Shown: positions 1 through 64,000 of the stretch, in pieces | Numbering within the stretch: the first letter of the stretch is position 1 | Layout: the number at the start of each line of letters is the position of its first letter | Source of the DNA: Lacrimispora sphenoides JCM 1415 | Lineage (GTDB): Bacteria > Bacillota > Clostridia > Lachnospirales > Lachnospiraceae | Direction: 5' to 3' | DNA: 64,000 nt | NCBI RefSeq assembly: GCF_900105615.1 | Contig: NZ_LT630003.1 | Coordinates: 4,962,001-5,026,000 of the forward strand | Made by a program: the position numbers and the translations under genes | Notes under the pieces: generated by a model | What the model saw: the letters and a program-made list of their open reading frames with translations, nothing else | What the model was told of the DNA's origin: nothing | The model's database searches: none

Positions 1-34
1 AAGGTGCCGTCCTGGCTGCAGGACAGCACCTTTT
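1..34. terminator. Hairpin terminator at window edge
   Basis: Arms 3-14 and 19-30 pair with one mismatch around a GCTG loop, and TTTT follows on the plus strand. The hairpin lies just past the stop codon of the minus-strand phosphatase remnant, so it probably ended that transcript. The minus-strand T tract would lie outside the window. Confidence 0.6.
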
Positions 35-35
35 C

Positions 36-221
36 TCATAGCTCCCAATATATGGGCTGCATGCGTTCAAAGGTACAGAATTGCTTGAATCCAATGTCTT
101 TTAAGATTTTCTTTACTTCCCCAATATCAAGTCCCATAAGTATTGCCCTTTGTACGATTTCCTCCATAGGACACTGGGAATCATCACTGAAATAAGTGTG
201 TATATGATAATCTGACAGCAT
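36..221 (-). pseudogene. Histidinol-phosphatase (PHP family) remnant with internal deletion
   Basis: The reading frame is intact but only about 61 codons, against roughly 260-270 for the HisJ/HisK PHP family. The first 33 residues match the family N-terminus (DYHIHTYFSDDS, holding the HxH metal ligands, then an MEEIV helix). The last 28 resemble its C-terminus (KKILKDIGFKQFCTFERMQP). Everything between, including most metal ligands, is gone, so the two ends are fused in frame at about residue 34. The start at 221 is chosen because GGAGG lies 8 nt upstream; an ATG at 242 lacks a site. Catalysis of histidinol phosphate is not expected. Family assignment is from recognised end motifs; the deletion is inferred from length. 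Confidence 0.65.
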
Positions 222-274
222 ATTCTGTTCCTCCAGCCTCATCTATGTATATGAATAAATTTTTTTGACCTTCT

Positions 275-303
275 TTGCCGGTTTAAGATTTATATGATAT
301 AAT
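275..303 (+). promoter_or_regulatory. Putative sigma-A promoter for the AraC remnant
   Basis: TTGCCG at 275-280 and TATAAT at 298-303 are separated by 17 nt, about 85 nt upstream of the start codon at 388. The -10 box is perfect and the -35 box is weak. Confidence 0.45.
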
Positions 304-387
304 GATAATGCACTGAGACCCACTTATCTAACACAATTATTTTTATTTATTATAACAATCGTATTTAGAGAAGGTGAGGAAAATTTG

Positions 388-918
388 ATGATAGATACCT
401 ATGTCATGCAGGATGCCTCAGAAATCCTCCGTTATGACCAGATGGGGATTCCGCTTTATATCAAAGGGATAAATTGTCAGATTATCCAGATTGGAAAGCC
501 CTTTGCCACTGGCATGAAGACTTAGAATTTATCCGCATTTTAAAAGGTCAGATGAATTACCACGTAAATGGAAAACGGGTCTTATTGAAAAAGGATGACT
601 GCCTCATGGTCAATACCAGACAGATGCACTACGGCTATTCCTACAATCGGCAGGATTGTGATTTTATCTGCGTTCTGTTCCACCCCCAGTTATTTACCGG
701 GAATAAATTGCTTTTCCAAAGGTACATAGCTCTGATTATGGAAAATCAGGGCATGGAATATATTTATTTTGACGGTTTAAGCTGCTGGGGAAGAGAAACG
801 GCAGCTTTACTTGATCAAATTTATTCATTATAAGAGCAGGCGGAGCTATTACTCCAAGCTGTTCTTACGAAGCTATGGATGTACTCCCAGCCAATTCAGG
901 AATTTACATTTGCAGTAA
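388..918 (+). pseudogene. AraC-family regulator pseudogene (frameshift plus internal deletion)
   Basis: A start at 388 with AAGGTGAGG upstream opens a frame that reads as far as IPLYIKG. One base is then missing from a G run near 466-468, and the protein continues in another frame as DKLSDYPDWKALCHWHEDLE, a typical AraC N-terminal cupin with a CHWHEDLEF metal/ligand-like strand. That frame stops at 831-833. A fragment of the second DNA-binding helix (SYYSKLFLRSYGCTPSQFRN) follows in the first frame and ends at 916-918. Most of the DNA-binding domain is missing, so this is a dead gene even if the one-base shift were a sequencing error. Confidence 0.75.
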
Positions 919-958
919 ATACCATAAAAAGAAAAGAGAAAGAAGAAGGTAGATCACC

Positions 959-2002
959 ATGGAAACAATGTCATACGTCACATCAATTTTGGAAAAAATC
1001 GTAAATATCCCAAGCCCCAGCGGCTACACCAGGGAAGTCATGAATGCGATCCAGGAAGAGGCAGCAAAATTCGGTTTTACCTCTGTTTATAACAAGAAAG
1101 GCGGCCTCATCATTAAGGTTCCCGGACAGAAACAGGAGGTTTTAGGCTTATCCGCCCATGTGGATACTCTGGGAGCCATGGTCCGTTCCATTACCAAAAC
1201 AGGGATGCTCACCATTGTGCCTGTGGGAGGTTTTATGATGGAGACCATCGAAGGCATGTACTGCAAGGTACATACCAGAACCGGTAAAACCTACACCGGG
1301 ACCATTCTCACAAAAGAGCCGTCCGTCCACACCTATGACAATGCCAGAACTCTGGAGAGGAAGGTGAAAAATATGGAGATACGCCTGGACGAGTTGGTAG
1401 AAAACATCGATGATGTAAAGAAGCTTGAAATATCCCCTGGGGATTACATCAGCTTTGATCCCATGTTCGTCCATACGGAAAATGGATTTATCAAATCCCG
1501 CCATTTAGATGATAAAGCTTCTGTGGCAGTCCTTATGGGAGTTTTAAAGGATTTATGGGAGTCCGGGCATAAGCCGGAAAGGACCCTAAAATTAGTGATC
1601 AGCAATTACGAAGAGGTGGGATATGGCGCAAGCTGGATTCCGGAAGATATCGAGGAGTTTATTGCGGTAGACATGGGAGCTTTGGGGGATGACTTGACCG
1701 GGGATGAAAAAAAGGTATCCATCTGTGCCCAGGATTCCACCGGGCCTTATGACTATGAAATGACAAACCGCCTCATTGCCGTTGCAAAGGAGAGGGGCCT
1801 TGATTTTGCGGTTGATGTATTCCCTCACTACGGTTCTGATGTAGGAAGCGCCATCCGTGGCGGCCATGACATCTGCGGCGCTTTGATCGGCCCTGGAGTA
1901 CACGCTTCCCATGGGACGGAACGGACTCATGAGAAAGGCCTGGAACAGACTCTGAAGCTGATTGAAGGGTATATTGGTCTTCCATTTTCCGGCAGGCCTT
2001 AA
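959..2002 (+). CDS. M42-family metallo-aminopeptidase (FrvX/YsdC type)
   Basis: The 347-residue protein fits the M42 glutamyl/leucyl aminopeptidase family, cytosolic dinuclear-metal enzymes that trim peptides and often form dodecameric shells. Visible motifs are SAHVDTLG (His67, Asp69), RHLDDKAS (Asp184), NYEEVG (Glu218/219, catalytic base and ligand), VDMGA (Asp238) and HASHGTERTH near 315-324 (C-terminal ligand His). AGAAGG lies 10 nt upstream of the ATG. It precedes the PTS locus but is separated by a promoter-like region, so it is probably independently transcribed. Family members are sometimes misnamed cellulases (endoglucanase M); nothing here supports glucanase activity. Confidence 0.9.
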   Translation: METMSYVTSILEKIVNIPSPSGYTREVMNAIQEEAAKFGFTSVYNKKGGLIIKVPGQKQEVLGLSAHVDTLGAMVRSITKTGMLTIVPVGGFMMETIEGMYCKVHTRTGKTYTGTILTKEPSVHTYDNARTLERKVKNMEIRLDELVENIDDVKKLEISPGDYISFDPMFVHTENGFIKSRHLDDKASVAVLMGVLKDLWESGHKPERTLKLVISNYEEVGYGASWIPEDIEEFIAVDMGALGDDLTGDEKKVSICAQDSTGPYDYEMTNRLIAVAKERGLDFAVDVFPHYGSDVGSAIRGGHDICGALIGPGVHASHGTERTHEKGLEQTLKLIEGYIGLPFSGRP

Positions 2003-2034
2003 AAAAATATTTTCTCTTCTCTTTTTACTTTCTC

Positions 2035-2063
2035 TTGCAAAAAAAAGATGCTTGTGCTAGTAT
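2035..2063 (+). promoter_or_regulatory. Putative promoter of the PTS IIA-GH4 unit
   Basis: TTGCAA at 2035-2040 and TAGTAT at 2058-2063 are 17 nt apart and lie 33 nt before the IIA start codon. This is a partial match only. Confidence 0.35.
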
Positions 2064-2096
2064 ATAGAAAAATTTGACATAGGGGAGGAGTATACC

Positions 2097-2429
2097 ATGG
2101 ATGAGAATTATGCTGTAGCATTTCAGCTCATTATGAACGCAGGAAATTCAAAATCGCTTTCCATGATGGCGATGGAGTCTGCCAGGGAATTTAACTTTGA
2201 GGAGGCCGAAAAATACTTAAAAGAGGCGGAGCTAGAGATGAGGTCCGCTCATCAGTCCCAGATCGATTTGATCCAGCAGGAAGCCCAGGGGAATCCTGTT
2301 GATGTAAACATTATTCTGGTACATGCCCAGGATCATCTGACCATGGCAATGATGGCCAAGGATCAGGCGGCAGAGATTTTAAACCTTTATCGGATGATCA
2401 AGGATTTAAAGGATGCCATTGTAAAGTAA
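2097..2429 (+). CDS. celC: PTS lactose/cellobiose-family IIA component
   Basis: The 110-residue all-helical protein matches the IIA(Lac/Cel) family. These proteins take phosphate from HPr-P and pass it to the IIB cysteine. The phosphorylatable histidine is in VHAQDHL (His76, with His80 following), and the trimer-core Asp79 is present. GGGGAGG stands 9 nt before ATG. It is followed by a GH4 phospho-glycosidase, while the matching IIB and IIC lie 1.6 kb further on behind a terminator and a separate operator-controlled promoter. No other IIA is present in the locus, so it probably serves both IIC proteins. Confidence 0.92.
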   Translation: MDENYAVAFQLIMNAGNSKSLSMMAMESAREFNFEEAEKYLKEAELEMRSAHQSQIDLIQQEAQGNPVDVNIILVHAQDHLTMAMMAKDQAAEILNLYRMIKDLKDAIVK

Positions 2430-2455
2430 AAATAAATAAACATTTGCCTAATAAC

Positions 2456-2497
2456 AGCCTTCTTGCACACTGACATAATCTCAGGAGTAAGAAGGCT
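2456..2497 (+). terminator. Hairpin between IIA and GH4 genes
   Basis: AGCCTTCTT (2456-2464) pairs perfectly with AAGAAGGCT (2489-2497), followed by TATTAC. There is no proper U tract, so it is more likely an attenuator or an mRNA-stability stem than a full terminator. Confidence 0.45.
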
Positions 2498-2526
2498 TAT
2501 TACAATCCAGGAAAAGGAGAGAGATT

Positions 2527-3861
2527 ATGGAAGGAATCAAAATCGTTACCATTGGAGGCGGCTCCTCTTATACACCGGAACTGGTGGAAGGGTTTATCAA
2601 ACGTTATGAAAAACTGCCTGTAAGAGAGCTTTGGCTGGTGGATATTGAAGCAGGAAGAGAAAAGCTGGAGACCGTAGGTGCCCTTGCACAGCGCATGGTT
2701 AAAAAAGCGGGACTTCCCATGAAGGTGATTCTGTCTTATGACAGGCGGGAGGCCTTAAAGGATGCAGATTATGTGACCACACAGATGAGAGTGGGGCTAT
2801 TGGATGCCAGAATCAAGGATGAACGGATCCCCTTAAGCCACGGCATGATCGGCCAGGAGACAAACGGGGCGGCAGGTATGTTCAAGGCATTCCGGACCAT
2901 TCCGGTAATTCTGGATATTGTAAAGGACATGAAAGAGCTTTGTCCGGAGGCATGGATGATTAACTTCACCAATCCTGCTGGAATGATCACAGAGGCAGTG
3001 TTAAGATATACGGATTATAAAAAGGTGATCGGCCTTTGCAACGTGCCGGTCAATATGGTAAATGGTTTTGCCAGACTTTTAGATGTGGAGCCGGAGCGGG
3101 TGACGATGGAGCTGTCCGGCTTAAACCACCATATTTTTGCAACCGATGTATTTGTGGATGGCCAGTCAAGGCTGGAAGAGATTCTGGAAATCTATCAGCA
3201 CATCAGTTCCGAAGATGCAATTTCCATGAAGAATTTCTCTACCCTGCCATTTTCACCGGAGTTTATCCGGGGGCTTCACTGTATCCCCTGCCCCTATCAC
3301 AACTATTATTACTTTACCAAAGAACAGCTGGAAGAGGAGTTAAAGGAATACAAGGAAGGCCGGGTCCGGGGCGAAGTGGTAAAAAAGGTGGAGGAGGAAC
3401 TGTTTGAGCTGTACAAGGATGAGAACCTGGATGTAAAGCCAAAGCAGCTGGAGATGAGAGGTGGTGCCAGGTACAGCGATGCTGCCTGCAACTTAATCTG
3501 CTCCCTGCACAATAATACCGGTGATATCCAGTATGTAGACGTACGGAACAACGGGACGATCACAAACCTACCGGCAGACAGTGCGGTGGAAGCAGCCTGC
3601 ATCATCACAAGCGGCGGTCCAAAGCCCATTGCCGTAGGCGAGTTAAAGCCCCAGATTAACGGAACCATACAAACCATAAAGACCTTTGAGCGCCTGGTCT
3701 GCGAAGCGGCTGTCACCGGAAACCGGGATCTGGCAGTGACGGCTCTCAACATGAATCCTCTTTGTGCAAGCGATCACGATGCCAATGCAGTCATTCATGA
3801 ATTGTTGGAGGCCCATAAAGAATACCTCCCTCAATTCTTTAAAAACGAAAGTCAAGAATAG
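2527..3861 (+). CDS. celF: 6-phospho-beta-glucosidase, glycoside hydrolase family 4
   Basis: The 444-residue enzyme has the GH4 N-terminal NAD-binding signature GGGSSYTPELVEG (residues 10-22). It also has the family metal-site segments GLCNVPVNM (Cys171) and LSGLNHH (His201/202). GH4 enzymes hydrolyse phosphorylated disaccharides by an NAD- and Mn-dependent oxidation-elimination route. The residues after the glycine loop and the adjacent Lac/Cel-type IIA point to 6-phospho-beta-glucosides such as cellobiose-6-phosphate. GGAAAAGGAG lies before the start. A strong terminator follows at once, so IIA and GH4 form a short unit. Confidence 0.92.
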   Translation: MEGIKIVTIGGGSSYTPELVEGFIKRYEKLPVRELWLVDIEAGREKLETVGALAQRMVKKAGLPMKVILSYDRREALKDADYVTTQMRVGLLDARIKDERIPLSHGMIGQETNGAAGMFKAFRTIPVILDIVKDMKELCPEAWMINFTNPAGMITEAVLRYTDYKKVIGLCNVPVNMVNGFARLLDVEPERVTMELSGLNHHIFATDVFVDGQSRLEEILEIYQHISSEDAISMKNFSTLPFSPEFIRGLHCIPCPYHNYYYFTKEQLEEELKEYKEGRVRGEVVKKVEEELFELYKDENLDVKPKQLEMRGGARYSDAACNLICSLHNNTGDIQYVDVRNNGTITNLPADSAVEAACIITSGGPKPIAVGELKPQINGTIQTIKTFERLVCEAAVTGNRDLAVTALNMNPLCASDHDANAVIHELLEAHKEYLPQFFKNESQE

Positions 3862-3908
3862 AAAAAAGCTGTGAAAATGACTGAAAAAGTCTATTTCACA
3901 GCTTTTTT
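3862..3908 (+). terminator. Rho-independent terminator after GH4
   Basis: A stem of AAAAGCTGTGAAA against TTTCACAGCTTTT follows the stop codon directly and ends in a run of seven T. Confidence 0.88.
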
Positions 3909-3990
3909 TATAGCGTAATAACGAATAATGTTTATGTTGAAAGGGGAAATTATAAATTATTAAATAAAAAGTTTATTTTTATTTTAGAAT

Positions 3991-4018
3991 TTGCTTGTGT
4001 TTTTGCATATGATATAGT
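3991..4018 (+). promoter_or_regulatory. Putative promoter of the IIB-IIC-GH1 operon
   Basis: TTGCTT (3991-3996) and TATAGT (4013-4018) are 16 nt apart. An overlapping alternative is TTGTGT (3995-4000) with TATTAT (4018-4023) at 17 nt. Transcription would begin near 4025, just ahead of the palindrome at 4038-4051. Confidence 0.5.
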
Positions 4019-4037
4019 ATTATATGGGTAACGAGAA

Positions 4038-4051
4038 GTGGTCTAGACCAC
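4038..4051 (+). promoter_or_regulatory. GntR/HutC-type operator GTGGTCTAGACCAC
   Basis: This is a perfect 14-bp palindrome about 13 nt downstream of the predicted start site and 16 nt before the IIB start codon, a roadblock position. Its core TGGTCTAGACCA is the known consensus of HutC-subfamily regulators such as NagR/YvoA and DasR. The GntR-UTRA gene at 7963-8637 in the same operon is the obvious candidate to bind it. Confidence 0.75.
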
Positions 4052-4067
4052 AGAAAGGGGTGCGAGG

Positions 4068-4373
4068 ATGTATCATATTTTATTAGTTTGCTCAGCAGGA
4101 ATGTCAACAAGCATGCTTGTAAAGAAAATGCAGGATGCAGCATCAGAAAAAGGCGTGGAGGCCACCATTTGGGCAGTGGGAGATTCTGAATCCGTTGAGG
4201 AAGTGAAGAAGGCAGATATAATTTTATTGGGGCCTCAGGTTCGTTATCTTGAGAAGAAGATGAACGAGAGAGTAAAAAATGAGAAACCTGTGCTTGTCAT
4301 CGATATGATGGCATACGGCACGATGAATGGCGCCAAGGTACTTGATCAGGCGCTGGGGAAATTAAACGGGTAA
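4068..4373 (+). CDS. celA: PTS lactose/cellobiose-family IIB component
   Basis: The 101-residue protein carries the IIB P-loop ILLVCSAGMSTSMLVKKM, in which Cys8 accepts phosphate from the IIA histidine and passes it to sugar bound in IIC. A GPQVRYL segment near residue 62 is also typical. It is cytosolic. The first gene after the operator-controlled promoter, it has GAAAGGGGTGCGAGG ahead of the ATG. Its IIA partner is encoded upstream in a separate unit, so supply of the two may be uncoupled. Confidence 0.92.
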   Translation: MYHILLVCSAGMSTSMLVKKMQDAASEKGVEATIWAVGDSESVEEVKKADIILLGPQVRYLEKKMNERVKNEKPVLVIDMMAYGTMNGAKVLDQALGKLNG

Positions 4374-4433
4374 GTATGAAAAAGTAACTCCCCGTTCCAA
4401 TCGTTTAGGGGAGGAGAAAAAGGGAGAAAAAGT

Positions 4434-5822
4434 ATGGGTGCATTTAATTCATTCATGGAAGCAAAATTTATGCCAATCGCAGCTAAAATTGGCTCCCAGA
4501 AACATCTGGTTGCCATTCGTGATGCCTTTATTGCCATCATGCCAATTACCATGGTTGGTTCCATAGCAGTTTTACTTAATGTATTTTTAAGAGATCTTCC
4601 AAACCAGGCAGGTATGACCGGCTTTGTCCAGGCAATGTCTCCAATCATCAGTGTTAACGGCAACGTATATTTTGGCTCTATTGTAATTCTTGCTCTGGCA
4701 TTTGTTTTTGCCCTGGGCTACAATCTTTCTAAAACCTACGATGTAAACGCCATTGCAGGCGGAGTCATCGCATTTGCAAGCTTAGTCACCTGTATGGGAC
4801 AAAGCGCTACCTTCAACTATGAACTTCCAGGTGTTGCAGCGGCGGCTGCCGACCAGCTGAAAGGTCTGGGACTTGATGTAACTGCCACAGCAGGCGGCGG
4901 TGTTGCATTAAACGGAGTCAGCGGCTGGGGATACTTAGGTTCCGGATACACCGGTTCCGGTGGTCTGTTTACCGCTCTGATTATGGGCTTTATCTGTACC
5001 ATGATTTACATAAAGCTGATGCAGAAAAAGGTTACCATTAACCTTCCTGATTCTGTACCGCCAGCAGTAAGCAAAGCATTTGCGGCAATTGTACCAGGTG
5101 TAATCGCCATTTATGTTGCAGGTATCTTAACCCAGATCTGCATAACCGCAACAGGCTCCACCATTAATGATATGGTTCTCAGATATATCCAGAGACCGCT
5201 CCTCAGCTTGTCACAGGGCTTCTTCAGCGTAATCTTCATGGTATTCCTGATCCAGCTGTTATGGTTCTTTGGTCTCCATGGACACAACGTACTTGCTCCT
5301 ATCATGGACGGAATCTACTTAACGGCACTGAACCAGAACATTGAGGCATTTACCTCCAGCCAGAGCGCTGCGAATCTTCCATACTTATGGACCCGCGGTT
5401 CCTTTGATGCCTATTGCCAGATGGGCGGCTCCGGAATCACCTTAGGACTTATTATAGCAATCTTCCTGTTTTCTAAAAGGGATGACCAGAAAGCCATTGC
5501 CAAGCTGTCCTGGCCCATGGGTGTATTTAATATCAATGAGCCGATCATCTTTGGTATGCCGATCGTATTGAACCCTGTATATTTGATTCCATGGCTGATC
5601 GTTCCTCCGGTATGTGCGGCCATCGCATACGGCGCAACTGCTATAGGCCTGATCCCGCCGGTATTCGTAGCTGTACCTTGGGTAATGCCTGCAGGCATCT
5701 ACGCCTTCCTTGCAACAGGCGGAAGCATAATGGCAGCGATAGTATCACTGTTTAATCTGTTTATATCTTTTGCTATCTGGACACCATTTGTAATGATGGC
5801 AAATAAGATGAAAAGCGAATAG
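4434..5822 (+). CDS. celB: PTS lactose/cellobiose-family IIC permease
   Basis: The 462-residue membrane protein has about ten hydrophobic segments and the IIC(Lac/Cel) hallmarks LWFFGLHGHN (near 280) and NINEPIIFGMPIVLNP (near 365), which form the sugar-binding and phosphorylation site. It opens with the amphipathic MEAKFMPIAAKIGSQKHL stretch seen in this family. GGGGAGGAGAAAAAGGGAG lies upstream. It should import and phosphorylate a beta-linked disaccharide using the IIB just upstream. A second, clearly related IIC lies at 10167. Confidence 0.92.
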   Translation: MGAFNSFMEAKFMPIAAKIGSQKHLVAIRDAFIAIMPITMVGSIAVLLNVFLRDLPNQAGMTGFVQAMSPIISVNGNVYFGSIVILALAFVFALGYNLSKTYDVNAIAGGVIAFASLVTCMGQSATFNYELPGVAAAAADQLKGLGLDVTATAGGGVALNGVSGWGYLGSGYTGSGGLFTALIMGFICTMIYIKLMQKKVTINLPDSVPPAVSKAFAAIVPGVIAIYVAGILTQICITATGSTINDMVLRYIQRPLLSLSQGFFSVIFMVFLIQLLWFFGLHGHNVLAPIMDGIYLTALNQNIEAFTSSQSAANLPYLWTRGSFDAYCQMGGSGITLGLIIAIFLFSKRDDQKAIAKLSWPMGVFNINEPIIFGMPIVLNPVYLIPWLIVPPVCAAIAYGATAIGLIPPVFVAVPWVMPAGIYAFLATGGSIMAAIVSLFNLFISFAIWTPFVMMANKMKSE

Positions 5823-5831
5823 TAACTTAGT

Positions 5832-5897
5832 TTAAGAAGGAGCTGCCAGACCAGTTCACAGGGGTTGTCCTGACAGAACTGATTTGGCAGTTCTTAA
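5832..5897 (+). other. Long imperfect hairpin downstream of celB
   Basis: TTAAGAA-gg-AGCTGCCA-ga-cCAGTTC pairs with GAACTG-att-TGGCAGTTCTTAA, capped by a small CAGG/CCTG inner stem. No U tract follows and transcription must cross it to reach the next genes. It may act as a 3-prime stabiliser, processing site or attenuator. Confidence 0.5.
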
Positions 5898-5928
5898 GTT
5901 TAGCAGAGAAAGAAGGGGAGAGAGCTCC

Positions 5929-6075
5929 ATGAAAAGTTGGACCATATTTTTAATTGCCATTGGCTGCCTGTTCATTACTGTATCACCCCAGCTTCCATCC
6001 CCTGCCATGTATATGACCGTTGGTCTGATATTTGTACTGTTGGGTGCAGTCATGCTGATAAAGAAAAGGAAATAA
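5929..6075 (+). CDS. Small two-helix membrane protein in the PTS operon
   Basis: This 48-residue protein consists almost wholly of two hydrophobic segments (about 3-19 and 23-43) around a PQLPSP turn, ending in KKRK. The start at 5929 is preferred to one 45 nt upstream because AAGGGGAGAG sits 8 nt before it. Wedged between celB and the GH1 gene, it may be a small partner of the permease or simply an uncharacterised membrane peptide. No family was recognised. Confidence 0.6.
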   Translation: MKSWTIFLIAIGCLFITVSPQLPSPAMYMTVGLIFVLLGAVMLIKKRK

Positions 6076-6088
6076 GGGGGTATAAGAT

Positions 6089-7480
6089 ATGAGACTTAAG
6101 TTTCCGGAAGGGTTTTACTTTGGAAGTGCAACCAGCGCCACCCAGTGTGAGGGAGGTGCAGAAGATGACGGGAGAGGCAAAAATATCTGGGATTTGTGGT
6201 ATGAGGAGGAAAGCTTTAAATTTCATGGAACCATTGGCCCGGCCATTACCTCTTCCTTTTACCAGAATTACAAAGAAGATATTCAGCTGATGAAGCAGAC
6301 GGGCCATAATTCTTTTCGGACATCCATCAGCTGGTCCCGCCTGTTTCCGGAAGGGTTTGGTGAGGTGAACGAAAAAGCGGTTGATTTTTACCGCAGCCTG
6401 TTTCTGGAATTAAGGGAAAACGGGATCGAACCATTTGTAAATCTTTACCACTTTGATATGCCGGTAAAGCTGCAGGAGCAGGGAGGCTGGGAAAACAGGA
6501 AGGTCGTGGATTATTATAAGGATTATGCCTGGATCTGCTTTAACTTATTCGGAGATCTGGTGAAGCACTGGTTTACCTTTAATGAGCCTATCGTTCATGT
6601 AGAATGCGGATATCTGCAATGCTATCACTATCCCTGCAAGGTGGATCCCAAAGCGGCAGTTACGGTGGCTTATCATACGGCCCTTGCCAGCGCTTTAGCG
6701 GTGAAGGAATATCACAGTATGAAGCAGGGAGGAAAGATCGGGATTGTCTTAAACCTGACCCCGGCTTATCCCAGAAGTTCCCACCCGGAGGATGAGAAGG
6801 CGGCAAAGATAGCCGAGCTGTTCCAGAATAAGAGTTTTCTGGATCCTGCCGTTAAGGGAACTTATGATCCGGAGCTGGTAGCTCTCATAGAAAAGCATGG
6901 ATTACTGCCGGAGGCTTCTAAGGAGGACCTGGAGATCATCCGTCAAAATACAGTGGATTTTCTGGGAGTAAACTACTATCATCCGTTCCGTGTCTGCGCA
7001 AAGGCCAGCCTGCCTAATCCATCAGCTCCATTTACGCCGGAATATTATTTTGATATCTATGATATGCCTGGTAAACGGATGAATCCATACAGGGGTTGGG
7101 AAATCTATCCCAGAGGCCTATATGACATCGCTCTTAACATCCGTGACAACTATGGAAACATTGAATGGATGGTCACGGAAAATGGTATGGGCGTGGAACA
7201 TGAAGGACGTTTTAAGACAGATGGTATGATACAGGATGACTACCGCATTGAGTTCTATGAGGAGCATTTGACCTGGCTTCATAAGGGGATAGAAGAAGGA
7301 AGCAATTGCATTGGATATCATGTGTGGACCTTTGTGGACTGCTGGTCATGGCTCAATGCTTATAAAAACCGTTACGGGCTTGTGGAGCTGGATTTGGAAA
7401 CACAGAAACGAACCATAAAAAAGTCGGGTTATTGGTATCAGGAGCTGCTTAAAAACAACGGTTTTGAAACGGGCAAATAG
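6089..7480 (+). CDS. bglA: 6-phospho-beta-glucosidase, glycoside hydrolase family 1
   Basis: The 463-residue cytosolic enzyme has the GH1 N-terminal signature FPEGFYFGSATSATQCEG, acid/base Glu166 in TFNEP, and nucleophile Glu364 in VTENGMG. The C-terminal WSWLNAYKNRYG followed by a basic KKSGYWY segment is typical of members that accept 6-phosphorylated substrates. It would split the phosphorylated disaccharide delivered by celB. AAGGGGG precedes the ATG. With the GH4 enzyme upstream, the locus has two mechanistically unrelated phospho-glycosidases, suggesting a mix of aglycones or linkages. Confidence 0.93.
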   Translation: MRLKFPEGFYFGSATSATQCEGGAEDDGRGKNIWDLWYEEESFKFHGTIGPAITSSFYQNYKEDIQLMKQTGHNSFRTSISWSRLFPEGFGEVNEKAVDFYRSLFLELRENGIEPFVNLYHFDMPVKLQEQGGWENRKVVDYYKDYAWICFNLFGDLVKHWFTFNEPIVHVECGYLQCYHYPCKVDPKAAVTVAYHTALASALAVKEYHSMKQGGKIGIVLNLTPAYPRSSHPEDEKAAKIAELFQNKSFLDPAVKGTYDPELVALIEKHGLLPEASKEDLEIIRQNTVDFLGVNYYHPFRVCAKASLPNPSAPFTPEYYFDIYDMPGKRMNPYRGWEIYPRGLYDIALNIRDNYGNIEWMVTENGMGVEHEGRFKTDGMIQDDYRIEFYEEHLTWLHKGIEEGSNCIGYHVWTFVDCWSWLNAYKNRYGLVELDLETQKRTIKKSGYWYQELLKNNGFETGK

Positions 7481-7489
7481 GAGAGGCAT

Positions 7490-7942
7490 ATGGAAGTAAA
7501 TCAAAAACTGAATGTAGAGGCAAAGGAATTCTTCAATGCCCTGGCAACCTCGGTTGCTTATGATATCAGCCAGGCTACAGGGAAAAAGGTAAATCCAGAC
7601 CAGGTTTATTCCGGTTTTCGCTATAAAAAAAAGATGAAAAATAAGATGGGGCAGGAAAACCATGTGGATGTGATGATCAAGCAGTTTTTATCTCCCAGCT
7701 GCTATGAGGCAAGCTTCCGTACTTCCCATGGGACGAATGTAATATTTTACGAGATCGAAGATAGTAAAGACGGAAACATTATGGTACACTACAGGGAGGT
7801 ATTTGAGGGGGAGAGTACTTCCTACTCCTTAAACTATAAAATTGTCTCCTGGTTCTATCAAAAAGGTTCCAGAAAGAGGGTTACCAGGATGCTGTCATCC
7901 ATGGAAAGCTTCATTAAGGGACAGAGGATAAAAGAGAATTAA
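7490..7942 (+). CDS. DUF3284 protein
   Basis: The 150-residue soluble protein is recognised as DUF3284: LNVEAKEFFNALATSVAYDISQATGK at the start, then a YKKKMKNKMGQ basic patch and a C-terminal NYKIVSWFYQKGSRKRVTRM helix. These proteins are usually found beside beta-glucoside PTS genes and have no established activity. It starts 9 nt after GH1 (GGAGAGGCAT before the ATG) and is followed by the GntR gene, so it is a bona fide operon member. The fold resembles a START-like binding protein, but that is inference. Confidence 0.8.
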   Translation: MEVNQKLNVEAKEFFNALATSVAYDISQATGKKVNPDQVYSGFRYKKKMKNKMGQENHVDVMIKQFLSPSCYEASFRTSHGTNVIFYEIEDSKDGNIMVHYREVFEGESTSYSLNYKIVSWFYQKGSRKRVTRMLSSMESFIKGQRIKEN

Positions 7943-7962
7943 ATGTGATAAGAGGTGATACA

Positions 7963-8637
7963 ATGGGGGCTCCGAAATATCAGAAAATAAAACAGGACCT
8001 TATGGAAGAAATTAAGGATGCGTCTGTCAATACCCCTATTGCATCAGAACGGGAACTGGCCAGCCGGTATAATGCAAGCCGGATGACTGTGCGCAATGCT
8101 TTAAATGAACTGGTGGAAGAGGGAGTATTATACAGAGATAAAAATAAAGGCACTTTTGTTGCAGACCAGAGGCTGATGAAAAAAAATACGTCTGCAGAGA
8201 CTTTAAATAAGCCCATGGATGATACTTATGATTATAATGTGATCTATTTCAGCTCCTGCTTTTCCGATGAAAAGGTCGCTGCCTGTCTGGAAATCGGATC
8301 TGAGGACCGGATGATCCGGATCGTGCGCTTAAACCGGAAGAATGGAAAGCCTGTAAGTGTTGAAGAAATCTATCTGATCCAAAGCCTGATCAATGACAAT
8401 GATTACAACAACTTAAATAAGCTTTTGGATCTGAAGGGGTATATTGATGAAGGATCGGTTACACAGAAGTTTCTTCCTATTATAGTGCCTGTAAAATATA
8501 TAAATCTGCTTCACGTAAAGCTGGATACTCCGATTATTATGGTTGAGAGCACCATTGTAAGCAAAAGCGGCAGCCCGGTCGTGTATATCAGAGAATTTAA
8601 CAACCCGACTGAAAAAATAATTGAGATAACCACATAA
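7963..8637 (+). CDS. GntR-family regulator with UTRA effector domain (HutC subfamily)
   Basis: The 224-residue protein has an N-terminal winged helix (APKYQKIKQDL, PIASERELASRYNASRMTVRNALNELVEEG, GTFV) and a C-terminal UTRA domain (about 75-224) that binds a small sugar phosphate. The ATG at 7963 is chosen because AGAGGTG lies 6 nt upstream; an in-frame GTG 18 nt earlier lacks a site. It is likely the repressor of this PTS operon acting at the GTGGTCTAGACCAC palindrome, relieved by a phosphorylated sugar. That pairing is inferred from subfamily and operon position. Confidence 0.88.
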   Translation: MGAPKYQKIKQDLMEEIKDASVNTPIASERELASRYNASRMTVRNALNELVEEGVLYRDKNKGTFVADQRLMKKNTSAETLNKPMDDTYDYNVIYFSSCFSDEKVAACLEIGSEDRMIRIVRLNRKNGKPVSVEEIYLIQSLINDNDYNNLNKLLDLKGYIDEGSVTQKFLPIIVPVKYINLLHVKLDTPIIMVESTIVSKSGSPVVYIREFNNPTEKIIEITT

Positions 8638-8642
8638 CAGAA

Positions 8643-8696
8643 ATACCCTGCGGGTATACCATTATGCCCTAAAAGCTGGGCAGGAAAGTGGAAAGG
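8643..8696 (+). repeat. Dispersed hairpin element, copy 1 (upstream of MupG gene)
   Basis: GTATACC at 8654, the TGCCC/GGGCA hairpin (8665-8682) and the tail GGAAAGTGGAAAGG make up the element. Here an extra ATACCC-TGC-GGGTAT hairpin (8643-8657) precedes it. The tail supplies the ribosome binding site of the gene at 8706. The internal ATG runs into TAA after two codons. Confidence 0.7.
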
Positions 8697-8705
8697 TGTT
8701 TAATT

Positions 8706-9800
8706 ATGGGAAGACTTGGTATCTCCCTGTATCCGGAGCATTCCACTCCGGAACGGGATAAGGAATATATCCGACTGGCGGGCAAATACGGGTTTCAGCG
8801 GATTTTTACCTGTTTATTGAGCGTGGGGAATAAAAATAAAGATGAGATGATCCTAGAATTTCGGGATATGATTGATACGGCCCATGAATCCGGTATGGAA
8901 GTGATACTGGATGTGGCGCCTCCTGTTTTTGAAGCACTGGGAGCTTCCTATGACAATCTGGCTCCCTTTAAAGAAATGCATGCAGACGGGATCCGGCTGG
9001 ATGTAGGCTTTGACGGCATGAAAGAAGCTGCAATGAGCTATAACAGCGAGGGACTGAAGATCGAGCTGAACGCCAGCACCGATCCAAGCTATGTGGCAAA
9101 TATCATGAATCATCATCCGGTGCCGGAAAGGATCATTACCTGCCACAACTTTTATCCTCAGAAATATACGGGAATCAGTCTGGAGCATTTTGATTACTGT
9201 AACCGGGAAATGAAAAAGCACGGACTTAAGGTTGCGGCCTTTGTATCCAGCAACAATGAAAATACCTTTGGACCCTGGCCAGTGAATGAGGGATTGTGTA
9301 CTCTGGAGATGCACCGGGGCCTGCCTGTGGATGCACAGGTACGGCATCTGCTTGCAACCCGTATGGTAGATGATGTGATCATCGCCAATGCCTATGCTTC
9401 TGAAGAGGAGTTAAAGGCCTGTGCCTCAGTGACTCCTGGAAAGCTGATGTTTGGTCTTTGCCTGGAAAAGGAACTGACGGAAACAGAGCGGGAGATTCTT
9501 TACTTTGGACGGCAGCATGCGATCAGAGGCGATATCAGCGAATATATGATACGGTCCACTTGGCCGAGAGTAGTCTTTGCTGACAAGTCTATTCTTCCTG
9601 CCAATACCCGGGATTTAAAACGGGGGGATGTTGTGATTTTAAATGACGGATATTCCCGTTATAAGGGAGAGCTGCATGTTGTTTTAAAGGATATGCCTAA
9701 TGACGGAAGAAAGAATGTAATCGGCCATATACCTGACTATGAACTGGTACTGCTTGATTACATTAAACCCTGGAAATTGTTTGGTTTTACTGAAGTATGA
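8706..9800 (+). CDS. MupG-family (DUF871) TIM-barrel glycosidase
   Basis: The 364-residue protein matches DUF871/MupG: GRLGISLYPEHS at the N-terminus, a TIM barrel with CHNFYPQKYTGIS near 145, and a C-terminal beta domain. In Staphylococcus aureus MupG hydrolyses MurNAc-6-phosphate-GlcNAc during cell-wall recycling; PTS-linked relatives probably act on other 6-phospho-disaccharides. The start at 8706 is favoured over one 18 nt upstream by the GGAAAGGTG site, which belongs to the dispersed repeat. Membership in a PTS operon supports a phosphorylated disaccharide substrate, identity unknown. No murQ is present nearby. Confidence 0.85.
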   Translation: MGRLGISLYPEHSTPERDKEYIRLAGKYGFQRIFTCLLSVGNKNKDEMILEFRDMIDTAHESGMEVILDVAPPVFEALGASYDNLAPFKEMHADGIRLDVGFDGMKEAAMSYNSEGLKIELNASTDPSYVANIMNHHPVPERIITCHNFYPQKYTGISLEHFDYCNREMKKHGLKVAAFVSSNNENTFGPWPVNEGLCTLEMHRGLPVDAQVRHLLATRMVDDVIIANAYASEEELKACASVTPGKLMFGLCLEKELTETEREILYFGRQHAIRGDISEYMIRSTWPRVVFADKSILPANTRDLKRGDVVILNDGYSRYKGELHVVLKDMPNDGRKNVIGHIPDYELVLLDYIKPWKLFGFTEV

Positions 9801-9858
9801 TTTGCATGATTCATGCAGGCATATAACAACAGCCTTTTCACGGTCTCTGGAGAGAGAC
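9801..9858 (+). other. Two small palindromes ahead of the 72-residue gene
   Basis: TGCATG-ATT-CATGCA (9801-9815) and GTCTCT-GGAG-AGAGAC (9843-9858) are perfect short hairpins in the 96-nt gap. Their role is unknown; they may be attenuator or operator sites. Confidence 0.35.
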
Positions 9859-9896
9859 GTTAAACATAACTACTACATAACTATAAGGAGGTATAT

Positions 9897-10115
9897 ATGA
9901 TTACCATTTCCAGTCCCATGCAGCAGGATAATATTAAAGAACTATTATCTAATTACAGGGAAGGTGATGTAACATTTACTTTCAGTAAAAAAGAGGGCAT
10001 AAAACTCTTTTTTGAAGTGACCGGTAATCCGGCGGAGGCTGCAATAAAAGCAAAGGAATTAATTAAAAATACAACTTGGGGCAAGGTTCTTTATTTTCAA
10101 GCACAGGCTGTATAG
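9897..10115 (+). CDS. Small protein of unknown function in PTS operon
   Basis: This 72-residue, predominantly alpha/beta protein has no transmembrane segment (ends in WGKVLYFQAQAV). It has a strong ribosome binding site (AAGGAGGT, 6 nt before the ATG), and a second IIC gene follows 51 nt later. No family was recognised. Its position between a glycosidase and a permease suggests a PTS accessory role, but it lacks the Cys P-loop of IIB and the HAQDH of IIA, so it is not a missed phosphotransfer component. Confidence 0.65.
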   Translation: MITISSPMQQDNIKELLSNYREGDVTFTFSKKEGIKLFFEVTGNPAEAAIKAKELIKNTTWGKVLYFQAQAV

Positions 10116-10166
10116 TGGTTATGAAATCTGGTAAATTAAATACTTATAGATAGCAGGAGGACTTTC

Positions 10167-11588
10167 ATGAATACAATTGTAAAATTTATAGAAAGAAAAT
10201 TTTTACCTGTAGCTGTCGTAATAGGTTCTCAAAAGCATTTACTTGCTCTTAGAGATGCATTCATCAATTTGATGCCCCTGACTATGGCTGGTTCTATGGC
10301 TGTTCTTTTAAATGCGCTGTTGCGCGATATACCCAATACATATCTGGGCACCGGTAACGGTGTTACTACTTTTCCCCTTGTTTCATGGATTATTTCTTTA
10401 AACGGAATTGTCTGGGGGGGAACCCTGGCGGTTATGGGCATCATGCTTTCAATTACCCTGGGTTATACGATAGCAAAATCTTATGATGTTAATAAGGTAG
10501 CTGGTGCTATTGTTTCACTTGCTGCATATCTTATGGGATTGCCTCAAAGCGCCAGTACATCCACCACCCTTACTTTAAGTGATGTGCTGCCTGCTAATAT
10601 TGCAGACATGATTCAGGCTTCAGGTGCAACAATCGCTACAGCCGATGGTGTGTCCACTATAACAGTTACAGGTAGTGCCTGGGGATTTTTTAACTTTTCA
10701 GGCTACTTTGGAGCTGCGGGAATGTTTACTGTTATATTATTCTCTTTTTTATCGGTGATAATTTTTGCGAAACTGATGAGGAAAAATATTACAATAAAAC
10801 TTCCTGAATCTGTTCCGCCTGCAGTGTCTCGTGCTTTTTCTGCCATCATACCAGGTGTTATATCACTTTATGGATCGGCTATCATCTATTTCGTACTTAA
10901 ACAGAGCTGGGCGTTAGGTACCCAACCTGTCAGTGACTGGATAACAGAACATATACAACAGCCATTGCTGGGCATATCACAAGGCTATGGTTCGGTATTT
11001 ATAATTGTATTGCTTGTGCACTTACTGTGGTTCTTCGGATTACATGGCACAAATATAATGGGAGCTGTTTTGAACAGTACTTATGGTGTTGCCCAGCTGC
11101 AAAATTTAGCTGCTTACGAGTCTGGCGCTGAGATTCCTTATAAATGGGTTTCAGGTTCTTTCGAGGCATTTGTGTGGCCTGGCGGTGCTGGTGTTACAAT
11201 TGCTCTTATTGCTTCAATTTTAATTTTGTCAAAACGAGCAGATTATAAAATGGTGGGCAAGTTAGGTCTGGGACCGGGATTATTTAATATCAACGAGCCA
11301 ATCATGTTCGGTATACCTGTAGTTCTTAATCCTTTGCTGATTGTGCCGTTTATTCTGGCTCCGCTTGCAACAGCAACCATTTCATATTTTGCTACGATCT
11401 GGGGTCTGGTAAGCCCGGTTGTTATCAGTGTTCCATGGGTGATGCCTGTCTTCTTGAGCGGATTCCTCGCTACAGCAGGCGACTGGCGTTCGCTCGTACT
11501 TACTGCTGTCAATATGGTTGTTGCCTTTGCAATATGGGCGCCATTTATTATTGCTGCAAATGGAGTAGACTCTCCATCAGAAAACTAA
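10167..11588 (+). CDS. Second PTS lactose/cellobiose-family IIC permease
   Basis: The 473-residue integral membrane protein is homologous to celB at 4434. It shares the FIERKFLPVAVVIGSQKHLL start, LWFFGLHGTN and NINEPIMFGIPVVLNP. It is markedly AT-richer with different codon preference, which may reflect separate acquisition. AGGAGGAC precedes the ATG. No IIA or IIB accompanies it, so it presumably uses those at 2097 and 4068. It may import the substrate of the MupG-type enzyme upstream. Confidence 0.9.
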   Translation: MNTIVKFIERKFLPVAVVIGSQKHLLALRDAFINLMPLTMAGSMAVLLNALLRDIPNTYLGTGNGVTTFPLVSWIISLNGIVWGGTLAVMGIMLSITLGYTIAKSYDVNKVAGAIVSLAAYLMGLPQSASTSTTLTLSDVLPANIADMIQASGATIATADGVSTITVTGSAWGFFNFSGYFGAAGMFTVILFSFLSVIIFAKLMRKNITIKLPESVPPAVSRAFSAIIPGVISLYGSAIIYFVLKQSWALGTQPVSDWITEHIQQPLLGISQGYGSVFIIVLLVHLLWFFGLHGTNIMGAVLNSTYGVAQLQNLAAYESGAEIPYKWVSGSFEAFVWPGGAGVTIALIASILILSKRADYKMVGKLGLGPGLFNINEPIMFGIPVVLNPLLIVPFILAPLATATISYFATIWGLVSPVVISVPWVMPVFLSGFLATAGDWRSLVLTAVNMVVAFAIWAPFIIAANGVDSPSEN

Positions 11589-11602
11589 AAACCTGTTGAT
11601 TA

Positions 11603-11648
11603 AAAAAACGGCGTACATCTGATATGATTCAGATGTGCGCCGTTTTTA
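11603..11648. terminator. Bidirectional terminator between IIC and HAD genes
   Basis: AAAACGGCGtACATCTGA pairs with TCAGATGTgCGCCGTTTTT (one mismatch), giving T runs on both strands. It separates the convergent genes. Confidence 0.88.
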
Positions 11649-11701
11649 AAATTTATCATTAAAGATCAGTAAGAATGCTTATATTCTTAATAGTAAGTAC
11701 T

Positions 11702-12577
11702 TCAGCTGTTTTCCTGAAACACAAGCTTGCGAATGGCCCAGGCAACCCCATCCTCTGTATTGGATTTGGTGTGATATTTTGCTGCATCCCGGATACAGGG
11801 CATGGCATTTTCCATGGCGACAGTCCATCCGAATTCCGGAGTGAACATGGACAGATCATTGTCGCTGTCTCCGATCACCATCACATCCTTAAGAGAGATT
11901 CCTTTTTGTTCTGCGTATGCTTTCAGAATCAGCCCTTTCTGAGCAGCCTGATTGGTCAGCTCTATATTGTCAGGGAAAGAGGAGGCCGCAGCCAGATCCG
12001 GATAGTCTGAGAAAATTTCTTTTAATTCTGCAGCCTTTTGAACAGGAAGTCCGTTGCTGCATATCTTAAATACATCACTGCCCTCAGGAAGCTCTTCAAG
12101 AGAGGAAATAAAGGTCGTGGATTCCATCCGGTTTTGTACGGCATCTTCCAGCTCTTGGGAAATGTAATCAGGAGAGGGGCTGAATTTCTTTTTTAAGAAG
12201 GAGTATATCTCGTTTAACTTCCGCTCTTTCGGGGTAGTGGTATACCGCCCCAAGGAAGTAAGAATATCCATATCTGCCTGCTGCTCTGTAAGGATCCGAT
12301 CTATATCTACAAGGTTCTGAGGGGTAAGAGGAATCTCACTCAGTATTTCACCATCCTGACTGTATACGGCAGCCCCGCTTAAGCAGATGTAGCTGCATGT
12401 GATATCACAGGCATCCATAACGGCTTTTGCTTCTTGATAATCCCGTCCGCTGCAGATTAAAAACTCTATGCCCGCGCGCTCAAGCCTGCGGATCGCATCT
12501 ACATTGGCTTTTGAGATATTGGTCTGAGGGTTTAAAAGGGTGCCATCCATATCGGAGGCGATCAGTCGGATGCTCAT
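11702..12577 (-). CDS. Cof-type HAD-superfamily phosphatase
   Basis: The 291-residue protein has HAD motif I DMDGTLL (Asp9 nucleophile, Asp11), motif II SGRD near 43, a C2B cap in the middle, and motif IV VIGDSDNDLSMF near 236. The Cof/YidA group dephosphorylates sugar phosphates and related metabolites in the cytosol. AAAGGAG lies upstream of the start on the minus strand. Lying convergent to the PTS operon, it could relieve sugar-phosphate build-up, but the substrate cannot be read from sequence. Confidence 0.88.
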   Translation of the reverse strand: MSIRLIASDMDGTLLNPQTNISKANVDAIRRLERAGIEFLICSGRDYQEAKAVMDACDITCSYICLSGAAVYSQDGEILSEIPLTPQNLVDIDRILTEQQADMDILTSLGRYTTTPKERKLNEIYSFLKKKFSPSPDYISQELEDAVQNRMESTTFISSLEELPEGSDVFKICSNGLPVQKAAELKEIFSDYPDLAAASSFPDNIELTNQAAQKGLILKAYAEQKGISLKDVMVIGDSDNDLSMFTPEFGWTVAMENAMPCIRDAAKYHTKSNTEDGVAWAIRKLVFQENS

Positions 12578-13018
12578 AGCAAGTAATCTCCTTTGTCTAG
12601 TTATGTATTCTTGTTCTCATACTTAGCTTATCCTAAATTTGACTGTTCGTCAATGAAGAGGGGCCAGAGAACCCTAATTTCATCAGTTTTCCTATCTTTT
12701 ATCAGATTTCCTCCCCTCCTTTTTACAAACCCCACATATAGCTTTTAACAATGAGGTCTTTTTATTTTCTCCCGTCACCGAGGCGGAATGTTTTGGGTAT
12801 TGTATGGTTCAAGGGGATGGCACCCGCCCCTCTTTCAGAAGTTGGATAAGGGAGTTTGTCACATTGTTTCTGATGTTAATCCAATTAATGCAATGATTTG
12901 CACAATTATTCTAAGGATATTCATTCTCTATATCTAAAAGATACCCATTAAAATTTAAGACATTTGTCTTTTTTTGTATATTTTGCACTTAAAAAAACCA
13001 ATTTTGAAAGAAAACATA
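12578..13018. other. Gene-free region upstream of nucleoside operon
   Basis: About 440 nt without a supportable gene. A short inverted repeat TTGAC-tgttc-GTCAA (12638-12652) lies near the HAD start and may be part of its promoter region. The rest is low-complexity AT-rich sequence with no recognised riboswitch or RNA motif. Confidence 0.5.
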
Positions 13019-13047
13019 TTGACAACTTGGCAGCCAAGTGATATTCT
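13019..13047 (+). promoter_or_regulatory. Promoter of the nucleoside salvage operon
   Basis: TTGACA (13019-13024) and TATTCT (13042-13047) have a 17-nt spacer, close to sigma-A consensus. The spacer is filled by the first operator palindrome and the second lies just past the expected start site near 13054. Confidence 0.85.
13025..13039 (+). promoter_or_regulatory. Operator 1, ACTTGGC-A-GCCAAGT
   Basis: A perfect 7-1-7 palindrome occupying the spacer between the -35 and -10 boxes. It almost certainly binds a dimeric repressor; the GntR protein encoded by the second gene of the operon is the candidate. Confidence 0.82.
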
Positions 13048-13056
13048 AATGCCAAC

Positions 13057-13073
13057 AACTTGGCTGCCAAGTT
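13057..13073 (+). promoter_or_regulatory. Operator 2, AACTTGGC-T-GCCAAGTT
   Basis: A perfect 8-1-8 palindrome whose centre is 33 bp (three helical turns) from operator 1, just downstream of the predicted transcription start. The same face of the helix would allow cooperative binding. Confidence 0.82.
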
Positions 13074-13107
13074 AAAAACGATAAAAATACCAGAAGAGGA
13101 GGAGAAT

Positions 13108-13872
13108 ATGGAAAAATTGAAAATGATGCATATTGGTATCTCAAAAGGCGATGTTGGAAGGTATGTTTTTTTACCGGGGAGCCCGGAGAGGGCAGAAAAG
13201 ATAGCCGCTCATTTTGACAATCCAAGGGAAATTGCATACAACCGTGAGTTCAGGACCTTTGTGGGAGAACTTGATGGAACGAGAGTGGCTGTTACCAGTA
13301 CCGGAATCGGAGGACCTTCTGCCGCCATTGCAATGGAGGAGCTTTACCAGTGCGGAGCGGATACCATGCTTCGCATCGGTTCCGGCGCTTCAACTTCAGA
13401 AAAGGTGAAGACAGGGGACATCGTGATTCCCAATGGAGCAATCCGGATGGAAGGCGTCAGCAATCATTATTTGCCGATGGAATTCCCTGCGGTTCCGGAC
13501 TTTTCCATGATAAAAGAGCTGGAGGCCGCGTCTGGACGGCTGAATATGCCCTATAATGTGGGGGTTACCATTACAAAAGCTTCCTTTTACAGTCAGACTC
13601 AGCCCGAGAAAAAGCCGGTAAAGGATGAGATCCTTCATAAATGGAGTGCCTACGAGGCAGGCGGTGCCACCTCTACAAGCATGGAATGTTCCACCCTGTT
13701 TCTGGTAGCGGCTAGCTTAGGGATTCGGGCAGCTTCCGTTTTAGTAAGTGCCACGGATTATAAGAATTCCCCGGAAAAGGACAGGGTACCCCTTACGGAA
13801 TTGGAAAACAGAGTGATTCTGGTTGGCATTGAGGCGATGAGAGCCATAATAAAAAATGATTTGGTGGGGTGA
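13108..13872 (+). CDS. udp: Uridine phosphorylase-type nucleoside phosphorylase
   Basis: The 254-residue protein belongs to the NP-I (Udp/DeoD) family, which cleaves nucleosides with phosphate to base plus (deoxy)ribose-1-phosphate. Visible are the phosphate-binding LPGSPERA (about 20-27) and STGIGGPS (about 70), GSGAS near 95, and the nucleoside-binding SMECSTLF near 195. The ATG at 13108 has AGAGGAGGAG 4 nt upstream; an in-frame start 48 nt earlier falls in operator 2 and is rejected. A close paralogue is encoded at 20416 in the same operon. Confidence 0.9.
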   Translation: MEKLKMMHIGISKGDVGRYVFLPGSPERAEKIAAHFDNPREIAYNREFRTFVGELDGTRVAVTSTGIGGPSAAIAMEELYQCGADTMLRIGSGASTSEKVKTGDIVIPNGAIRMEGVSNHYLPMEFPAVPDFSMIKELEAASGRLNMPYNVGVTITKASFYSQTQPEKKPVKDEILHKWSAYEAGGATSTSMECSTLFLVAASLGIRAASVLVSATDYKNSPEKDRVPLTELENRVILVGIEAMRAIIKNDLVG

Positions 13873-13877
13873 TTGGT

Positions 13878-14645
13878 ATGATGGATTACAATAAGTTACC
13901 GCTTCTGGAGGAAGATATTTCAGAGAACCTGGTGATTCCGAACTATGTAAAAATTTATGATATTATTTTTAATTTAATAGTCGAAGGAGTGATCAAAGCA
14001 GGAGATGTTGTTCCAAGTGAAAATAAGCTGGCTAATTACTGGAAGGTCAGCCGCGGTACGGTCAGAATGGCCATGAGAAAGCTGGAAGAGGATGGATACA
14101 TAAATAAGACCCAGGGGAAACAGGCGGTAGTCTCGACACATGCGCTGCAATATAAGGATGGATTCCAGTGGTTGTTTAACCCGTGTATTGAGAACTGTGT
14201 GGATACCATTGATGAGATTAAGATTTCCGCCCAGTACCAGCCCTGCGGTGTCTACGTTGCTCATGAGCTGGGGTATAAAAAGCCGGGAGATTTAATGGTT
14301 TTTACCAGTACGGACTATTTTTCCAATGGACGCCAGGTGGCAAACACGGTCACGATTTTCGATGCGGAATACATGGAGAAATTCCAGCTGGATATGAATG
14401 ACACAGAAAAGATGAGGGAGTTCAGCACTTATGGACTGTATCGGCTGGCAAAGCATGCCAAGACGGTATTCAATGTGCTGAATGCGGATGCGGATTCTTA
14501 TATTGCAGGCATTAATAAAAATGAGCCGGTCATCATTGTGGAAGAGATCCTGGTAGAAGAGGGGGATAAGCAGCTCAGCTATGCCAAGCACCAGCTACTT
14601 GGAAGTATGTACCGTTTCTCTATGGAGCGCAAGTCTCATATGTAA
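13878..14645 (+). CDS. GntR-family regulator with UTRA-like domain
   Basis: The 255-residue protein has an N-terminal winged helix (DVVPSENKLANYWKVSRGTV, then RMAMRKLEEDGYI) and a C-terminal effector domain of UTRA type. It begins 5 nt after the phosphorylase gene, with GGTGGGG overlapping that stop codon, so translation is coupled. It probably represses its own operon through the paired ACTTGGC palindromes at 13025 and 13057, sensing a nucleoside, base or sugar phosphate. An in-frame GTG at 13869 is a possible alternative start. Confidence 0.85.
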   Translation: MMDYNKLPLLEEDISENLVIPNYVKIYDIIFNLIVEGVIKAGDVVPSENKLANYWKVSRGTVRMAMRKLEEDGYINKTQGKQAVVSTHALQYKDGFQWLFNPCIENCVDTIDEIKISAQYQPCGVYVAHELGYKKPGDLMVFTSTDYFSNGRQVANTVTIFDAEYMEKFQLDMNDTEKMREFSTYGLYRLAKHAKTVFNVLNADADSYIAGINKNEPVIIVEEILVEEGDKQLSYAKHQLLGSMYRFSMERKSHM

Positions 14646-14752
14646 TTGAAAAAGGGCAGACCGGTTCAAAGGTCTTTTAAAAGTACGGAAAGCTCTTTTC
14701 AAATATACTGAAAAACAAACACAAGCAACGCAGCAACAGAAAGGAGAAAGGA

Positions 14753-15916
14753 ATGAAAAAAACGTTTCAATTGATTCTTACAGGGGTACTTGCCTGTGCT
14801 ATGCTCACTGCATGCGGCAAAACAAATGACAGCGTACAGACGACTGCCGGAAAACAGGAGCAAACAGAAGGGGCGGATACAGCAAGCGGAGAGAAGACTC
14901 CGGAAAAGCCGTTAAAGGCCGTATATCTGGTAAACGGAAACCTGGGGGACAAAGGCTTTTATGACTCAGCGGCCAGCGGCCTTACCCGTATGAGAGATGA
15001 ACTGGGGGCCGACATCAAGGTGGTTGAAATGGGACGGGACGAAACCAGCTATGAAGGACATTTCACAGACGTATCCGAGCAGGACTGGGATGTGATCATC
15101 GCAGGTACCTGGTCTGTGAAAGAAGTGGCACAAAATACGGCCGCACAGTATCCTGACAAAAAGTATGTTTTCTTTGACAGCGATGTGGACCGGACGATTG
15201 TTGCTGACGGAAATATGATGGGCATTACATACAATTCCAACCAGGGCTCTTTCTTAGCCGGTGTCCTGGCTGCCCAGATGCTTGATTCCGGAGACGCAAA
15301 GATCGATGCATCCAAGAGAACCTTGGGCTTTATCGGTTCCATGGATGTGGCAAATATCAATGACTTCCTGGTAGGATATCTGGAAGGCGTGAAATACGTA
15401 GATCCAAGCATCAAGGTGATCCCTTCCTATGTGGGTTCCTTTGAAGATGTGCCCAAATGTCTTGAAATGACCACCCAGTTATACAATCAGGGTGCCCAGA
15501 TCGTATATGCGCCGGCGTCACAAAGTATACTCGGCGCAGCAACTGCGGCAAACAACGTAGACAAATACTTAATCGCCTGTGACCAGGATCTGTATACCCA
15601 GTTAAAGGATACGAATCCTGACATCGCAAAGAATATTTTGACCTCAACCCTGAAAAATGTGGGAGATTCTCTTGTAACAGCAGTCAAAGGCCTTATGGAC
15701 AACTCCATGACCTGTGACGAGACATATGCTCTTGGCCTTGACAGCGGTGCAGTGGGTCTGGCTCAGAATGATAATTTTAACACCATTGTTCCAGAAGATA
15801 TCAAGAAGAATCTTGATGCGGTAAAGGACAAGATCATTAAGGGTGATATTACGGTCGGAAGCGCGATGAAGATGACGACGGAAGAAGTCGCAGCATTGCG
15901 TGACAGCATGAAATAA
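14753..15916 (+). CDS. BMP-family nucleoside-binding lipoprotein of an ABC importer
   Basis: The 387-residue protein has a lipoprotein signal peptide with lipobox LTAC (Cys21), a short acidic linker, then a BMP/PnrA domain (VYLVNGNLGDKGFYDSAASG near 58). BMP proteins bind purine or pyrimidine nucleosides outside the membrane and hand them to the permeases. AGAAAGGAG precedes the ATG. It is encoded just ahead of the ATPase and two permeases of the same transporter, separated by a strong hairpin that may let this subunit be made in excess. Confidence 0.92.
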   Translation: MKKTFQLILTGVLACAMLTACGKTNDSVQTTAGKQEQTEGADTASGEKTPEKPLKAVYLVNGNLGDKGFYDSAASGLTRMRDELGADIKVVEMGRDETSYEGHFTDVSEQDWDVIIAGTWSVKEVAQNTAAQYPDKKYVFFDSDVDRTIVADGNMMGITYNSNQGSFLAGVLAAQMLDSGDAKIDASKRTLGFIGSMDVANINDFLVGYLEGVKYVDPSIKVIPSYVGSFEDVPKCLEMTTQLYNQGAQIVYAPASQSILGAATAANNVDKYLIACDQDLYTQLKDTNPDIAKNILTSTLKNVGDSLVTAVKGLMDNSMTCDETYALGLDSGAVGLAQNDNFNTIVPEDIKKNLDAVKDKIIKGDITVGSAMKMTTEEVAALRDSMK

Positions 15917-15953
15917 GCCTGATATTAAAACCATAGGGCACCGGTAATCCATG

Positions 15954-15992
15954 GGGCAGCAGCAAACTATATGGTCGCCTTTGCTGCTGCCC
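15954..15992 (+). terminator. Strong intra-operon hairpin after the binding-protein gene
   Basis: GGGCAGCAGCAAA pairs perfectly with TTTGCTGCTGCCC around a 13-nt loop, followed by only TTTCC. It is probably an mRNA stabiliser or partial terminator that sets the binding protein above the membrane subunits. Confidence 0.65.
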
Positions 15993-16023
15993 TTTCCAAA
16001 AGGATTTTTAAGGAGTAATAAGG

Positions 16024-17586
16024 ATGGAAGAGAAAAAAGAAGTATTGCGGATGGAAAATATCGTTAAAGTATACTCCAATGGCGTAATGGCGAATAAGGG
16101 GATCAATTTCTCTGTTCTAGCCGGAGAAATCCATGCTTTGTCCGGAGAAAACGGAGCGGGTAAATCCACTTTAATGAAAATCATTTTTGGCGAAGAGCAG
16201 CCGACCTCAGGGGATATCTACGTCAATGGCGAAAAAACCATCATTTCTTCTCCTCAATTAGCGATCAGTCTGGGGATCGGAATGGTACACCAGCATTTCA
16301 TGCTGGTTCCATCGCTTACGGTTGCGGAGAATGTCATTCTGGGCGTTGAACCCAGAAAAGGCTTGCTGATCAACAGGAAGAATGCCCACAGACAGGTAGA
16401 AGAGATGGCGGAAAAATTCAACATGCAGGTGAGCCCAAGGGCAAGAATTGAAGATTTAACCGTAGGCCAAAAGCAGAAGGTGGAGATTCTGAAGGCATTG
16501 TTCCGTGGAGCGAAGATACTGATTTTAGATGAGCCTACCGCAGTCTTGACCCCACAGGAAACCACCGAATTATTTGAGGAATTAAAGAGGCTTAAAAGCA
16601 ATGGCTATACCATAATTTTCATTTCCCATAAGCTGAACGAAGTAAAAGAACTGTGTGACAGGATTTCCATTATACGCCAGGGAAGGTCCATGGGCCTGTA
16701 TGATATGAAGGATGTAACAGAGCAGGACATCTCCAACCTTATGGTGGGAAGGGACGTTATACTGAACATAGAGAAAAAACTGCCTGACTTGGGAGAACCC
16801 ACTATCCATGTAAAGGATTTAAGCATCTCCGGTGAGAATGGGAAAACTTATGTAAACAACGTATCTTTTCTTTTAAGAGAAGGGGAGATCCTTGGAATTG
16901 CAGGGGTAGAAGGCAACGGCCAGTCTGAGCTGGCGGAAGCTTTAACTGGGCTTCGAACGTATAATTCCGGTTCCATCGAGATGTGCGGCAAGGAGATATC
17001 CGGCTGCAGCATTAAAGATATCCGGGCACTTTCTGTCTCCCATATTCCGGAGGACCGCATGACCACCGGCGTGGCCCCTGCGTTGTCCATCACGGAAAAT
17101 ACCCTTTCAGATAAAATATCCAAGAAAAGGTTTTCAAAGCATGGGATCATCGACAAACGAAAGATAAAGCAATACGGGCTTGATATGGCAAAGGATTATC
17201 AGGTACTGTGCAAAAATCCTGATGTCAGGATTGACAGCCTCTCCGGCGGTAATATCCAAAAGGCAGTCCTTGCCCGGGAACTATCAAACGATCCCAAGGT
17301 CATTATTGCCAACCAGCCTACCAGGGGCGTGGATGTAGGTGCAACCGAATTCATCCGCAAACGGCTGATCAAAATGAGAGACAGTAAAAAATCTGTATTG
17401 CTCATCAGCTCAGATTTAAATGAAGTGCTGGGATTATCCGACAGCATCATTGTCATGCATGAAGGACAGATTGTGGCGTATTTCCCGGATGCAGGAAAGA
17501 TCAGCGAGCTTGAGCTTGGAAAATATATGCTTGGTATTGAAAAGCAGTCTGAAGCAGAGATAAAGGAGGCTTGTCATGGACAGTAA
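16024..17586 (+). CDS. ABC importer ATPase (two nucleotide-binding domains), nucleoside type
   Basis: The 520-residue protein is a tandem ATPase. The first domain has Walker A GENGAGKST near 40, a Q-loop MVHQHFML, signature LTVGQKQKV and Walker B ILILDEPTAVLT. The second has a degenerate Walker A GVEGNGQSEL, signature LSGGNIQKA and Walker B-like VIIANQPTRGVDVG, with Asn-Gln in place of the usual Asp-Glu pair. This asymmetry is typical of the NupA/RbsA/MglA group. The gene overlaps the first permease gene by 11 nt. Confidence 0.92.
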   Translation: MEEKKEVLRMENIVKVYSNGVMANKGINFSVLAGEIHALSGENGAGKSTLMKIIFGEEQPTSGDIYVNGEKTIISSPQLAISLGIGMVHQHFMLVPSLTVAENVILGVEPRKGLLINRKNAHRQVEEMAEKFNMQVSPRARIEDLTVGQKQKVEILKALFRGAKILILDEPTAVLTPQETTELFEELKRLKSNGYTIIFISHKLNEVKELCDRISIIRQGRSMGLYDMKDVTEQDISNLMVGRDVILNIEKKLPDLGEPTIHVKDLSISGENGKTYVNNVSFLLREGEILGIAGVEGNGQSELAEALTGLRTYNSGSIEMCGKEISGCSIKDIRALSVSHIPEDRMTTGVAPALSITENTLSDKISKKRFSKHGIIDKRKIKQYGLDMAKDYQVLCKNPDVRIDSLSGGNIQKAVLARELSNDPKVIIANQPTRGVDVGATEFIRKRLIKMRDSKKSVLLISSDLNEVLGLSDSIIVMHEGQIVAYFPDAGKISELELGKYMLGIEKQSEAEIKEACHGQ

Positions 17587-18664
17587 TAAACGGATTCACC
17601 TGATCGTGGATATGGCAAAACTGATGATAGCAATTTTGGTGTCCTGCGGTCTTGTCACAGCGATTGTACTAGGAACCAGTTCTGAACCGATGAACGCCTT
17701 TTTCAGCTTTTTCATCGGTCCCTTTACCTCCTTCCGCCGCATCGGCAATATTGTGGAGGCAGCTTCCCCGCTAATGTTTACGGCACTGGCCGTTATCCTG
17801 ATTTTCGGAGCAGGACAGTTTTCCATGATCGCAGAGGGCGCTTTTTTCATCGGAACCCTTGGTGCAATGATGGTTGCGACCTCTGTCCCCCTTCCGACCG
17901 GCATTCATTCAGCCGTGGCATTGCTGGCAGCGGCAGCTATGGGCGCTGCCGTAGCCCTGATTCCTGCGTTGTTAAAAATGAAATGGCAGGTTTCAGAAGT
18001 GGTGACTTCACTGATGCTAAACTATATCGTCCAGTTTTTTGCCATTTATATGGTAAGCTACTATTTCCGTGAGATCAGCAGTTCAAGCCTTGCTTCCATC
18101 GCATTTCTGGATACCTCCCTGTTACCGGTAATCATAGGAGGCACCAGGATCCACACCGGAATTATCCTTGGAGTTGTTCTCTGCCTGCTCATTTATTTTC
18201 TGCTCTTCCGTACGACCTTTGGAATGAAGCTAAGAATAGTGGGAAACAATCCGAAGTTTGCAAACTATTCGGGGATAAAGGTCACCGGCATTATGGTAGC
18301 CTCCCAGGTAATTGCCGGTGCACTGGCAGGAATTGGCGGAGGTGCGGAGCTTTTGGGCATGTATACCCGTTTTAAATGGACCTCGAGTCCGGGCTACGGG
18401 TGGACCGGTATTGCCGTCGCCTTACTTGCCAGAAACAATCCCCTCCTGGTGCCCCTTGCGGCTCTTTTTATGGGGTATCTGAATGTGGGAGCAAACATTA
18501 TGGCAAGAAACAGCGATGTCAGCAGTGAGGTGGTAAAGATCATCCAGGGAGTCATGATCCTTATGATCGCAGCCGAGGCTCTGCTTAAAAAATGGAAGCA
18601 GAGAATGATCGTAGAGGCTGCAAAGGCAGAAACTGGAATGAAAGGAGATGTAGTAAATGATTGA
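17576..18664 (+). CDS. ABC importer permease subunit 1, nucleoside type
   Basis: The 362-residue protein is a BPD_transp_2 (RbsC/BMP-type) permease with eight or more hydrophobic segments. The cytoplasmic coupling region contains GMKLRIVGNNPKFANYSGIK near 215. The ATG at 17576 overlaps the ATPase gene (AAAGGAGG 6-7 nt upstream). It forms a heterodimer with the next gene product. Confidence 0.92.
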   Translation: MDSNKRIHLIVDMAKLMIAILVSCGLVTAIVLGTSSEPMNAFFSFFIGPFTSFRRIGNIVEAASPLMFTALAVILIFGAGQFSMIAEGAFFIGTLGAMMVATSVPLPTGIHSAVALLAAAAMGAAVALIPALLKMKWQVSEVVTSLMLNYIVQFFAIYMVSYYFREISSSSLASIAFLDTSLLPVIIGGTRIHTGIILGVVLCLLIYFLLFRTTFGMKLRIVGNNPKFANYSGIKVTGIMVASQVIAGALAGIGGGAELLGMYTRFKWTSSPGYGWTGIAVALLARNNPLLVPLAALFMGYLNVGANIMARNSDVSSEVVKIIQGVMILMIAAEALLKKWKQRMIVEAAKAETGMKGDVVND

Positions 18665-19595
18665 TTATTCATTTATCGTTGATTTCCTTTTTATGTGGAT
18701 TCGTGTGGCAACTCCTATTTTACTTACATCTTTGGGTGCAGTGATCTGTGAAAGAACAGGAGTAGTCAATCTTGGATTAGATGGGATCATGCTCATTTCG
18801 GCCCTCTTCGGAGTTCTGGGTAGTGCATGGGGAGGCAATCTGTTTTGGGGGCTTGTGGCAGGTGTTGGCGCGGCCTTAATTGTAAGCGGGGTTTTCGCAT
18901 ACTTCCATCTGATGCTAAAGGCCAACGCTGTGTTATGCGGTACGGCAGTTAACACCATAGCCGGCGGGCTTACGGTCTTTGTGCTCCAGCTTGCAACAGG
19001 GGAAAAAGGGTCCAGTTCATCCTTAAAAAGCTTTAGCTTTCCAGCGGTTAACATACCTATTATAAAGGACATTCCGGTCCTTGGAGATATTTTATCCGGC
19101 CACAATGTGATCACCTACTTTGCCTTTTTTATGGTGATTATGATCTCAGTCTTTTTATACCGTACTCCGATGGGACTTCGTATGAGGGCCGTAGGGGAAA
19201 ATCCCAGTGCAGCTTCCAGCGTAGGGCAGAATGTAGTTAAGATCCGGTTTCTGGCTATTTTATTATGCGGTGTTATGGCGGGAATGGGAGGAATGTATTT
19301 ATCCATGGGTTACTTATCCATGTTTACCAGGGACATGGTAGCCGGACGCGGGTTTATCGCTCTTGCAGCCTGCGCCATGGGACAGGCAAGCCCGGTAGGA
19401 GCCTTAATCTCTTCCATGGTATTTTCATTCTTTGACGGCCTTTCCAATATCCTGCAGCTTTTACAGATTCCATCAGAATTTGTACAGATGCTGCCTTACG
19501 GGGCGACCATTTTAGGCCTGACCGTTTACTCTATTCAAAAGCAACGGCAGAAAAATAAGAAAAATAAGGAGATACAGCAAAATGTCATTAAATAA
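18657..19595 (+). CDS. ABC importer permease subunit 2, nucleoside type
   Basis: The 312-residue permease is homologous to subunit 1, with the family motif GERTGVVNLGLDGIML-like segment (here CERTGVVNLGLDGIML, about 29-44) and GLRMRAVGENPSAASSVG near 172 as coupling helix. AAGGAG lies upstream and the start overlaps the preceding gene by 8 nt. A basic tail (KQRQKNKKNK) lies in the cytosol. It completes the importer begun at 14753. Confidence 0.92.
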   Translation: MIDYSFIVDFLFMWIRVATPILLTSLGAVICERTGVVNLGLDGIMLISALFGVLGSAWGGNLFWGLVAGVGAALIVSGVFAYFHLMLKANAVLCGTAVNTIAGGLTVFVLQLATGEKGSSSSLKSFSFPAVNIPIIKDIPVLGDILSGHNVITYFAFFMVIMISVFLYRTPMGLRMRAVGENPSAASSVGQNVVKIRFLAILLCGVMAGMGGMYLSMGYLSMFTRDMVAGRGFIALAACAMGQASPVGALISSMVFSFFDGLSNILQLLQIPSEFVQMLPYGATILGLTVYSIQKQRQKNKKNKEIQQNVIK

Positions 19596-20352
19596 AGATG
19601 AAAAAACCCTTGGTAAAAGACAGTACCACATCCATTTGAATCCCGGAGATATCGGCGACTATGTTTTGCTTCCCGGCGATCCGGCCCGTTCCGACCGAGT
19701 GGCAAAATATCTGGAAGATGCCCGGCTGGTGGCCAATAACAGAGAGCACCGCACCTTTACAGGATACTATAAGGGGGTAAAGGTTTCTGTTACATCAACG
19801 GGAATGGGCTGCCCGTCAGCTGCCATTGCAGCGGAAGAGTTGATCAATATCGGCGCAAAATGCTTAATCCGCATCGGCAGCAGCGCAGCCTTACAGGAAG
19901 GGATCAAGATCGGCGATTTAATGATTTCCACCGCTTCCATGAAAAATGAAGGAACCTCCAGATTTTACGTGCCGGATTGCTTCCCTGCGGTCCCGGATTT
20001 TGACCTTACAAGAGTACTGGTCGACACGGCAAAGGATATGAAGGATGAGATTTCCGGCAGTCTCTATTATGGAATCAATGCCAGCGACGATGCGTTTTAT
20101 GGTGAAACAGAGGAATGGATCGGGAAATTATCAAAGCTTGGCTGCTTAAATGTTGAGATGGAAAGCTCCGCCCTTTATACGGTCTGCCACAGACGGAAGG
20201 TAAGAGGAGCCATGATCAGTGCCGTATCAGGCAATATTGTTACAGGCGATGTGATTTATGAAACTGAGAATACGGGATTGGCAGCAGGCTGGGATGATGA
20301 GATCCGGGTTGTTTTAGAGGCGATTTACCGCTTTGAACGGGAGAGCCGGTAA
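19582..20352 (+). CDS. Nucleoside phosphorylase (NP-I family), divergent paralogue
   Basis: The 256-residue phosphorylase has LPGDPARSDRV (about 33), STGMGCPSAA (about 73), RIGSSAAL (about 98) and VEMESSALYT (about 192). It is more like classical uridine phosphorylases than the other two enzymes here, which share SMEC rather than EMES. It overlaps the upstream permease gene by 14 nt, implying tight coupling of uptake and cleavage. The preferred base is not certain; pyrimidine nucleosides are likely. Confidence 0.88.
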   Translation: MSLNKDEKTLGKRQYHIHLNPGDIGDYVLLPGDPARSDRVAKYLEDARLVANNREHRTFTGYYKGVKVSVTSTGMGCPSAAIAAEELINIGAKCLIRIGSSAALQEGIKIGDLMISTASMKNEGTSRFYVPDCFPAVPDFDLTRVLVDTAKDMKDEISGSLYYGINASDDAFYGETEEWIGKLSKLGCLNVEMESSALYTVCHRRKVRGAMISAVSGNIVTGDVIYETENTGLAAGWDDEIRVVLEAIYRFERESR

Positions 20353-20404
20353 GGGTATCCCTCCATGCCCAAACAGCATGGGCATAAAATAGGAAAAGAC
20401 AGGA
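20353..20404 (+). repeat. Dispersed hairpin element, copy 2 (upstream of third phosphorylase)
   Basis: GGGTATCC, then ATGCCC-aaacag-CATGGGCAT, then AGGAAAAGACAGG. The hairpin is extended to GCATGGGC-like pairing. Its internal ATG (20365) is in frame with the gene at 20416, giving a false N-terminus MPKQHGHK. Confidence 0.7.
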
Positions 20405-20415
20405 GAAAACAGGAC

Positions 20416-21183
20416 ATGAAGGAAAAAAAGATGATGCATTTGAACATTACCAAAGATCAGGTAGGACAATATGTATTCTTGCCGGGAAGTGTGGAGCGGG
20501 CAGCCAAAATAGCAGCCTATTTTGATAATCCCGTTAAAATAGCCCATCACAGAGAGTACCTTACATATACGGGAACCCTGGCAGGAGTACCTGTTTCCGT
20601 CACCAGCACAGGAATCGGCGGACCTTCGGCGGCCATCGCGGTAGAGGAATTGTATGAATGCGGCGCCCACACCATGATGAGGATCGGCTCCTGCGCTTCC
20701 ACTTCCCCAAAGGTTAAGGTGGGAGATGTAGTCATCCCCAATGGAGCAGTAAGGATGGAGGGAACAGGGATTCATTATCTGCCTGAGGAATTCCCCGCTG
20801 TTCCGGATTATGAGATGGTAAAAGAACTGGAAGCTGCAGCAAAGAAGCTTGACATTCCTTATAATATCGGAGTGACAATCTCTAAGGACTCCTTTTACAC
20901 GGAAGTTTCCCCTGAGACAAAGCCGGTGTATTATGAGTTAAAGAACAAATGGGAAGCTTATGAAAAGGGTGGAGCCACCAATTCAAGCATGGAGTGCGCA
21001 ACGCTGTTTCTGGTAGCCGCATCCCTTGACATCAGAATGTCATCTGTCATGATCAGTGCGACCAATTACAAAAGTTATAGCAATGACGATAAGGATTATC
21101 CCAGGGAATGGGAAGACAGAGCGATCCAGGTGGGAATAGAAGCAATGACGCAGATTATTAAAAAGGACAAGGCAGACCGTTAA
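20416..21183 (+). CDS. Uridine phosphorylase-type nucleoside phosphorylase, paralogue of the first gene
   Basis: The 255-residue enzyme is closely similar throughout to the one at 13108: LPGSVERAAKIAAYFDNP, STGIGGPSAAIAVEELYECG and SMECATLFLVAASL are shared almost residue for residue. It looks like a duplication within the operon followed by specialisation. The start at 20416 has ACAGGAG upstream; an in-frame ATG at 20365 lies inside the dispersed repeat and is not used here. Substrate range may complement its twin, for example purine versus pyrimidine or ribo versus deoxyribo. Confidence 0.88.
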   Translation: MKEKKMMHLNITKDQVGQYVFLPGSVERAAKIAAYFDNPVKIAHHREYLTYTGTLAGVPVSVTSTGIGGPSAAIAVEELYECGAHTMMRIGSCASTSPKVKVGDVVIPNGAVRMEGTGIHYLPEEFPAVPDYEMVKELEAAAKKLDIPYNIGVTISKDSFYTEVSPETKPVYYELKNKWEAYEKGGATNSSMECATLFLVAASLDIRMSSVMISATNYKSYSNDDKDYPREWEDRAIQVGIEAMTQIIKKDKADR

Positions 21184-21336
21184 GATGATGCTGTAAGCGG
21201 CTGCACCGGTTTACTGAACCTGGATTATATGTATGATACAGACCTTTTTGTAAGGCAGGGAGCGGGTCAGCCGATCCCTGTCATGATAGAAGTAATTCAT
21301 TTGATTTTGTAAGCAATCGGAAAGGAAACATAACGG

Positions 21337-22281
21337 ATGAAACATATTATAGTGGATTGCGATACAGGTATCGATGATTCAATAGCCATATTATATGCCT
21401 TAAAAAATAAAAAACTTCATGTGGAGGGATTTACCACTGTGTATGGAAACACATCGTCCATGCAGGCGGCGGAAAATACACTGCGGTTAATAAAACTGGC
21501 TGAATGCAGCTATGACGTTCCTGTAATCGTGGGCGCAAACACGAGCATGACCGGTGTCAAAGAGCCTTACCCTGTTCATATTCATGGAGACAATGGGATC
21601 GGCAACGTTGATTTGCCGGAATCAGACCAAAAGCCTTTGAACGAGGATGCCGCGGACTTTATTATAAGAAAGGCGGAGGAACTTTGTGGGGATTTAACCA
21701 TTGTTGCCTTGGGACGTCTGACTAATATAGCCGCAGCTTTGGAAAAGGATCCAAGGCTTCCATATAAAATTAAGCATTTGGTAATCATGGGAGGAACCTT
21801 TCATAAGCCCGGCAATATCAGCGCATATGCGGAAGCGAATATATACGGGGATGCGAAAGCCGCAGATTTAATATTTCGGGCAGGCTTTCCCATGACTGTG
21901 GTTGGTCTTGATGTTACAATGGAGACATTTATATCCGCTCAGGATATTTCCCTGCTGGGCAAGTATTGCAGGGAGGAGAACCGCAAGATTGTACAGTACA
22001 TGCAGTCCGCGCTGGAATACTATTTCCAGTTCAGTTTCCAATCCATGGGGTGTCAGGACCGCTGCGTGGTTCATGATCCGCTGGCCATGGTGATAGCCGG
22101 GGATCCGTCCATCGGGGAATTCCGTATGGTAAGGGCCGCAGTAGAGTATGAAAATGAAGAATTCCGCGGCATGATTAAGAAAGATGAAGATTTTATTCCG
22201 GTCTATGATCATGATGAAATTCAGTATTGTGTCCGGGTTGATTCCGATCTGGCGGTCAGGAAGCTGCTGTCAGTGTTTTAA
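21337..22281 (+). CDS. Inosine-uridine-preferring nucleoside hydrolase family protein
   Basis: The 314-residue protein has the calcium-site signature VDCDTGIDDSIAIL (Asp7, Asp9, Asp13, Asp14) and later VVHDPLAMV near 246, as in ribonucleoside hydrolases, which cleave nucleosides with water to base and ribose. GGAAAGG precedes the ATG. A 153-nt gap with no promoter seen separates it from the third phosphorylase, so it is probably the last gene of the operon. It gives a hydrolytic route in parallel to the three phosphorylases; the ribose released could feed the rbsK pathway encoded in this window. Confidence 0.9.
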   Translation: MKHIIVDCDTGIDDSIAILYALKNKKLHVEGFTTVYGNTSSMQAAENTLRLIKLAECSYDVPVIVGANTSMTGVKEPYPVHIHGDNGIGNVDLPESDQKPLNEDAADFIIRKAEELCGDLTIVALGRLTNIAAALEKDPRLPYKIKHLVIMGGTFHKPGNISAYAEANIYGDAKAADLIFRAGFPMTVVGLDVTMETFISAQDISLLGKYCREENRKIVQYMQSALEYYFQFSFQSMGCQDRCVVHDPLAMVIAGDPSIGEFRMVRAAVEYENEEFRGMIKKDEDFIPVYDHDEIQYCVRVDSDLAVRKLLSVF

Positions 22282-22311
22282 GGGTCAAAGGTATCTGCCT
22301 TCAAATCTTTA

Positions 22312-22357
22312 CCGGGATCCCGGTCTTTCACTAAAAGAGTGAGAGCGGGGATCCCGG
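22312..22357 (+). terminator. Hairpin ending the nucleoside operon
   Basis: CCGGGATCCC-ggtctttcact pairs with agtgagagc-GGGGATCCCGG in a long stem, about 30 nt after the stop codon. The tail (ATATTCTAATCTT) is not a strict U tract, but position supports termination. Confidence 0.65.
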
Positions 22358-22478
22358 ATATTCTAATCTTACAAGATTCTTTCTTCTTTCTGCAAGATCC
22401 TGCAAAATTTCAAGTTTTTAGCCTGATAGACAAATTCTTTCAAAATAATGAATATGGTGGAATGTTTTGCGGTATTTA

Positions 22479-22487
22479 TGGTATAAT
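22479..22487 (+). promoter_or_regulatory. Extended -10 promoter of the glycan operon
   Basis: TGG-TATAAT at 22479-22487 is a perfect extended -10 element with no good -35 box. It leaves a leader of about 115 nt before the first gene. Confidence 0.5.
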
Positions 22488-22520
22488 CATAGCCAGATAA
22501 TAATAAGCCCATTTGAGGTG

Positions 22521-22595
22521 CAAGGTTAAAAGGAAAGCGTCTTTCAACCTTGAGTATGTGAATCAACTGGATATGCGAGTATATCCCCTTGATTC
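22521..22595 (+). other. Two tandem leader hairpins upstream of the glycosyltransferase
   Basis: Hairpin 1 is CAAGGTT-a-AAAG against CTTT-c-AACCTTG (22521-22552). Hairpin 2 is GAATCAA-ct-GGATAT against ATATCC-cc-TTGATTC with loop GCGAGT (22560-22595). The second ends 3 nt before the TAGGAGA ribosome binding site. The layout suggests a structured 5-prime leader; no known riboswitch class was recognised. Confidence 0.55.
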
Positions 22596-22610
22596 ATTAG
22601 GAGACAAAAT

Positions 22611-23393
22611 ATGAAACCACATGCATTTGCGGTCTGTGCATATAAGGATTCGCCATATCTTGAAGCCTGCCTTCGTTCCCTTTTAAAACAAAGCGTTAAA
22701 TCGGAGGTCATAATTTGCACATCAACGCCCAGCCCTTATATCGAAAAAATGGCGGACAAGTACGGAGTCCAGCTGTTTGTTCGGTATGGGAAAAGCAATA
22801 TACGGGAAGATTGGAATTTTGCCTATAACCAGGCTTCTGCCCGTTTTGTTACCATCGCCCACCAGGATGATTTATACCGGAAGGATTATGTGAAGAAACT
22901 TCTGGAATGTTATGAAAAATACCCGGATATGACACTGTTTACAGGTGGATATACGGTAATCAGGGGGAACCAGCCCGCTGTTTTTGAAAAGGTGGAGTTT
23001 ATCAAACGCTTTCTCAGGCTTCCTTTGCGTTACCGGCGTATCAGCCACTTAACCTGGGTTAAAAAAAGTGTTTTGATGTTCGGCAATTCCATCTGCTGTC
23101 CTGCGTGTGCATATAATAAGGAAAGATTAGGTGAGTCTCTTTTTAACTCTCCCTATCAGTTTGCCCTGGATTGGGACACGCTTTATCAGTTAGCCGGACT
23201 GCCGGGACGTTTTATTAGCGTAGAAAAACCGATCCTGTATTACAGGGTTCACGGGGAGGCCACGACAAAGGCCTGTATAGCGGATAACAGCCGTCTCCGG
23301 GAAGAAGCTCATATGTTTTCAAAGATGTGGCCGGGACCGGTCGTAAAGGTGCTGATGCACTTTTACCGGAAGGCTTATAAAGAGTATGAATAA
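22611..23393 (+). CDS. Family 2-type glycosyltransferase
   Basis: The 260-residue GT-A protein starts AVCAYKDSPYLEACLRSLLKQ and has the nucleotide/metal-binding region IAHQDDLYRKDYVKKLLECY near 83-102 (DD in place of DxD). A LDWDTLYQLAGLPG segment near 185 resembles the acceptor-side motif. It is probably a cytosolic, membrane-associated enzyme adding a sugar to a lipid-linked intermediate. First gene of the glycan operon; it may use the CDP-sugar made by the next three gene products, though GT2 enzymes usually take UDP- or dTDP-sugars. Confidence 0.85.
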   Translation: MKPHAFAVCAYKDSPYLEACLRSLLKQSVKSEVIICTSTPSPYIEKMADKYGVQLFVRYGKSNIREDWNFAYNQASARFVTIAHQDDLYRKDYVKKLLECYEKYPDMTLFTGGYTVIRGNQPAVFEKVEFIKRFLRLPLRYRRISHLTWVKKSVLMFGNSICCPACAYNKERLGESLFNSPYQFALDWDTLYQLAGLPGRFISVEKPILYYRVHGEATTKACIADNSRLREEAHMFSKMWPGPVVKVLMHFYRKAYKEYE

Positions 23394-23416
23394 AAGAACA
23401 TTTGGAGGATGAAGTG

Positions 23417-24193
23417 ATGAAGGTAGTATTATTAGCGGGAGGTTTTGGCAGCAGGATCAGTGAGCAGAGCCATTTAAAACCGAAGCCGATGATTGAGATC
23501 GGGGAAAAGCCTATTCTGTGGCATATCATGAAGTATTATTCCCAGTATGGCTTTCACGATTTTGTTATTTGTCTTGGATATAAGCAGTATGTTGTAAAGG
23601 AATTTTTTGCGGATTATTTTCTGCATACATCAGATGTGACCTTTGATCTTGCCAATAATAAGATGGAGGTACATAACAATTATGCGGAGCCATGGAAGGT
23701 GACCCTGGTGGATACGGGGTTAAATACCATGACCGGCGGACGAATTAAGCGCATCCAGCCTTATATCGGCAATGAGCCCTTTATGATGACCTATGGTGAC
23801 GGAGTCTGTGACGTGGATTTAAAAGGTTTGTTAAAATTCCATCAGGACCATGGTAAGACTGCTACCATGACTACCGTCAATATCGCCCAGCTAAAAGGGG
23901 TTCTGGATATTGACGAAGGCGATGTGGTCCGTTCCTTCCGGGAAAAGGATGAAGCGGATAACAGCCTGATCAACGGGGGATTCATGGTCTTGAATCCTGA
24001 GATCTTTTCTTATTTAAAGGATGATTCCACCGTATTTGAAAAAGAACCATTGCAAGGCCTGGCGGCAGAAGGGCAGCTTATGAGCTACCATCACAATGGC
24101 TTCTGGCAGTGCATGGATACTCAGCGGGAAATGAAGAAGCTGGAAGATTTGTGGCAGTCCGGACAGGCGCCATGGAAAATTTGGGAGAAATAA
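23417..24193 (+). CDS. rfbF: Glucose-1-phosphate cytidylyltransferase
   Basis: The 258-residue enzyme makes CDP-glucose from CTP and glucose-1-phosphate. The nucleotide-binding LLAGGFGSRISEQSHLKPKP (about 4-23), YGDGVCDVD near 128 and GGFMVLNPEIF near 178 are characteristic of RfbF/DdhA. GGAGG lies 9 nt before the ATG; a start 15 nt upstream would overlap that site. It begins the CDP-3,6-dideoxyhexose branch, followed after 1 nt by rfbG. Confidence 0.93.
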   Translation: MKVVLLAGGFGSRISEQSHLKPKPMIEIGEKPILWHIMKYYSQYGFHDFVICLGYKQYVVKEFFADYFLHTSDVTFDLANNKMEVHNNYAEPWKVTLVDTGLNTMTGGRIKRIQPYIGNEPFMMTYGDGVCDVDLKGLLKFHQDHGKTATMTTVNIAQLKGVLDIDEGDVVRSFREKDEADNSLINGGFMVLNPEIFSYLKDDSTVFEKEPLQGLAAEGQLMSYHHNGFWQCMDTQREMKKLEDLWQSGQAPWKIWEK

Positions 24194-24194
24194 C

Positions 24195-25271
24195 ATGACA
24201 AGCTGGACAAGTATTAAGTGGATCGAATTTTGCGACTTTTATAAAGGAAAAAAGGTTCTGATCACAGGGCATACAGGCTTTAAGGGAAGCTGGCTCAGCC
24301 GGCTCCTTGTAAGGGCGGGTGCATCGGTAACGGGGTATTCCCTCATGCCTTCCACTGACCCAAACCTGTTTGAAGTAATCGGACTTTCTGATACCGTAAA
24401 TTCCATAATCGGGGACATCCGGGATTTGGAGCATTTAAAAAAGGTGTTTTTACAGGAGGAGCCGGAAGTCGTGTTTCACCTGGCCGCCCAGCCGATTGTC
24501 AGGGACTCCTATAAGGATCCGGTCTACACCTATGAGACTAACGTTATGGGTACGGTCAATGTGCTGGAATGCATTCGCCTGACCCCTTCGGTCAAATCCT
24601 TTTTAAATGTTACAACGGATAAAGTGTATGAAAATAAGGAATGGGAGTACGGATACCGGGAAAACGATCCATTAGATGGCTATGATCCTTATTCCAACAG
24701 CAAATCATGTTCTGAACTGGTGACCCACAGCTATGCCAAGTCCTTTTTTTCCGACGGACGTGTGGCTATATCCACATCCCGTGCCGGCAATGTGATCGGA
24801 GGTGGAGATTTTGCCAATGACAGAATCATTCCGGACTGCATTCGGGCAGCAGAGGCAGGGCAAGACATCATCGTGAGAAATCCCCATTCAACAAGGCCGT
24901 ATCAGCATGTGCTGGAGCCTCTGGCCATTTATATGACGATTGCCATGAAGCAGTATAAGGATTCCAAGTTCCAGGGATATTATAACGTAGGACCGGATGA
25001 CAGAGACTGCGTGACCACAGGTGAGCTGGCGGATCTGTTCTGTGAGGCCTGGGGCCAGGGGATAAAGTGGATAGACAAGTTTGAAGGAGGCCCTCATGAA
25101 GCCAACTTTTTAAAGCTGGACTGTTCCAAGATCAAGAGAGTTTTCGACTGGCGTCCCAGATATGAGGTAAAGGAAGCAGTGGAAAAGACCGTGGAATGGA
25201 CTAAGGCCTATTTGGAAGAGGCAGATATGCTTACGTTCATGGACTTGCAGATAAAAGAATTTTTCAATTAA
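24195..25271 (+). CDS. rfbG: CDP-glucose 4,6-dehydratase
   Basis: The 358-residue short-chain dehydrogenase/reductase has the NAD-binding GHTGFKGSWLSRLL (about 24-37), TTDKVYEN near 140 and a catalytic Tyr-Ser-Asn-Ser-Lys (YxxxK) near 163. It converts CDP-glucose to CDP-4-keto-6-deoxyglucose. It starts 1 nt after rfbF. Length is that of the family. Confidence 0.93.
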   Translation: MTSWTSIKWIEFCDFYKGKKVLITGHTGFKGSWLSRLLVRAGASVTGYSLMPSTDPNLFEVIGLSDTVNSIIGDIRDLEHLKKVFLQEEPEVVFHLAAQPIVRDSYKDPVYTYETNVMGTVNVLECIRLTPSVKSFLNVTTDKVYENKEWEYGYRENDPLDGYDPYSNSKSCSELVTHSYAKSFFSDGRVAISTSRAGNVIGGGDFANDRIIPDCIRAAEAGQDIIVRNPHSTRPYQHVLEPLAIYMTIAMKQYKDSKFQGYYNVGPDDRDCVTTGELADLFCEAWGQGIKWIDKFEGGPHEANFLKLDCSKIKRVFDWRPRYEVKEAVEKTVEWTKAYLEEADMLTFMDLQIKEFFN

Positions 25272-25310
25272 TATTCCAAAAAACATTGGTAAGAAAGAGG
25301 AAAAAATAGA

Positions 25311-26651
25311 ATGTTTGAAAACAAGACAGAAAAAGTGGCGCGGGAGGAGATCCTTTCTCTGGTAAAGGAATACTGCAGCACCTACCATAATCAAAAAGAT
25401 CCTTTTAAGGAAGGAGACCGCATTTCATATGCATCCCGTGTGTATGATCATCAGGAAATGGTGAACCTGGTAGACAGCTCTCTGGAGTTCTGGCTTACAT
25501 CCGGGCGGTATACCGATGAATTCGAGAAAAAGCTGGCGGAATATTTAAAAGTCAGGTTCTGCTCCCTTGTGAATTCCGGTTCATCGGCGAATCTGCTGGC
25601 ATTTATGACCCTTACATCACCGCTTTTAAAGGAACGCCAGATAAAGCGCGGTGATGAAGTGATCACGGTGGCAGCCGGATTTCCAACTACTGTGACTCCT
25701 ATGATCCAGTATGGTGCGGTTCCCGTATTTGTGGACGTTACCATCCCCCAATATAACATTGATGTGAACATGCTTGAGGCTGCGCGCTCAGAAAAGACTA
25801 AGGCTGTCATGATCGCTCATACCCTGGGAAATCCCTTTGACCTTTCTGCGGTTAAGGCATTTTGCGACAAGCATCAGCTGTGGCTCGTAGAGGATAATTG
25901 CGATGCCCTTGGAACAACTTACACCATAAATGGGGAAGAGCGTTTCTCCGGAACCATCGGTGATATTGGAACCTCAAGCTTTTACCCGCCTCACCATATG
26001 ACAATGGGAGAGGGCGGTGCGGTTTATACGAACAACTCACTGTTAAATAAAATAATCCGTTCATTCCGTGATTGGGGCCGTGACTGTGTGTGTCCTTCCG
26101 GACGTGACAATTTATGCGGACACCGGTTTGACCGCCAGTACGGGGAGCTTCCCGTGGGCTATGATCATAAATATGTTTATTCCCATTTTGGCTACAATTT
26201 AAAAGCCACTGACATGCAGGCGGCCATCGGTTGTGCCCAGATTGATAAGTTTCCATCCTTTGTAGAGAGGCGGCGCCATAATTTCGATCGTCTTCATAAG
26301 GGCCTGGAAGAGGTTTCTCACAAGCTGATCCTTCCGGAGGCATGCCCGGACTCCAAGCCAAGCTGGTTCGGCTTTTTAATAACCTGCAAAGAAGGCGTAA
26401 GCCGGAATCAGGTGGTACAGTATGTGGAATCGAGAGGCGTTCAGACAAGGATGCTCTTTGCCGGTAATTTAACGAAACATCCATGCTTTGATCAGATGAG
26501 AGCGTCCGGAGAAGGATACCGGATCGTAGGGCAGTTAACCAATACCGACCGGATCATGGAAGATACCTTCTGGGTAGGAGTATATCCGGGAATGACTGAT
26601 GAGATGATCGATTACATGGCAAAGATCATTAAGGAGGCGCTGAGCCAATAA
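25311..26651 (+). CDS. rfbH: CDP-4-keto-6-deoxy-glucose 3-dehydrase (E1)
   Basis: The 446-residue protein is a DegT-fold, PMP-dependent dehydrase. The segment FYPPHHMTMGEGG places His228 where DegT aminotransferases have the PLP lysine, the diagnostic E1 feature. The cysteine-rich CVCPSGRDNLCG near 262-273 is consistent with the family [2Fe-2S] site. It removes the C3 hydroxyl in concert with a separate reductase (E3, RfbI/AscD). No E3 gene follows in this operon. GAAAGAGG precedes the ATG. Confidence 0.93.
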   Translation: MFENKTEKVAREEILSLVKEYCSTYHNQKDPFKEGDRISYASRVYDHQEMVNLVDSSLEFWLTSGRYTDEFEKKLAEYLKVRFCSLVNSGSSANLLAFMTLTSPLLKERQIKRGDEVITVAAGFPTTVTPMIQYGAVPVFVDVTIPQYNIDVNMLEAARSEKTKAVMIAHTLGNPFDLSAVKAFCDKHQLWLVEDNCDALGTTYTINGEERFSGTIGDIGTSSFYPPHHMTMGEGGAVYTNNSLLNKIIRSFRDWGRDCVCPSGRDNLCGHRFDRQYGELPVGYDHKYVYSHFGYNLKATDMQAAIGCAQIDKFPSFVERRRHNFDRLHKGLEEVSHKLILPEACPDSKPSWFGFLITCKEGVSRNQVVQYVESRGVQTRMLFAGNLTKHPCFDQMRASGEGYRIVGQLTNTDRIMEDTFWVGVYPGMTDEMIDYMAKIIKEALSQ

Positions 26652-26654
26652 GGG

Positions 26655-26700
26655 TTTTATACCTCTGCGCCCCAAAAGCAAGGGCAGGAAAGAGGAAACA
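26655..26700 (+). repeat. Dispersed hairpin element, copy 3a (tandem pair upstream of licD)
   Basis: TTATACC-tctgc-GCCC-caaaagcaa-GGGC-AGGAAAGAGGAAACA. The hairpin and tail match copy 3b directly downstream. It lies 3 nt after the rfbH stop codon. Confidence 0.7.
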
Positions 26701-26706
26701 CTCTGC

Positions 26707-26751
26707 AAGTATACCTTTATGCCCAGAAAACACGGGCAGGAAAGAGGAAAC
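26707..26751 (+). repeat. Dispersed hairpin element, copy 3b (directly upstream of licD)
   Basis: AAGTATACCTTTATGCCC, a short loop, then GGGCAGGAAAGAGGAAAC ending at the licD ATG. It is the second of two tandem units. Its internal ATG at 26719 is in frame with licD and would give MPRKHGQERGN ahead of the true start. Confidence 0.75.
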
Positions 26752-27591
26752 ATGAAGGAATACGATTTAACGGAGGTACATCAGGCGAACCTGGCTATTT
26801 TAAAAGAAATTGACCGTATCTGCCGGAAATACAAGATCAAATATCTTCTGGATGCAGGAACGCTTTTAGGCGCGGTAAGGCACAAAGGCTTCATTCCCTG
26901 GGATGATGATGCGGATGTGGCGTTTACTCGTTCCAATTATGATGCCTTTTTAAAGGTAGTGCGCCGGGAACTTCCGGAAGAGATGGAACTTCTTGAACCA
27001 AAGGATTTAAGAGGCGGGACGGCTTTTTATGATTTTACAACGAGAATCATCTATAAAAACAGCCGGACTCATGAGGACTCAGATGAGATGCGGTTTTATG
27101 AAGGGAAATTAAACCATCTGTGGGTGGACTTATTTACCATTGATGAACTTCCAGAAGGCAAGGCAGCTTCTGCCTGTATCCGCCTACTTCATACTGTGAT
27201 CTACGGTATGGCCATGGGCCACCGTTACCGGTTGGACTATAAAAAGTACAGCCTGATCAATAAAATCGTTATAGGCACGCTGGCTTCTTTAGGGAAAATG
27301 ATTCCAATGAAAACCTTGAGTAAGCTGCAGCATATGATTGCGGTCAAAGATCATAAGGGAAAGAGCCGCCTTAGGTATTACAGCAACTACCAGCCCGATT
27401 ATCTCTATGTGACGCTTAAGAAGGAATGGTGTGAAGAAACTGTGGATCTGGAATTTGAAGATACCAGGCTGATGGCGCCAAAAGGCTGGCATGAGGTCCT
27501 CACCTGGATTTACGGTGATTATAAGAAGCTTCCGCCGGAGGAACAACGGGTACCATCTCATTCCAGTACGGAAATTAAAATATATCATTAG
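26752..27591 (+). CDS. LicD-family phosphotransferase
   Basis: The 279-residue protein has the LicD core: LDAGTLLGAVRHKGFIPWDD then DADVAFTR (about 35-62), a nucleotidyltransferase-fold site. Family members attach phosphocholine or other phospho-substituents to cell-surface glycans, acting in the cytosol. The ATG at 26752 directly follows GGAAAGAGGAAAC, the tail of the dispersed element. As last gene of the operon it likely decorates the polymer built with the CDP-derived sugar. Substituent identity cannot be read; no choline kinase or CTP:phosphocholine gene is present here. Confidence 0.87.
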   Translation: MKEYDLTEVHQANLAILKEIDRICRKYKIKYLLDAGTLLGAVRHKGFIPWDDDADVAFTRSNYDAFLKVVRRELPEEMELLEPKDLRGGTAFYDFTTRIIYKNSRTHEDSDEMRFYEGKLNHLWVDLFTIDELPEGKAASACIRLLHTVIYGMAMGHRYRLDYKKYSLINKIVIGTLASLGKMIPMKTLSKLQHMIAVKDHKGKSRLRYYSNYQPDYLYVTLKKEWCEETVDLEFEDTRLMAPKGWHEVLTWIYGDYKKLPPEEQRVPSHSSTEIKIYH

Positions 27592-27646
27592 AATGCAGTT
27601 ATTACCGGATAAGCTGGTAATTATGATTGTATGGGATACAATGACA

Positions 27647-27680
27647 GGGCGGGATTCATAAGAATCCCGCCCTTGTTTTT
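27647..27680 (+). terminator. Rho-independent terminator of the glycan operon
   Basis: GGGCGGGATTC-ATAA-GAATCCCGCCC is a perfect 11-bp stem followed by TTGTTTTT. Confidence 0.93.
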
Positions 27681-27882
27681 CATTTTATAAATTTCCCACA
27701 TCGGACAACGGTACTTTGTACCGGGCCTCAATATGGGAATCTGGCATTATTTTTTCTTTGAGTGAACAATCTGAAAAAGTTGAATTTATTTGATATCTCA
27801 AGCTTTCTGTATATGCTTTGTATATAGTTATCCACCGTATCCTTCTGACAAGCTGCGGTAGCTGCTATGAGGTTATGAGCAA
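27681..27882. other. Gene-free stretch between glycan operon and BCCT gene
   Basis: Sequence between the two convergent terminators. No open frame with a ribosome binding site and no recognisable RNA were seen. Confidence 0.4.
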
Positions 27883-27930
27883 GGAAAATCCGCATTGATC
27901 AGGCTTTTTATAAGCCATTTCAATGCGGAT
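27883..27930 (-). terminator. Terminator of the BCCT gene
   Basis: On the minus strand ATCCGCATTGA pairs with TCAATGCGGAT, followed by TTTTCC, 25 nt after the stop codon. Confidence 0.75.
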
Positions 27931-27954
27931 CTTCATGTCTACGGAGCTTAACTC

Positions 27955-29478
27955 CTATTGCTGGTTTAAATATTCCTTTGCGTCTTTAAAGAAACTGAAA
28001 ATAATGAGAAGTATGATAATTCCTATAGGAAATGCTGCGATGATGGAGACCGTCTGCAGATTGGCCATGGAATTCTTGGAAAATATAAGAGCGATGGGAA
28101 ACAGCATTAAAAGCACGGACCAGAACAGCTTTACACGTTTATCCGGTTCGACGTCCTCGGGAAGCTCCTTATATGAGTAGGTGGCAGCAACCAGTGCCAG
28201 GGCATCAAAGCTGGTTGCGTAAAAAGCCACCATGGTAACTGCCAGAAGGATCAGCCCCAGCTTTGCAAACGGCAAGGTCTCAAGGATTGCCATGATCGTC
28301 TGGTACAAGTCTCCTGTGGACGCATAAATGCCCATCACATCCAGTACTCCCTTTGTCTGAAGTGCAAGGCTGTAATTTCCCAATATAATAAAGGAAGTAA
28401 AAGTTCCTGAGATTCCAAAGACATATCCCCCGAGGATGGTCTGCTTTATGGTGCGCCCTTTGCTGATGGCTCCGATAAAGAAAGGAGTGGCTACGCACCA
28501 AACCATCCAGTAAGCCCAGTAAAAGATGGTCCAGTTCTGAGGGAAGGAGGAGGTCCGCAGGGCATCAGTCCAGGTGGACAGGCTAATAAAGTTCTGCGTC
28601 AGGTTTCCTACTGCCGTGATCCCTGTTTCAATGGTATATCTGGCTTCCTTACCACCGATCAGCACATAGAGAAGCAGGCCGAAAAACAGATATGTACAGG
28701 AAGCAGCCAGCTTTGCAATGCCCTTCATGCCGAAATAAACCGTAATGGTGTATACGATACATATAATGACCAGGATTGCAATGGTCAATAATCTGGAATC
28801 CGGCAGACCGGTTACCCTGCTGATCGCCATGGAAAGAAGGGGAGTTGCAAGAGAAAATGTGGTTGCAGTACCGGCAAGTAAGGCAAATACGGCAATTAAA
28901 TCAATAAGTTTTCCGCAAAGGCCGTCTACATGCTTTCCCAAAAGAGGACGGCAGGCTTCCGAATATTTTTGCTTCGTACGTTTTTTAACATGGAGCATGA
29001 AGCCGAATGCTGCAGCCAATATCATATAAAAGCTCCAGGGGATAGGGCCCCAGTGAAACAGCGGATAGGTGGAGGCCCAGTCCTGCATGGCTCCCAGATC
29101 CGCGATATGTGGTTCCCCTGCATAGAGAATCCATTCACAAAGGGAATAGAAGAGGATATCAGCGGCCAGACCGGCTGTAAACATCATAGTTCCCCATTTA
29201 AAGTTTGAATATTGGGGTTTTTCCAAGTTCCCAAGGTTTATGGTACCGTATTTGGAAAATGCAATATACAGGGAGCAAAGGAAGGTAAAAAGCCCGATGA
29301 TAAGATAATAACTCCCCAGCTCATCTCCTAAAAATGACCGGATAGCAGCCAGCGTATCCGCAGACTTGCTGGGATATATGGTAAAAACAAGGCATAAAAA
29401 TATGATACTTATAAAAGGAATCAGGGTCGTTATCCAATCCAGCTTTTTAAACAAAGCCTTTTTCTCATTGTGGTCCAT
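27955..29478 (-). CDS. BCCT-family betaine/carnitine/choline-type transporter
   Basis: The 507-residue protein has about twelve membrane helices and BCCT landmarks: FHWGPIPWSFYMILAAAFGF near 143-162 and WTIFYWAYWMVWCVATPFFIGAISKGRTIK near 315-345, which carry the aromatic substrate box and the family GRT motif. It should import a quaternary ammonium compound by Na+ or H+ symport, or exchange. The ATG at 29478 lies 8 nt after AGGAGG; an ATG 6 nt upstream would be too close. Osmoprotection or trimethylamine-type metabolism is possible; no partner enzymes are adjacent. Confidence 0.9.
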   Translation of the reverse strand: MDHNEKKALFKKLDWITTLIPFISIIFLCLVFTIYPSKSADTLAAIRSFLGDELGSYYLIIGLFTFLCSLYIAFSKYGTINLGNLEKPQYSNFKWGTMMFTAGLAADILFYSLCEWILYAGEPHIADLGAMQDWASTYPLFHWGPIPWSFYMILAAAFGFMLHVKKRTKQKYSEACRPLLGKHVDGLCGKLIDLIAVFALLAGTATTFSLATPLLSMAISRVTGLPDSRLLTIAILVIICIVYTITVYFGMKGIAKLAASCTYLFFGLLLYVLIGGKEARYTIETGITAVGNLTQNFISLSTWTDALRTSSFPQNWTIFYWAYWMVWCVATPFFIGAISKGRTIKQTILGGYVFGISGTFTSFIILGNYSLALQTKGVLDVMGIYASTGDLYQTIMAILETLPFAKLGLILLAVTMVAFYATSFDALALVAATYSYKELPEDVEPDKRVKLFWSVLLMLFPIALIFSKNSMANLQTVSIIAAFPIGIIILLIIFSFFKDAKEYLNQQ

Positions 29479-29496
29479 GTACATAGCCTCCTAAAG

Positions 29497-29532
29497 TGTT
29501 CAAAAAAATAAATTTAATATTGATATTGAACA
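29497..29532 (-). promoter_or_regulatory. Inverted repeat TGTTCAA...TTGAACA in BCCT leader
   Basis: Seven-base arms (29497-29503 and 29526-29532) flank AT-rich sequence directly upstream of the BCCT ribosome binding site. It may be an operator; no regulator is adjacent. Confidence 0.35.
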
Positions 29533-29678
29533 TGATACCATGGATAACCAGAAAATGCAAGAATTAAATAAGTGTATTTAGAAAATGTATGGTATTTATT
29601 CCTGTAAAAACACTAACGTATTTGTGAAGAATTTCTGACATTTTGCTAAAACCACTACAAAAAAAGTATTACATCAGA

Positions 29679-29684
29679 TATAAT
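29679..29684 (+). promoter_or_regulatory. TATAAT -10 box of the lipoprotein gene
   Basis: A perfect -10 hexamer 27 nt before the start codon. No clear -35 was found. Confidence 0.4.
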
Positions 29685-29710
29685 GTTAGATGTTCAATAA
29701 GGAGGAGATT

Positions 29711-30286
29711 ATGATGAAGAACAAAGCTCTATTGATATGTGCAATGTCGGTAATGTTGTTGACCGGATGCACGGAAAGTAACATTCTTAAATCCACAGCT
29801 CCGGCAGAGCCTGTTTTTGAAACTCAGCAGGGGATTGTTCTGGATTGGGATCAGATTGGAAATGATATGGATGAAGAGTTTGTGGACAACGAAGAATATC
29901 CTATGGCGTTAAGCGTTAATTACAAGGTAGAACGGGAGAAGAATAGCATTGATTTGACATTGCTTGTTAAGGATGGGACCACACCCGAGGAAGCAGTCGT
30001 ATTTGCAAATGCAGCAGTTCGGTTTATCGGTGACGAGGCTGCTATGCAGGATTTTTCTTATGAAAAATCAAGCGATACCTCTTATGGAGGATTTTTCAAG
30101 GATTATGATGTGCACCTTATTGTTATGCCGGATTATAAGATGAATGAACAACAGTATTGGCTGGTAGATATGGACATCCCTAAGGGATCTGATGAAAAGA
30201 TTATTCCAAAGGAAGGTGCTGTTATCACGGAGGCCACCGCTGAGGATGAGGAGACGGATACTGAAAGCTCGGAGTCGGATCAATAA
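29711..30286 (+). CDS. Putative lipoprotein of unknown function
   Basis: The 191-residue protein has a signal peptide and lipobox LTGC (Cys20), so it should be anchored to the outer face of the membrane. The body is about 150 residues of mixed alpha/beta with an acidic tail (DEETDTESSESDQ). AAGGAGGAG lies 6 nt upstream of the ATG at 29711. It has its own promoter-like -10 and a terminator, so it is monocistronic. No family was recognised. Confidence 0.8.
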   Translation: MMKNKALLICAMSVMLLTGCTESNILKSTAPAEPVFETQQGIVLDWDQIGNDMDEEFVDNEEYPMALSVNYKVEREKNSIDLTLLVKDGTTPEEAVVFANAAVRFIGDEAAMQDFSYEKSSDTSYGGFFKDYDVHLIVMPDYKMNEQQYWLVDMDIPKGSDEKIIPKEGAVITEATAEDEETDTESSESDQ

Positions 30287-30304
30287 ATTTTTTATGCAGG
30301 TATT

Positions 30305-30358
30305 AAAAAACATGGATGAGGAATTGAGTTGTCAATCACTCCTCAGCCATGTTTTTTT
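30305..30358 (+). terminator. Terminator of the lipoprotein gene
   Basis: AAAACATGG-at-GAGGA pairs with TCCTC-ag-CCATG and a run of T follows. It may also serve the convergent minus-strand gene. Confidence 0.82.
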
Positions 30359-30377
30359 GTCCCTTTTTGTATGTTCG

Positions 30378-31358
30378 TTATGGATCTACTGCCAATCCGC
30401 TGTGGTAGGAATAATTACCAAGCTCCTTTAAAAGCTTATTGTGATCCAGGCTATCCAGCGGGACCGGCGAGGTAAGTTCCTCGTTCAGCAGAAAAAACAC
30501 ATCATTGCATTTTACCATGGACTGATGGAAGAGCTCGGGAAATGAGGCCTGGGATGCAAGGCGGCGGTTCCAGGGATTACACCAGGTTTCATGGTTTAAA
30601 TTCATGGTGACGACGGGATCCGGCGGGATGTCCGTAACCAGCTTCCGGGAGGCAAGGTGTGTGCGCAAAAAAAGTGATTCCATAAATTCAATGCTGTTTT
30701 TCTTGCGGCTGGACGGATCGGCAAGAGTCCTGCATCCTAAGCGCATAGCCAGGATGGAACGGGATACCATCTGGGATGTTACACGGAAATTATTCCGGTA
30801 GTTTAAAGGATAATAGGCTTCATTGATGCATACGGACAAAAAGCCGGAGATGAACTGCAGTTCCTGGCCGTTTAAACATATGGTGGCCGCCTGGTTGAAC
30901 TGAGATGGTTTTTTCTTTTTGTATTTCATCAATAGTAATGCATCTATATCATTTTCCAGCATAGCATGAAGCCCATGATGATAGTTGCTGGAGTTTTTTA
31001 CATCATATTCGATTCGGCCGTACACGTAAGGGTGGCAGATGGAGTCCCCGATGTAATGGCAGAAGTAACCGCTCATATAAGAAATGGCCTGCTCTCTCTG
31101 CTGTTTGGACTCGATCTGGGATAAGTGGTTTAAGCAGGAAACAAAAAAATCATGTACATGGTTTTCGTGCATATAGGAACCTACATTACGGTAATCCCGG
31201 TGGCGTAGAATGGGTATATTATAAAAAAATATATCCGGTCCCTGGAGGCCAAGCTGGTAAAGCCAGCGGTACTTGGAGATTATGCGTTTTAAAGGAGTGT
31301 TAGGCATATCATTGAAAACTTTGACTCCCAGCAGATAGTGAGTGGTAAAACCAGGCAT
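30378..31358 (-). CDS. Zinc-dependent phospholipase C-like protein
   Basis: The 326-residue protein resembles the Zn_dep_PLPC family: PGFTTHYLLG at the N-terminus, LGLQGPDIFFY near 36, a HENHVHDFF segment, and GYFCHYIGDSICHPYVYGR near 108-126, with histidines and aspartate fit to bind zinc. There is no signal peptide, so unlike clostridial alpha-toxin it is probably cytosolic. ATG at 31358 follows AGGTG by 7 nt; an in-frame GTG 9 nt earlier overlaps that site. Substrate unknown; lipase activity is only inferred from the fold. Confidence 0.8.
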   Translation of the reverse strand: MPGFTTHYLLGVKVFNDMPNTPLKRIISKYRWLYQLGLQGPDIFFYNIPILRHRDYRNVGSYMHENHVHDFFVSCLNHLSQIESKQQREQAISYMSGYFCHYIGDSICHPYVYGRIEYDVKNSSNYHHGLHAMLENDIDALLLMKYKKKKPSQFNQAATICLNGQELQFISGFLSVCINEAYYPLNYRNNFRVTSQMVSRSILAMRLGCRTLADPSSRKKNSIEFMESLFLRTHLASRKLVTDIPPDPVVTMNLNHETWCNPWNRRLASQASFPELFHQSMVKCNDVFFLLNEELTSPVPLDSLDHNKLLKELGNYSYHSGLAVDP

Positions 31359-31380
31359 ATTGTTCACCTCGCATTTATTT

Positions 31381-31542
31381 GCAGCTCGCGAAATATGTAG
31401 TGCGGTCCGCGAGTCCGCAGTGCAGCTCGCGAATCCTGCGGATTCGTTCGCTCACGGGCTTTCGCCCTATGAATTAGAACACAAAAAAAATTTCTTACGA
31501 GCGAGCACGACGAAAGTTTTTTTGTGTTCTAATTCGCACTGC
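31381..31542. repeat. Palindromic intergenic element with 24-bp inverted arms
   Basis: The main arms 31471-31494 (GAATTAGAACACAAAAAAAA then TTTC) and 31512-31535 are inverted copies with few mismatches, separated by 17 nt. Outer arms GCAGTGC (31417-31423) and GCACTGC (31536-31542) enclose them. GCAGCTCGCGAA occurs twice (31381, 31422), CGAATCC-TGC-GGATTCG and GGGC-tttc-GCCC hairpins sit inside. The GC-rich patches differ from the flanks. It resembles a small non-autonomous mobile or REP-like element between divergent genes. Confidence 0.65.
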
Positions 31543-31663
31543 TCATTGCTTATATGGAGATTATACCATATCAGATTTTATTTTGTGTAAAAATCATTGG
31601 AAATTTTCATACTAGCCGGGTAGGTCGAATAAGTGTTAAGGAGAGCGTTCAGGAGCTGATCCG

Positions 31664-33049
31664 ATGATACATCGTATACATGAAATGGTATGGGGACCGT
31701 GGCTTTTGGTTTTGTTTTTGGGGACCGGAATCTTTTTTACGGTAAAGTCAGGTTTTTTTCAGATTAGAAAATTCCCATTTTGGTGGAAGCATACCATTGG
31801 AAGCATACAGGAGGATGAGGGAGAAGAAAAAGGGGAAGTTACAAAATTCCAGACAGCCTGTACGGCTTTGGCAGCTACCATTGGGACTGGTAATATAGCC
31901 GGTGTGGCCACCGCACTTACAGCCGGCGGACCTGGTGCTATATTCTGGATGTGGGTTTCTGCCGGAATCGGCATGATGACAGGCTATGCGGAGACCATGC
32001 TGGGGATCCGTTACCGTTACCGGGATCGGAACGGCGCCTGGATCTGCGGGCCTATGGTTTATTTGGAGAGGGGGCTTAAGCTTCCCGTACTAGGCATGAT
32101 TTACAGCTTTCTTTGTATCATGGTTTCTCTTGGAATGGGAAGCATGGTGCAGTCCAATTCCATTGCGGAAACTCTTGAATATTCCTTTGGCATACCGCCG
32201 GTTCCCATCGGGATCGTGCTGACTGGAACCGTATTATTGGTGGTACTGGGAGGGATTGCAAGAATCGCCTTTGTCTCCGAACGGCTCATTCCTATCTCGG
32301 CCGGCGCCTATATGCTGTTTTCCATGGTTGTGATCATGTCCTGTTACGATCAGATCCCATATATTTTTCAATGCATTTTTCAGGATGCCTTTCGCCCGGT
32401 TTCTGCCTTTTCAGGAGTTGCAGGCTATCAAATCAGCAAAAGCCTGCAATATGGCATATCCAGAGGTGTATTTTCCAATGAAGCAGGACTTGGGAGCATG
32501 GCAGTCCTTCATGGCGCGGCAGAGGATACGACTCCAGAGCAGCAGGGAATGTGGGCCATGTTTGAGGTGTTTTTTGATACCATTTTGATCTGCACCATGA
32601 CCGCATTTGTGATCCTGTGCATGACGGAAGGAGATGCTGCCGGCTCAGGATATGACGGAGCGGCTCTCACCGCCTTTTGTTTTTCAAAACGCTTAGGATT
32701 ACTTGGGGAATATGTGGTATCAGGAGCTATGCTGATATTTGCTTTTGCTACCATTATTGCATGGTATTATCTGGGACGTCAGGCCGCCATATATCTGGCG
32801 GAGCGTTTAAAAGAACGCAGATCTCTTTACATACTGCAGCGCATTTTAAGGGGAAAGGTTTATACCATGCTTTATCTGGGGGCCGTGTTCCTTGGGTGTC
32901 TGGCAAAGCTTGAGACAGTGTGGGAATTTTCTGATATCTGGAATGGACTGATGGCGCTTCCTAACATCATTGCCATTATTTTCCTGATGAAGGAGGTAAC
33001 GGTTCCGGAAAACGCAGAAGAATGGGCACTGAAATACACCCGCCGGTGA
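31664..33049 (+). CDS. AGCS-family sodium/alanine (glycine) symporter
   Basis: The 461-residue membrane protein has the alanine-or-glycine:cation symporter signature GTGNIAGVATALTAGGPGAI and MWVSAGIGMMTGYAE (about 80-115). It also has the downstream GISRGVFSNEAGLGS near 267. It imports alanine or glycine with Na+. AAGGAGAGCG lies about 14 nt upstream of the ATG, so initiation may be inefficient or a slightly different start used. Monocistronic, ending in a terminator. Confidence 0.92.
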   Translation: MIHRIHEMVWGPWLLVLFLGTGIFFTVKSGFFQIRKFPFWWKHTIGSIQEDEGEEKGEVTKFQTACTALAATIGTGNIAGVATALTAGGPGAIFWMWVSAGIGMMTGYAETMLGIRYRYRDRNGAWICGPMVYLERGLKLPVLGMIYSFLCIMVSLGMGSMVQSNSIAETLEYSFGIPPVPIGIVLTGTVLLVVLGGIARIAFVSERLIPISAGAYMLFSMVVIMSCYDQIPYIFQCIFQDAFRPVSAFSGVAGYQISKSLQYGISRGVFSNEAGLGSMAVLHGAAEDTTPEQQGMWAMFEVFFDTILICTMTAFVILCMTEGDAAGSGYDGAALTAFCFSKRLGLLGEYVVSGAMLIFAFATIIAWYYLGRQAAIYLAERLKERRSLYILQRILRGKVYTMLYLGAVFLGCLAKLETVWEFSDIWNGLMALPNIIAIIFLMKEVTVPENAEEWALKYTRR

Positions 33050-33055
33050 ATGGGG

Positions 33056-33090
33056 AAGGGGCCTGACCCAAATAGCGGTCAGACCCCTTT
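33056..33090 (+). terminator. Terminator of the AGCS gene
   Basis: AAGGGGcCTGACC pairs with GGTCAGaCCCCTTT, 6 nt after the stop codon. Confidence 0.75.
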
Positions 33091-33116
33091 ATGATGAATT
33101 AGTTGCAAGCAAATGG

Positions 33117-33356
33117 TCAGCAATCTCCTGTATAGTAGGAGATAATGCTCATATAATCCTTTGGAGCCGGAATATCCAGTGAAAGACTCAGGAAGTTTTT
33201 ATTTTCTCTGTACTGATGAAGCAGCTCGTTCTGGAGTCCATAGTGTTTGTTGATATTTTCTTTACTACCGTCAGGGTACAGTAAATTAACCGCATCACTG
33301 CACGCATTTACTGTTTGTAAAAAGTTATCCATATTCAAGATATTTAATTTTATCAT
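33117..33356 (-). CDS. Small conserved-looking protein, unknown function
   Basis: The 79-residue soluble protein begins MIKLNILNMDNFLQTVNACS and ends IISYYTGDC. It has no membrane segment. GGAGG lies 8 nt before the start at 33356, which is better placed than an ATG 90 nt upstream. I have an impression of similar short proteins in other Lachnospiraceae but cannot name a family. It is followed by no clear terminator and is preceded by an AraC gene on the same strand. Confidence 0.6.
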   Translation of the reverse strand: MIKLNILNMDNFLQTVNACSDAVNLLYPDGSKENINKHYGLQNELLHQYRENKNFLSLSLDIPAPKDYMSIISYYTGDC

Positions 33357-33487
33357 TACAAACCCTCCATTAAAAAGACAGTGATACTTAAGTTCAGCAA
33401 TAATTTTATAATAAAAAGATTGCCCTATTACCTTTACAGGTATCATTATAGTGCAATCTTTTTTTAATAAATATATTATTTCTGCCT

Positions 33488-34399
33488 TTATATATCATTT
33501 TCCTGCCATTTGCGGCGATATTCCAGGGGTGTGCAGCCGGTATACTCCCGAAAGACCTTTCCAAAGTAACTGCTGCTTCCCAATCCACAGGCATGGCTGA
33601 TATAGGTAATTGTTTCCCTGCTGTCTGTCAGCATACGACAGGCCGTTTGTAAACGGTAGTTCTTGATATATTCCACCGGTGTCATGTGCAGGAAGTCGTG
33701 GAATACCCGGAAGCATTCACGTTCGCTGGAATAAGCGGCGGCAGCAATCTCTGGAATAGAAATTTTTTCTGCATAATGCTCATGGACATATACCATCATC
33801 GATTTTATTTTATCATTTGTTTTGTCGGAATGCCCTTTTTCTTCCAATAGAGGACGCGCTATGTCGAAAAGCCGGATCCATATGTCAGATAACGTCTCCC
33901 TCAGTTTTATCTCATATCCGAAATTATTTTCAGAAAGGTGAAAAGATTCCCGAATGATATCTAAAACTTTTGCCTGTTCCGGAACATCAGGATATAAGGC
34001 AATAATTTCTGCCTGCGGGGCTGTAGTAATAGGCGTAACGTATTTTTGCTCTATCCGGCTGCCGTGTTGGCCGGCTATGAAAGAGGGGTCAAAAAGATGG
34101 AGAAACTGGATGTTTTTTTCTGATTCCGCTTGCGGCCTTGTCATGTGGAGTACATTGGAATTGACCAGACCGCCGGTACCTGCTGGAAATATCATGGTTC
34201 CTTTAGGCGTACAATATTCCATTCTCCCGCTCTCCATATAAAATAACTCCACAGCTTTGTGCCAATGCCATGGAACAAAACGCCCTATAAATTTGTCCAA
34301 TTGGGAGCAGGAGGCAATGTATGGAAAGTCTTTCGCATAATCAGGTAATAATTCTTCTTTGCTTCCTGTATGGAATTCTATTCTATAAATGTTCCTCAA
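33488..34399 (-). CDS. AraC-family regulator with N-terminal cupin
   Basis: The 303-residue regulator has an N-terminal cupin (PWHWHKAVELFYMESGRMEY, about 43-62) for ligand binding and a C-terminal pair of helix-turn-helix units (ISIPEIAAAAYSSERECFRVF and TITYISHACGLGSSSYFGKV). It ends in the usual FREYTGCTPLEYRRKW. The initiator is a TTG about 9 nt after AAAGGGGG. Its target is unknown; AraC proteins of this type usually sense sugars and activate a neighbour, but no sugar operon is adjacent. Confidence 0.88.
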   Translation of the reverse strand: MRNIYRIEFHTGSKEELLPDYAKDFPYIASCSQLDKFIGRFVPWHWHKAVELFYMESGRMEYCTPKGTMIFPAGTGGLVNSNVLHMTRPQAESEKNIQFLHLFDPSFIAGQHGSRIEQKYVTPITTAPQAEIIALYPDVPEQAKVLDIIRESFHLSENNFGYEIKLRETLSDIWIRLFDIARPLLEEKGHSDKTNDKIKSMMVYVHEHYAEKISIPEIAAAAYSSERECFRVFHDFLHMTPVEYIKNYRLQTACRMLTDSRETITYISHACGLGSSSYFGKVFREYTGCTPLEYRRKWQENDI

Positions 34400-34451
34400 T
34401 GATCGTATCCCCCTTTCTCTGTTATAGAAACTTGTGACAATATGAAAACAT

Positions 34452-34865
34452 TTACAAAGTTTTAGTAAAATAGTAACGTTTTCCTGTCACAGGATATTCT
34501 TCCAGTGCAAACACGCTCTTATATCCGTGCTTTTCATAGAAGGCAGGCGCCTGAAAGCTGAAAGTATCCAGAAATGCGTATCTGCATCCCCGTTCCTTGG
34601 CTGTTTCTTCTGCCTGATTTAAAAGCTTACTGCCAATATTTTGTCCTCGTAAGTCTTCCCTGACCCATAAATATTTGACAAACAACCAGTTGCCGTGTGT
34701 ATTTCCGATCAGTCCTCCGACTTTTTCTCCTGTATCGTCCTGCAAATAGATTCCTAAATCTCTTGGGTTCTTGTCCTCAATTCTGGATAAGTTATAATTC
34801 AATAAGCCCTGGTAAATGATTTCCTCATCTTGTTCTTTAATTTTATCAGTTATTTCAAAGTTCAT
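34452..34865 (-). CDS. GNAT-family N-acetyltransferase
   Basis: The 137-residue GNAT protein has the acetyl-CoA-binding motif A VREDLRGQNIGSKLLNQAE (about 72-90) and motif B FYEKHGYKSV near 110. TAAGGAG lies upstream on the minus strand. Substrate (amine, antibiotic or protein) is not predictable. It is upstream of, and co-oriented with, the AraC gene, with a 52-nt gap. Confidence 0.88.
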   Translation of the reverse strand: MNFEITDKIKEQDEEIIYQGLLNYNLSRIEDKNPRDLGIYLQDDTGEKVGGLIGNTHGNWLFVKYLWVREDLRGQNIGSKLLNQAEETAKERGCRYAFLDTFSFQAPAFYEKHGYKSVFALEEYPVTGKRYYFTKTL

Positions 34866-35071
34866 TTTAATCGATTCTCCTTATTGGCTTATATGAGTTT
34901 ACGGTTGTATTTATCATACCATATCCCGCAGCACAATTCCACAGTCCATATCAGGCCTTAATAGAAACAAATCGATGGGAAAAGTCCAGACCTGATTTAA
35001 GCAAAAATTATCAAGAATTAATTTCCAAAAGAGTATATAATGATAATATGTTTTTGGAAAGGAGCAGGTAT

Positions 35072-35461
35072 ATGGATTATCATTCAAAAGTGGGGGACTC
35101 GCTTAAATATATCGAGGAAAACTTAAATGGTAAGATTGATCTTGATGATCTTGCAAAAAGAGCCTATCTGTCAAAATATCACTATCATAGAATTTTTCAC
35201 AAAGTATCAGGAGAATCCGTTACCAGATACATCACCAGAAGGCGGATGGAAAAGGCAGCGGGAGAGCTTGCCAGGACAGACAGGCCGATCATCGATATCG
35301 CCCTGGAATATCAATATGCTTCTCAGGAATCCTTTTCAAGGGCCTTTTTAAAGATTTATGGACTGACGCCGGGAAAATACCGGAAAAGGTATAGCGTCAA
35401 TTCCAATCATGTGATTGATTTAGGCTGCCGTTCCGGCAAAATCATGAACATGGCCGCATAA
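35072..35461 (+). CDS. Stand-alone AraC/XylS DNA-binding domain protein
   Basis: The 129-residue protein is just the two helix-turn-helix units ([20 protein letters not shown] and [21 protein letters not shown]) plus TPGKYRKRY. It lacks an N-terminal sensor, like MarA and SoxS, which act by abundance rather than ligand. ATG at 35072 follows AAAGGAGCAGG. The clpP gene starts 18 nt downstream, so the two are probably co-transcribed. That suggests proteolytic control of the regulator or stress-induced co-expression. Confidence 0.85.
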
Positions 35462-35478
35462 TAATCCAGGAGGTTTCT

Positions 35479-36072
35479 ATGAACAATCTTATCCCAATGG
35501 TTATTGAACAGACATCCCGGGGAGAGCGGTCGTACGACATATTTTCCAGGCTGCTGAACGACCGTATTATCATGCTGAATGGCACAGTGACCAATGACAC
35601 AGCAAGCCTGATAATAGCACAGATGCTTTTTCTGGAATCCGCTGACCCTAATAAGGATATTCACTTGTATATCAACAGCCCCGGAGGCTCTGTAACAGAT
35701 GGGTTCGCTATTATGGATACCATGAATAACATTAAATGTGATGTTTCCACCATTAGTATAGGCCAATCGGGAAGCGCGGCTTCCCTGCTTCTGGCATCAG
35801 GGAAGAAGGGAAAGCGCTTTGCCCTTAAAAACAGCGAGATTCTGATCCATCAACCGTCAATATCCGGCGGGCTGCAGGGGCAGGCTACGGATATTAAAAT
35901 CCATAGTGATTGGCTTGAAAGAACAAAGAAAAAGCTCAATGAGATATACAGCGAACTGACTGGCCAGCCGATTAAAAAAATTGAGGAAGATATGGAACGG
36001 GATCGTTATATGACGGCTGAGGAGGCAAAGGAGTATGGCTTAATTGATGAAATTCTATTATGCCGCAGGTGA
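35479..36072 (+). CDS. clpP: ClpP-type serine protease subunit
   Basis: The 197-residue protein has ClpP catalytic residues Ser99 (in [10 protein letters not shown]), His124 (ILIHQPS) and Asp171 ([11 protein letters not shown]), and the [18 protein letters not shown] handle. The usual GMAASMG around the serine is changed to GQSGSAAS, and [13 protein letters not shown] replaces the common LGGAQGQATDI. It is a divergent second-type ClpP encoded beside an AraC protein and without clpX, so it is probably not the housekeeping copy. AGGAGG precedes the ATG. Confidence 0.9.
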
Positions 36073-36090
36073 TACCGGAATATTAACACA

Positions 36091-36138
36091 AAAACCCGCT
36101 AACGGAAGGTCTGACAAGGCAGCCGTAAGCGGGTTTTT
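36091..36138. terminator. Bidirectional terminator after clpP
   Basis: AAAACCCGCT pairs with AGCGGGTTTT around a 27-nt loop. T tracts occur on both strands, and it also follows the convergent gene at 36140. Confidence 0.8.
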
Positions 36139-36139
36139 C

Positions 36140-36613
36140 TCAGTGGGAATCTGTATATGCATCGATCATTTTTACTTTTTCATTCCGTCCCATCAATTCA
36201 TAGTAATTACGCCATTCATCAACGGACTGCAAGGGAATCTTAATTCCATGAACTTCAGTGAAATCTTTAATATTTTCCTTTTTTAATGGAAAATAATATT
36301 CCTTATCTTGGTTCACAATAACAAATCCGGCCATTGCATCGATATCTACACCATCAACATGAAACTCCAAAAAACTTTTTGTTTTGTATTTTGCATTTGG
36401 ATTAGGCTGTTGAATATCACCGAAATGTAATAAGATATCTTTAACTGTTTCTGCATCCTCTTCCCCAATCATAATATCTATATCATGAAACTCAGATGTA
36501 ATTCCTTTGAAGTATAGCAGCAAGGAGGCTCCAATGGCCCATGTAACATCTTTGTGATTAAATTCTTCTGCAATACGCGCTAATACCGTCAGCTTGTGTT
36601 TTATATCGTCCAT
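36140..36613 (-). CDS. Nucleotidyltransferase-superfamily protein
   Basis: The 157-residue protein has the minimal NTase motif GASLLLYFKGITSEFHDIDIMI (GS-like turn, then DID, about 28-49) with a third acidic residue in VDGVDIDAMAG. It resembles DUF6036/aminoglycoside-nucleotidyltransferase-like proteins, including toxin-side AbiEii relatives. AAAGGGG lies upstream of the start. No antitoxin-like gene is adjacent, so a toxin role is not supported. Substrate unknown. Confidence 0.7.
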   Translation of the reverse strand: MDDIKHKLTVLARIAEEFNHKDVTWAIGASLLLYFKGITSEFHDIDIMIGEEDAETVKDILLHFGDIQQPNPNAKYKTKSFLEFHVDGVDIDAMAGFVIVNQDKEYYFPLKKENIKDFTEVHGIKIPLQSVDEWRNYYELMGRNEKVKMIDAYTDSH

Positions 36614-36940
36614 TCCGTCACCCCTTTAATTTTATAGATGCATTAACTCATCCATTGTCTATTGTTTCAACCTTCGATCTTACATATCAGAATTGAAATT
36701 ATGATATAGGAAAATACTGGAATATCATGATATAATATCAAAATATGAAGGAAAAAGCAAATTATTAAAAATTATGCCGGAAGCCAAATGTTCTCTGTCT
36801 AATGCCTGTATTATTTCTACTGCTATAATAGGAGATACTTTTATCACAAGCTTTTAGCAGAATAAAAGTGGTATAAGTATAAAAATTTACTTTAAGCGAA
36901 ACCTATGTATCAATGGTAAAATAATAGAAACCGACAGAAG
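36614..36940. other. AT-rich gene-free region
   Basis: No gene or RNA recognised. It contains an isolated TATAAT at 36824 and an inverted repeat ACTTTTAT...ATAAAAGT (36837-36869) of unknown meaning. Confidence 0.4.
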
Positions 36941-36969
36941 TTTACAGACTTCATAAGGATTGTTATAAT
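36941..36969 (+). promoter_or_regulatory. Promoter of the thioredoxin-domain gene
   Basis: TTTACA (36941-36946) and TATAAT (36964-36969) with a 17-nt spacer, 48 nt before the start codon. Confidence 0.65.
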
Positions 36970-37016
36970 TTTAACCAAGTTATTAAAATATAGAAAAATA
37001 AAGGAGGTGATGCCAT

Positions 37017-39080
37017 ATGTCAAACGTTGATAGAGTACCCAATAGATTAATCAATGAAAAATCCCCCTATTTACTACAGCATGCATATAACCCGGTGAAA
37101 TGGTTTCCTTGGGGAGAAGAGGCTTTTTCCAAGGCGAAAGCAGAAGATAAGCCCATCTTTTTATCTATTGGGTATAGCTAACTCCGGTTGAATATGTGCA
37201 CTTGTCACTGGTGTCATGTCATGGCTCATGAGTCTTTTGAAGACCAGGAGGCGGCGGATGTTCTTAACGAGTTTTATGTGGCAATAAAGGTGGACAGGGA
37301 AGAGCGGCCGGATATTGATTCCGTATATATGTCAGTCTGCCAGGCTCTCACCGGTTCCGGCGGGTGGCCATTAACGATCATTATGACACCGGATCAAAAG
37401 CCTTTTTATGCCGGAACCTATCTGCCTAAATTTTCAAGATGGGGATCTGCCGGTCTTCTGGATGTTTTAACCTCTATCCGGAAGCTTTGGGAAAATGAGA
37501 AACATAAGCTTCTGGAAGCGGGAGATGAGATAACCGGATATTTAGTCAAGGAAGAGACATCTGTTAATAATGAGGGCAGGGAACCGGATAAAGACTTATT
37601 TCTGTCAGCTTCAAGCCTGTTAAAGAGGTCTTTTGATAAGAAATGGGGAGGTTTTGGAAGGGCGCCCAAATTTCCAATGCCTCATAATCTGCTTTTCCTT
37701 TTAAGGCATTACTTTTATGAAAAAGATAAAGATGCTCTTCTTGCTGCGGAAACGACCCTCAGGCAGATGTACCGGGGCGGAATATACGACCACATCGGTG
37801 GCGGTTTTTCCCGTTATTCCACAGATGAAAAATGGCTGGTGCCCCATTTTGAAAAAATGCTGTACGATAATGCGCTTTTGCTGTATGCCTACACGGAAGC
37901 CTTTGCCATGACAGGAGACAGCCTTTATGCCAAGGTATCCCGGGGAATTCTTCGTTATGTAAGGGATGTGCTGACTGATGAGCAGGGCGGGTTTTACTGT
38001 GGTCAGGACGCTGACAGCGAAGGGGTGGAAGGAAAGTTTTATACGTTTCAGAAGGAAGAGATCGAACAGATTCTTAACGGCGATGCAGATGAATTCTGCG
38101 AATGGTTTGGAATTTCAGAACAAGGTAATTTTGAGGGAAAGAATATTCCAAATCTTATAGAAAATGATAATTACGGCTCTAGCAGTGATAAATTAGAGGA
38201 TCTGTGTAAAAAGCTTTATGATTACCGGATCACAAGGACAGCCCTTCATACGGATGATAAGATATTGACTTCCTGGAACGGACTTATGATTGGGGCACTT
38301 GCAAAATCATATGAGGTACTGGGAGATGCCTGGTGCCTTGATGCGGCAAAGAATGCGCAGGCGTTTATAGAGAAGAATTTGACCTCTGAACAGGGAAGAC
38401 TCTTTATCCGTTACCGGGAGGGGCAGGCTGTTCACGACGGACAGCTTGACGATTACGCGTTTTATGCCTTTGGCCTGCTGGAGTTATATGAGGCTTCCTT
38501 TGATATCAAATATCTTCATATTGCCGCTGAAATATCTGAAAAGATGCTTGAACTGTTTTATGATGAAGTTCAGGGAGGGTTTTATATGTATGCGCATGAC
38601 AGGGATAAACTGATAAGCCGTCCCAAGGAGCTTTACGATGGTGCGCTTCCTTCAGGAAATTCCGTTGCCGCATATGTAATAAGCAGGCTCTATCACCTGA
38701 CCGGGAAGATCAAATGGCAGAACGTTCTGGAAAAGCAGATATCTTACCTGACGCAAGAGGTGGAAAAAAGCCCTGCAAACTACTGCTTTTCTCTGCTTGC
38801 ATTTCAAAGCATCCTTTATCCATCTACGGAAATTGTTTGTGTTTCCGCTGGTGATTCTATATTAACAGAGCTTCAGAGCTTACAAAGAAGCCCGAAGCCT
38901 GATATCAGCGTGATCTTAAAAACTCCTCTGAACAAGGAGGCCCTGTCAGAGGCAGCACCGTTCACGGCAGATTATCCGGTTCCTTCTGAAGGAAGCAAAT
39001 ATTATGTCTGCCGTAATGGAGCGTGCATGAAGCCTGTAGAAGGCATGGATGAGTTAAAAGGAGTTCTGAAATCCCTGTAG
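37017..39080 (+). pseudogene. Thioredoxin-domain protein (YyaL/DUF255 family) interrupted by a 21-nt insertion with stop
   Basis: The frame from ATG 37017 (AGGAGGTGA upstream) reads [17 protein letters not shown] and then [10 protein letters not shown], the family N-terminus. A TAA at 37179-37181 follows. After 21 extra nucleotides (37179-37199) the same frame resumes as TCHWCHVMAHESFED and continues to 39080, with DYAFYAFGLLELYEA and GGFGRAPKFPMP typical of the family. Without the insert the protein would be about 680 residues, the normal size. The insert falls at the CxxC redox motif. Re-initiation at 37188 (TTG) or 37194 (ATG) has no good ribosome site. So full-length product is not expected unless the stop is bypassed. 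Confidence 0.85.
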
Positions 39081-39145
39081 CCTGTATATGGGCTGCAATT
39101 AATTGCAATGGCAGCTATATATTAAAATAGCGTTTTGGGTAGAAG

Positions 39146-39189
39146 ATGAGCTTTGAAAATGGATTAAATCCAATCAAAGCTCATTTTTG
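39146..39189 (+). terminator. Terminator after the YyaL-family gene
   Basis: ATGAGCTTTGA pairs perfectly with TCAAAGCTCAT, followed by TTTT. Confidence 0.85.
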
Positions 39190-39313
39190 CATATTATTTT
39201 AAGTGATACTATTTTTTGTCAGCCCCTTTGTCTTATCCCCTATATTACATACATAAAAACCACAGGCCCCCATATAAATAAATAAACAATTTACAATAAG
39301 GGAGGTAGTTTGT

Positions 39314-40279
39314 ATGTGCACAGCATTTACCTTAAGAACCCGGCAAGGGGAAACCTTTTTTGGAAGGAATATGGATTTTTCTTATGATATTAAGCCTCAT
39401 CTTTACATAATTCCAAAGAATTATGAATGGGATAATTTATTAAATATGGAGAAAATCCAGGATATTTACTGCTTTATCGGCATTGGGCAGGAACTGGATG
39501 GGGACCTGGGATTTTTTGACGGGGTTAATGAGATGGGTTTTGCTGCTGCTGCACTTTATTTTGCAGGCTATGCCCAATATGATACCATTCAGGATTTAAA
39601 GCACAGGAAACAAATCGCATCCATTGATTTCCTTCATTATATTTTAGGAAGATGCGCAGATGTCGATGATTTACGGCAATTACTTATGAATCTCTCAATC
39701 GTAGGAGTTGAGGATCCGGTGACACAGACTGTGGCCCCATTGCACTGGATGGCGGTAGACCGCAGCGGGGAATGTGTTGTCATAGAGCAGACGGAAAGAG
39801 GGATGGAGGTAATGTCGAATTCCATTGGCGTTATGGCAAATAGCCCCGATTATCAGTGGCATAAGACGAACCTGAGAAATTATATGGAGGCTTCTCCCTA
39901 TCAGTCCGAGGAGGATACCTGGGGGAATGTCCGGCTGATTCCGTTTGGACAGGCGGGAGGTACCCAGACTCTGCCGGGAGGGTATACCTCCCCGGAACGC
40001 TTTGTCAGGACCGCTTATTTAAAATCATTTATTCCGACACCTCAAAGCCGTATGGAAGCGGTAGTTTCATGCTTTCATGTCATGGAGAGCGTTACCATTC
40101 CGAAAGGAGCAGTCGTAACAAGCCGGAATTCTTATGATTACACCAAATATACGGCCTTTATCAATACAGCCACATGTGAATATTTTTTCAAGACTTATGA
40201 CAATATACAGGTAAGAATGGCAAGTCTTTTTGAGAATTGCGCCCGATCCCCGGAGCTTGTGAATCTGGGGGGATTATAA
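39314..40279 (+). CDS. Choloylglycine hydrolase family enzyme (bile salt hydrolase / penicillin acylase type)
   Basis: The 321-residue Ntn-hydrolase starts MCTAFTLRTRQGETFFGRNMD: Cys2 becomes the N-terminal nucleophile after Met removal, with Arg and Asp in the GRNMDF motif. Asn176 (MANSPDYQWH) and Arg232 (FVRTAYL) complete the active site. It cleaves amide bonds of conjugated bile salts, penicillin V or acyl-homoserine lactones. No signal peptide, so cytosolic. GGGAGG precedes the ATG. Monocistronic, with terminators on both sides. Substrate class cannot be decided from motifs alone. Confidence 0.88.
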   Translation: MCTAFTLRTRQGETFFGRNMDFSYDIKPHLYIIPKNYEWDNLLNMEKIQDIYCFIGIGQELDGDLGFFDGVNEMGFAAAALYFAGYAQYDTIQDLKHRKQIASIDFLHYILGRCADVDDLRQLLMNLSIVGVEDPVTQTVAPLHWMAVDRSGECVVIEQTERGMEVMSNSIGVMANSPDYQWHKTNLRNYMEASPYQSEEDTWGNVRLIPFGQAGGTQTLPGGYTSPERFVRTAYLKSFIPTPQSRMEAVVSCFHVMESVTIPKGAVVTSRNSYDYTKYTAFINTATCEYFFKTYDNIQVRMASLFENCARSPELVNLGGL

Positions 40280-40354
40280 GAGCAAGCCGGGGCGGCGGCC
40301 TCACTGTTATAAATCCATATGAAACAAATTCTAAATAAAATAGCATGACCAAAC

Positions 40355-40406
40355 AAAAAAGCGTATTACATGGCTGATCCTGAAACCAGTCATGCAATAC
40401 GCTTTT
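40355..40406 (+). terminator. Terminator after the choloylglycine hydrolase gene
   Basis: AAAAAAGCGTATT-aCATG pairs with CATGc-AATACGCTTTT. Both strands carry A/T tails. Confidence 0.85.
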
Positions 40407-40432
40407 CAAAAAGTTATTTCAAAAAGGGAGGA

Positions 40433-40456
40433 GAGCTGATAATAAATTATCAGCTC
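40433..40456 (+). other. Perfect palindrome GAGCTGATAA-TAAA-TTATCAGCTC
   Basis: A 10-bp stem with 4-nt loop in the 457-nt gap upstream of the cyclophilin gene, preceded by AAAAAGGGAGGA. There is no U tract; a dimeric-protein operator or mRNA 5-prime stem are possibilities. Nothing else was recognised between 40457 and 40680. Confidence 0.45.
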
Positions 40457-40683
40457 GAGTATTATGAAAAAAATCTTATAAGCAATTTGTATTTTATGTT
40501 TTAAGTATATCCATGAAACATGAAGAAATCATGTTGTTTGTGTAAAAGGTTTTTGAATGAAATTTAAACAAAGTATGAACGATAGGATATATATAGGACT
40601 GTATTCAAATGGGACTATACAAATATAAGAGTATTTGATAAAATATAGCCATATGCGGAATCTGACGCAATAAATACCTTATT

Positions 40684-40736
40684 GGTATACCTTTATGCCC
40701 AAAGAACATGGGCAGGAAAGCAGAAAGGGAGAAAAC
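40684..40736 (+). repeat. Dispersed hairpin element, copy 4 (upstream of cyclophilin)
   Basis: GGTATACCTTTATGCCC, a 9-nt loop, GGGCAGGAAAGCAGAAAGGG then AGAAAAC directly before the ATG. Its internal ATG at 40695 is in frame with the gene, giving a false MPKEHGQESRK extension. Confidence 0.75.
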
Positions 40737-41255
40737 ATGAAAAATCCGGTTATTACGATTACAATGGATAACGGTGATGTGATGAAAGCAGAGCTTTATC
40801 CGGAGATTGCACCAAACACAGTAAATAATTTTATCAGTTTAATTAAAAAAGGTTTTTATGACGGACTGATCTTCCACAGAGTTATCAATGGGTTCATGAT
40901 TCAGGGAGGATGTCCGGAAGGAAGCGGAATGGGAGGCCCAGGCTATTCCATTAAAGGAGAGTTCAGCCAGAACGGCGTAACCAATGCATTTAAGCATTCA
41001 GAGGGAGTGCTTTCCATGGCAAGAGCCATGAACCCCAATTCTGCCGGTTCCCAGTTTTTCATTATGCACAAGGCATCTCCCCATTTGGATGGTTCCTATG
41101 CTGCATTCGGTAAGATCACGGAAGGCATGGATATTGTGAACAAAATTGCTGATGTGAAGACCGATTACAATGACCGCCCCATGAAAGAGCAGAAGATCCA
41201 GTCCATGACAGTGGAAACCTTTGGGGAAGAATATCCGGAACCGGAGACCTGCTAA
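40737..41255 (+). CDS. Cyclophilin-type peptidyl-prolyl cis-trans isomerase
   Basis: The 172-residue protein has the cyclophilin core: FHRVINGFMIQGGCP (catalytic Arg near 47), GSQFFIMHKASPHLDGSYAAFG and a GM-rich loop. It catalyses proline isomerisation during folding. There is no signal peptide, so it is cytosolic. The start at 40737 is preceded by GAAAGGGAG; an ATG 42 nt upstream lies within the dispersed repeat. A GNAT gene follows 4 nt later. Confidence 0.93.
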   Translation: MKNPVITITMDNGDVMKAELYPEIAPNTVNNFISLIKKGFYDGLIFHRVINGFMIQGGCPEGSGMGGPGYSIKGEFSQNGVTNAFKHSEGVLSMARAMNPNSAGSQFFIMHKASPHLDGSYAAFGKITEGMDIVNKIADVKTDYNDRPMKEQKIQSMTVETFGEEYPEPETC

Positions 41256-41259
41256 GTCA

Positions 41260-42009
41260 ATGATCTGGAATCGGGATATTATAGTAGAAGGAAAGATTTT
41301 CCAGGTTACCATATCCGATGATCATGAGGCCCTGCGTTCTGCTTTTGCGGAAGGCAGGGCCGTTGTTGGTTTATGGGACCGGGAACGAACGGATCAGAAC
41401 CTTGCCCCTGCCGCTTATGTTGTAGAGGATCTTGATGACATTGATGATGCATTTTTAGAGCGGGTCATCAGGAGAAAAGAGGGACTTCCGTGGAATATAG
41501 TTAAAACCCGGCGCCTTACAATCCGGGAATTCGTTCCTCAGGACTATGTCTCTATACCAGATGAGCCTGAGGCTGGGAAGTCGGGCTTCCTGTTTTTAAC
41601 GAAAGAAGCCCTGAAGGATTACATCAGCCATCAATACGGATTTTATGAGTACGGTATTTGGGCCGTAGTTGACCATGACAAAGGAAAGCTTGTGGGAAAG
41701 GCGGGGATATCAAACTTAGAGATTACCGGGCAGGAGGAGTTTTTGGATGCAATAAAAAAGAATGATACCCCAGTGGAACTGGGATATCACATTTTTTCCC
41801 CATACAGGCAGCAGGGATATGGTAAGGAAGCCTGTAAGGCCATTCTTTCCTACACTGCCCTGGCTGTTTCAGAGAAGATTTATGCAAGGATCGACGAACG
41901 GAACTCAGCGTCAATAAAGCTGGCAGAGGATCTTGGGTTCCGTCTTATTGCCCGAACACATAGCGGATCAGTTCCGCGGCTGTGTCTGTATGAGTGGAAT
42001 TGCTCATGA
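41260..42009 (+). CDS. Two-part protein with C-terminal GNAT acetyltransferase domain
   Basis: The 249-residue protein has an N-terminal region of about 85 residues (VVGLWDRERTDQNLAPAAYV, then ...ERVIRRKEGLPW) of unknown fold, then a RimJ/RimL-like GNAT domain (TRRLTIREFVPQDY, IWAVVDHDKGKLVGKAGISN, GYHIFSPYRQQGYGKEACKA). The start is inferred as ATG 41260, 4 nt after the cyclophilin stop, with only a weak GGAG 13 nt upstream; coupling is likely. The 3-prime end overlaps the convergent next gene by 65 nt. Substrate unknown. Confidence 0.82.
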   Translation: MIWNRDIIVEGKIFQVTISDDHEALRSAFAEGRAVVGLWDRERTDQNLAPAAYVVEDLDDIDDAFLERVIRRKEGLPWNIVKTRRLTIREFVPQDYVSIPDEPEAGKSGFLFLTKEALKDYISHQYGFYEYGIWAVVDHDKGKLVGKAGISNLEITGQEEFLDAIKKNDTPVELGYHIFSPYRQQGYGKEACKAILSYTALAVSEKIYARIDERNSASIKLAEDLGFRLIARTHSGSVPRLCLYEWNCS

Positions 42010-42646
42010 CGGTAAGAATCGGCTCATCAATGATAAGGCCGGTTTTATCGCAGAAATCCGTGTTGCCGATGAGAAGACCGCAGGCCGTGTTTTCGCCGGT
42101 TTCCTGATTGGTTACAAAATAGAGGTACTCCTTTAACTTGTCGTAAACGTCTGCAGGGAGGATTTCCTTTAAGTCAACAAATCCGCCCATTTCACCGAAG
42201 TGGTCTATGGTTTCCGGATTTCCGATCATAACATCCAGACTCTTACTGGATATCATGGCGGTGATTTTGGCTAGCTGGGCATAGGTAAATTCATTCATGG
42301 AGGATTCGTCAAAGGTCGGGGACATGGAGTAGTCCACCTCGATCTTTGCATCCTCATTAAGATCAATGTACTGACGGAAGCCCTGGTTAAAGTAATCATC
42401 AACAGAATCGGTTTCACCGGCGGGGCTGCTGTTAAAAATAACGCAGGAAAGAGCAGTTTCAAACCGGTTGTTATATATGGCTGAACCGATGGAAGAGATA
42501 AAAATCACGGCCACAACGGCAATGATGATGGGAATCTTGTAATATTCCCAGACGTACCAGAGCCTGTCTTTCACACTCATATTTTTTAGCTTGTCCCGTT
42601 CCTCCCGCATGGAGTCTTTTAGGGTTTTGTCTTCGTATGGGGTCAT
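41945..42646 (-). CDS. Membrane-anchored protein of unknown function
   Basis: The 233-residue protein has a cytosolic N-terminus rich in charges (SMREERDKLKNMSVKDRLWY), one membrane helix near 38-58 (PIIIAVVAVIFISSIGSAIY) and an extracellular domain of about 170 residues. That domain resembles a solute-binding-protein lobe, with SSKSLDVMIGNPETIDHFGE near 135. AAGAGGAG lies upstream. The stop lies inside the convergent GNAT gene. No family was recognised; it could be a single-pass sensor or scaffold. Confidence 0.75.
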   Translation of the reverse strand: MTPYEDKTLKDSMREERDKLKNMSVKDRLWYVWEYYKIPIIIAVVAVIFISSIGSAIYNNRFETALSCVIFNSSPAGETDSVDDYFNQGFRQYIDLNEDAKIEVDYSMSPTFDESSMNEFTYAQLAKITAMISSKSLDVMIGNPETIDHFGEMGGFVDLKEILPADVYDKLKEYLYFVTNQETGENTACGLLIGNTDFCDKTGLIIDEPILTVMSNSTHTDTAAELIRYVFGQ

Positions 42647-42754
42647 GTTTTACTCCTCTTTCTTTATTATTAAAGGTACTTTTTTAATTATATCACACAA
42701 CCATGGATTTTCATTAAAATAAAAATAAAATTTTGGTGAAATAAGAAAGAATGT

Positions 42755-42783
42755 TTGCTTTTTAAGGGCAAATCCTATATAAT
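42755..42783 (+). promoter_or_regulatory. Promoter of the YesL-family gene
   Basis: TTGCTT (42755-42760) and TATAAT (42778-42783) with a 17-nt spacer, 35 nt before the start codon. Confidence 0.7.
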
Positions 42784-42818
42784 ATCTTTTAATGCCACTA
42801 TGAAAAGGGGAAGAACGT

Positions 42819-43604
42819 ATGTTTTCTGGTTTTTTTAATTATGATAACCCGGTATGGCGGTTTATCGGTAAATTTGGTGATCTGATTATTTTGAATATCT
42901 TATGGCTGATATGCAGCATTCCAATTTTTACCATAGGAGCTTCTACCACAGCTGTATATTATGTAACCTTAAAGCTTGCAAGAGATGACGATGGCTATAC
43001 CATCCGTTCTTTTTTTAAGTCATTTAAAGAAAACTTTAAGCAGTCCACGATCATCTGGCTGATCCTTCTGGTTGTAGGATTGATCCTTGGAGTTGACTTA
43101 TACTTCTTTACCAGATTGTTTACAGGATCCGGGTCCTTTCGGACGGTGATGCTTACCGTGTTCCTGGCAATGGTTCTAATCTATGCGGCTGTTCTTACGT
43201 ATATTTTCCCACTTCAGGCCAGATTTTTCAATACGGTAAAGCGTACCTTTTTCAACGCCTTTTTTATGTCCCTGCGCCATTTGTTCCGTACCATTGGAAT
43301 GATTGCCATTGACGGGGCTTTGTTGGCGGCTGCATTCCTGCTTATGGTACCTCCGATGCTGATGATATTCATGCTGTTTGGCTTTCCGCTTTTAGCATTT
43401 ATTAACTCCTATATCCTTGCTCCCGTGTTTAATCAGTATATTCCAAAAGAGGATGAGGAGAAAGGGGACGAGCTTAAGCCGCTGTTTGCAGATGAGGAAG
43501 AGCCTGTAAACAGCATTCTGATGGCAAAAGGGGACGAGCATCAGGAAGATATGCCTGAGAACGAAGGGATAGAAAATAAAGAAACAAAAGACGGGCAGGA
43601 ATAA
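42819..43604 (+). CDS. YesL/DUF624-family membrane protein
   Basis: The 261-residue protein has about five hydrophobic segments and YesL features: FNYDNPVWRFIGKFGDLIILNILWL at the start, IPIFTIGASTTAVYYVTLKLARDDDG near 40-65, and a second half with FFNAFFMSLRHLFRTIG. A charged C-terminal tail of about 55 residues follows. YesL proteins often accompany carbohydrate ABC transporters, but none is adjacent here. AAAGGGGAAG precedes the ATG. Function unknown. Confidence 0.85.
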   Translation: MFSGFFNYDNPVWRFIGKFGDLIILNILWLICSIPIFTIGASTTAVYYVTLKLARDDDGYTIRSFFKSFKENFKQSTIIWLILLVVGLILGVDLYFFTRLFTGSGSFRTVMLTVFLAMVLIYAAVLTYIFPLQARFFNTVKRTFFNAFFMSLRHLFRTIGMIAIDGALLAAAFLLMVPPMLMIFMLFGFPLLAFINSYILAPVFNQYIPKEDEEKGDELKPLFADEEEPVNSILMAKGDEHQEDMPENEGIENKETKDGQE

Positions 43605-43614
43605 TTCCTGCTGG

Positions 43615-43660
43615 CAGCCGGACAGGGATCGTCATGTATCCCTTCCGGCTGTTTTTTTGT
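43615..43660 (+). terminator. Terminator after the YesL-family gene
   Basis: CAGCCGGaCAGGGAT pairs with ATCCCTtCCGGCTG (one mismatch), followed by seven T. Confidence 0.93.
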
Positions 43661-43768
43661 ATATCAGTATGGATTCTTTTATGAGGAGTTCATACTATGG
43701 ACACCATATGGACACAAAAAAACGGTATACTTAATAATTGTGACAAGGAAATGCCTGGGAGGTGGAAT

Positions 43769-44347
43769 ATGACTGAAGAAGAGTATCTCTGTTTTATCCA
43801 GCCCTATGAGGATGCGCTTAAAAACATTCGTGTTAGAGTGGATGTGCTGAATAATGATTATAGGAGAAAAAACCAGAATTACCCCATCCATCATATCCAG
43901 TACAGAATTAAGCAAAAGGAAAGCATTGAAAACAAGCTGGATAAGAATGGACATGAGGCCAGCGCGGATTCGGCCAGAAACTATCTGACGGATGTTGCCG
44001 GTATCCGCGTCATCTGCTATTTTATCACGGATATCTATGCCATTGTCAGCCTGTTAAAAAAGCAGTCGGATATTGAAATTATAAAGGAAAGTGATTATAT
44101 TGCCAATCCAAAGCCCAATGGATATAGAAGTTTCCACATTGTTTTTGGAGTTCCGGTCTATCACACCGATGGTATGGAATATTACCCGGTGGAAATACAG
44201 CTGCGCACCATGTCCATGGATTTATGGGCCAGTATGGAGCACAGGATCTGCTATAAGGGGGAAGAGAGAGAACAGGCAGCAGAGGAATTTAAAAAGTATG
44301 CCATTGCCTTAAGGCAGATGGAGGATGAGATGGAGGAATTTCTCTGA
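43769..44347 (+). CDS. Small alarmone synthetase (RelA/SpoT domain, RelQ/RelP type)
   Basis: The 192-residue protein is a single RelA_SpoT synthetase domain: DVAGIRVICYFITDIYAI (about 68-85), NPKPNGYRSFHIVF (about 112-125) and PVEIQLRTMSMDLWASMEH near 140-158. It transfers pyrophosphate from ATP to GDP or GTP to make (p)ppGpp. It lacks hydrolase, TGS and ACT domains. The ATG at 43769 follows GGGAGGTGG at 4-6 nt; an in-frame ATG 72 nt upstream lacks a site. Monocistronic, between terminators. Confidence 0.9.
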   Translation: MTEEEYLCFIQPYEDALKNIRVRVDVLNNDYRRKNQNYPIHHIQYRIKQKESIENKLDKNGHEASADSARNYLTDVAGIRVICYFITDIYAIVSLLKKQSDIEIIKESDYIANPKPNGYRSFHIVFGVPVYHTDGMEYYPVEIQLRTMSMDLWASMEHRICYKGEEREQAAEEFKKYAIALRQMEDEMEEFL

Positions 44348-44361
44348 GGTGAAAATAAGAG

Positions 44362-44419
44362 AAGGCATGTTCCAGAGCTATGAGTTTTCATGCATAGCTT
44401 TGGAACATGCCTTTTTATT
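44362..44419. terminator. Terminator between alarmone synthetase and rbsR
   Basis: AGGCATGTTCCA-g-AGCTATG pairs with the reverse of CATgcATAGCTtTGGAACATGCC, followed by TTTTT. It is placed to end both convergent genes. Confidence 0.85.
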
Positions 44420-44426
44420 TTCTGTC

Positions 44427-45428
44427 TCAATGAATGACCAGTGTGGGCATTAAACATATTTCCGTTTGGTTTGTTTCTTCTTTCTTATCCGGTCTTGCAG
44501 CTTTTTTCATGATGTTCCAGGCCTTTATTCCAAGCTCTTCCACATCCTGGTTCACACTTGATATTTCTATTCCGAATAAATAATCAGACAGCAGATTGTC
44601 ATAGCTTACAATGGCATAATCTTCGGGTACATGGATACCCTGCTCCGAAAAGTATCTTAATATACCAAGGGTCATCATGTCATTGCATACAAATATGGCG
44701 GTGCAGTCCGTATCAAGGACTTGCTTCGCGGCTTCGTATCCGCCTTCTATGCGGTAGTTTGCAGGAATGATATACTCCTTGGGCACCTTGATTCCATATT
44801 CCGTCATTGCATTCCGGTATCCGTGTATACGGGAAAGAGAGTTATGGGAAATGAAAGTATTGCAGATACAGGCAATCTTTCTATGGCCTTTCTCCAGAAG
44901 GTACCTCGTTGCAATATAAGAACCTTCTACATTATCAAAATATATTTTATTACAGGAAAATGAATCAAATATGCGGTCAACCATTACAAATGGAAGGTTA
45001 AGCTGTGATAATTTCTGCTCGATAATATCCTGATGAAGATAGGATTCATTGGAAATTACCACAAATATTCCATCGATTCCTTTTGCCGCAAGAAGGTCAA
45101 TTAATATCATGTCTCCTTCAAATGTATCGTTGGAGTTAACGATGATCAATGAATATCCTTCCGCTCTGAGCTGCAATTCTAAAGTTTTTGATAATTTGGA
45201 AAAGAAAGGGTTTTCTATATCAGGGATCAGAAGCCCAAATGTATTGTTTTTTCTGGTTACCAGACTGCGCGCAGCTGCATTTGGTATATATTGGTTATTT
45301 TCAGCAATCTGCAGGATAAGATTTTTCTTTTGTTCAGAAATTCTATTTGGTCTGTCATTTAGAACCAGGGATACACTGCTTGGAGAAACTCCCGCTAATC
45401 TGGCTATTTCTTTTATTGTTATGGACAT
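44427..45428 (-). CDS. rbsR: LacI-family repressor of the ribose operon
   Basis: The 333-residue regulator has an N-terminal LacI helix-turn-helix (TIKEIARLAGVSPSSVSLVL) and hinge (PNAAARSL), then a periplasmic-binding-protein fold sensing a sugar (GLLIPDIENPFFSKL, CNDMMTLGILR). The start at 45428 follows AGAGGT by about 7-9 nt; an in-frame ATG 87 nt earlier would run through an operator. It is divergent from rbsK and flanked by two TTGATAAAACG-type palindromes, so autoregulation and repression of rbsKDACB are expected. Confidence 0.88.
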   Translation of the reverse strand: MSITIKEIARLAGVSPSSVSLVLNDRPNRISEQKKNLILQIAENNQYIPNAAARSLVTRKNNTFGLLIPDIENPFFSKLSKTLELQLRAEGYSLIIVNSNDTFEGDMILIDLLAAKGIDGIFVVISNESYLHQDIIEQKLSQLNLPFVMVDRIFDSFSCNKIYFDNVEGSYIATRYLLEKGHRKIACICNTFISHNSLSRIHGYRNAMTEYGIKVPKEYIIPANYRIEGGYEAAKQVLDTDCTAIFVCNDMMTLGILRYFSEQGIHVPEDYAIVSYDNLLSDYLFGIEISSVNQDVEELGIKAWNIMKKAARPDKKEETNQTEICLMPTLVIH

Positions 45429-45460
45429 AGTATTTGACCTCTGGTGTATTGATATGAACA

Positions 45461-45489
45461 ATAATACCGTATTTTGCATAAAAAAGCAA
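45461..45489 (-). promoter_or_regulatory. Putative rbsR promoter
   Basis: On the minus strand TTGCTT (45484-45489) and TATTAT (45461-45466) with a 17-nt spacer, 33 nt upstream of the rbsR start codon. Operator 1 lies immediately upstream of the -35 box. Confidence 0.55.
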
Positions 45490-45495
45490 CTTATA

Positions 45496-45515
45496 TTGAT
45501 AAAACGATTTATCAA
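45496..45515 (+). promoter_or_regulatory. rbsR operator 1, TTGATAAAACGATTTATCAA
   Basis: A 20-bp LacI-type palindrome with a central CG and one mismatched pair, between the divergent promoters. Its centre is 75 bp from operator 2. Confidence 0.85.
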
Positions 45516-45529
45516 TCATAATTTTCATA

Positions 45530-45558
45530 TTGACATCAATAAAAAATAATGATAATAT
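45530..45558 (+). promoter_or_regulatory. Promoter of rbsKDACB
   Basis: TTGACA (45530-45535) and TAATAT (45553-45558) with a 17-nt spacer. Start expected near 45565, with operator 2 beginning at about +7. Confidence 0.82.
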
Positions 45559-45570
45559 GAATTTACAAAA

Positions 45571-45590
45571 TTGATAAAACGTTTTATCAA
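45571..45590 (+). promoter_or_regulatory. rbsR operator 2, TTGATAAAACGTTTTATCAA
   Basis: A perfect 20-bp palindrome with the central CG typical of LacI-family operators, at the start of the rbs transcript. Confidence 0.9.
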
Positions 45591-45650
45591 CCACAAATCC
45601 GCATTACAAACAAAACTAGATAATTTAGATTTCGGAAAGGTGAGGCAGAA

Positions 45651-46589
45651 ATGAAAATCGGAGTTGTAGGCAGCATTAATATGGATATGACTGTTACAGC
45701 ACAGCGGATACCGGGAAAAGGCGAAACAATTACAGGCGATGCCATTTCCTATATCCCGGGAGGAAAAGGCGCAAATCAGGCAGTTGCGGCAGCGAGATTA
45801 GGTGCGGATGTAACGATGTTTGGCTGTGTGGGAAGCGATGACCATGGAAAAGCTCTGATTGAGAACCTGAAAAATGAAGGTATTCATACAGAATATATAA
45901 AAGTAGTTGATGATCAGGTGACAGGGCTGGCTGTGATAACGGTAGCGGAAAGCGATAACTGTATTATAGTTTTAGCGGGTGCTAATAATACGGTAGATAT
46001 TGAGTACATTGACGGCATCAAAGAAAAGTTATTAACCTGCGACATTGTATTATTGCAGCAGGAGATTTTACAGGAAACCGTGGAATATGTCATTGGCTTA
46101 TGTGCGAATCATGGAGTAAAGGTCATATTAAACCCAGCACCGGCCAGAGAGATAAAAAGAGAACTGGTAGAACTGGTGGATTATATTACTCCTAATGAAC
46201 ATGAAGCCAGGATCATATTTGGAGATATGGCTGATACTAAGTCTTTATTAAAACAATATCCGGAAAAACTCATTATTACCCAGGGGGAAAAAGGAGTCAT
46301 TTACATCAATCATGAAAAAGAAGCAGTGACTTTGCCGGCAAGAACATCTAATGTAGTTGATACTACGGGAGCAGGGGATACATTTAACGGCGCATTTGCC
46401 GTAGCACTTGGATTATACGATAACATTGAAATGGCGCTGACGTTTGCAGTCCTGGCTTCCGGTTTGTCGGTGGAGCGGTTTGGTGCTCAGGGCGGTATGC
46501 CGAAACTTAAAGATGTGATCAGAGAGCTGGAAAGCCGGTCTGACGGTTGTAATGCAGGTGACAGTTGCGGGATTGGAGGAAAACCATGA
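45651..46589 (+). CDS. rbsK: Ribokinase
   Basis: The 312-residue PfkB-fold kinase phosphorylates ribose to ribose-5-phosphate in the cytosol. It has GSINMDMTV at the N-terminus, GGKGANQAVAAARLG (about 41-55) and DTTGAGDTFNGAF with catalytic base Asp243. GGAAAGGTGAGG lies before the ATG. The last bases overlap rbsD. First gene of the operon, ahead of transport, so phosphorylation of ribose is coordinated with uptake. Confidence 0.93.
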   Translation: MKIGVVGSINMDMTVTAQRIPGKGETITGDAISYIPGGKGANQAVAAARLGADVTMFGCVGSDDHGKALIENLKNEGIHTEYIKVVDDQVTGLAVITVAESDNCIIVLAGANNTVDIEYIDGIKEKLLTCDIVLLQQEILQETVEYVIGLCANHGVKVILNPAPAREIKRELVELVDYITPNEHEARIIFGDMADTKSLLKQYPEKLIITQGEKGVIYINHEKEAVTLPARTSNVVDTTGAGDTFNGAFAVALGLYDNIEMALTFAVLASGLSVERFGAQGGMPKLKDVIRELESRSDGCNAGDSCGIGGKP

Positions 46590-47005
46590 AGAGAAATGGA
46601 ATTTTAAACAGCAGCATATCAAGCGTACTTTCTTCCATGGGGCATACGAATTCAATTTGCATCGGAGATTGCGGACTGCCTATACCAGATGAGACAAAAC
46701 GGATTGATTTAGCTTTGCGTTTTAATATTCCTTCCTTCCTGGAAACTTTAGATGCGGTTACTGACGATATGGCAGTAGAATCTTACATTTTGGCAGAGGA
46801 AATGAAAGATCATAATCCGGAAATGGTGGTAAACATACGAAGCATGATGAAAAAAAAGTTTCCGGATGCAGTGGAATGCTTTACATCCCATGAAAATCTG
46901 AAAGAACAGACAAAAACGTGTAAGGCAGTCATAAGGACCGGTGAAATAACTGCGTTTGCAAACATTATATTGGTTTCAGCCTGCATTTTTGCAGCCCAGG
47001 GTTAA
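46586..47005 (+). CDS. rbsD: D-ribose pyranase
   Basis: The 139-residue protein interconverts pyranose and furanose ribose. His20 in MGHTNSICIGDCGLPIP is the catalytic residue and the C-terminal TGEITAFANIILVSACIF is family-typical. The ATG at 46586 overlaps the rbsK stop codon (ATGA), so translation is coupled; GGAGG lies upstream. It supplies the furanose that ribokinase uses. Confidence 0.93.
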   Translation: MKRNGILNSSISSVLSSMGHTNSICIGDCGLPIPDETKRIDLALRFNIPSFLETLDAVTDDMAVESYILAEEMKDHNPEMVVNIRSMMKKKFPDAVECFTSHENLKEQTKTCKAVIRTGEITAFANIILVSACIFAAQG

Positions 47006-47022
47006 GGATAGGGAGAAGAGCT

Positions 47023-48510
47023 ATGCAAATTGAGATGAAAGGAATCTGTAAATCATTTAGTGAACATGCAGTACTGTCTGATGCCGGTTTCAGCCTGGAA
47101 AGCGGCGAGGTCCATGCATTGATGGGAGAAAACGGGGCTGGAAAATCCACTCTCATGAAGATACTGACAGGTATCTATGAGAAAGATTCCGGAACGGTTT
47201 TGATTGATGGGGAAGAGGTTGTATATAAAACGCCGAAAGAAGCGGAGCATGCAGGAATTATCCTGATCCATCAGGAGCTGAATGTACTTTTTGACCTGAC
47301 AGTAGAAGAAAATCTCTTCCTGGGGAAGGAAATAACCACTCGTGGAGGAATCTGCAATAAAAAAGAAATGCAAAAACAGGCAGAAACTATTCTGGATAAA
47401 TTAGGGGTTAGAATACCAGTGAAGAAAAGGATGGCAGAGCTGGCGGTAGGGCAGCAGCAGATGATAGAAATCTGCAGGGCGCTTATGAGCGAGGCAAAGG
47501 TGATCATCATGGATGAGCCTACGGCGGCGCTTACGGCAAGTGAAACGGAAATTCTTTTTAAGGTAATAAAGAAGCTGCAGAAAGACGGAGTTTCCATCAT
47601 CTATATTTCCCATCGCATGGAGGAGATATTTGAGCTGTGTGACAGGATTACAGTCTTAAGAGACGGGCAGTATGTGGGAACAAAGGAAACAAAAGATACC
47701 AATGAAAAAGAAATCGTAAAAATGATGATTGGACGTGAGATTGGGGAACGGTATCCGGAAAGAAAGAGTTCTATTGGAAAAGAAATATTAAAGGTATCAG
47801 GTCTTACAAAAAAAGGAATATATGAAAATATTAGTTTTTCAGTAAAAGAAGGCGAAGTATTGGGGGTGTCCGGCCTCATGGGAGCAGGGCGCACGGAAAT
47901 CATGAGGTCCATATTTGGAAACATGCAGCATGATGGAGGCGATATCTTTATTGAAGGCACCAAATGTACCATAGACAATCCGGCTGCAGCCATAAAATAT
48001 GGAATCGGCTTTATCACGGAAGACAGAAAAACCGAGGGGCTTATGTTGGAAGACAGCATAAAAAACAACATTTCCCTGACAAATCTGGCCTCTATATCTG
48101 ACCGGTATCATGTAATCAATAAAGGAAAAGAAAAAAGTTTAGCCGCAAATGCAATCAATGAATTGAAAATACGCTGTTTCCATCAGACTCAGGAATGTGG
48201 AAAGTTAAGCGGTGGTAACCAGCAGAAGGTCGTGTTTGCCAAATGGGTATATACCAATCCCAGAATATTGATCCTTGATGAGCCGACAAGGGGAGTAGAT
48301 GTAGGCGCAAAGAAAGAGATCTATAACATTATTAATGAACTGGCAGCAAAAGGAGTTGCAATCATTATGGTTTCTTCTGAACTTCCGGAAATTTTGGGAA
48401 TGAGTGACCGGATAATGATAATCAGAGAAGGCACAGTCCGCGGTATCCTTAATAAGGGAGAAGCGAATCAGGAAAAAATCATGACTCTTGCAACAGGAGG
48501 GAAACTGTGA
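47023..48510 (+). CDS. rbsA: Ribose ABC importer ATPase (tandem domains)
   Basis: The 495-residue protein has two nucleotide-binding domains: Walker A GENGAGKST (about 33-41), LAVGQQQM, Walker B VIIMDEPTAALT, then GLMGAGRTE, LSGGNQQKV and LILDEPTRGVDVG in the second half. The degenerate second Walker A is normal for RbsA/MglA. Energises ribose uptake with RbsC and RbsB. It overlaps rbsC by one base. Confidence 0.93.
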   Translation: MQIEMKGICKSFSEHAVLSDAGFSLESGEVHALMGENGAGKSTLMKILTGIYEKDSGTVLIDGEEVVYKTPKEAEHAGIILIHQELNVLFDLTVEENLFLGKEITTRGGICNKKEMQKQAETILDKLGVRIPVKKRMAELAVGQQQMIEICRALMSEAKVIIMDEPTAALTASETEILFKVIKKLQKDGVSIIYISHRMEEIFELCDRITVLRDGQYVGTKETKDTNEKEIVKMMIGREIGERYPERKSSIGKEILKVSGLTKKGIYENISFSVKEGEVLGVSGLMGAGRTEIMRSIFGNMQHDGGDIFIEGTKCTIDNPAAAIKYGIGFITEDRKTEGLMLEDSIKNNISLTNLASISDRYHVINKGKEKSLAANAINELKIRCFHQTQECGKLSGGNQQKVVFAKWVYTNPRILILDEPTRGVDVGAKKEIYNIINELAAKGVAIIMVSSELPEILGMSDRIMIIREGTVRGILNKGEANQEKIMTLATGGKL

Positions 48511-49451
48511 TGAAAGAAAAGAGACAAAAATGGTTCAATATTATGGGAGATTATGGCGCACTGATTTCTCTGGTTCTTATTGTGGCACTGATCAGTATTA
48601 TAAGCCCGGAATTTCGAACGTCCGGCAATTTTCTCTCACTTTTAAGACAGTCTTCCATAAATGGTTTTATCGCTTTTGGTATGACCTTTGTCATACTTAC
48701 AGGTGCCATAGATTTATCAGTTGGTTCCGTTCTGGCGTTGTCCACTGCACTTTGTGCGGGAATGATAACTTCAGGAGTGCCGGCAGGTGTTGCCATGCTG
48801 GCCTCTCTGCTGATCGGAGCACTTCTTGGACTGATAAGCGGTGTGCTGGTGACCAGAGGAAGATTACAGCCGTTTATAGCTACGCTGATAACAATGACGG
48901 CATACCGGGGGCTGACAATGATTTACACCAATGGAAAGCCCATATCCAGGCTGGGTGAGAGCATGCTTTTAAAATCAATTGGAAAAGGCGATGTTTTTGG
49001 AATTCCGGTTCCGGTTATATTATTGATACTTATGTTCGCATTTTTCTGGTTCCTGCTTACAAAAACCACGTTTGGACGCCATATCTATGCTACCGGAAGT
49101 AACTGGAAGGCAGCCGAGCTGGCTGGCGTCAATATACGTAAAACAAAGATTATAGCTTATGTCATATCAGGCGTCATGGCCGCATTGTCAGGTCTTATTC
49201 TTTTATCCCGTCTTAATTCGGCTCAGCCTACCCTGGGTTCCGGTTATGAATTGGATGCCATTGCTTCTGCCGCTCTCGGCGGAACCAGTATGAGTGGCGG
49301 CAGGGGTAAGATATATGGAACATTTATCGGAGTACTCATAATAGCAGTATTAAACAACAGTCTTAACATACTTGGCGTATCCTCGTATTACCAGGATGTG
49401 ATCAAAGGATTGGTGATTCTGACAGCCGTTCTGTCAGACAGAAAACGGTAA
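48510..49451 (+). CDS. rbsC: Ribose ABC importer permease
   Basis: The 313-residue BPD_transp_2 permease has about eight or more hydrophobic segments and GAIDLSVGSVLALSTALCAG (about 70-89), VTRGRLQPFIATL and GRHIYATGSNWKAAELAGVN, characteristic RbsC motifs. ATGA overlap with rbsA and AGGAGGG upstream. It forms the homodimeric ribose channel. Confidence 0.93.
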   Translation: MKEKRQKWFNIMGDYGALISLVLIVALISIISPEFRTSGNFLSLLRQSSINGFIAFGMTFVILTGAIDLSVGSVLALSTALCAGMITSGVPAGVAMLASLLIGALLGLISGVLVTRGRLQPFIATLITMTAYRGLTMIYTNGKPISRLGESMLLKSIGKGDVFGIPVPVILLILMFAFFWFLLTKTTFGRHIYATGSNWKAAELAGVNIRKTKIIAYVISGVMAALSGLILLSRLNSAQPTLGSGYELDAIASAALGGTSMSGGRGKIYGTFIGVLIIAVLNNSLNILGVSSYYQDVIKGLVILTAVLSDRKR

Positions 49452-49473
49452 AAATAAAAGGAGGGAATATAAA

Positions 49474-50400
49474 ATGAAAAAATTTAAAAAAGTGGCAGCA
49501 TTGGTAACTGTTATGGCCTTAGGGGCAAGTGCGTTAGTTGGATGCAGCGTGGGCGGCGGTGAGAAGAAAGAAGGAGGCAGTTCTGCAGGCAGCGCCCAGA
49601 CGGTCGGATTTTCTGTTTCAACGCTTAATAATCCATTTTTCGTGACGTTATCAGACGGAGCAAAAAATGCTGCGAAAGAGAAAGGAATCCAGCTTACAGT
49701 GGTAGACGCAGGTGATGACAGCGCAAAGCAGATCAGCGATATTGAAGATTTAATATCAAAAAATATCAAGGTACTGATTGTCAATCCGGTGGATTCCGAT
49801 GCGGTAGCATCAGCTGTCGAATCAGCCACAAAGAAGGGAATTAAAGTCATCGCGGTTGACCGTGCGGTTAATGGAGCCGAGGTAGAGTGCCAGATTGCCT
49901 CTGATAATGTGGCCGGTGCAAGAATGGCGGCAGAATATTTAAAAGAGCTGGTTGGCGATGGAGCTAAAGTTGCTGAACTGGAAGGCGTGCCGGGAGCATC
50001 TGCTGCCATAGACCGCGGACAGGGATTCCATGAAGTGGCAGACAAGGATTTAAAAGTGGTTTCCAGCCAGACAGCCAATTTTAATAGAGCGGAAGGCTTA
50101 TCTGTTATGGAAAATATCCTTCAGGCTGATGGTGATATAAAAGGAGTGTTTGCACACAATGATGAGATGGCATTAGGCGCTGTTGAAGCAATTGCATCAA
50201 CCGGAAAAGATATCAAGGTAGTTGGCTTTGACGCTACGGATGATGCCAGAAAAGCGGTGGAAGACGGTACAATGGCAGCGACAGTCGCACAGCAGCCGGA
50301 TCTGATGGGTAAAACAGCTGTTGAAACTGCTATTTCAATCATGGAAGGAAAAAGTGTTGAGAAGTCCATACCGGTGGAAGTAACACTGATCAAGAAATAA
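49474..50400 (+). CDS. rbsB: D-ribose-binding lipoprotein
   Basis: The 308-residue protein has a lipoprotein signal with lipobox LVGC (Cys24), a Gly/Ser/Glu/Lys linker and a type I sugar-binding fold: VGFSVSTLNNPFFVTLSDGA, VNPVDSDAV, VDRAVNGAE and AHNDEMALGAVEA, all RbsB landmarks. AGGAGG lies upstream. It delivers ribose (possibly from nucleoside hydrolysis) to RbsC. Last gene of the operon. Confidence 0.93.
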   Translation: MKKFKKVAALVTVMALGASALVGCSVGGGEKKEGGSSAGSAQTVGFSVSTLNNPFFVTLSDGAKNAAKEKGIQLTVVDAGDDSAKQISDIEDLISKNIKVLIVNPVDSDAVASAVESATKKGIKVIAVDRAVNGAEVECQIASDNVAGARMAAEYLKELVGDGAKVAELEGVPGASAAIDRGQGFHEVADKDLKVVSSQTANFNRAEGLSVMENILQADGDIKGVFAHNDEMALGAVEAIASTGKDIKVVGFDATDDARKAVEDGTMAATVAQQPDLMGKTAVETAISIMEGKSVEKSIPVEVTLIKK

Positions 50401-50407
50401 TAACTTT

Positions 50408-50452
50408 AATCCAGCCAGATTATATAAATAAGATAATCTAGCTGGATTTTAT
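50408..50452 (+). terminator. Terminator of the ribose operon
   Basis: AATCCAGCcAGATTAT pairs with ATAATCTaGCTGGATT, followed by TTATT. Confidence 0.9.
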
Positions 50453-50536
50453 TGTGCAGCAAACCACAGATCTCCAAGCTATTAGATGGCAAGTGCAGCT
50501 GCAGTCGTCATATCAAACATAAATATAATTTTTACA

Positions 50537-50568
50537 TAGCCGTTTGTTCCAACAGGAGCAAACGGCTA
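50537..50568 (+). other. Perfect hairpin TAGCCGTTTG...CAAACGGCTA
   Basis: A 10-bp stem with a 12-nt loop in the gap upstream of ispE, about 55 nt before the promoter. Without a U tract it may be a leftover terminator or a structural element. Confidence 0.5.
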
Positions 50569-50624
50569 TTCCCATTGTTTATGAAAATTTAACAATGAAG
50601 AAGGCAGAATAGGGAATAAACCTC

Positions 50625-50653
50625 TTGTACTTTTTCCTGTTTCGTTATATACT
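50625..50653 (+). promoter_or_regulatory. Promoter of the ispE unit
   Basis: TTGTAC (50625-50630) and TATACT (50648-50653) with a 17-nt spacer, 66 nt before the start codon. Confidence 0.75.
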
Positions 50654-50719
50654 AAATACTGTATACAAAAAAATAAAAAAATACAATCCTAAGAGATAAA
50701 AAGTGAGGGATGTTTGCCT

Positions 50720-51625
50720 ATGATAAGACATCTGGGATTAAAAGCATATGGTAAGGTTAATCTGGGACTTGATGTTTTAAGAAAACGAGAAGACGGATAC
50801 CATGAGGTACGAATGATCATGCAGACCGTAGGCCTTTATGATAAGATTGATATTTACTTAAAAGAGACCCCGGGAATTGAGGTAGTGACAAATCTCTATT
50901 ATCTTCCAGTGAATGAAAACAACCTGGTTTATAAAGCAGCCAGGCTTTTGATGGAGGAGTTTCATATTATTCACGGAATCCGCATTCATTTAAATAAATT
51001 CATACCGGTTTCTGCAGGCATGGCCGGCGGCAGCAGCGATGCGGCAACGGTACTGTTCGGAGTGAACAAGATGTTCCAGCTGGGTCTGACAAGAGAAGAA
51101 TTGATGGAACGGGGGGTGAAGATCGGAGCAGACGTTCCCTATTGTTTGATGAGAGGAACCGCACTGAGTGAAGGAATCGGGGAAATTTTAACGCCTCTTC
51201 CCGATATGCCCCAGTGTCAGGTGCTCATAGCAAAGCCTGGGGTCAGCGTATCCACGAAGTTCGTTTATGAGCATCTGGATTTGCCCGTCTTACGAAAAGA
51301 AGACCATCCGGATATTGATGGCATGATCGAAGCCATTGGGAACCGCAACATATACCAGGTGTCGGAACGCCTGGGAAATGTGCTTGAAACAGTTACGATT
51401 CCGGAATATCCGGTGATTGCACAGATTAAAGACAAAATGAAAGAATTGGGAGCTGTGAACGCCTTGATGAGCGGAAGCGGCCCTACGGTTTTTGGCATAT
51501 TCACAAGCCCCAGAGCCGCAGAAAGGGCTTATGAGGAATTGAGGTACGGCGAGGCCAAGAGCCTTGCAAAGCAGGTTTATCTAACGAATTTTTACAATAC
51601 CAGGGAGGTTACAAATGAGCAATGA
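50720..51625 (+). CDS. ispE: 4-diphosphocytidyl-2-C-methyl-D-erythritol kinase
   Basis: The 301-residue GHMP kinase phosphorylates the MEP-pathway intermediate on the way to isoprenoid precursors. AYGKVNLGLDVL (about 9-20), the ATP loop PVSAGMAGGSSDAATVL (about 94-110) and ALMSGSGPTVFGIF near 255 are all present. The ATG at 50720 is preferred over a TTG two codons upstream; GAGGGA lies about 9 nt before it. It overlaps the next gene by 11 nt. Confidence 0.93.
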   Translation: MIRHLGLKAYGKVNLGLDVLRKREDGYHEVRMIMQTVGLYDKIDIYLKETPGIEVVTNLYYLPVNENNLVYKAARLLMEEFHIIHGIRIHLNKFIPVSAGMAGGSSDAATVLFGVNKMFQLGLTREELMERGVKIGADVPYCLMRGTALSEGIGEILTPLPDMPQCQVLIAKPGVSVSTKFVYEHLDLPVLRKEDHPDIDGMIEAIGNRNIYQVSERLGNVLETVTIPEYPVIAQIKDKMKELGAVNALMSGSGPTVFGIFTSPRAAERAYEELRYGEAKSLAKQVYLTNFYNTREVTNEQ

Positions 51626-52289
51626 TTTAAAGGTTAATATGAATGAATATCTGCCCCTTCGGGATGTAGTCTTTAACACGCTGCGTCAGGCGATTTTAAA
51701 AGGGGAACTGGCACCGGGAGAGCGCCTTATGGAGATCCAGCTTGCGGAACGTCTTGGAGTCAGCCGTACGCCTATCCGGGAAGCCATCCGGAAACTGGAA
51801 CTGGAAGGGCTTGTACTAATGATACCCAGAAAGGGAGCCGAGGTTGCTAAGATTTCGGAGAAAAGCTTAAGGGACGTATTGGAGGTCCGCAGATCCTTAG
51901 AGGAACTGGCGATTGAACTGGCCTGCCAGCGTATGACCCCGGAGGCCGTAGAGGAGCTTGAAAAAAAGCAGGAAGAATTTAAAGAGGCCGTGGAACAAGG
52001 AAATCCCATGGAGATTGCAGAGACGGATGAAGCTTATCATGATGTGATTTATAAAGGCACATGCAATGACAGGCTGGTGCAGATGATCAACAATTTAAGA
52101 GAGCAGATGTACCGTTACCGTTTGGAATACATTAAGGATGAGGATAAACGCCAGATTCTTTTGCTGGAACATGACAACATATTGAAGGCGGTCAGACAGC
52201 GGAAGGTTCAGGAAGCAAAAGAAGCAATGCGGGAGCATATTGATAACCAGGAGATCACCGTATCAAAGAATATCAAGGAACAGGAATAA
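51615..52289 (+). CDS. GntR-family regulator, FadR subfamily with FCD domain
   Basis: The 224-residue regulator has an N-terminal winged helix (LRQAILKGELAPGERLMEIQ, LAERLGVSRTPIREAIRKLE) and a C-terminal all-helical FCD domain (about 80-215) with metal-binding residues in DEAYHDVIYKGT and a late His (EHIDN). It starts within ispE behind GGAGG, and the ispE/GntR overlap suggests joint expression. FadR-type proteins respond to organic acids; the ligand here is unknown. Confidence 0.88.
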   Translation: MSNDLKVNMNEYLPLRDVVFNTLRQAILKGELAPGERLMEIQLAERLGVSRTPIREAIRKLELEGLVLMIPRKGAEVAKISEKSLRDVLEVRRSLEELAIELACQRMTPEAVEELEKKQEEFKEAVEQGNPMEIAETDEAYHDVIYKGTCNDRLVQMINNLREQMYRYRLEYIKDEDKRQILLLEHDNILKAVRQRKVQEAKEAMREHIDNQEITVSKNIKEQE

Positions 52290-52304
52290 GAAGAGAGGTA
52301 TATT

Positions 52305-52493
52305 ATGACGTTTAAGGAAAAGTATCTGGCCGGTGAGATAGAATTTGAAGCCATTGATGATTTTATTGAAGAATGGAATAACAGCGATGCGCCCGAAACC
52401 CTTGCCCAGTTTCTCGGCCTTAATGAAGAGGAAGAGGATGTATGGATCGAAGAGAGCGATGAAGCCTTAAAGGAGCTTCTGGACAGGAGATAG
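52305..52493 (+). CDS. Small acidic protein, unknown function
   Basis: The 62-residue protein is strongly acidic (LNEEEEDVWIEESDEALKEL) and soluble, with helical character. AAGAGAGG precedes the ATG. It sits 15 nt after the FCD regulator and looks like the last gene of that unit. The family is not named; short proteins with the FKEKYLAGEIEFE-type opening look like conserved clostridial hypotheticals. Confidence 0.65.
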   Translation: MTFKEKYLAGEIEFEAIDDFIEEWNNSDAPETLAQFLGLNEEEEDVWIEESDEALKELLDRR

Positions 52494-52504
52494 GAGCGTC
52501 CGGC

Positions 52505-52550
52505 TGTCATACTATTTTGCCCAAAAACGAGGGCGTAAGATTGCAAAAGA
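52505..52550 (+). repeat. Dispersed hairpin element, degenerate copy 5
   Basis: CATACTATTTTGCCC-aaaaacga-GGGCGTAAGATTGC keeps the TGCCC/GGGC stem but has lost the GGAAAGAGG tail and the internal ATG. It lies downstream of the 62-residue gene and 40-odd nt before the tetR promoter. Confidence 0.5.
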
Positions 52551-52592
52551 TAAACAAAACTGGAAAAATTAATTAAAAAAATATAACCTTTC

Positions 52593-52621
52593 TTGACAAG
52601 GTGACAACGTGTCATTATAAT
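52593..52621 (+). promoter_or_regulatory. Consensus promoter of the efflux operon
   Basis: TTGACA (52593-52598) and TATAAT (52616-52621) with a 17-nt spacer, a perfect sigma-A promoter, overlapped by two operator-like palindromes. Confidence 0.92.
52602..52614 (+). promoter_or_regulatory. TetR-type operator 1, TGACA-ACG-TGTCA
   Basis: A perfect 5-3-5 palindrome inside the promoter spacer. Confidence 0.72.
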
Positions 52622-52624
52622 AAG

Positions 52625-52637
52625 TGGCATGTTGTCA
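52625..52637 (+). promoter_or_regulatory. TetR-type operator 2, TGGCA-TGT-TGTCA
   Basis: A near-perfect 5-3-5 palindrome (one mismatched pair) at the expected start site, 23 bp centre-to-centre from operator 1. Together the two sites form an inverted repeat with 18-bp arms starting AAGGTGACAAC and ending GTTGTCACCTT. Confidence 0.72.
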
Positions 52638-52691
52638 CCTTTTCGTGTGGTCGGAGGATTCACATGGGAAAAGAGAAGGGAGAGATGAAAA

Positions 52692-53309
52692 TTGCCAACG
52701 GAACGGTTTTATAATCTTCCGGCAGGAAAAAAGAAAACCATCTGCGATGCAGCGGTGGAAGAATTTACAAGGGTGCCGTTTGAAAAGGCTTCTATTAATA
52801 AGATAATCCAGGCTGCAGGAATATCAAGAGGTAGCTTTTATACTTATTTTGAAGACAAACGTGATGTTCTTGGATATATTTTTGAAGATGCTACTGAAAA
52901 TTTTCAGAATAGCTGGGTGAGATGCGCTGAAAAAAATAATGGTGATCTTTGGAAGATCGCAGAAACTTTTTTGCATTACGGCCTGGCCAATGCAAAGGAA
53001 AATGTACTGCAGCTGATTAAGAACATCGCCGTCAGCGAAACAATGTTTGGTGTGACCCATCAGCTTTGCGAAGAAAACTCCAAAAGCCAGCAAGAGCTGC
53101 AGGAGACGATGTACCGTGTCATCGATACCTCTAATTTTAAAGATCAGAGTATAGAATTCTTTGGGAAACTGGTATCCATGATTTTCCTGGAACTAGCTCA
53201 TTGTATGGGCTGGTACTACCATCATCGGGAAGATGAAGAAAAAATTAAGAAAATTTTTCTGGAAAAATTAGAAATTCTGCAATATGGAGTTTGTAGACAT
53301 CAATTATAA
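52692..53309 (+). CDS. TetR-family repressor of the efflux operon
   Basis: The 205-residue protein has an N-terminal TetR helix-turn-helix (INKIIQAAGISRGSFYTYFEDKRDVL) and a C-terminal ligand domain with FHYG-like FLHYGLANAKENVLQLI and a histidine-rich AHCMGWYYHHRED near 185. The initiator is TTG at 52692, about 8 nt after GGGAGAG; the upstream codons in frame include a stop. It probably binds the two TGACA-N3-TGTCA sites on its own promoter and is released by the pump substrate. Confidence 0.85.
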   Translation: MPTERFYNLPAGKKKTICDAAVEEFTRVPFEKASINKIIQAAGISRGSFYTYFEDKRDVLGYIFEDATENFQNSWVRCAEKNNGDLWKIAETFLHYGLANAKENVLQLIKNIAVSETMFGVTHQLCEENSKSQQELQETMYRVIDTSNFKDQSIEFFGKLVSMIFLELAHCMGWYYHHREDEEKIKKIFLEKLEILQYGVCRHQL

Positions 53310-53338
53310 TCTTAATATGATTAAATAAGGAGCTTGTC

Positions 53339-54481
53339 ATGACAAAGAAAAAAGTCTTTATTATTGCAGGTGCAATCGTTATTATTGCAGCCCTGGCGGG
53401 ATTAATCATTCCCAAGGTGTTAGGAGGAAATAAGGAGGAGTTTGTGGCCGATGTCCCTCCTGTTGTAACTGTGGAGAATCCCCAGATCCGTTCCATAGAG
53501 CTGACCAGTGATCTGATCGGTACCATAGAGCCTTCCAGTATCGTCCATATCACGCCTCTAGGGGCAGGAGAAGTCACTGCTGTAAATGTTCAGACAGGTG
53601 ACATGGTTACGGCCGGCCAGCTGCTTTGTGTCATTGATACGAAACAGGTAGAGAGTTCCAGAATCATGGTGGAAACGGCCAGGATTACATACGAAGATGC
53701 AAGAAAGAATTTAGACCGGATGACGATTCTTTATACAGCAGGTGATGTGGCGGAGGCCGATTACCAGTCACTTAAGGATAATGTGGAGATGGCAAGGCTT
53801 CAATATGAGAATGCCAAAATCGCATACAATATCCAGATGGAAAGCAGCCAGGTGACGGCTCCCATTGGAGGCAAGGTAGAAAGCCTTAACATCAGCGTTC
53901 ACGATATGGTTTCACCTCAGTCCGTACTCTGTGTTATATCAGGAGAAGGGGGAAAAGCGGTGACCTTTTATGCTTCCGAGCGCATTGTAAGCGGGTTAAA
54001 GGCCGGAGACAGCATTAATGTGGAGAAGAATGGAACCGGTTATGAGGCGGCTATAACCGAAGTGAACACCATGGTGGATGAAGCAAGCGGATTATTCAAG
54101 GTGAAGGCATCAATTCCGGAGGGAGATCGGCTTGCTACAGGAACATCGGTAAAGCTTACCGTGATTTCCCAGAAGGTGGCAGATGTGCTTACGGTTCCTG
54201 TGGAAAGTGTTTATTATGAAGGAGGAGATCCCTTTATTTATACATATGCCGATGGAGCCCTTAAAAGGAATGCAGTGACCGTAGGACTGGCAGACGTGGA
54301 TTATGCGGAAATTCAGGCTGGTATCTCAGCTGAGGATCAGGTGATCACCACATGGACCAGCGAATTGTATGATGGTTCAAAAGTCACCCTTGCAGATGCG
54401 TCAGGAGAAGAAACCCAGGCAGCAGACGGCGCTTCGGAAGCAGAAGAAGCAGGGGCGGAAACTTCCGGTTCCAAGCAGTAA
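53339..54481 (+). CDS. RND-type efflux periplasmic-adaptor (MFP) protein
   Basis: The 380-residue protein has an N-terminal membrane helix (about 5-24), a lipoyl-like half (GAGEVTAVNVQTGDMVTAGQ), a helical hairpin, TAPIGGKVESLNISVHDMV and a beta-barrel with a VLTVPVESVYYEGG segment. In diderms it joins the RND pump to TolC. AAGGAGCTTG lies before the ATG. A tail of about 30 acidic/Ala residues follows. In a monoderm it must project into the wall space. Confidence 0.9.
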   Translation: MTKKKVFIIAGAIVIIAALAGLIIPKVLGGNKEEFVADVPPVVTVENPQIRSIELTSDLIGTIEPSSIVHITPLGAGEVTAVNVQTGDMVTAGQLLCVIDTKQVESSRIMVETARITYEDARKNLDRMTILYTAGDVAEADYQSLKDNVEMARLQYENAKIAYNIQMESSQVTAPIGGKVESLNISVHDMVSPQSVLCVISGEGGKAVTFYASERIVSGLKAGDSINVEKNGTGYEAAITEVNTMVDEASGLFKVKASIPEGDRLATGTSVKLTVISQKVADVLTVPVESVYYEGGDPFIYTYADGALKRNAVTVGLADVDYAEIQAGISAEDQVITTWTSELYDGSKVTLADASGEETQAADGASEAEEAGAETSGSKQ

Positions 54482-54493
54482 GGGGGCGGTAGA

Positions 54494-57400
54494 ATGGGAA
54501 TTGTAAAAGGCATTTTAAAGCGACCTGTAACCTTTGTTTTAGCAATTTTGTGTCTGCTTGTATTTGGTCTGTCCTCTGTTTTTAACGCTAAGATGGAATT
54601 GACCCCGGAAATGAAATTTCCTATGTTTTTGATTACCAGCACATATCCCGGTGCCAATCCGGGGGATGTCAATGACCTGGTCACCAAGCCCTTGGAAGAA
54701 TCCGTGGGAATTTTGTCCGGTGTCAAAAATATTCAGTCCATTTCCCAGGAGAATGTCTCCATTCTGGTTCTGGAGTATGAGTACGGAACCAACATGGATA
54801 AGGCGTATTCTGAACTAAAGAAAAAGATGGACAGTGTAAAACTTCCCGATGATGTGGAAGTACCAACGATCATGGAATTCAACATGAATGAAATGCCCTC
54901 CGTCACGTTGGCAGTCAAGGATCCCACTCAAAGCAATTTATATAACTATGTCAATGATAAGATTGTTCCGGAATTTGAAAAAATTCCTTCCGTTGCCAGG
55001 GTGGATGTCAGCGGAGGCGAAGAAAACTATGTCAGCATTCGCCTGATTCCGGAAAAGATGGCCCAGTACCATTTGACCATGGATTCCATTAGTCAGGCCA
55101 TTCAGGCAGCAGACTTTACCTATCCGGCAGGAAGTACGGGAGTGGGAAAACGGGATTTATCGGTCAGTACGGCTGTAGAAATAAAGACCGTTGACAGCCT
55201 TAAGAAGGTTCCTTTAGCGGCTGGAAGCGGAAAAACCATTTACCTGGAAGATGTCGCCGATATTTCACAATCCTCGAAAGATCAGAAAGCCATTGGGCGG
55301 TACAATGGAGATGATACCATTACCTTGTCCATCAACAAGCAGCAAAAGAACAGTGCGGTGGATGTTTCAAAGGGTGTCAAAAAGACCATTGAAAATTTAA
55401 AGCACGAATATCCCAATGTAGATTTTATAACCATTGACGATTCCAGTGACCAGATTTTATCGGCATTGGGTAGTGTGAAAGATGCAATGGTAGCAGCCGT
55501 TGTTATTTCCATGGTCATTATCTTCCTGTTTTTCGGTGATTTGAAAGCTTCTCTTATTGTGGGAAGCTCCATCCCGGCATCAATGCTCATTTCTCTGATT
55601 TTAATGTCAGCTATGGGATTTTCCATGAACCTGGTTACCATGAGCAGTATTGTACTGGCCGTGGGAAACATGGTGGATGATTCTATCGTCGTACTGGACA
55701 ATTGCTTCCGCGCCCAAAAGGGAAAGGGCTTCCGGGAATATATGGAAGCAGCGGTAAGTGGAACCGGAGAGGTGTTTTCGGCCATTTTAGGCGGTGCTGT
55801 GACAAACAGCGTGGTATTTATTCCTCTGGCTATGCTTCAGGGAATGTCGGGCCAGCTGTTCATGCCGCTGGGATTTACTCTTATATTCGCGTCCCTGGCT
55901 TCCGCGATTTCCGGATTGACCATTGTGCCCATGTGCTATACCAGACTACGGCCTGTTGAAAAAAAGAATTCCCCTATAGGAGGAATTATGAGGTTCCTCC
56001 AGGAGGGCTATAGCCGGCTTGTTTCTAAACTGTTAAACAGAAAGGCTCTGGTAATGACCATATCAGTGCTTTTGCTGGTTGTTTCTTTTATTCTGGCGGG
56101 AAGACTGGGATTTGAACTCATGCCTGATGTGGATGAGGGAACTGTCTCTGTTTCCGTAGAAGTAAAGCCTGGACTTAAAATTGAAGAGGCAAATCAGATT
56201 CTTAAAAAGGTAGAAGCAATTGTGACCAAGGAAGAGGACTTAAAGTCCTATATGATAAGCTACGGAGGTGGAGGCTTAAGCTTAAACGGCAGCAACGTAG
56301 GTACTTTGACAGGATATTTAAAGTCTGACAGAAAACTTTCTACCCAACAAGTGGTTAATAAGTGGAAAAAAGAAATGAACCAGCTTCCTGACTGCAACAT
56401 AACCGTAAAGTCCGCTTCCATGATGGATATGGGCGGGTCAGGCAGCAACGATTTTGAAGTGATCCTGCAAAGCGCCCAGTTAGATAAGCTGAAAGAAACC
56501 TCAGACCAGATGGTGACAGAGCTTTCCGGCCATTCCGGATTGATCAAGGTCCATTCCGATCTGGAAAATGCAGCGCCTGTCATTAAGATCCATGTAGATC
56601 CCATAAAGGCGGCGGCAGAAGGTGTGGCTCCGGCCAGTGTAGGCGGAATATTGAGCAATATGCTCAGCGGTAAAGAAGCCACCACACTCGACGTGGCAGG
56701 AGAAGAACTTTCCGTAAGGGTGGAATATCCAAAGGATTCCTATGACACCCTTGACAAAGTTCAGGGAATTCTAATTCCCAATGCGTTCGGAGGCACGGCC
56801 GCACTGACCGATATTGCTGATATTGATTATGAAGACAGCCCTTCTGCTATTAACAGAAAGAATAAACAGTATATTGCTACTATTACCGGTTCCTTTACTG
56901 AGGCTGTCAAGTCAGAAAAAGATAAAGAGGCGTTGAAAAAGTCCATTGACCAGGAAATTGTAAATCCATACCTGGATTCCACGGTTACAAGGGCAAAAAA
57001 CAGCGAGGATGAGGCCATGGTTGAAGAGTTCACCAATCTGGCCATGGCGATTGTAACGGCTATTTTCCTGCTTTTTGTGGTAATGGCAGCACAATTTGAG
57101 TCGCCTAAATTATCCCTGATGGTTATGACGGCCATTCCGTTCAGCTTGATCGGTGCGTTTGGACTCATGGTAGCGGTAGGAATCAAGATAAACCTGCCCT
57201 CCCTGTTAGGCTTTTTGATGCTGGTAGGTACGGTAGTAAAATCCGGTATTCTCTATGTGGAGACTGTAGGCCAGTACCGCCTGACCATGGAAAAACGGGA
57301 GGCTGTGATAAAGGCAGGTGTCAACAGATTCCGTTCTATCTCCATGACAACCCTGATTGCCATTGTTTCTATAATACCTCTGGCGTTGGGAATCGGTGAT

Positions 57401-57541
57401 GATGGAGAAATCATGCAGGGTCTGTCACTGGTTAACGTAGGCGGTCTTACCGCTTCTACGGTTTTGACCCTTCTGTTGCTGCCGGTATATTATTCCATTA
57501 TGACCGGAAAGTCAGATAAGATCGCAGAACCGGAGGATTAA
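54494..57541 (+). CDS. RND-family efflux pump (AcrB/HAE1 type)
   Basis: The 1015-residue membrane protein has the RND architecture: one N-terminal helix, a large porter domain, six helices, a second porter domain and six helices. It has PTIMEFNMNEMPSVTLAV, MVDDSIVVLDN with proton-relay Asp395/Asp396 in helix 4, and LVGTVVKSGILYVE with the helix 10 Lys. GLRLG-type MPDVDEGTVSVSVEVKPG follows helix 7. It exports drugs or lipids with proton import. It begins 13 nt after the adaptor gene, with GGGGGCGG upstream. Substrate unknown. Confidence 0.93.
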   Translation: MGIVKGILKRPVTFVLAILCLLVFGLSSVFNAKMELTPEMKFPMFLITSTYPGANPGDVNDLVTKPLEESVGILSGVKNIQSISQENVSILVLEYEYGTNMDKAYSELKKKMDSVKLPDDVEVPTIMEFNMNEMPSVTLAVKDPTQSNLYNYVNDKIVPEFEKIPSVARVDVSGGEENYVSIRLIPEKMAQYHLTMDSISQAIQAADFTYPAGSTGVGKRDLSVSTAVEIKTVDSLKKVPLAAGSGKTIYLEDVADISQSSKDQKAIGRYNGDDTITLSINKQQKNSAVDVSKGVKKTIENLKHEYPNVDFITIDDSSDQILSALGSVKDAMVAAVVISMVIIFLFFGDLKASLIVGSSIPASMLISLILMSAMGFSMNLVTMSSIVLAVGNMVDDSIVVLDNCFRAQKGKGFREYMEAAVSGTGEVFSAILGGAVTNSVVFIPLAMLQGMSGQLFMPLGFTLIFASLASAISGLTIVPMCYTRLRPVEKKNSPIGGIMRFLQEGYSRLVSKLLNRKALVMTISVLLLVVSFILAGRLGFELMPDVDEGTVSVSVEVKPGLKIEEANQILKKVEAIVTKEEDLKSYMISYGGGGLSLNGSNVGTLTGYLKSDRKLSTQQVVNKWKKEMNQLPDCNITVKSASMMDMGGSGSNDFEVILQSAQLDKLKETSDQMVTELSGHSGLIKVHSDLENAAPVIKIHVDPIKAAAEGVAPASVGGILSNMLSGKEATTLDVAGEELSVRVEYPKDSYDTLDKVQGILIPNAFGGTAALTDIADIDYEDSPSAINRKNKQYIATITGSFTEAVKSEKDKEALKKSIDQEIVNPYLDSTVTRAKNSEDEAMVEEFTNLAMAIVTAIFLLFVVMAAQFESPKLSLMVMTAIPFSLIGAFGLMVAVGIKINLPSLLGFLMLVGTVVKSGILYVETVGQYRLTMEKREAVIKAGVNRFRSISMTTLIAIVSIIPLALGIGDDGEIMQGLSLVNVGGLTASTVLTLLLLPVYYSIMTGKSDKIAEPED

Positions 57542-57674
57542 ACTGCAGTCTGTTAAACCTCATCAAGCAGTGAAGCAGATTGCGATTAACCGATTGATTT
57601 TTCAGTGGAAAAAAGTGGTTATTAAATAATAAAAAAGGTGTGATAGAATTAATTCCAAATAAGGAGGATTTAGG

Positions 57675-58826
57675 ATGAGAAAATGGAAACAGATCAGTGC
57701 TTTCTGCCTTGCGGCAGCACTTACTGTCTCCGGACCGGCGGCCACAGTTTGGGCCGGAAGCCCGGAGTTTGCAAGAACCCCAGAGGAGTGGGCAAAGCTC
57801 CGTGACAATGTGATGGAATACGATGAACTGGCAGGCCTGATCCGTGAATATAATGTAACGGTTCAGAAAAACCAGCTGGATATTAATGATAAGAAAAAGG
57901 ATGACAGGATTACCAGTGATCAGAATGCCCAGTATTACCGGGATGCGGCAAACGATTACAGGAACATGATTACCGGAGATGATCCGGTGTCTGATGCAAG
58001 CGGTGCGGCCAGCGCCAACCGTGCGGAAGTCATGGCAGATAACAATGTAGAGGATTTGCAGGTATATCAGCTTACCTATGAGCAGGAGGAGGCCAATCTG
58101 GTAGCAACGGCCCAGTCTTCCATGATCACCTATTTTCAGCAGAGATATGAGCTGGAAACTGCAAAGAGCAGCCTGGAGTTTTTAGAGGCTGCGTACCAGT
58201 CCGCACTGGTAAAGCAAAGTGCAGGAATGGCAACCCAGACCGATGTACTGGGTGCCTTAGAGAGTGTTCAGAGCACCCAGGCCTCCATTGATAAGCTGAC
58301 ATCTTCCGTAGAGGAGACCAGACAGAAGCTTTGTGTTATGCTGGGCTGGAAATACAACGACACACCGGATATTTTGGAAATTCCAGCTGTGAATATGGAA
58401 CGCATTGCAGCCATGAACCCGGATACAGATAAGGAATCTGCCCTGGGCAACAGCTATACCTTAAAAATCAATAAGAGGAAGCTGGAAAATGCCGTAGGGG
58501 ATATTACAAAGCAGACCTTGAACCGGACGATTTCAAACAATGAGCAGAATATTGGTTCCGATCTGACAAAGCGCTACCGGGCGGTTCTTCAGGCAAAGGC
58601 AGCGTATGACCAGGCTGGAGCTGAGCTTGCTCTGGAAAGCAAAAATATGGATACTGCCCAGAGGAAATATGACCTGGGAGCTTTAAGCAAACTGGATTAT
58701 CTAAAGCAGAAAAATGCATATGACACGAAGAATCTCGCTATAAAGACAGCAGAGCTTGCCCTGTTCCAGGCGGTTCAAAATTATGATAATGCGTTAAACG
58801 GACTGGCTTCGGCAGGAGGTTTATAA
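57675..58826 (+). CDS. TolC-family coiled-coil protein 1
   Basis: The 383-residue protein has a signal peptide with AxA-type cleavage (VWAG, near 26) and a TolC-like internal duplication. The second half carries the family motif KYDLGALSKLDYLKQKNAY and a long ELALFQAVQNYDNALNG helix. The mature protein is shorter than E. coli TolC (about 470), consistent with a reduced beta-barrel. AAGGAGG lies before the ATG. It is the natural partner of the RND pump, yet this organism is presumed to lack an outer membrane. Confidence 0.85.
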   Translation: MRKWKQISAFCLAAALTVSGPAATVWAGSPEFARTPEEWAKLRDNVMEYDELAGLIREYNVTVQKNQLDINDKKKDDRITSDQNAQYYRDAANDYRNMITGDDPVSDASGAASANRAEVMADNNVEDLQVYQLTYEQEEANLVATAQSSMITYFQQRYELETAKSSLEFLEAAYQSALVKQSAGMATQTDVLGALESVQSTQASIDKLTSSVEETRQKLCVMLGWKYNDTPDILEIPAVNMERIAAMNPDTDKESALGNSYTLKINKRKLENAVGDITKQTLNRTISNNEQNIGSDLTKRYRAVLQAKAAYDQAGAELALESKNMDTAQRKYDLGALSKLDYLKQKNAYDTKNLAIKTAELALFQAVQNYDNALNGLASAGGL

Positions 58827-58829
58827 GAT

Positions 58830-60026
58830 ATGAGAAAGAAAGGCTATTTATCTGCCTGTATGGCAGTGACGCTCGCCCTTACCGCTGCCCTGCCGGTTTA
58901 TGGGGCAGCAGGACCCGGCAGTACGGGAACGGCCATTCCTGATGGGATGACAGAGGAAACTTGGAACAGGCTTAACGATCAGACCATAGAATTTGATGAG
59001 CTTTCCAATTTAGTGAGGTATTTTAATCCTGATGTTCAGAACATAGCCGATTCGGCTGGTAATGAGTTAAGCAACCAGCAGTATGTCTATGACGAAATGA
59101 GACAGTATATCCGGGATCTCAATGACGATGCCCAGGCGATGAAAGATTCAGGGGCCACAGGCAGCGATGAAGGGATGATGATATACTTGGCCTTAAAAGG
59201 CACGGCAAAGGGCCTGAGCAGTAATGCGGAGAAACTGAATAACGGACTCAAACGAATTGACTTGGGAGTCAAGAAAAATGTTGACCGCTATTCAAAGACC
59301 TTCTCATCTGCCGCAGATCAGATCATGATTGGCTATAATAGCGCCCTAGCCAATCGGGCCATGGTTCAAAAGGCACTGGATTTAAGTATATCAGGCTATG
59401 AAGCCCAGTCAATAAGCCTTAAACAGGGCTTGGCGACGGAAGCTGATGTGCTGGCAGCCAATAAAGGGGTCCTGGCAGCACAGGCCGCTCTTGACCAGCT
59501 TGACAACACCATCGACGGTTTGAAGCGATCTCTTTGCCTGATGACCGGCTATCCGGCGGATGGATCAGTTCAGATCGGTGAGATCCCCCAACTGGACCTT
59601 TCCGTTATCGGGGCCCTGGACTTAGCAGCGGATACAGCAAAGGCGATTGGTAATAATTACGACCTGATTGATAGCCGTCGCGGGGCGTCCAACAAGACTA
59701 CTACCGGCATGAAAAACAAGGAAGCCAGTATCTCAGAGGGAGAGCAGAACCTCACGGTTACCATGCAGTCCTATTACCAGGAGATCCTTCAGTCTAAAGC
59801 CGCCTATGACGCCGCCTCCACCGCTTATGAAAAGGCGGTGCTGGAAAAGCAGAAGGCTGACCGTTCCTATCAGCTGGGCATGCTGAGTAAGATAAACTAT
59901 TTGCAGGCCCAGATGGCATTTTCACAGGCAGAGGGAGAAAAGCAAACCGCTTATAACACCTTATATCAGGCCTATAGTACCTACCAGTGGGCAGTTAACG
60001 GGATTGTAACGGCTTCTGAACAATAG
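58830..60026 (+). CDS. TolC-family coiled-coil protein 2
   Basis: The 398-residue paralogue of protein 1 starts 4 nt later and shares its layout: a signal peptide ending near YGA, EETWNRLNDQTIEFDELSNL corresponding to EEWAKLRDNVMEYDELAGL, and SYQLGMLSKINYLQAQMAFS near the end. Tandem paralogues could form a hetero-oligomeric tube. The last 32 nt overlap the convergent spoIIR gene. AGGAGG lies 7 nt upstream. Confidence 0.85.
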   Translation: MRKKGYLSACMAVTLALTAALPVYGAAGPGSTGTAIPDGMTEETWNRLNDQTIEFDELSNLVRYFNPDVQNIADSAGNELSNQQYVYDEMRQYIRDLNDDAQAMKDSGATGSDEGMMIYLALKGTAKGLSSNAEKLNNGLKRIDLGVKKNVDRYSKTFSSAADQIMIGYNSALANRAMVQKALDLSISGYEAQSISLKQGLATEADVLAANKGVLAAQAALDQLDNTIDGLKRSLCLMTGYPADGSVQIGEIPQLDLSVIGALDLAADTAKAIGNNYDLIDSRRGASNKTTTGMKNKEASISEGEQNLTVTMQSYYQEILQSKAAYDAASTAYEKAVLEKQKADRSYQLGMLSKINYLQAQMAFSQAEGEKQTAYNTLYQAYSTYQWAVNGIVTASEQ

Positions 60027-60654
60027 GCTCCGCTTTCTTGGAAAGCAGATCAACCAGCTTGAAACGGATATGGATCTTTGGAGCTTCCCGGCTGATTATC
60101 TGATAATCAGATTCATCTATGGAACTTTTTAATATTGCTTTGGAAGCTTCCGGTACAACCGCATACGAAGAATCTGTGAAACATAGCGGAGGATAAAGGA
60201 CGCACCACCAGTTGCGTCCTTTTCCTTCGCCTATTTTTACCCGGACGGCCTCATAATTGCCGCAGGGAAATACCATGTCTCCATAGGTTTTGGTGGGAAA
60301 GTAACAATTGGTCAGTTCCATATGTGCGGGATAATTATATCCCAGTTTTTTCATGTAGTGTTCCGCTTTTCTTTCCAGGCTGTCTGTGTGAGTTAGAACA
60401 AAGTCTTTTGTTTCCTCAAGGGATGCATTTTCTCCAAGGTCCTCATATATTGAATTGAGCAGCATGGTGCGAACTTTTAATTTGAGGGTTTGGTCTTCTG
60501 TGCTGTCGCTGTTTGCTAATACGTGAAAACGCAGGATTTCCGGGGCGATCCGTGCAGCCAGCGCTTCATCCTTTTGCCTTCCGTCTGACACGGTAAGCAA
60601 AAATGCGATCAGAAGACAGGTAATACATAAAAATAAATCGTGTCTCTGTTTCAT
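59995..60654 (-). CDS. spoIIR: Stage II sporulation protein R
   Basis: The 219-residue protein has an N-terminal hydrophobic signal (FLCITCLLIAFLLTV), IAPEILRFHVLANSDSTEDQTLKLKVR (about 37-63) and NWWCVLYPPLCF near 150, diagnostic of SpoIIR. It is made under sigma-F in the forespore, secreted, and triggers pro-sigma-E processing via SpoIIGA. AGGAGG lies 7 nt before the ATG at 60654. It marks the host as a spore former. Its 3-prime end overlaps the TolC-family gene. Confidence 0.93.
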   Translation of the reverse strand: MKQRHDLFLCITCLLIAFLLTVSDGRQKDEALAARIAPEILRFHVLANSDSTEDQTLKLKVRTMLLNSIYEDLGENASLEETKDFVLTHTDSLERKAEHYMKKLGYNYPAHMELTNCYFPTKTYGDMVFPCGNYEAVRVKIGEGKGRNWWCVLYPPLCFTDSSYAVVPEASKAILKSSIDESDYQIISREAPKIHIRFKLVDLLSKKAEPIVQKPLQSR

Positions 60655-60683
60655 AGGGGTTCCTCCTTTTTTCTGGAATCTAT

Positions 60684-60711
60684 TTGTAATTGTAACCATA
60701 TGTGCTATAAT
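60684..60711 (+). promoter_or_regulatory. Putative ddl promoter
   Basis: TTGTAA (60684-60689) and TATAAT (60706-60711) with a 16-nt spacer, 41 nt before the start codon, in the divergent gap with spoIIR. Confidence 0.6.
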
Positions 60712-60751
60712 ATAAACACTGTAAAATTGAGAAATTAATGAGGAGAGTAAA

Positions 60752-61816
60752 ATGGATAGAAAAACTGCGGTTATACTATTCGGCGGCCAGTCATCAGAGC
60801 ATATTGTATCCTGTATGTCAGTGGTCAATGTTATTAACCATATTAATAGAGAGAAATACGATGTAGTTTTAATTGGGATCACAGAAGAAGGCCGTTGGAT
60901 AAAAACGGATTCTGTAGAAGATATAGAAAAAGGCACATGGAAAGATGGTCCGGTTTCAGCCGTGATCTCTCCTGATGCAACCATGAGCGGTGTTATTCTG
61001 ATGGACGGGGAAAAGACAGAGATCGTCAGGGTTGATGTGGTATTCCCAGTGCTCCATGGATTGTTCGGGGAGGATGGAACCGTTCAAGGGCTTTTGGAGC
61101 TGGCGGGAATTCCATATGTTGGCTGCGGGGTGCTGGCTTCTGCTATTTCCATGGATAAATTATATACAAAGATCGTAGCAGATGATCTGGGAATCACTCA
61201 GGCAGCCTATGTGCCGGTGATGCGCCATGATTTAAAGGACATAGAGGCGGTTGCAGGAAGGGTAGAGGAGAAGTTCTCTTACCCAGTGTTTGTAAAGCCC
61301 TCCAATGCAGGCTCTTCCAAGGGAGTAAGCCGTGCGGGTGACAGGAAAGAACTTATGGAGGCTTTGGCAGAAGCTGCAAATCATGACCGCAAGATTCTGG
61401 TAGAAGAGATGATTGTCGGACGGGAAATCGAATGCGCCGTATTCGGAGGCGGAAACGTACCGGCAGAAGCTTCCGGAGTAGGAGAGATCCTTGCGGCAGC
61501 GGAGTTCTATGATTTTGATGCGAAGTATAACAACTCTGATTCCAGAACGGTTGTAGACCCGGTTCTGCCAGAGGGAGCTACAGAGCGGGTAAGAGAAGCT
61601 GCTATGGCCATTTTCCGGGCAGTAGACGGCTATGGCCTGGCAAGAGTCGACTTTTTTGTGAAAAAGGATGGCAGTGTAGTATTCAATGAGATCAATACCA
61701 TGCCCGGATTTACGGCGATCAGCATGTATCCCATGCTCTGGGAATCGACTGGAATGAATAAGGATCAATTGATTGACCGGCTGCTGGAGCATGCAATGGA
61801 CCGTTACAGGATATAG
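60752..61816 (+). CDS. ddl: D-alanine--D-alanine ligase
   Basis: The 354-residue ATP-grasp ligase makes the D-Ala-D-Ala end of the peptidoglycan stem. LFGGQSSEHIVSCMS (about 9-23), PVFVKPSNAGSSKGVSRA, GREIECAVFGG and VFNEINTMPGFTAISMYP near 310-327 are present, with the metal-binding Glu and Asn in the last. AGGAGAG precedes the ATG. It is followed by murI after 59 nt that include a degenerate dispersed element. Confidence 0.93.
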   Translation: MDRKTAVILFGGQSSEHIVSCMSVVNVINHINREKYDVVLIGITEEGRWIKTDSVEDIEKGTWKDGPVSAVISPDATMSGVILMDGEKTEIVRVDVVFPVLHGLFGEDGTVQGLLELAGIPYVGCGVLASAISMDKLYTKIVADDLGITQAAYVPVMRHDLKDIEAVAGRVEEKFSYPVFVKPSNAGSSKGVSRAGDRKELMEALAEAANHDRKILVEEMIVGREIECAVFGGGNVPAEASGVGEILAAAEFYDFDAKYNNSDSRTVVDPVLPEGATERVREAAMAIFRAVDGYGLARVDFFVKKDGSVVFNEINTMPGFTAISMYPMLWESTGMNKDQLIDRLLEHAMDRYRI

Positions 61817-61822
61817 GAGGAA

Positions 61823-61873
61823 CGCCCTGCAGGCAGACATTTATGTAAAAAGCAGGGCGGGAAAGAGGAAAAT
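61823..61873 (+). repeat. Dispersed hairpin element, degenerate copy 6 (upstream of murI)
   Basis: CGCCCTGC pairs with GCAGGGCG (longer than in other copies) with a 21-nt loop, followed by the family tail GGGAAAGAGGAAA just before the murI ATG. It has lost the GTATACC part. Confidence 0.5.
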
Positions 61874-61875
61874 TA

Positions 61876-62694
61876 ATGGCAGACAGAAATTCACCTATAG
61901 GAGTATTTGATTCAGGTGTAGGCGGGCTGACAGTTGCACGGGAGATCATGCGGCAGATGCCGGATGAAAGAATCGTATATTTTGGAGATACTGCAAGGGT
62001 GCCTTATGGCAGTAAATCCTGCAGCACAGTGATTCGTTTTACCAGACAGATCATCCGCTTTCTCATGACCCAGGATGTGAAGGCTATCGTGATTGCCTGT
62101 AATACCGCCACTGCCTGCGCCCTTGAGGCGGTAGAAAAGGAAGTGGACATTCCTGTTGTAGGCGTGATCCATGCAGGAGCAAGAACCGCCATAGAGTCAA
62201 CGAAAAACGGGAAGATCGGCATCATTGGAACAGAAGGGACCATACGAAGCGGAGTATATACCAGAGTGATGAAGGAAATGCGAGAAGATATTGAAGTGAC
62301 CGGAAAACCATGCCCTCTCTTGGTTCCGCTGGTGGAGGAAGGGCTTTTACATGATTCTGTTACCGATGAAATCGCTTCCAGATACTTAAGTGAATTAAAA
62401 GGAAAATATATTGACACACTGGTACTGGGCTGTACCCATTATCCCCTTCTCCGTTCTACCGTGGGAAGGCTTATGGGACCAGAGGTGACTTTGGTAAACC
62501 CTGCATATGAAACTGCATTGGAATTAAAACAGATTCTGGACGAAAATGGCCTATTATGCGGACAGGACAGCAGTGATCTGGAAAAATACCGTTTCTATGT
62601 CAGTGACCTGGCAGAGAAGTTCACCAGCTTTGCCGCCTCCATCCTTCCGGGACAGGTAAAAGAGACAAAACAAATCAATATTGAGGAGTACTAA
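61876..62694 (+). CDS. murI: Glutamate racemase
   Basis: The 272-residue enzyme makes D-glutamate for peptidoglycan. FDSGVGGLTVAREIM near the start, IACNTATACALE with Cys75, and LGCTHYPLLR with Cys186 give the two-base catalytic cysteines. The GGAAAGAGG before the ATG is the tail of the dispersed element. With ddl and spoIIR it forms a wall/sporulation neighbourhood common in clostridia. Confidence 0.93.
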   Translation: MADRNSPIGVFDSGVGGLTVAREIMRQMPDERIVYFGDTARVPYGSKSCSTVIRFTRQIIRFLMTQDVKAIVIACNTATACALEAVEKEVDIPVVGVIHAGARTAIESTKNGKIGIIGTEGTIRSGVYTRVMKEMREDIEVTGKPCPLLVPLVEEGLLHDSVTDEIASRYLSELKGKYIDTLVLGCTHYPLLRSTVGRLMGPEVTLVNPAYETALELKQILDENGLLCGQDSSDLEKYRFYVSDLAEKFTSFAASILPGQVKETKQINIEEY

Positions 62695-62706
62695 AGGAGT
62701 TTTATT

Positions 62707-63153
62707 ATGACAAGAGATGTTCTCATCAGCATCAGCGGGATGCAGATTGCAGAAGACGACAGCAATTCAGTCGAGATGATCACAGCCGGCGATTATTTTT
62801 TAAAAAACGGCAAGCACTACATTCTGTATGACGAGATCCAGGAAGATACAGGGGGAGTGACTAAAAACACCATTAAGATCCATCAGTCCGGGCTGGATAT
62901 CATCAAACGCGGAAGCTCCAGCGTTCATATGACATTTGAAAAGGATAAAAAAAATATGTCCTGCTATGCCACCCCCATTGGAGAACTGATGATCGGGATC
63001 AACACAAAGGATATTCAGATCCATGAGGAAGAGGACAGCTTAAAGGTGCGGGTGGCCTATTCCCTTGATATCAATTATCAGCATGTTTCGGAATGCAACA
63101 TTGTGCTTGATATTCACTCCAAATCCACAGTAGATTTTCGTCTCTTAAATTAA
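62707..63153 (+). CDS. DUF1934 protein
   Basis: The 148-residue protein matches DUF1934 (YwiB-like calycin beta-barrel): VLISISGMQI at the start, KHYILYDEIQED near 38-49 and a C-terminal LDIHSKSTVDF. It starts 13 nt after murI with AAAGGAG upstream. Function unknown; family members are commonly linked to wall or arginyl-tRNA synthetase genes. Confidence 0.85.
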   Translation: MTRDVLISISGMQIAEDDSNSVEMITAGDYFLKNGKHYILYDEIQEDTGGVTKNTIKIHQSGLDIIKRGSSSVHMTFEKDKKNMSCYATPIGELMIGINTKDIQIHEEEDSLKVRVAYSLDINYQHVSECNIVLDIHSKSTVDFRLLN

Positions 63154-63188
63154 AAAAGACATCTGCCAATTGGCAGTATGCCTTTTTC
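63152..63188. terminator. Bidirectional terminator between DUF1934 and ATPase genes
   Basis: AAAAGaCATctGCCA pairs with TGGCagtATGcCTTTT with small bulges. It is followed by T on the plus strand and on the minus strand by a T run across the DUF1934 stop. Confidence 0.65.
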
Positions 63189-63195
63189 AGTCGTT

Positions 63196-64000
63196 CTAGT
63201 GAATGGATTCTTTAAGAAGCGGGATCGCTCCATATTTGCCTAAAAGATAGTCCTTGGAGAAGCTGGCGTCAGACCGGACCTTTATGTCTGCTAAGGTGTA
63301 GAGCCTGGATTCATGATATTCGTTCATATCCACAAAAGCCACTTCATCCCGTCGGAACTGCTGGTTATTTAAGATAGAAATATCGTAGGTCGTGAAAAGA
63401 ATCTGTATGTTTAAATTTTTGTCCTTCTGAAAAGTATCAATAAAAAACTTTGTAACAGACGGATGGAATTCATTTGATATGTTATCAATGATCAGAACAC
63501 CGCCCTCCTGGGACAGATGATAAACCTGAATGAATAATTGAAGGTATTTCATAGTGCCCAGGGAAACCTTTGTGTAGTCCATATATTGTATTTGGTATTC
63601 CCCGGTTTCCCGGGATTTCACCCGGTATCCAAGCTTGGGGATTCCCTTTTCAATAATAAGTTCTTCTGCCGGGATTCCCAGCTTTCTTAGCTGCCCTAAG
63701 GCATAATTAAGGGCCTCCGGATTTTCAAGGGCTTTGTATGCCCTTCCATCCATGATCAGATGGCCCGCAAGCTGGAATGGTTCAAGAAAATCACAATAAT
63801 ATGTGATCCGCTTCGAAAAAAAGGACTCAAAAGGCTCCATGAATGCCGTGATCTCGGGAATATCCAGGCATGTTAAAATAGAACAGAATAACCGGTCCTC
63901 GTGAGGACGGATTCCTGTCTTCTGTCGTAATACTTTTTCATACTGGCGTCCGATGGTGATTTCGTCGGCATTCCGTGTAAATACCACATGGTTATCCACG
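63196..64000 (-). CDS. AAA-type (OLD/AAA_15-like) ATPase, C-terminal part
   Basis: Only the C-terminal 268 or so codons lie in the window; the gene continues beyond 64000, so Walker A is not visible. A signature-like SLGTMKYLQLF, a Walker B-like GGVLIIDNISNEFHP and a switch-like ILFTTYDISIL appear in order, as in AAA_15 ATPases. Relatives usually read IIDE and FTTH at these points; here Asn (codon 63481-63483) and Tyr (codon 63385-63387) replace catalytic Glu and His. Families of this type occur in phage defence and unknown-function loci. Function here is unknown. Confidence 0.75.
   Translation of the reverse strand, partial: VDNHVVFTRNADEITIGRQYEKVLRQKTGIRPHEDRLFCSILTCLDIPEITAFMEPFESFFSKRITYYCDFLEPFQLAGHLIMDGRAYKALENPEALNYALGQLRKLGIPAEELIIEKGIPKLGYRVKSRETGEYQIQYMDYTKVSLGTMKYLQLFIQVYHLSQEGGVLIIDNISNEFHPSVTKFFIDTFQKDKNLNIQILFTTYDISILNNQQFRRDEVAFVDMNEYHESRLYTLADIKVRSDASFSKDYLLGKYGAIPLLKESIH

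What the first reader, a model, noticed from the sequence alone, without database searches (positions are those of the whole stretch)
26655..26751. Dispersed intergenic hairpin element that supplies ribosome binding sites
At 8643, 20353, 26655 and 26707 (tandem) and 40684, with degenerate relatives at 52505 and 61823, the window repeats the same plan: GTATACC, TTTATGCCC, a 7-9 nt loop, GGGCA, then GGAAAGAGGAAA. The clear copies sit directly in front of start codons of unrelated genes (MupG, nucleoside phosphorylase, licD, cyclophilin), so shared regulation by function is unlikely. The purine tail is the only Shine-Dalgarno candidate for several of them. This looks like a small REP-like or MITE-like element that has been recruited as a translation-initiation module. 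I know of no named class that matches.
Basis: partly seen in the sequence, partly recalled or inferred. Interest (0 to 1): 0.72.

Follow-up and report, generated by a model that had tools for sequence, protein, structure and literature searches.

The report
Mobile hairpins that duplicate Shine-Dalgarno sites
A tiny two-hairpin DNA element, present in well over a hundred copies in this bacterium, appears to insert at the ribosome-landing signal just before genes and to copy that signal as it does so, so the gene keeps a working start signal.

Summary
The 5.3-Mb host genome (a Lacrimispora relative) gives 142 model hits of 25 bits or more (capped search), some in exact 52-bp tandems. Of 103 array-final copies, 94 end within -8..+30 nt of a same-strand start codon. 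Both stems covary. The family is patchy in its bacterial family (26 of 298 other genera sampled); copies fetched from 15 of those genera also precede start codons (20 of 21).

Orthologous sites in related genomes hold 0 to about 4 units. Empty sites keep one Shine-Dalgarno-like purine run; filled sites can carry it on both sides of a ~45-nt element. In 5 of 13 loci read, a locus-specific duplication is clear (GAGGAAA, GAGGTAA, AAGGAAA, ATGGAAA, GAGGAA). So the end of the tail looks like the gene's own target-site duplication, not an element-supplied RBS. Growth and precise loss between duplicates would leave one Shine-Dalgarno in place. What moves the element is unknown. A second, unrelated hairpin repeat in the window also abuts a start codon.

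The parts
26640..26698 (+). Upstream (diverged) unit of the tandem pair in front of licD
   Evidence: R1 hit G000:C1:4988640-4988698, 55.9 bits
26692..26750 (+). Downstream unit of the tandem pair, directly before licD (ATG at 26752), including both flanking 7-nt purine repeats
   Evidence: R1 hit 79.6 bits; sequence
26700..26710 (+). Hairpin 1 of that unit (ACTC-TGC-AAGT, imperfect here; family consensus ACCC-TNC-GGGT)
   Evidence: sequence; covariation in alignment A4
26720..26738 (+). Hairpin 2 (TGCCC, 9-nt variable loop, GGGCA)
26739..26743 (+). GGAAA, inferred 3' end of the element proper
   Evidence: inferred from ~7-nt duplications at other loci
26744..26750 (+). GAGGAAA, inferred right-hand target-site duplication; candidate Shine-Dalgarno of licD
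   Evidence: inferred; tail kept as a relic in G008 and G012 where the hairpins are gone
8637..8694 (+). Single unit before mupG (ATG 8706)
   Evidence: R1 70.5 bits; MupG
20337..20396 (+). Diverged unit before a phosphorylase-superfamily gene (ATG 20416); first hairpin decayed
   Evidence: R1 33.5 bits
40668..40726 (+). Single unit before a cyclophilin gene (ATG 40737)
   Evidence: R1 70.2 bits
61817..61871 (+). Degenerate unit before an Asp/Glu racemase-family gene (ATG 61876)
   Evidence: R1 31.6 bits
22517..22605 (+). Copy of a second, unrelated hairpin repeat (family II) before a glycosyltransferase-like gene (ATG 22611)

Best explanation
This is a very small non-autonomous mobile element of about 45 nt (hairpin 1, GTATACCTTTA spacer, hairpin 2, about 5 purine-rich nt). 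It inserts in one orientation at Shine-Dalgarno-like purine runs, preferred target about GAGGAAA, and duplicates about 7 nt of the target. The right-hand duplicate stays at the original distance from the start codon, so translation initiation should be little changed by insertion. Later, slippage or recombination between the direct duplicates adds units (52 bp = about 45 + 7) or removes the element precisely; either way one Shine-Dalgarno stays next to the gene. Shown: dispersal, gene-strand orientation, position at start codons, covarying stems, 0 to about 4 units at orthologous sites, duplications at readable junctions. Inferred: active target choice as opposed to survivorship, the slippage route, near-neutrality for translation. 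Unknown: the enzyme that moves it.
For: Position and orientation: 94 of 103 array-final copies have a same-strand start codon within -8..+30 nt of the unit end (87 ORFs of 100 aa or more, 7 of 30-99 aa); by the 100-aa criterion 87 of 103, against 5 of 103 read the other way from the left end and 1079 of 5150 random positions, where starts inside genes also count. Shine-Dalgarno match (4+ nt): wholly within the last 12 nt of the unit 32, straddling its end 38, downstream 20, none 4 of 94. Mobility: at licD G001 has 4 units, own/G006/G014/G002 about 2, G009 about 1, G008/G012 little but the tail, G003/G016/G017/G022/G024 none. Junctions, 13 loci read: clear two-sided duplication at 5 - purF-like gene (GAGGAAA both sides in G009; empty G002 AGAGAGGAAAGG), DUF4364 gene (GAGGTAA in G008; empty G012/G016/G022 CACTGGAGGTAACTATG), histidine-kinase gene L194_12 (ATGGAAA in G006/G002; empty GGTAATGGAAA), binding-protein gene L194_11 (AAGGAAA in G001; empty G016 AAAAGGAAA), RNA-methyltransferase gene (GAGGAA in G009, within a 10-nt shared stretch; empty G001 GGAAGAGG). 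In empty relatives BLAST blocks on the two sides overlap by 4-9 nt in 16 of 17 genome-site pairs at the purF-like, ABC-ATPase (L197) and L194_12 sites. Own genome: left 7 nt match their own right 7 nt more than other loci's (4.35 v 4.05, 25 of 5000 permutations reach it, 46 loci). Structure: 37 cells with changes on both sides v 9.5+-2.3 shuffled, 54 copies; 12 v 2.0+-1.3 in 20 copies from other genera. Precise loss: L194_12 is filled in own, G006, G014, G002, G009 but exactly empty in G008, which the 32-gene tree nests among filled genomes.
Against: At 6 of 13 loci, licD included, the left copy is decayed, missing or unclear, and at 2 more it is imperfect. The genome-wide left/right excess is small (0.3 of 7 positions) and similar for lengths 5 to 12, so it does not fix the length; at the RNA-methyltransferase gene 10 nt are shared. 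In one search one of five measures (further pair types, 14 v 12.3, 50 of 500 shuffles) is not exceptional. No partner transposase was found, but only the Y1 family was searched. Some empty sites may be precise losses, so gain and loss cannot always be told apart. For 9 of 103 copies the script found no start; two of these are followed by further unit-like sequence, and the dnaK one lies about 40 nt upstream at a non-Shine-Dalgarno sequence. Location at start codons may reflect survivorship as well as target choice.
Confidence: 0.76

Rival explanations
1. Translation-initiation module: the element carries its own Shine-Dalgarno tail and is kept because it gives genes a ribosome binding site.
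For: The best Shine-Dalgarno lies wholly in the last 12 nt of the unit at 32 of 94 genes; at licD the hairpins are gone in G008 and G012 while the tail remains; the consensus tail GGAAAGAGGAAA is common.
Against: Tails are locus-specific and, where readable, repeated on the left side; empty orthologues already have a Shine-Dalgarno at the same place; 20 of 94 genes have theirs downstream of the unit.
Confidence: 0.15
2. Cis-regulatory RNA (protein- or ligand-binding leader) controlling a regulon; the repeats are binding sites.
For: Both stems covary; copies lie in the gene's sense.
Against: Downstream genes are functionally unrelated; orthologous genes in close relatives have 0 to about 4 units; no Rfam match above the curated score in the window and only sub-threshold hits in three loci; a stem hiding the Shine-Dalgarno is not supported (0 double changes, pairing below shuffles).
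Confidence: 0.12
3. Spread not by a transposase but by short-homology copying (template switching or recombination) between purine-rich Shine-Dalgarno runs at its two ends.
For: Direct purine repeats at both ends; no clear inverted repeat at the inferred 45-nt ends; three Y1 transposase genes without the element's longer motifs beside them, no plasmid, phage or viral-contig match; tandem units nearly identical within some loci.
Against: Duplications such as ATGGAAA and GAGGTAA are target-derived, not copies of the element's usual ends.
Confidence: 0.25
4. Ancient element inherited vertically, with lineage-specific losses only.
For: Hits in 25 of 25 genomes sampled in the genus and in 26 of 298 other genera of the family; precise losses do occur (G008 at L194_12).
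Against: Different relatives are filled at different loci; low-copy genomes exist (G016, G021, G022, G024: 3-7 hits), and G016 and G022 are empty at most sites read.
Confidence: 0.08

Closest known systems
Bacterial MITE-like repeats (RUP, Correia/NEMIS, ERIC: PMC2229807, abstract and section 4 read; BOX: PMC3049150, passages read)
   Same: Short, non-coding, high copy, hairpin-forming; several have a target-site duplication; BOX also varies by tandem modules.
   Different: PMC2229807 gives ~100-200 bp, mostly with terminal inverted repeats and TA at the ends; here ~45 nt, no clear inverted repeats, ~7-nt duplication of a Shine-Dalgarno, one orientation at start codons.
REP sequences / REPINs (PMC3733652 and PMC3116915, search listing only)
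   Same: Small palindromic extragenic repeats in high copy.
   Different: No GTAG or CGTC tag in the consensus; copies lie in the gene's sense before the start codon; longer motifs of the element are not beside the three Y1 genes.
TAACTGA heptamer repeats of Beggiatoaceae (PMC4679880; abstract and sections 13 and 25 read)
   Same: 169 sets in one genome, most of them a few nt upstream of start codons of unrelated genes, direct tandem repeats, patchy distribution.
   Different: [quoted passage not shown] only ~10% of repeat regions also hold a Shine-Dalgarno, whereas here a Shine-Dalgarno is duplicated and kept.
Minimal non-autonomous derivatives of IS200/IS605-type elements (recalled)
   Same: Two terminal hairpins, strand-specific insertion next to a short motif.
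   Different: Those make no target duplication (recalled); three of four motifs of this element are absent around the three Y1 genes here.

Membership tests
MITE | Target-site duplication on insertion | tested here: met
   Clear at 5 of 13 loci, imperfect left copy at 2 more
MITE | Terminal inverted repeats | tested here: inconclusive
   At the inferred 45-nt ends 1.1 of 5 and 3.0 of 8 positions match, shuffled 1.2 and 2.0; if the end is put at GGGCA, 3.0 of 5 match (TRCCC-like); 54 copies
MITE | Related autonomous transposon supplying the transposase | tested here: inconclusive
   Only Y1 transposases searched, in the own genome: 3 hits, longer exact motifs of the element not beside them
REP | GTAG or CGTC tag | tested here: not met
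   Absent from the consensus; tag known to me from the title of PMC3733652 (listing)
REP | Associated RAYT (Y1) transposase | tested here: inconclusive
   3 Y1 genes; GGGTATACC, ACCTTTATGCCC and GGGCAGGAAA absent within ~1.5 kb; ATGGGCA once each in L230 and L231; not classed as RAYT or not
Rfam RNA family | Match to a curated family | tested here: not met
   0 matches in the window at gathering score; L010, L122, L228 only 3 sub-threshold hits
BOX (pneumococcus) | boxA-boxB-boxC modular structure | tested here: not met
   One repeated unit type at 52-bp period; BOX structure from passages of PMC3049150

The most novel reading that the evidence does not exclude
A class of mobile element, with at least two sequence-unrelated families in one genome, that homes on the translation start signal itself and duplicates it, so that insertion, tandem growth and excision all leave the gene's Shine-Dalgarno intact; it may be moved by an undescribed mechanism linked to mRNA or single-stranded DNA at start sites.
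Probability: 0.35. Interest if true: 0.88.

Novelty: new variant of a known kind. Interest (0 to 1): 0.72.

Why it matters
Safe-site targeting by mobile elements is known for tRNA genes, terminators and the like (recalled); a Shine-Dalgarno target that is copied on insertion would be a new solution and would explain oriented insertion next to start codons. It makes leader length and the number of hairpins upstream of genes vary between close relatives (0 to about 4 units at one site), a natural test-bed for how leader structure affects translation. It also warns annotators: in 9 of 60 array-final units with ATGCCC the ATG in hairpin 2 is in frame with the gene and can extend predicted N-termini.

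Tried and rejected
Shine-Dalgarno-sequestering stem (CCTT with GAGG): suggested by single folds and one apparent compensatory change at 8643, rejected on 54 copies (0 double changes, pairing below shuffles). Twelve-nt target duplication (whole tail): considered because 52 = 40 + 12; replaced by ~7 nt after reading junctions, though the permutation test does not settle the length. Genus-restricted distribution: suggested (25 of 25 in the genus, 0 of 36 outside), corrected by the wider sample (26 of 298 other genera). IS200/IS605 parent. Plasmid, phage or viral carrier: no match (one search used one strict pattern, 98-99 one 81-base query). Literature: nine answered searches; nothing in their listings concerned this element or Shine-Dalgarno-targeted insertion; subscription papers are not held. 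Rows dropped: of 48 genes, 15 had counts; L195_12 and L195_16 count neighbours' elements, L193_10 is a weak AT-rich hit; L194_0 and L195_7 were not read at junction level. The 5 hits of G001 at L194_8 include two parts of one long unit, so I count about 4. Alignment A4 used 54 of the 103 array-final units (length 59, 30 bits or more). Permutations used 46 of 64 leftmost units; with all 64 1 of 2000 reached the value at length 7.

Full report
OBSERVATION. In the 5.3-Mb host genome the strict pattern has 21 hits against 0 for the reversed pattern. A covariance model from 17 copies finds 147 hits at E<=5, of which 142 have 25 bits or more; only 150 candidates were scored. Six hits fall in the window; the proposed copy at 52505 is not one of them. 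The unit is 52 bp and repeats in exact tandem at some loci, four units at 3980153-3980367.

ANATOMY. Consensus: GAGGAAA - CACCC TNC GGGTATACCTTTATGCCC N9 GGGCA GGAAA - GAGGAAA, then the start codon. There are two stems. In 54 array-final copies 94.8% of stem cells pair (shuffled 88.7), 6 of 10 pairs show changes on both sides and 37 cells do, against 9.5+-2.3 when shuffled; the number of further pair types is not exceptional (14 v 12.3). In 20 copies from other genera the second stem appears as TGCCC/GGGCA, TGTCC/GGACA, TGCGC/GCGCA and others; 12 double-change cells against 2.0+-1.3, 4 pairs with double changes against 1.6 (11 of 500 shuffles reach 4). An extended stem that would hide the Shine-Dalgarno is not supported. 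Longer nested forms exist, for example G000:C1:227320 and 3035587.

POSITION. Of 103 array-final units, 94 have a same-strand start codon within -8..+30 nt of the unit end; 87 are ORFs of at least 100 aa and 7 are 30-99 aa. By the 100-aa criterion the other strand, read leftwards, gives 5 of 103, and random positions in the same loci, where starts inside genes count, 1079 of 5150. The left neighbour is a codirectional long frame ending within 70 nt at 56 of 103 leftmost units. Downstream genes share no theme: in the window MupG, a phosphorylase, LicD, cyclophilin and a racemase-family protein; elsewhere an EngB-like GTPase, DUF4364, ABC ATPases, a periplasmic binding protein, a histidine kinase, an RNA methyltransferase, Hsp70, ThiI and a class-II glutamine amidotransferase (the names EngB-like and purF-like are recalled).

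COMPARISON OF ORTHOLOGOUS SITES. I compared 13 genomes at licD and 11 genomes over three syntenic segments totalling about 60 kb, plus two further sites. Between the same two genes the number of units ranges from 0 to about 4. At licD: 4 units in G001, about 2 in own, G006, G014 and G002, about 1 in G009, little but the tail in G008 and G012, none in G003, G016, G017, G022 and G024. A tree from 32 genes and 16,841 columns gives the order of relatives.

JUNCTIONS. Thirteen loci were read. Five show a clear duplication on both sides of the element that matches the empty site: purF-like gene, DUF4364 gene, L194_12, L194_11 (7 nt each) and the RNA-methyltransferase gene (GAGGAA within a shared GGAAGAGGAA). 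Two have an imperfect left copy: the L197 ABC-ATPase gene (one mismatch and one extra A) and L194_8 in G016 (one mismatch). At six (licD, the EngB-like gene, dnaK, thiI, L195_11, L195_15) the left side is decayed, truncated or unclear. At L194_12 the duplicate, ATGGAAA, contains the start codon itself, and G008, nested among filled genomes, is exactly empty: a precise loss. In empty relatives BLAST blocks from the two sides overlap by 4-9 nt in 16 of 17 genome-site pairs (purF-like 5 of 6, ABC ATPase 5 of 5, L194_12 6 of 6). Genome-wide, left and right 7-mers of the same locus agree slightly more than across loci (4.35 v 4.05; 25 of 5000 permutations; 46 of 64 loci after dropping 18 with possible tandem remnants). 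The effect is small and similar for lengths 5 to 12; a left copy free to decay and a common GAGGAAA target would both weaken it.

MECHANISM. These facts fit a ~45-nt element that inserts at Shine-Dalgarno-like runs and duplicates about 7 nt. The right duplicate stays where the Shine-Dalgarno was, so spacing to the start codon is unchanged. Direct duplicates then permit growth to two or more units and precise loss. Because a Shine-Dalgarno has a strand, the uniform orientation follows. Whether the site is actively chosen or only tolerated, and what enzyme acts, are not shown.

DISTRIBUTION. All 25 genomes of the genus that were searched have hits (3 to 91 under a cap of about 90); 12 of the same family and 24 of other families in the order had none in that sample. 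In 299 genomes of the family, each from a different genus, 27 including the own genome have hits at E<=1e-4 per genome, at most 18 candidates scored each. Twenty stretches from 15 of those other genera were fetched; 20 of 21 array-final units have a start codon within -8..+30 nt with an ORF of 80 aa or more. Contig lengths identify G008 as Lacrimispora celerecrescens 152B and G001 as Clostridium sp. Marseille-P2415. No hit in plasmids, phages or viral contigs at the sensitivity used.

SECOND FAMILY. The window also holds, at 22517-22605, a copy of a different two-hairpin repeat (about 84-bp tandem period in G012). There are 27 model hits in the own genome, 7 of them partial or opposite-strand echoes of the palindrome; of the other 20, 11 end in GGAGAC, GGAGGC or GGAGGT with the best start 4-5 nt downstream (counted by eye). 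It has the same plan with unrelated sequence, which hints at a general habit of these genomes and was only partly followed.

KNOWN RELATIVES. Closest in kind are bacterial MITE-like repeats and REPs; the REP tag is not met and the MITE inverted-repeat test is inconclusive. The nearest in position are the TAACTGA repeats of Beggiatoaceae (PMC4679880), which sit at start codons but mostly without a Shine-Dalgarno. Nine literature searches listed no description of this element.

Noticed in passing
window 22517-22605: Second, unrelated dispersed two-hairpin repeat (family II) directly before a glycosyltransferase-like gene, tail TTAGGAGAC or similar 4-5 nt from the start in 11 of 20 copies; ~84-bp tandem array in G012 (L228).
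   Followed up: partly
L199:18182 (-), L204:1687 (+), G000:C1:227320-227401, 3035587-3035693: Longer forms of the element (about 80-110 nt) with nested extra hairpins inserted between the two stems; could be ancestral or composite.
   Followed up: no
window 26719, 20365, 40695: ATG inside hairpin 2 is in frame with the gene, so ORF callers can add a false N-terminus; 9 of 60 array-final units with ATGCCC are in frame without a stop.
   Followed up: yes
L195:600-653 (G000:C1:61599-61652): A copy about 40 nt upstream of dnaK that is not at the Shine-Dalgarno and varies between relatives.
   Followed up: partly
   Followed up: yes
L230, L231, L232: Three Y1 (IS200-like) transposase genes in the own genome, one with an internal stop; longer exact motifs of the element not beside them.
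   Followed up: partly
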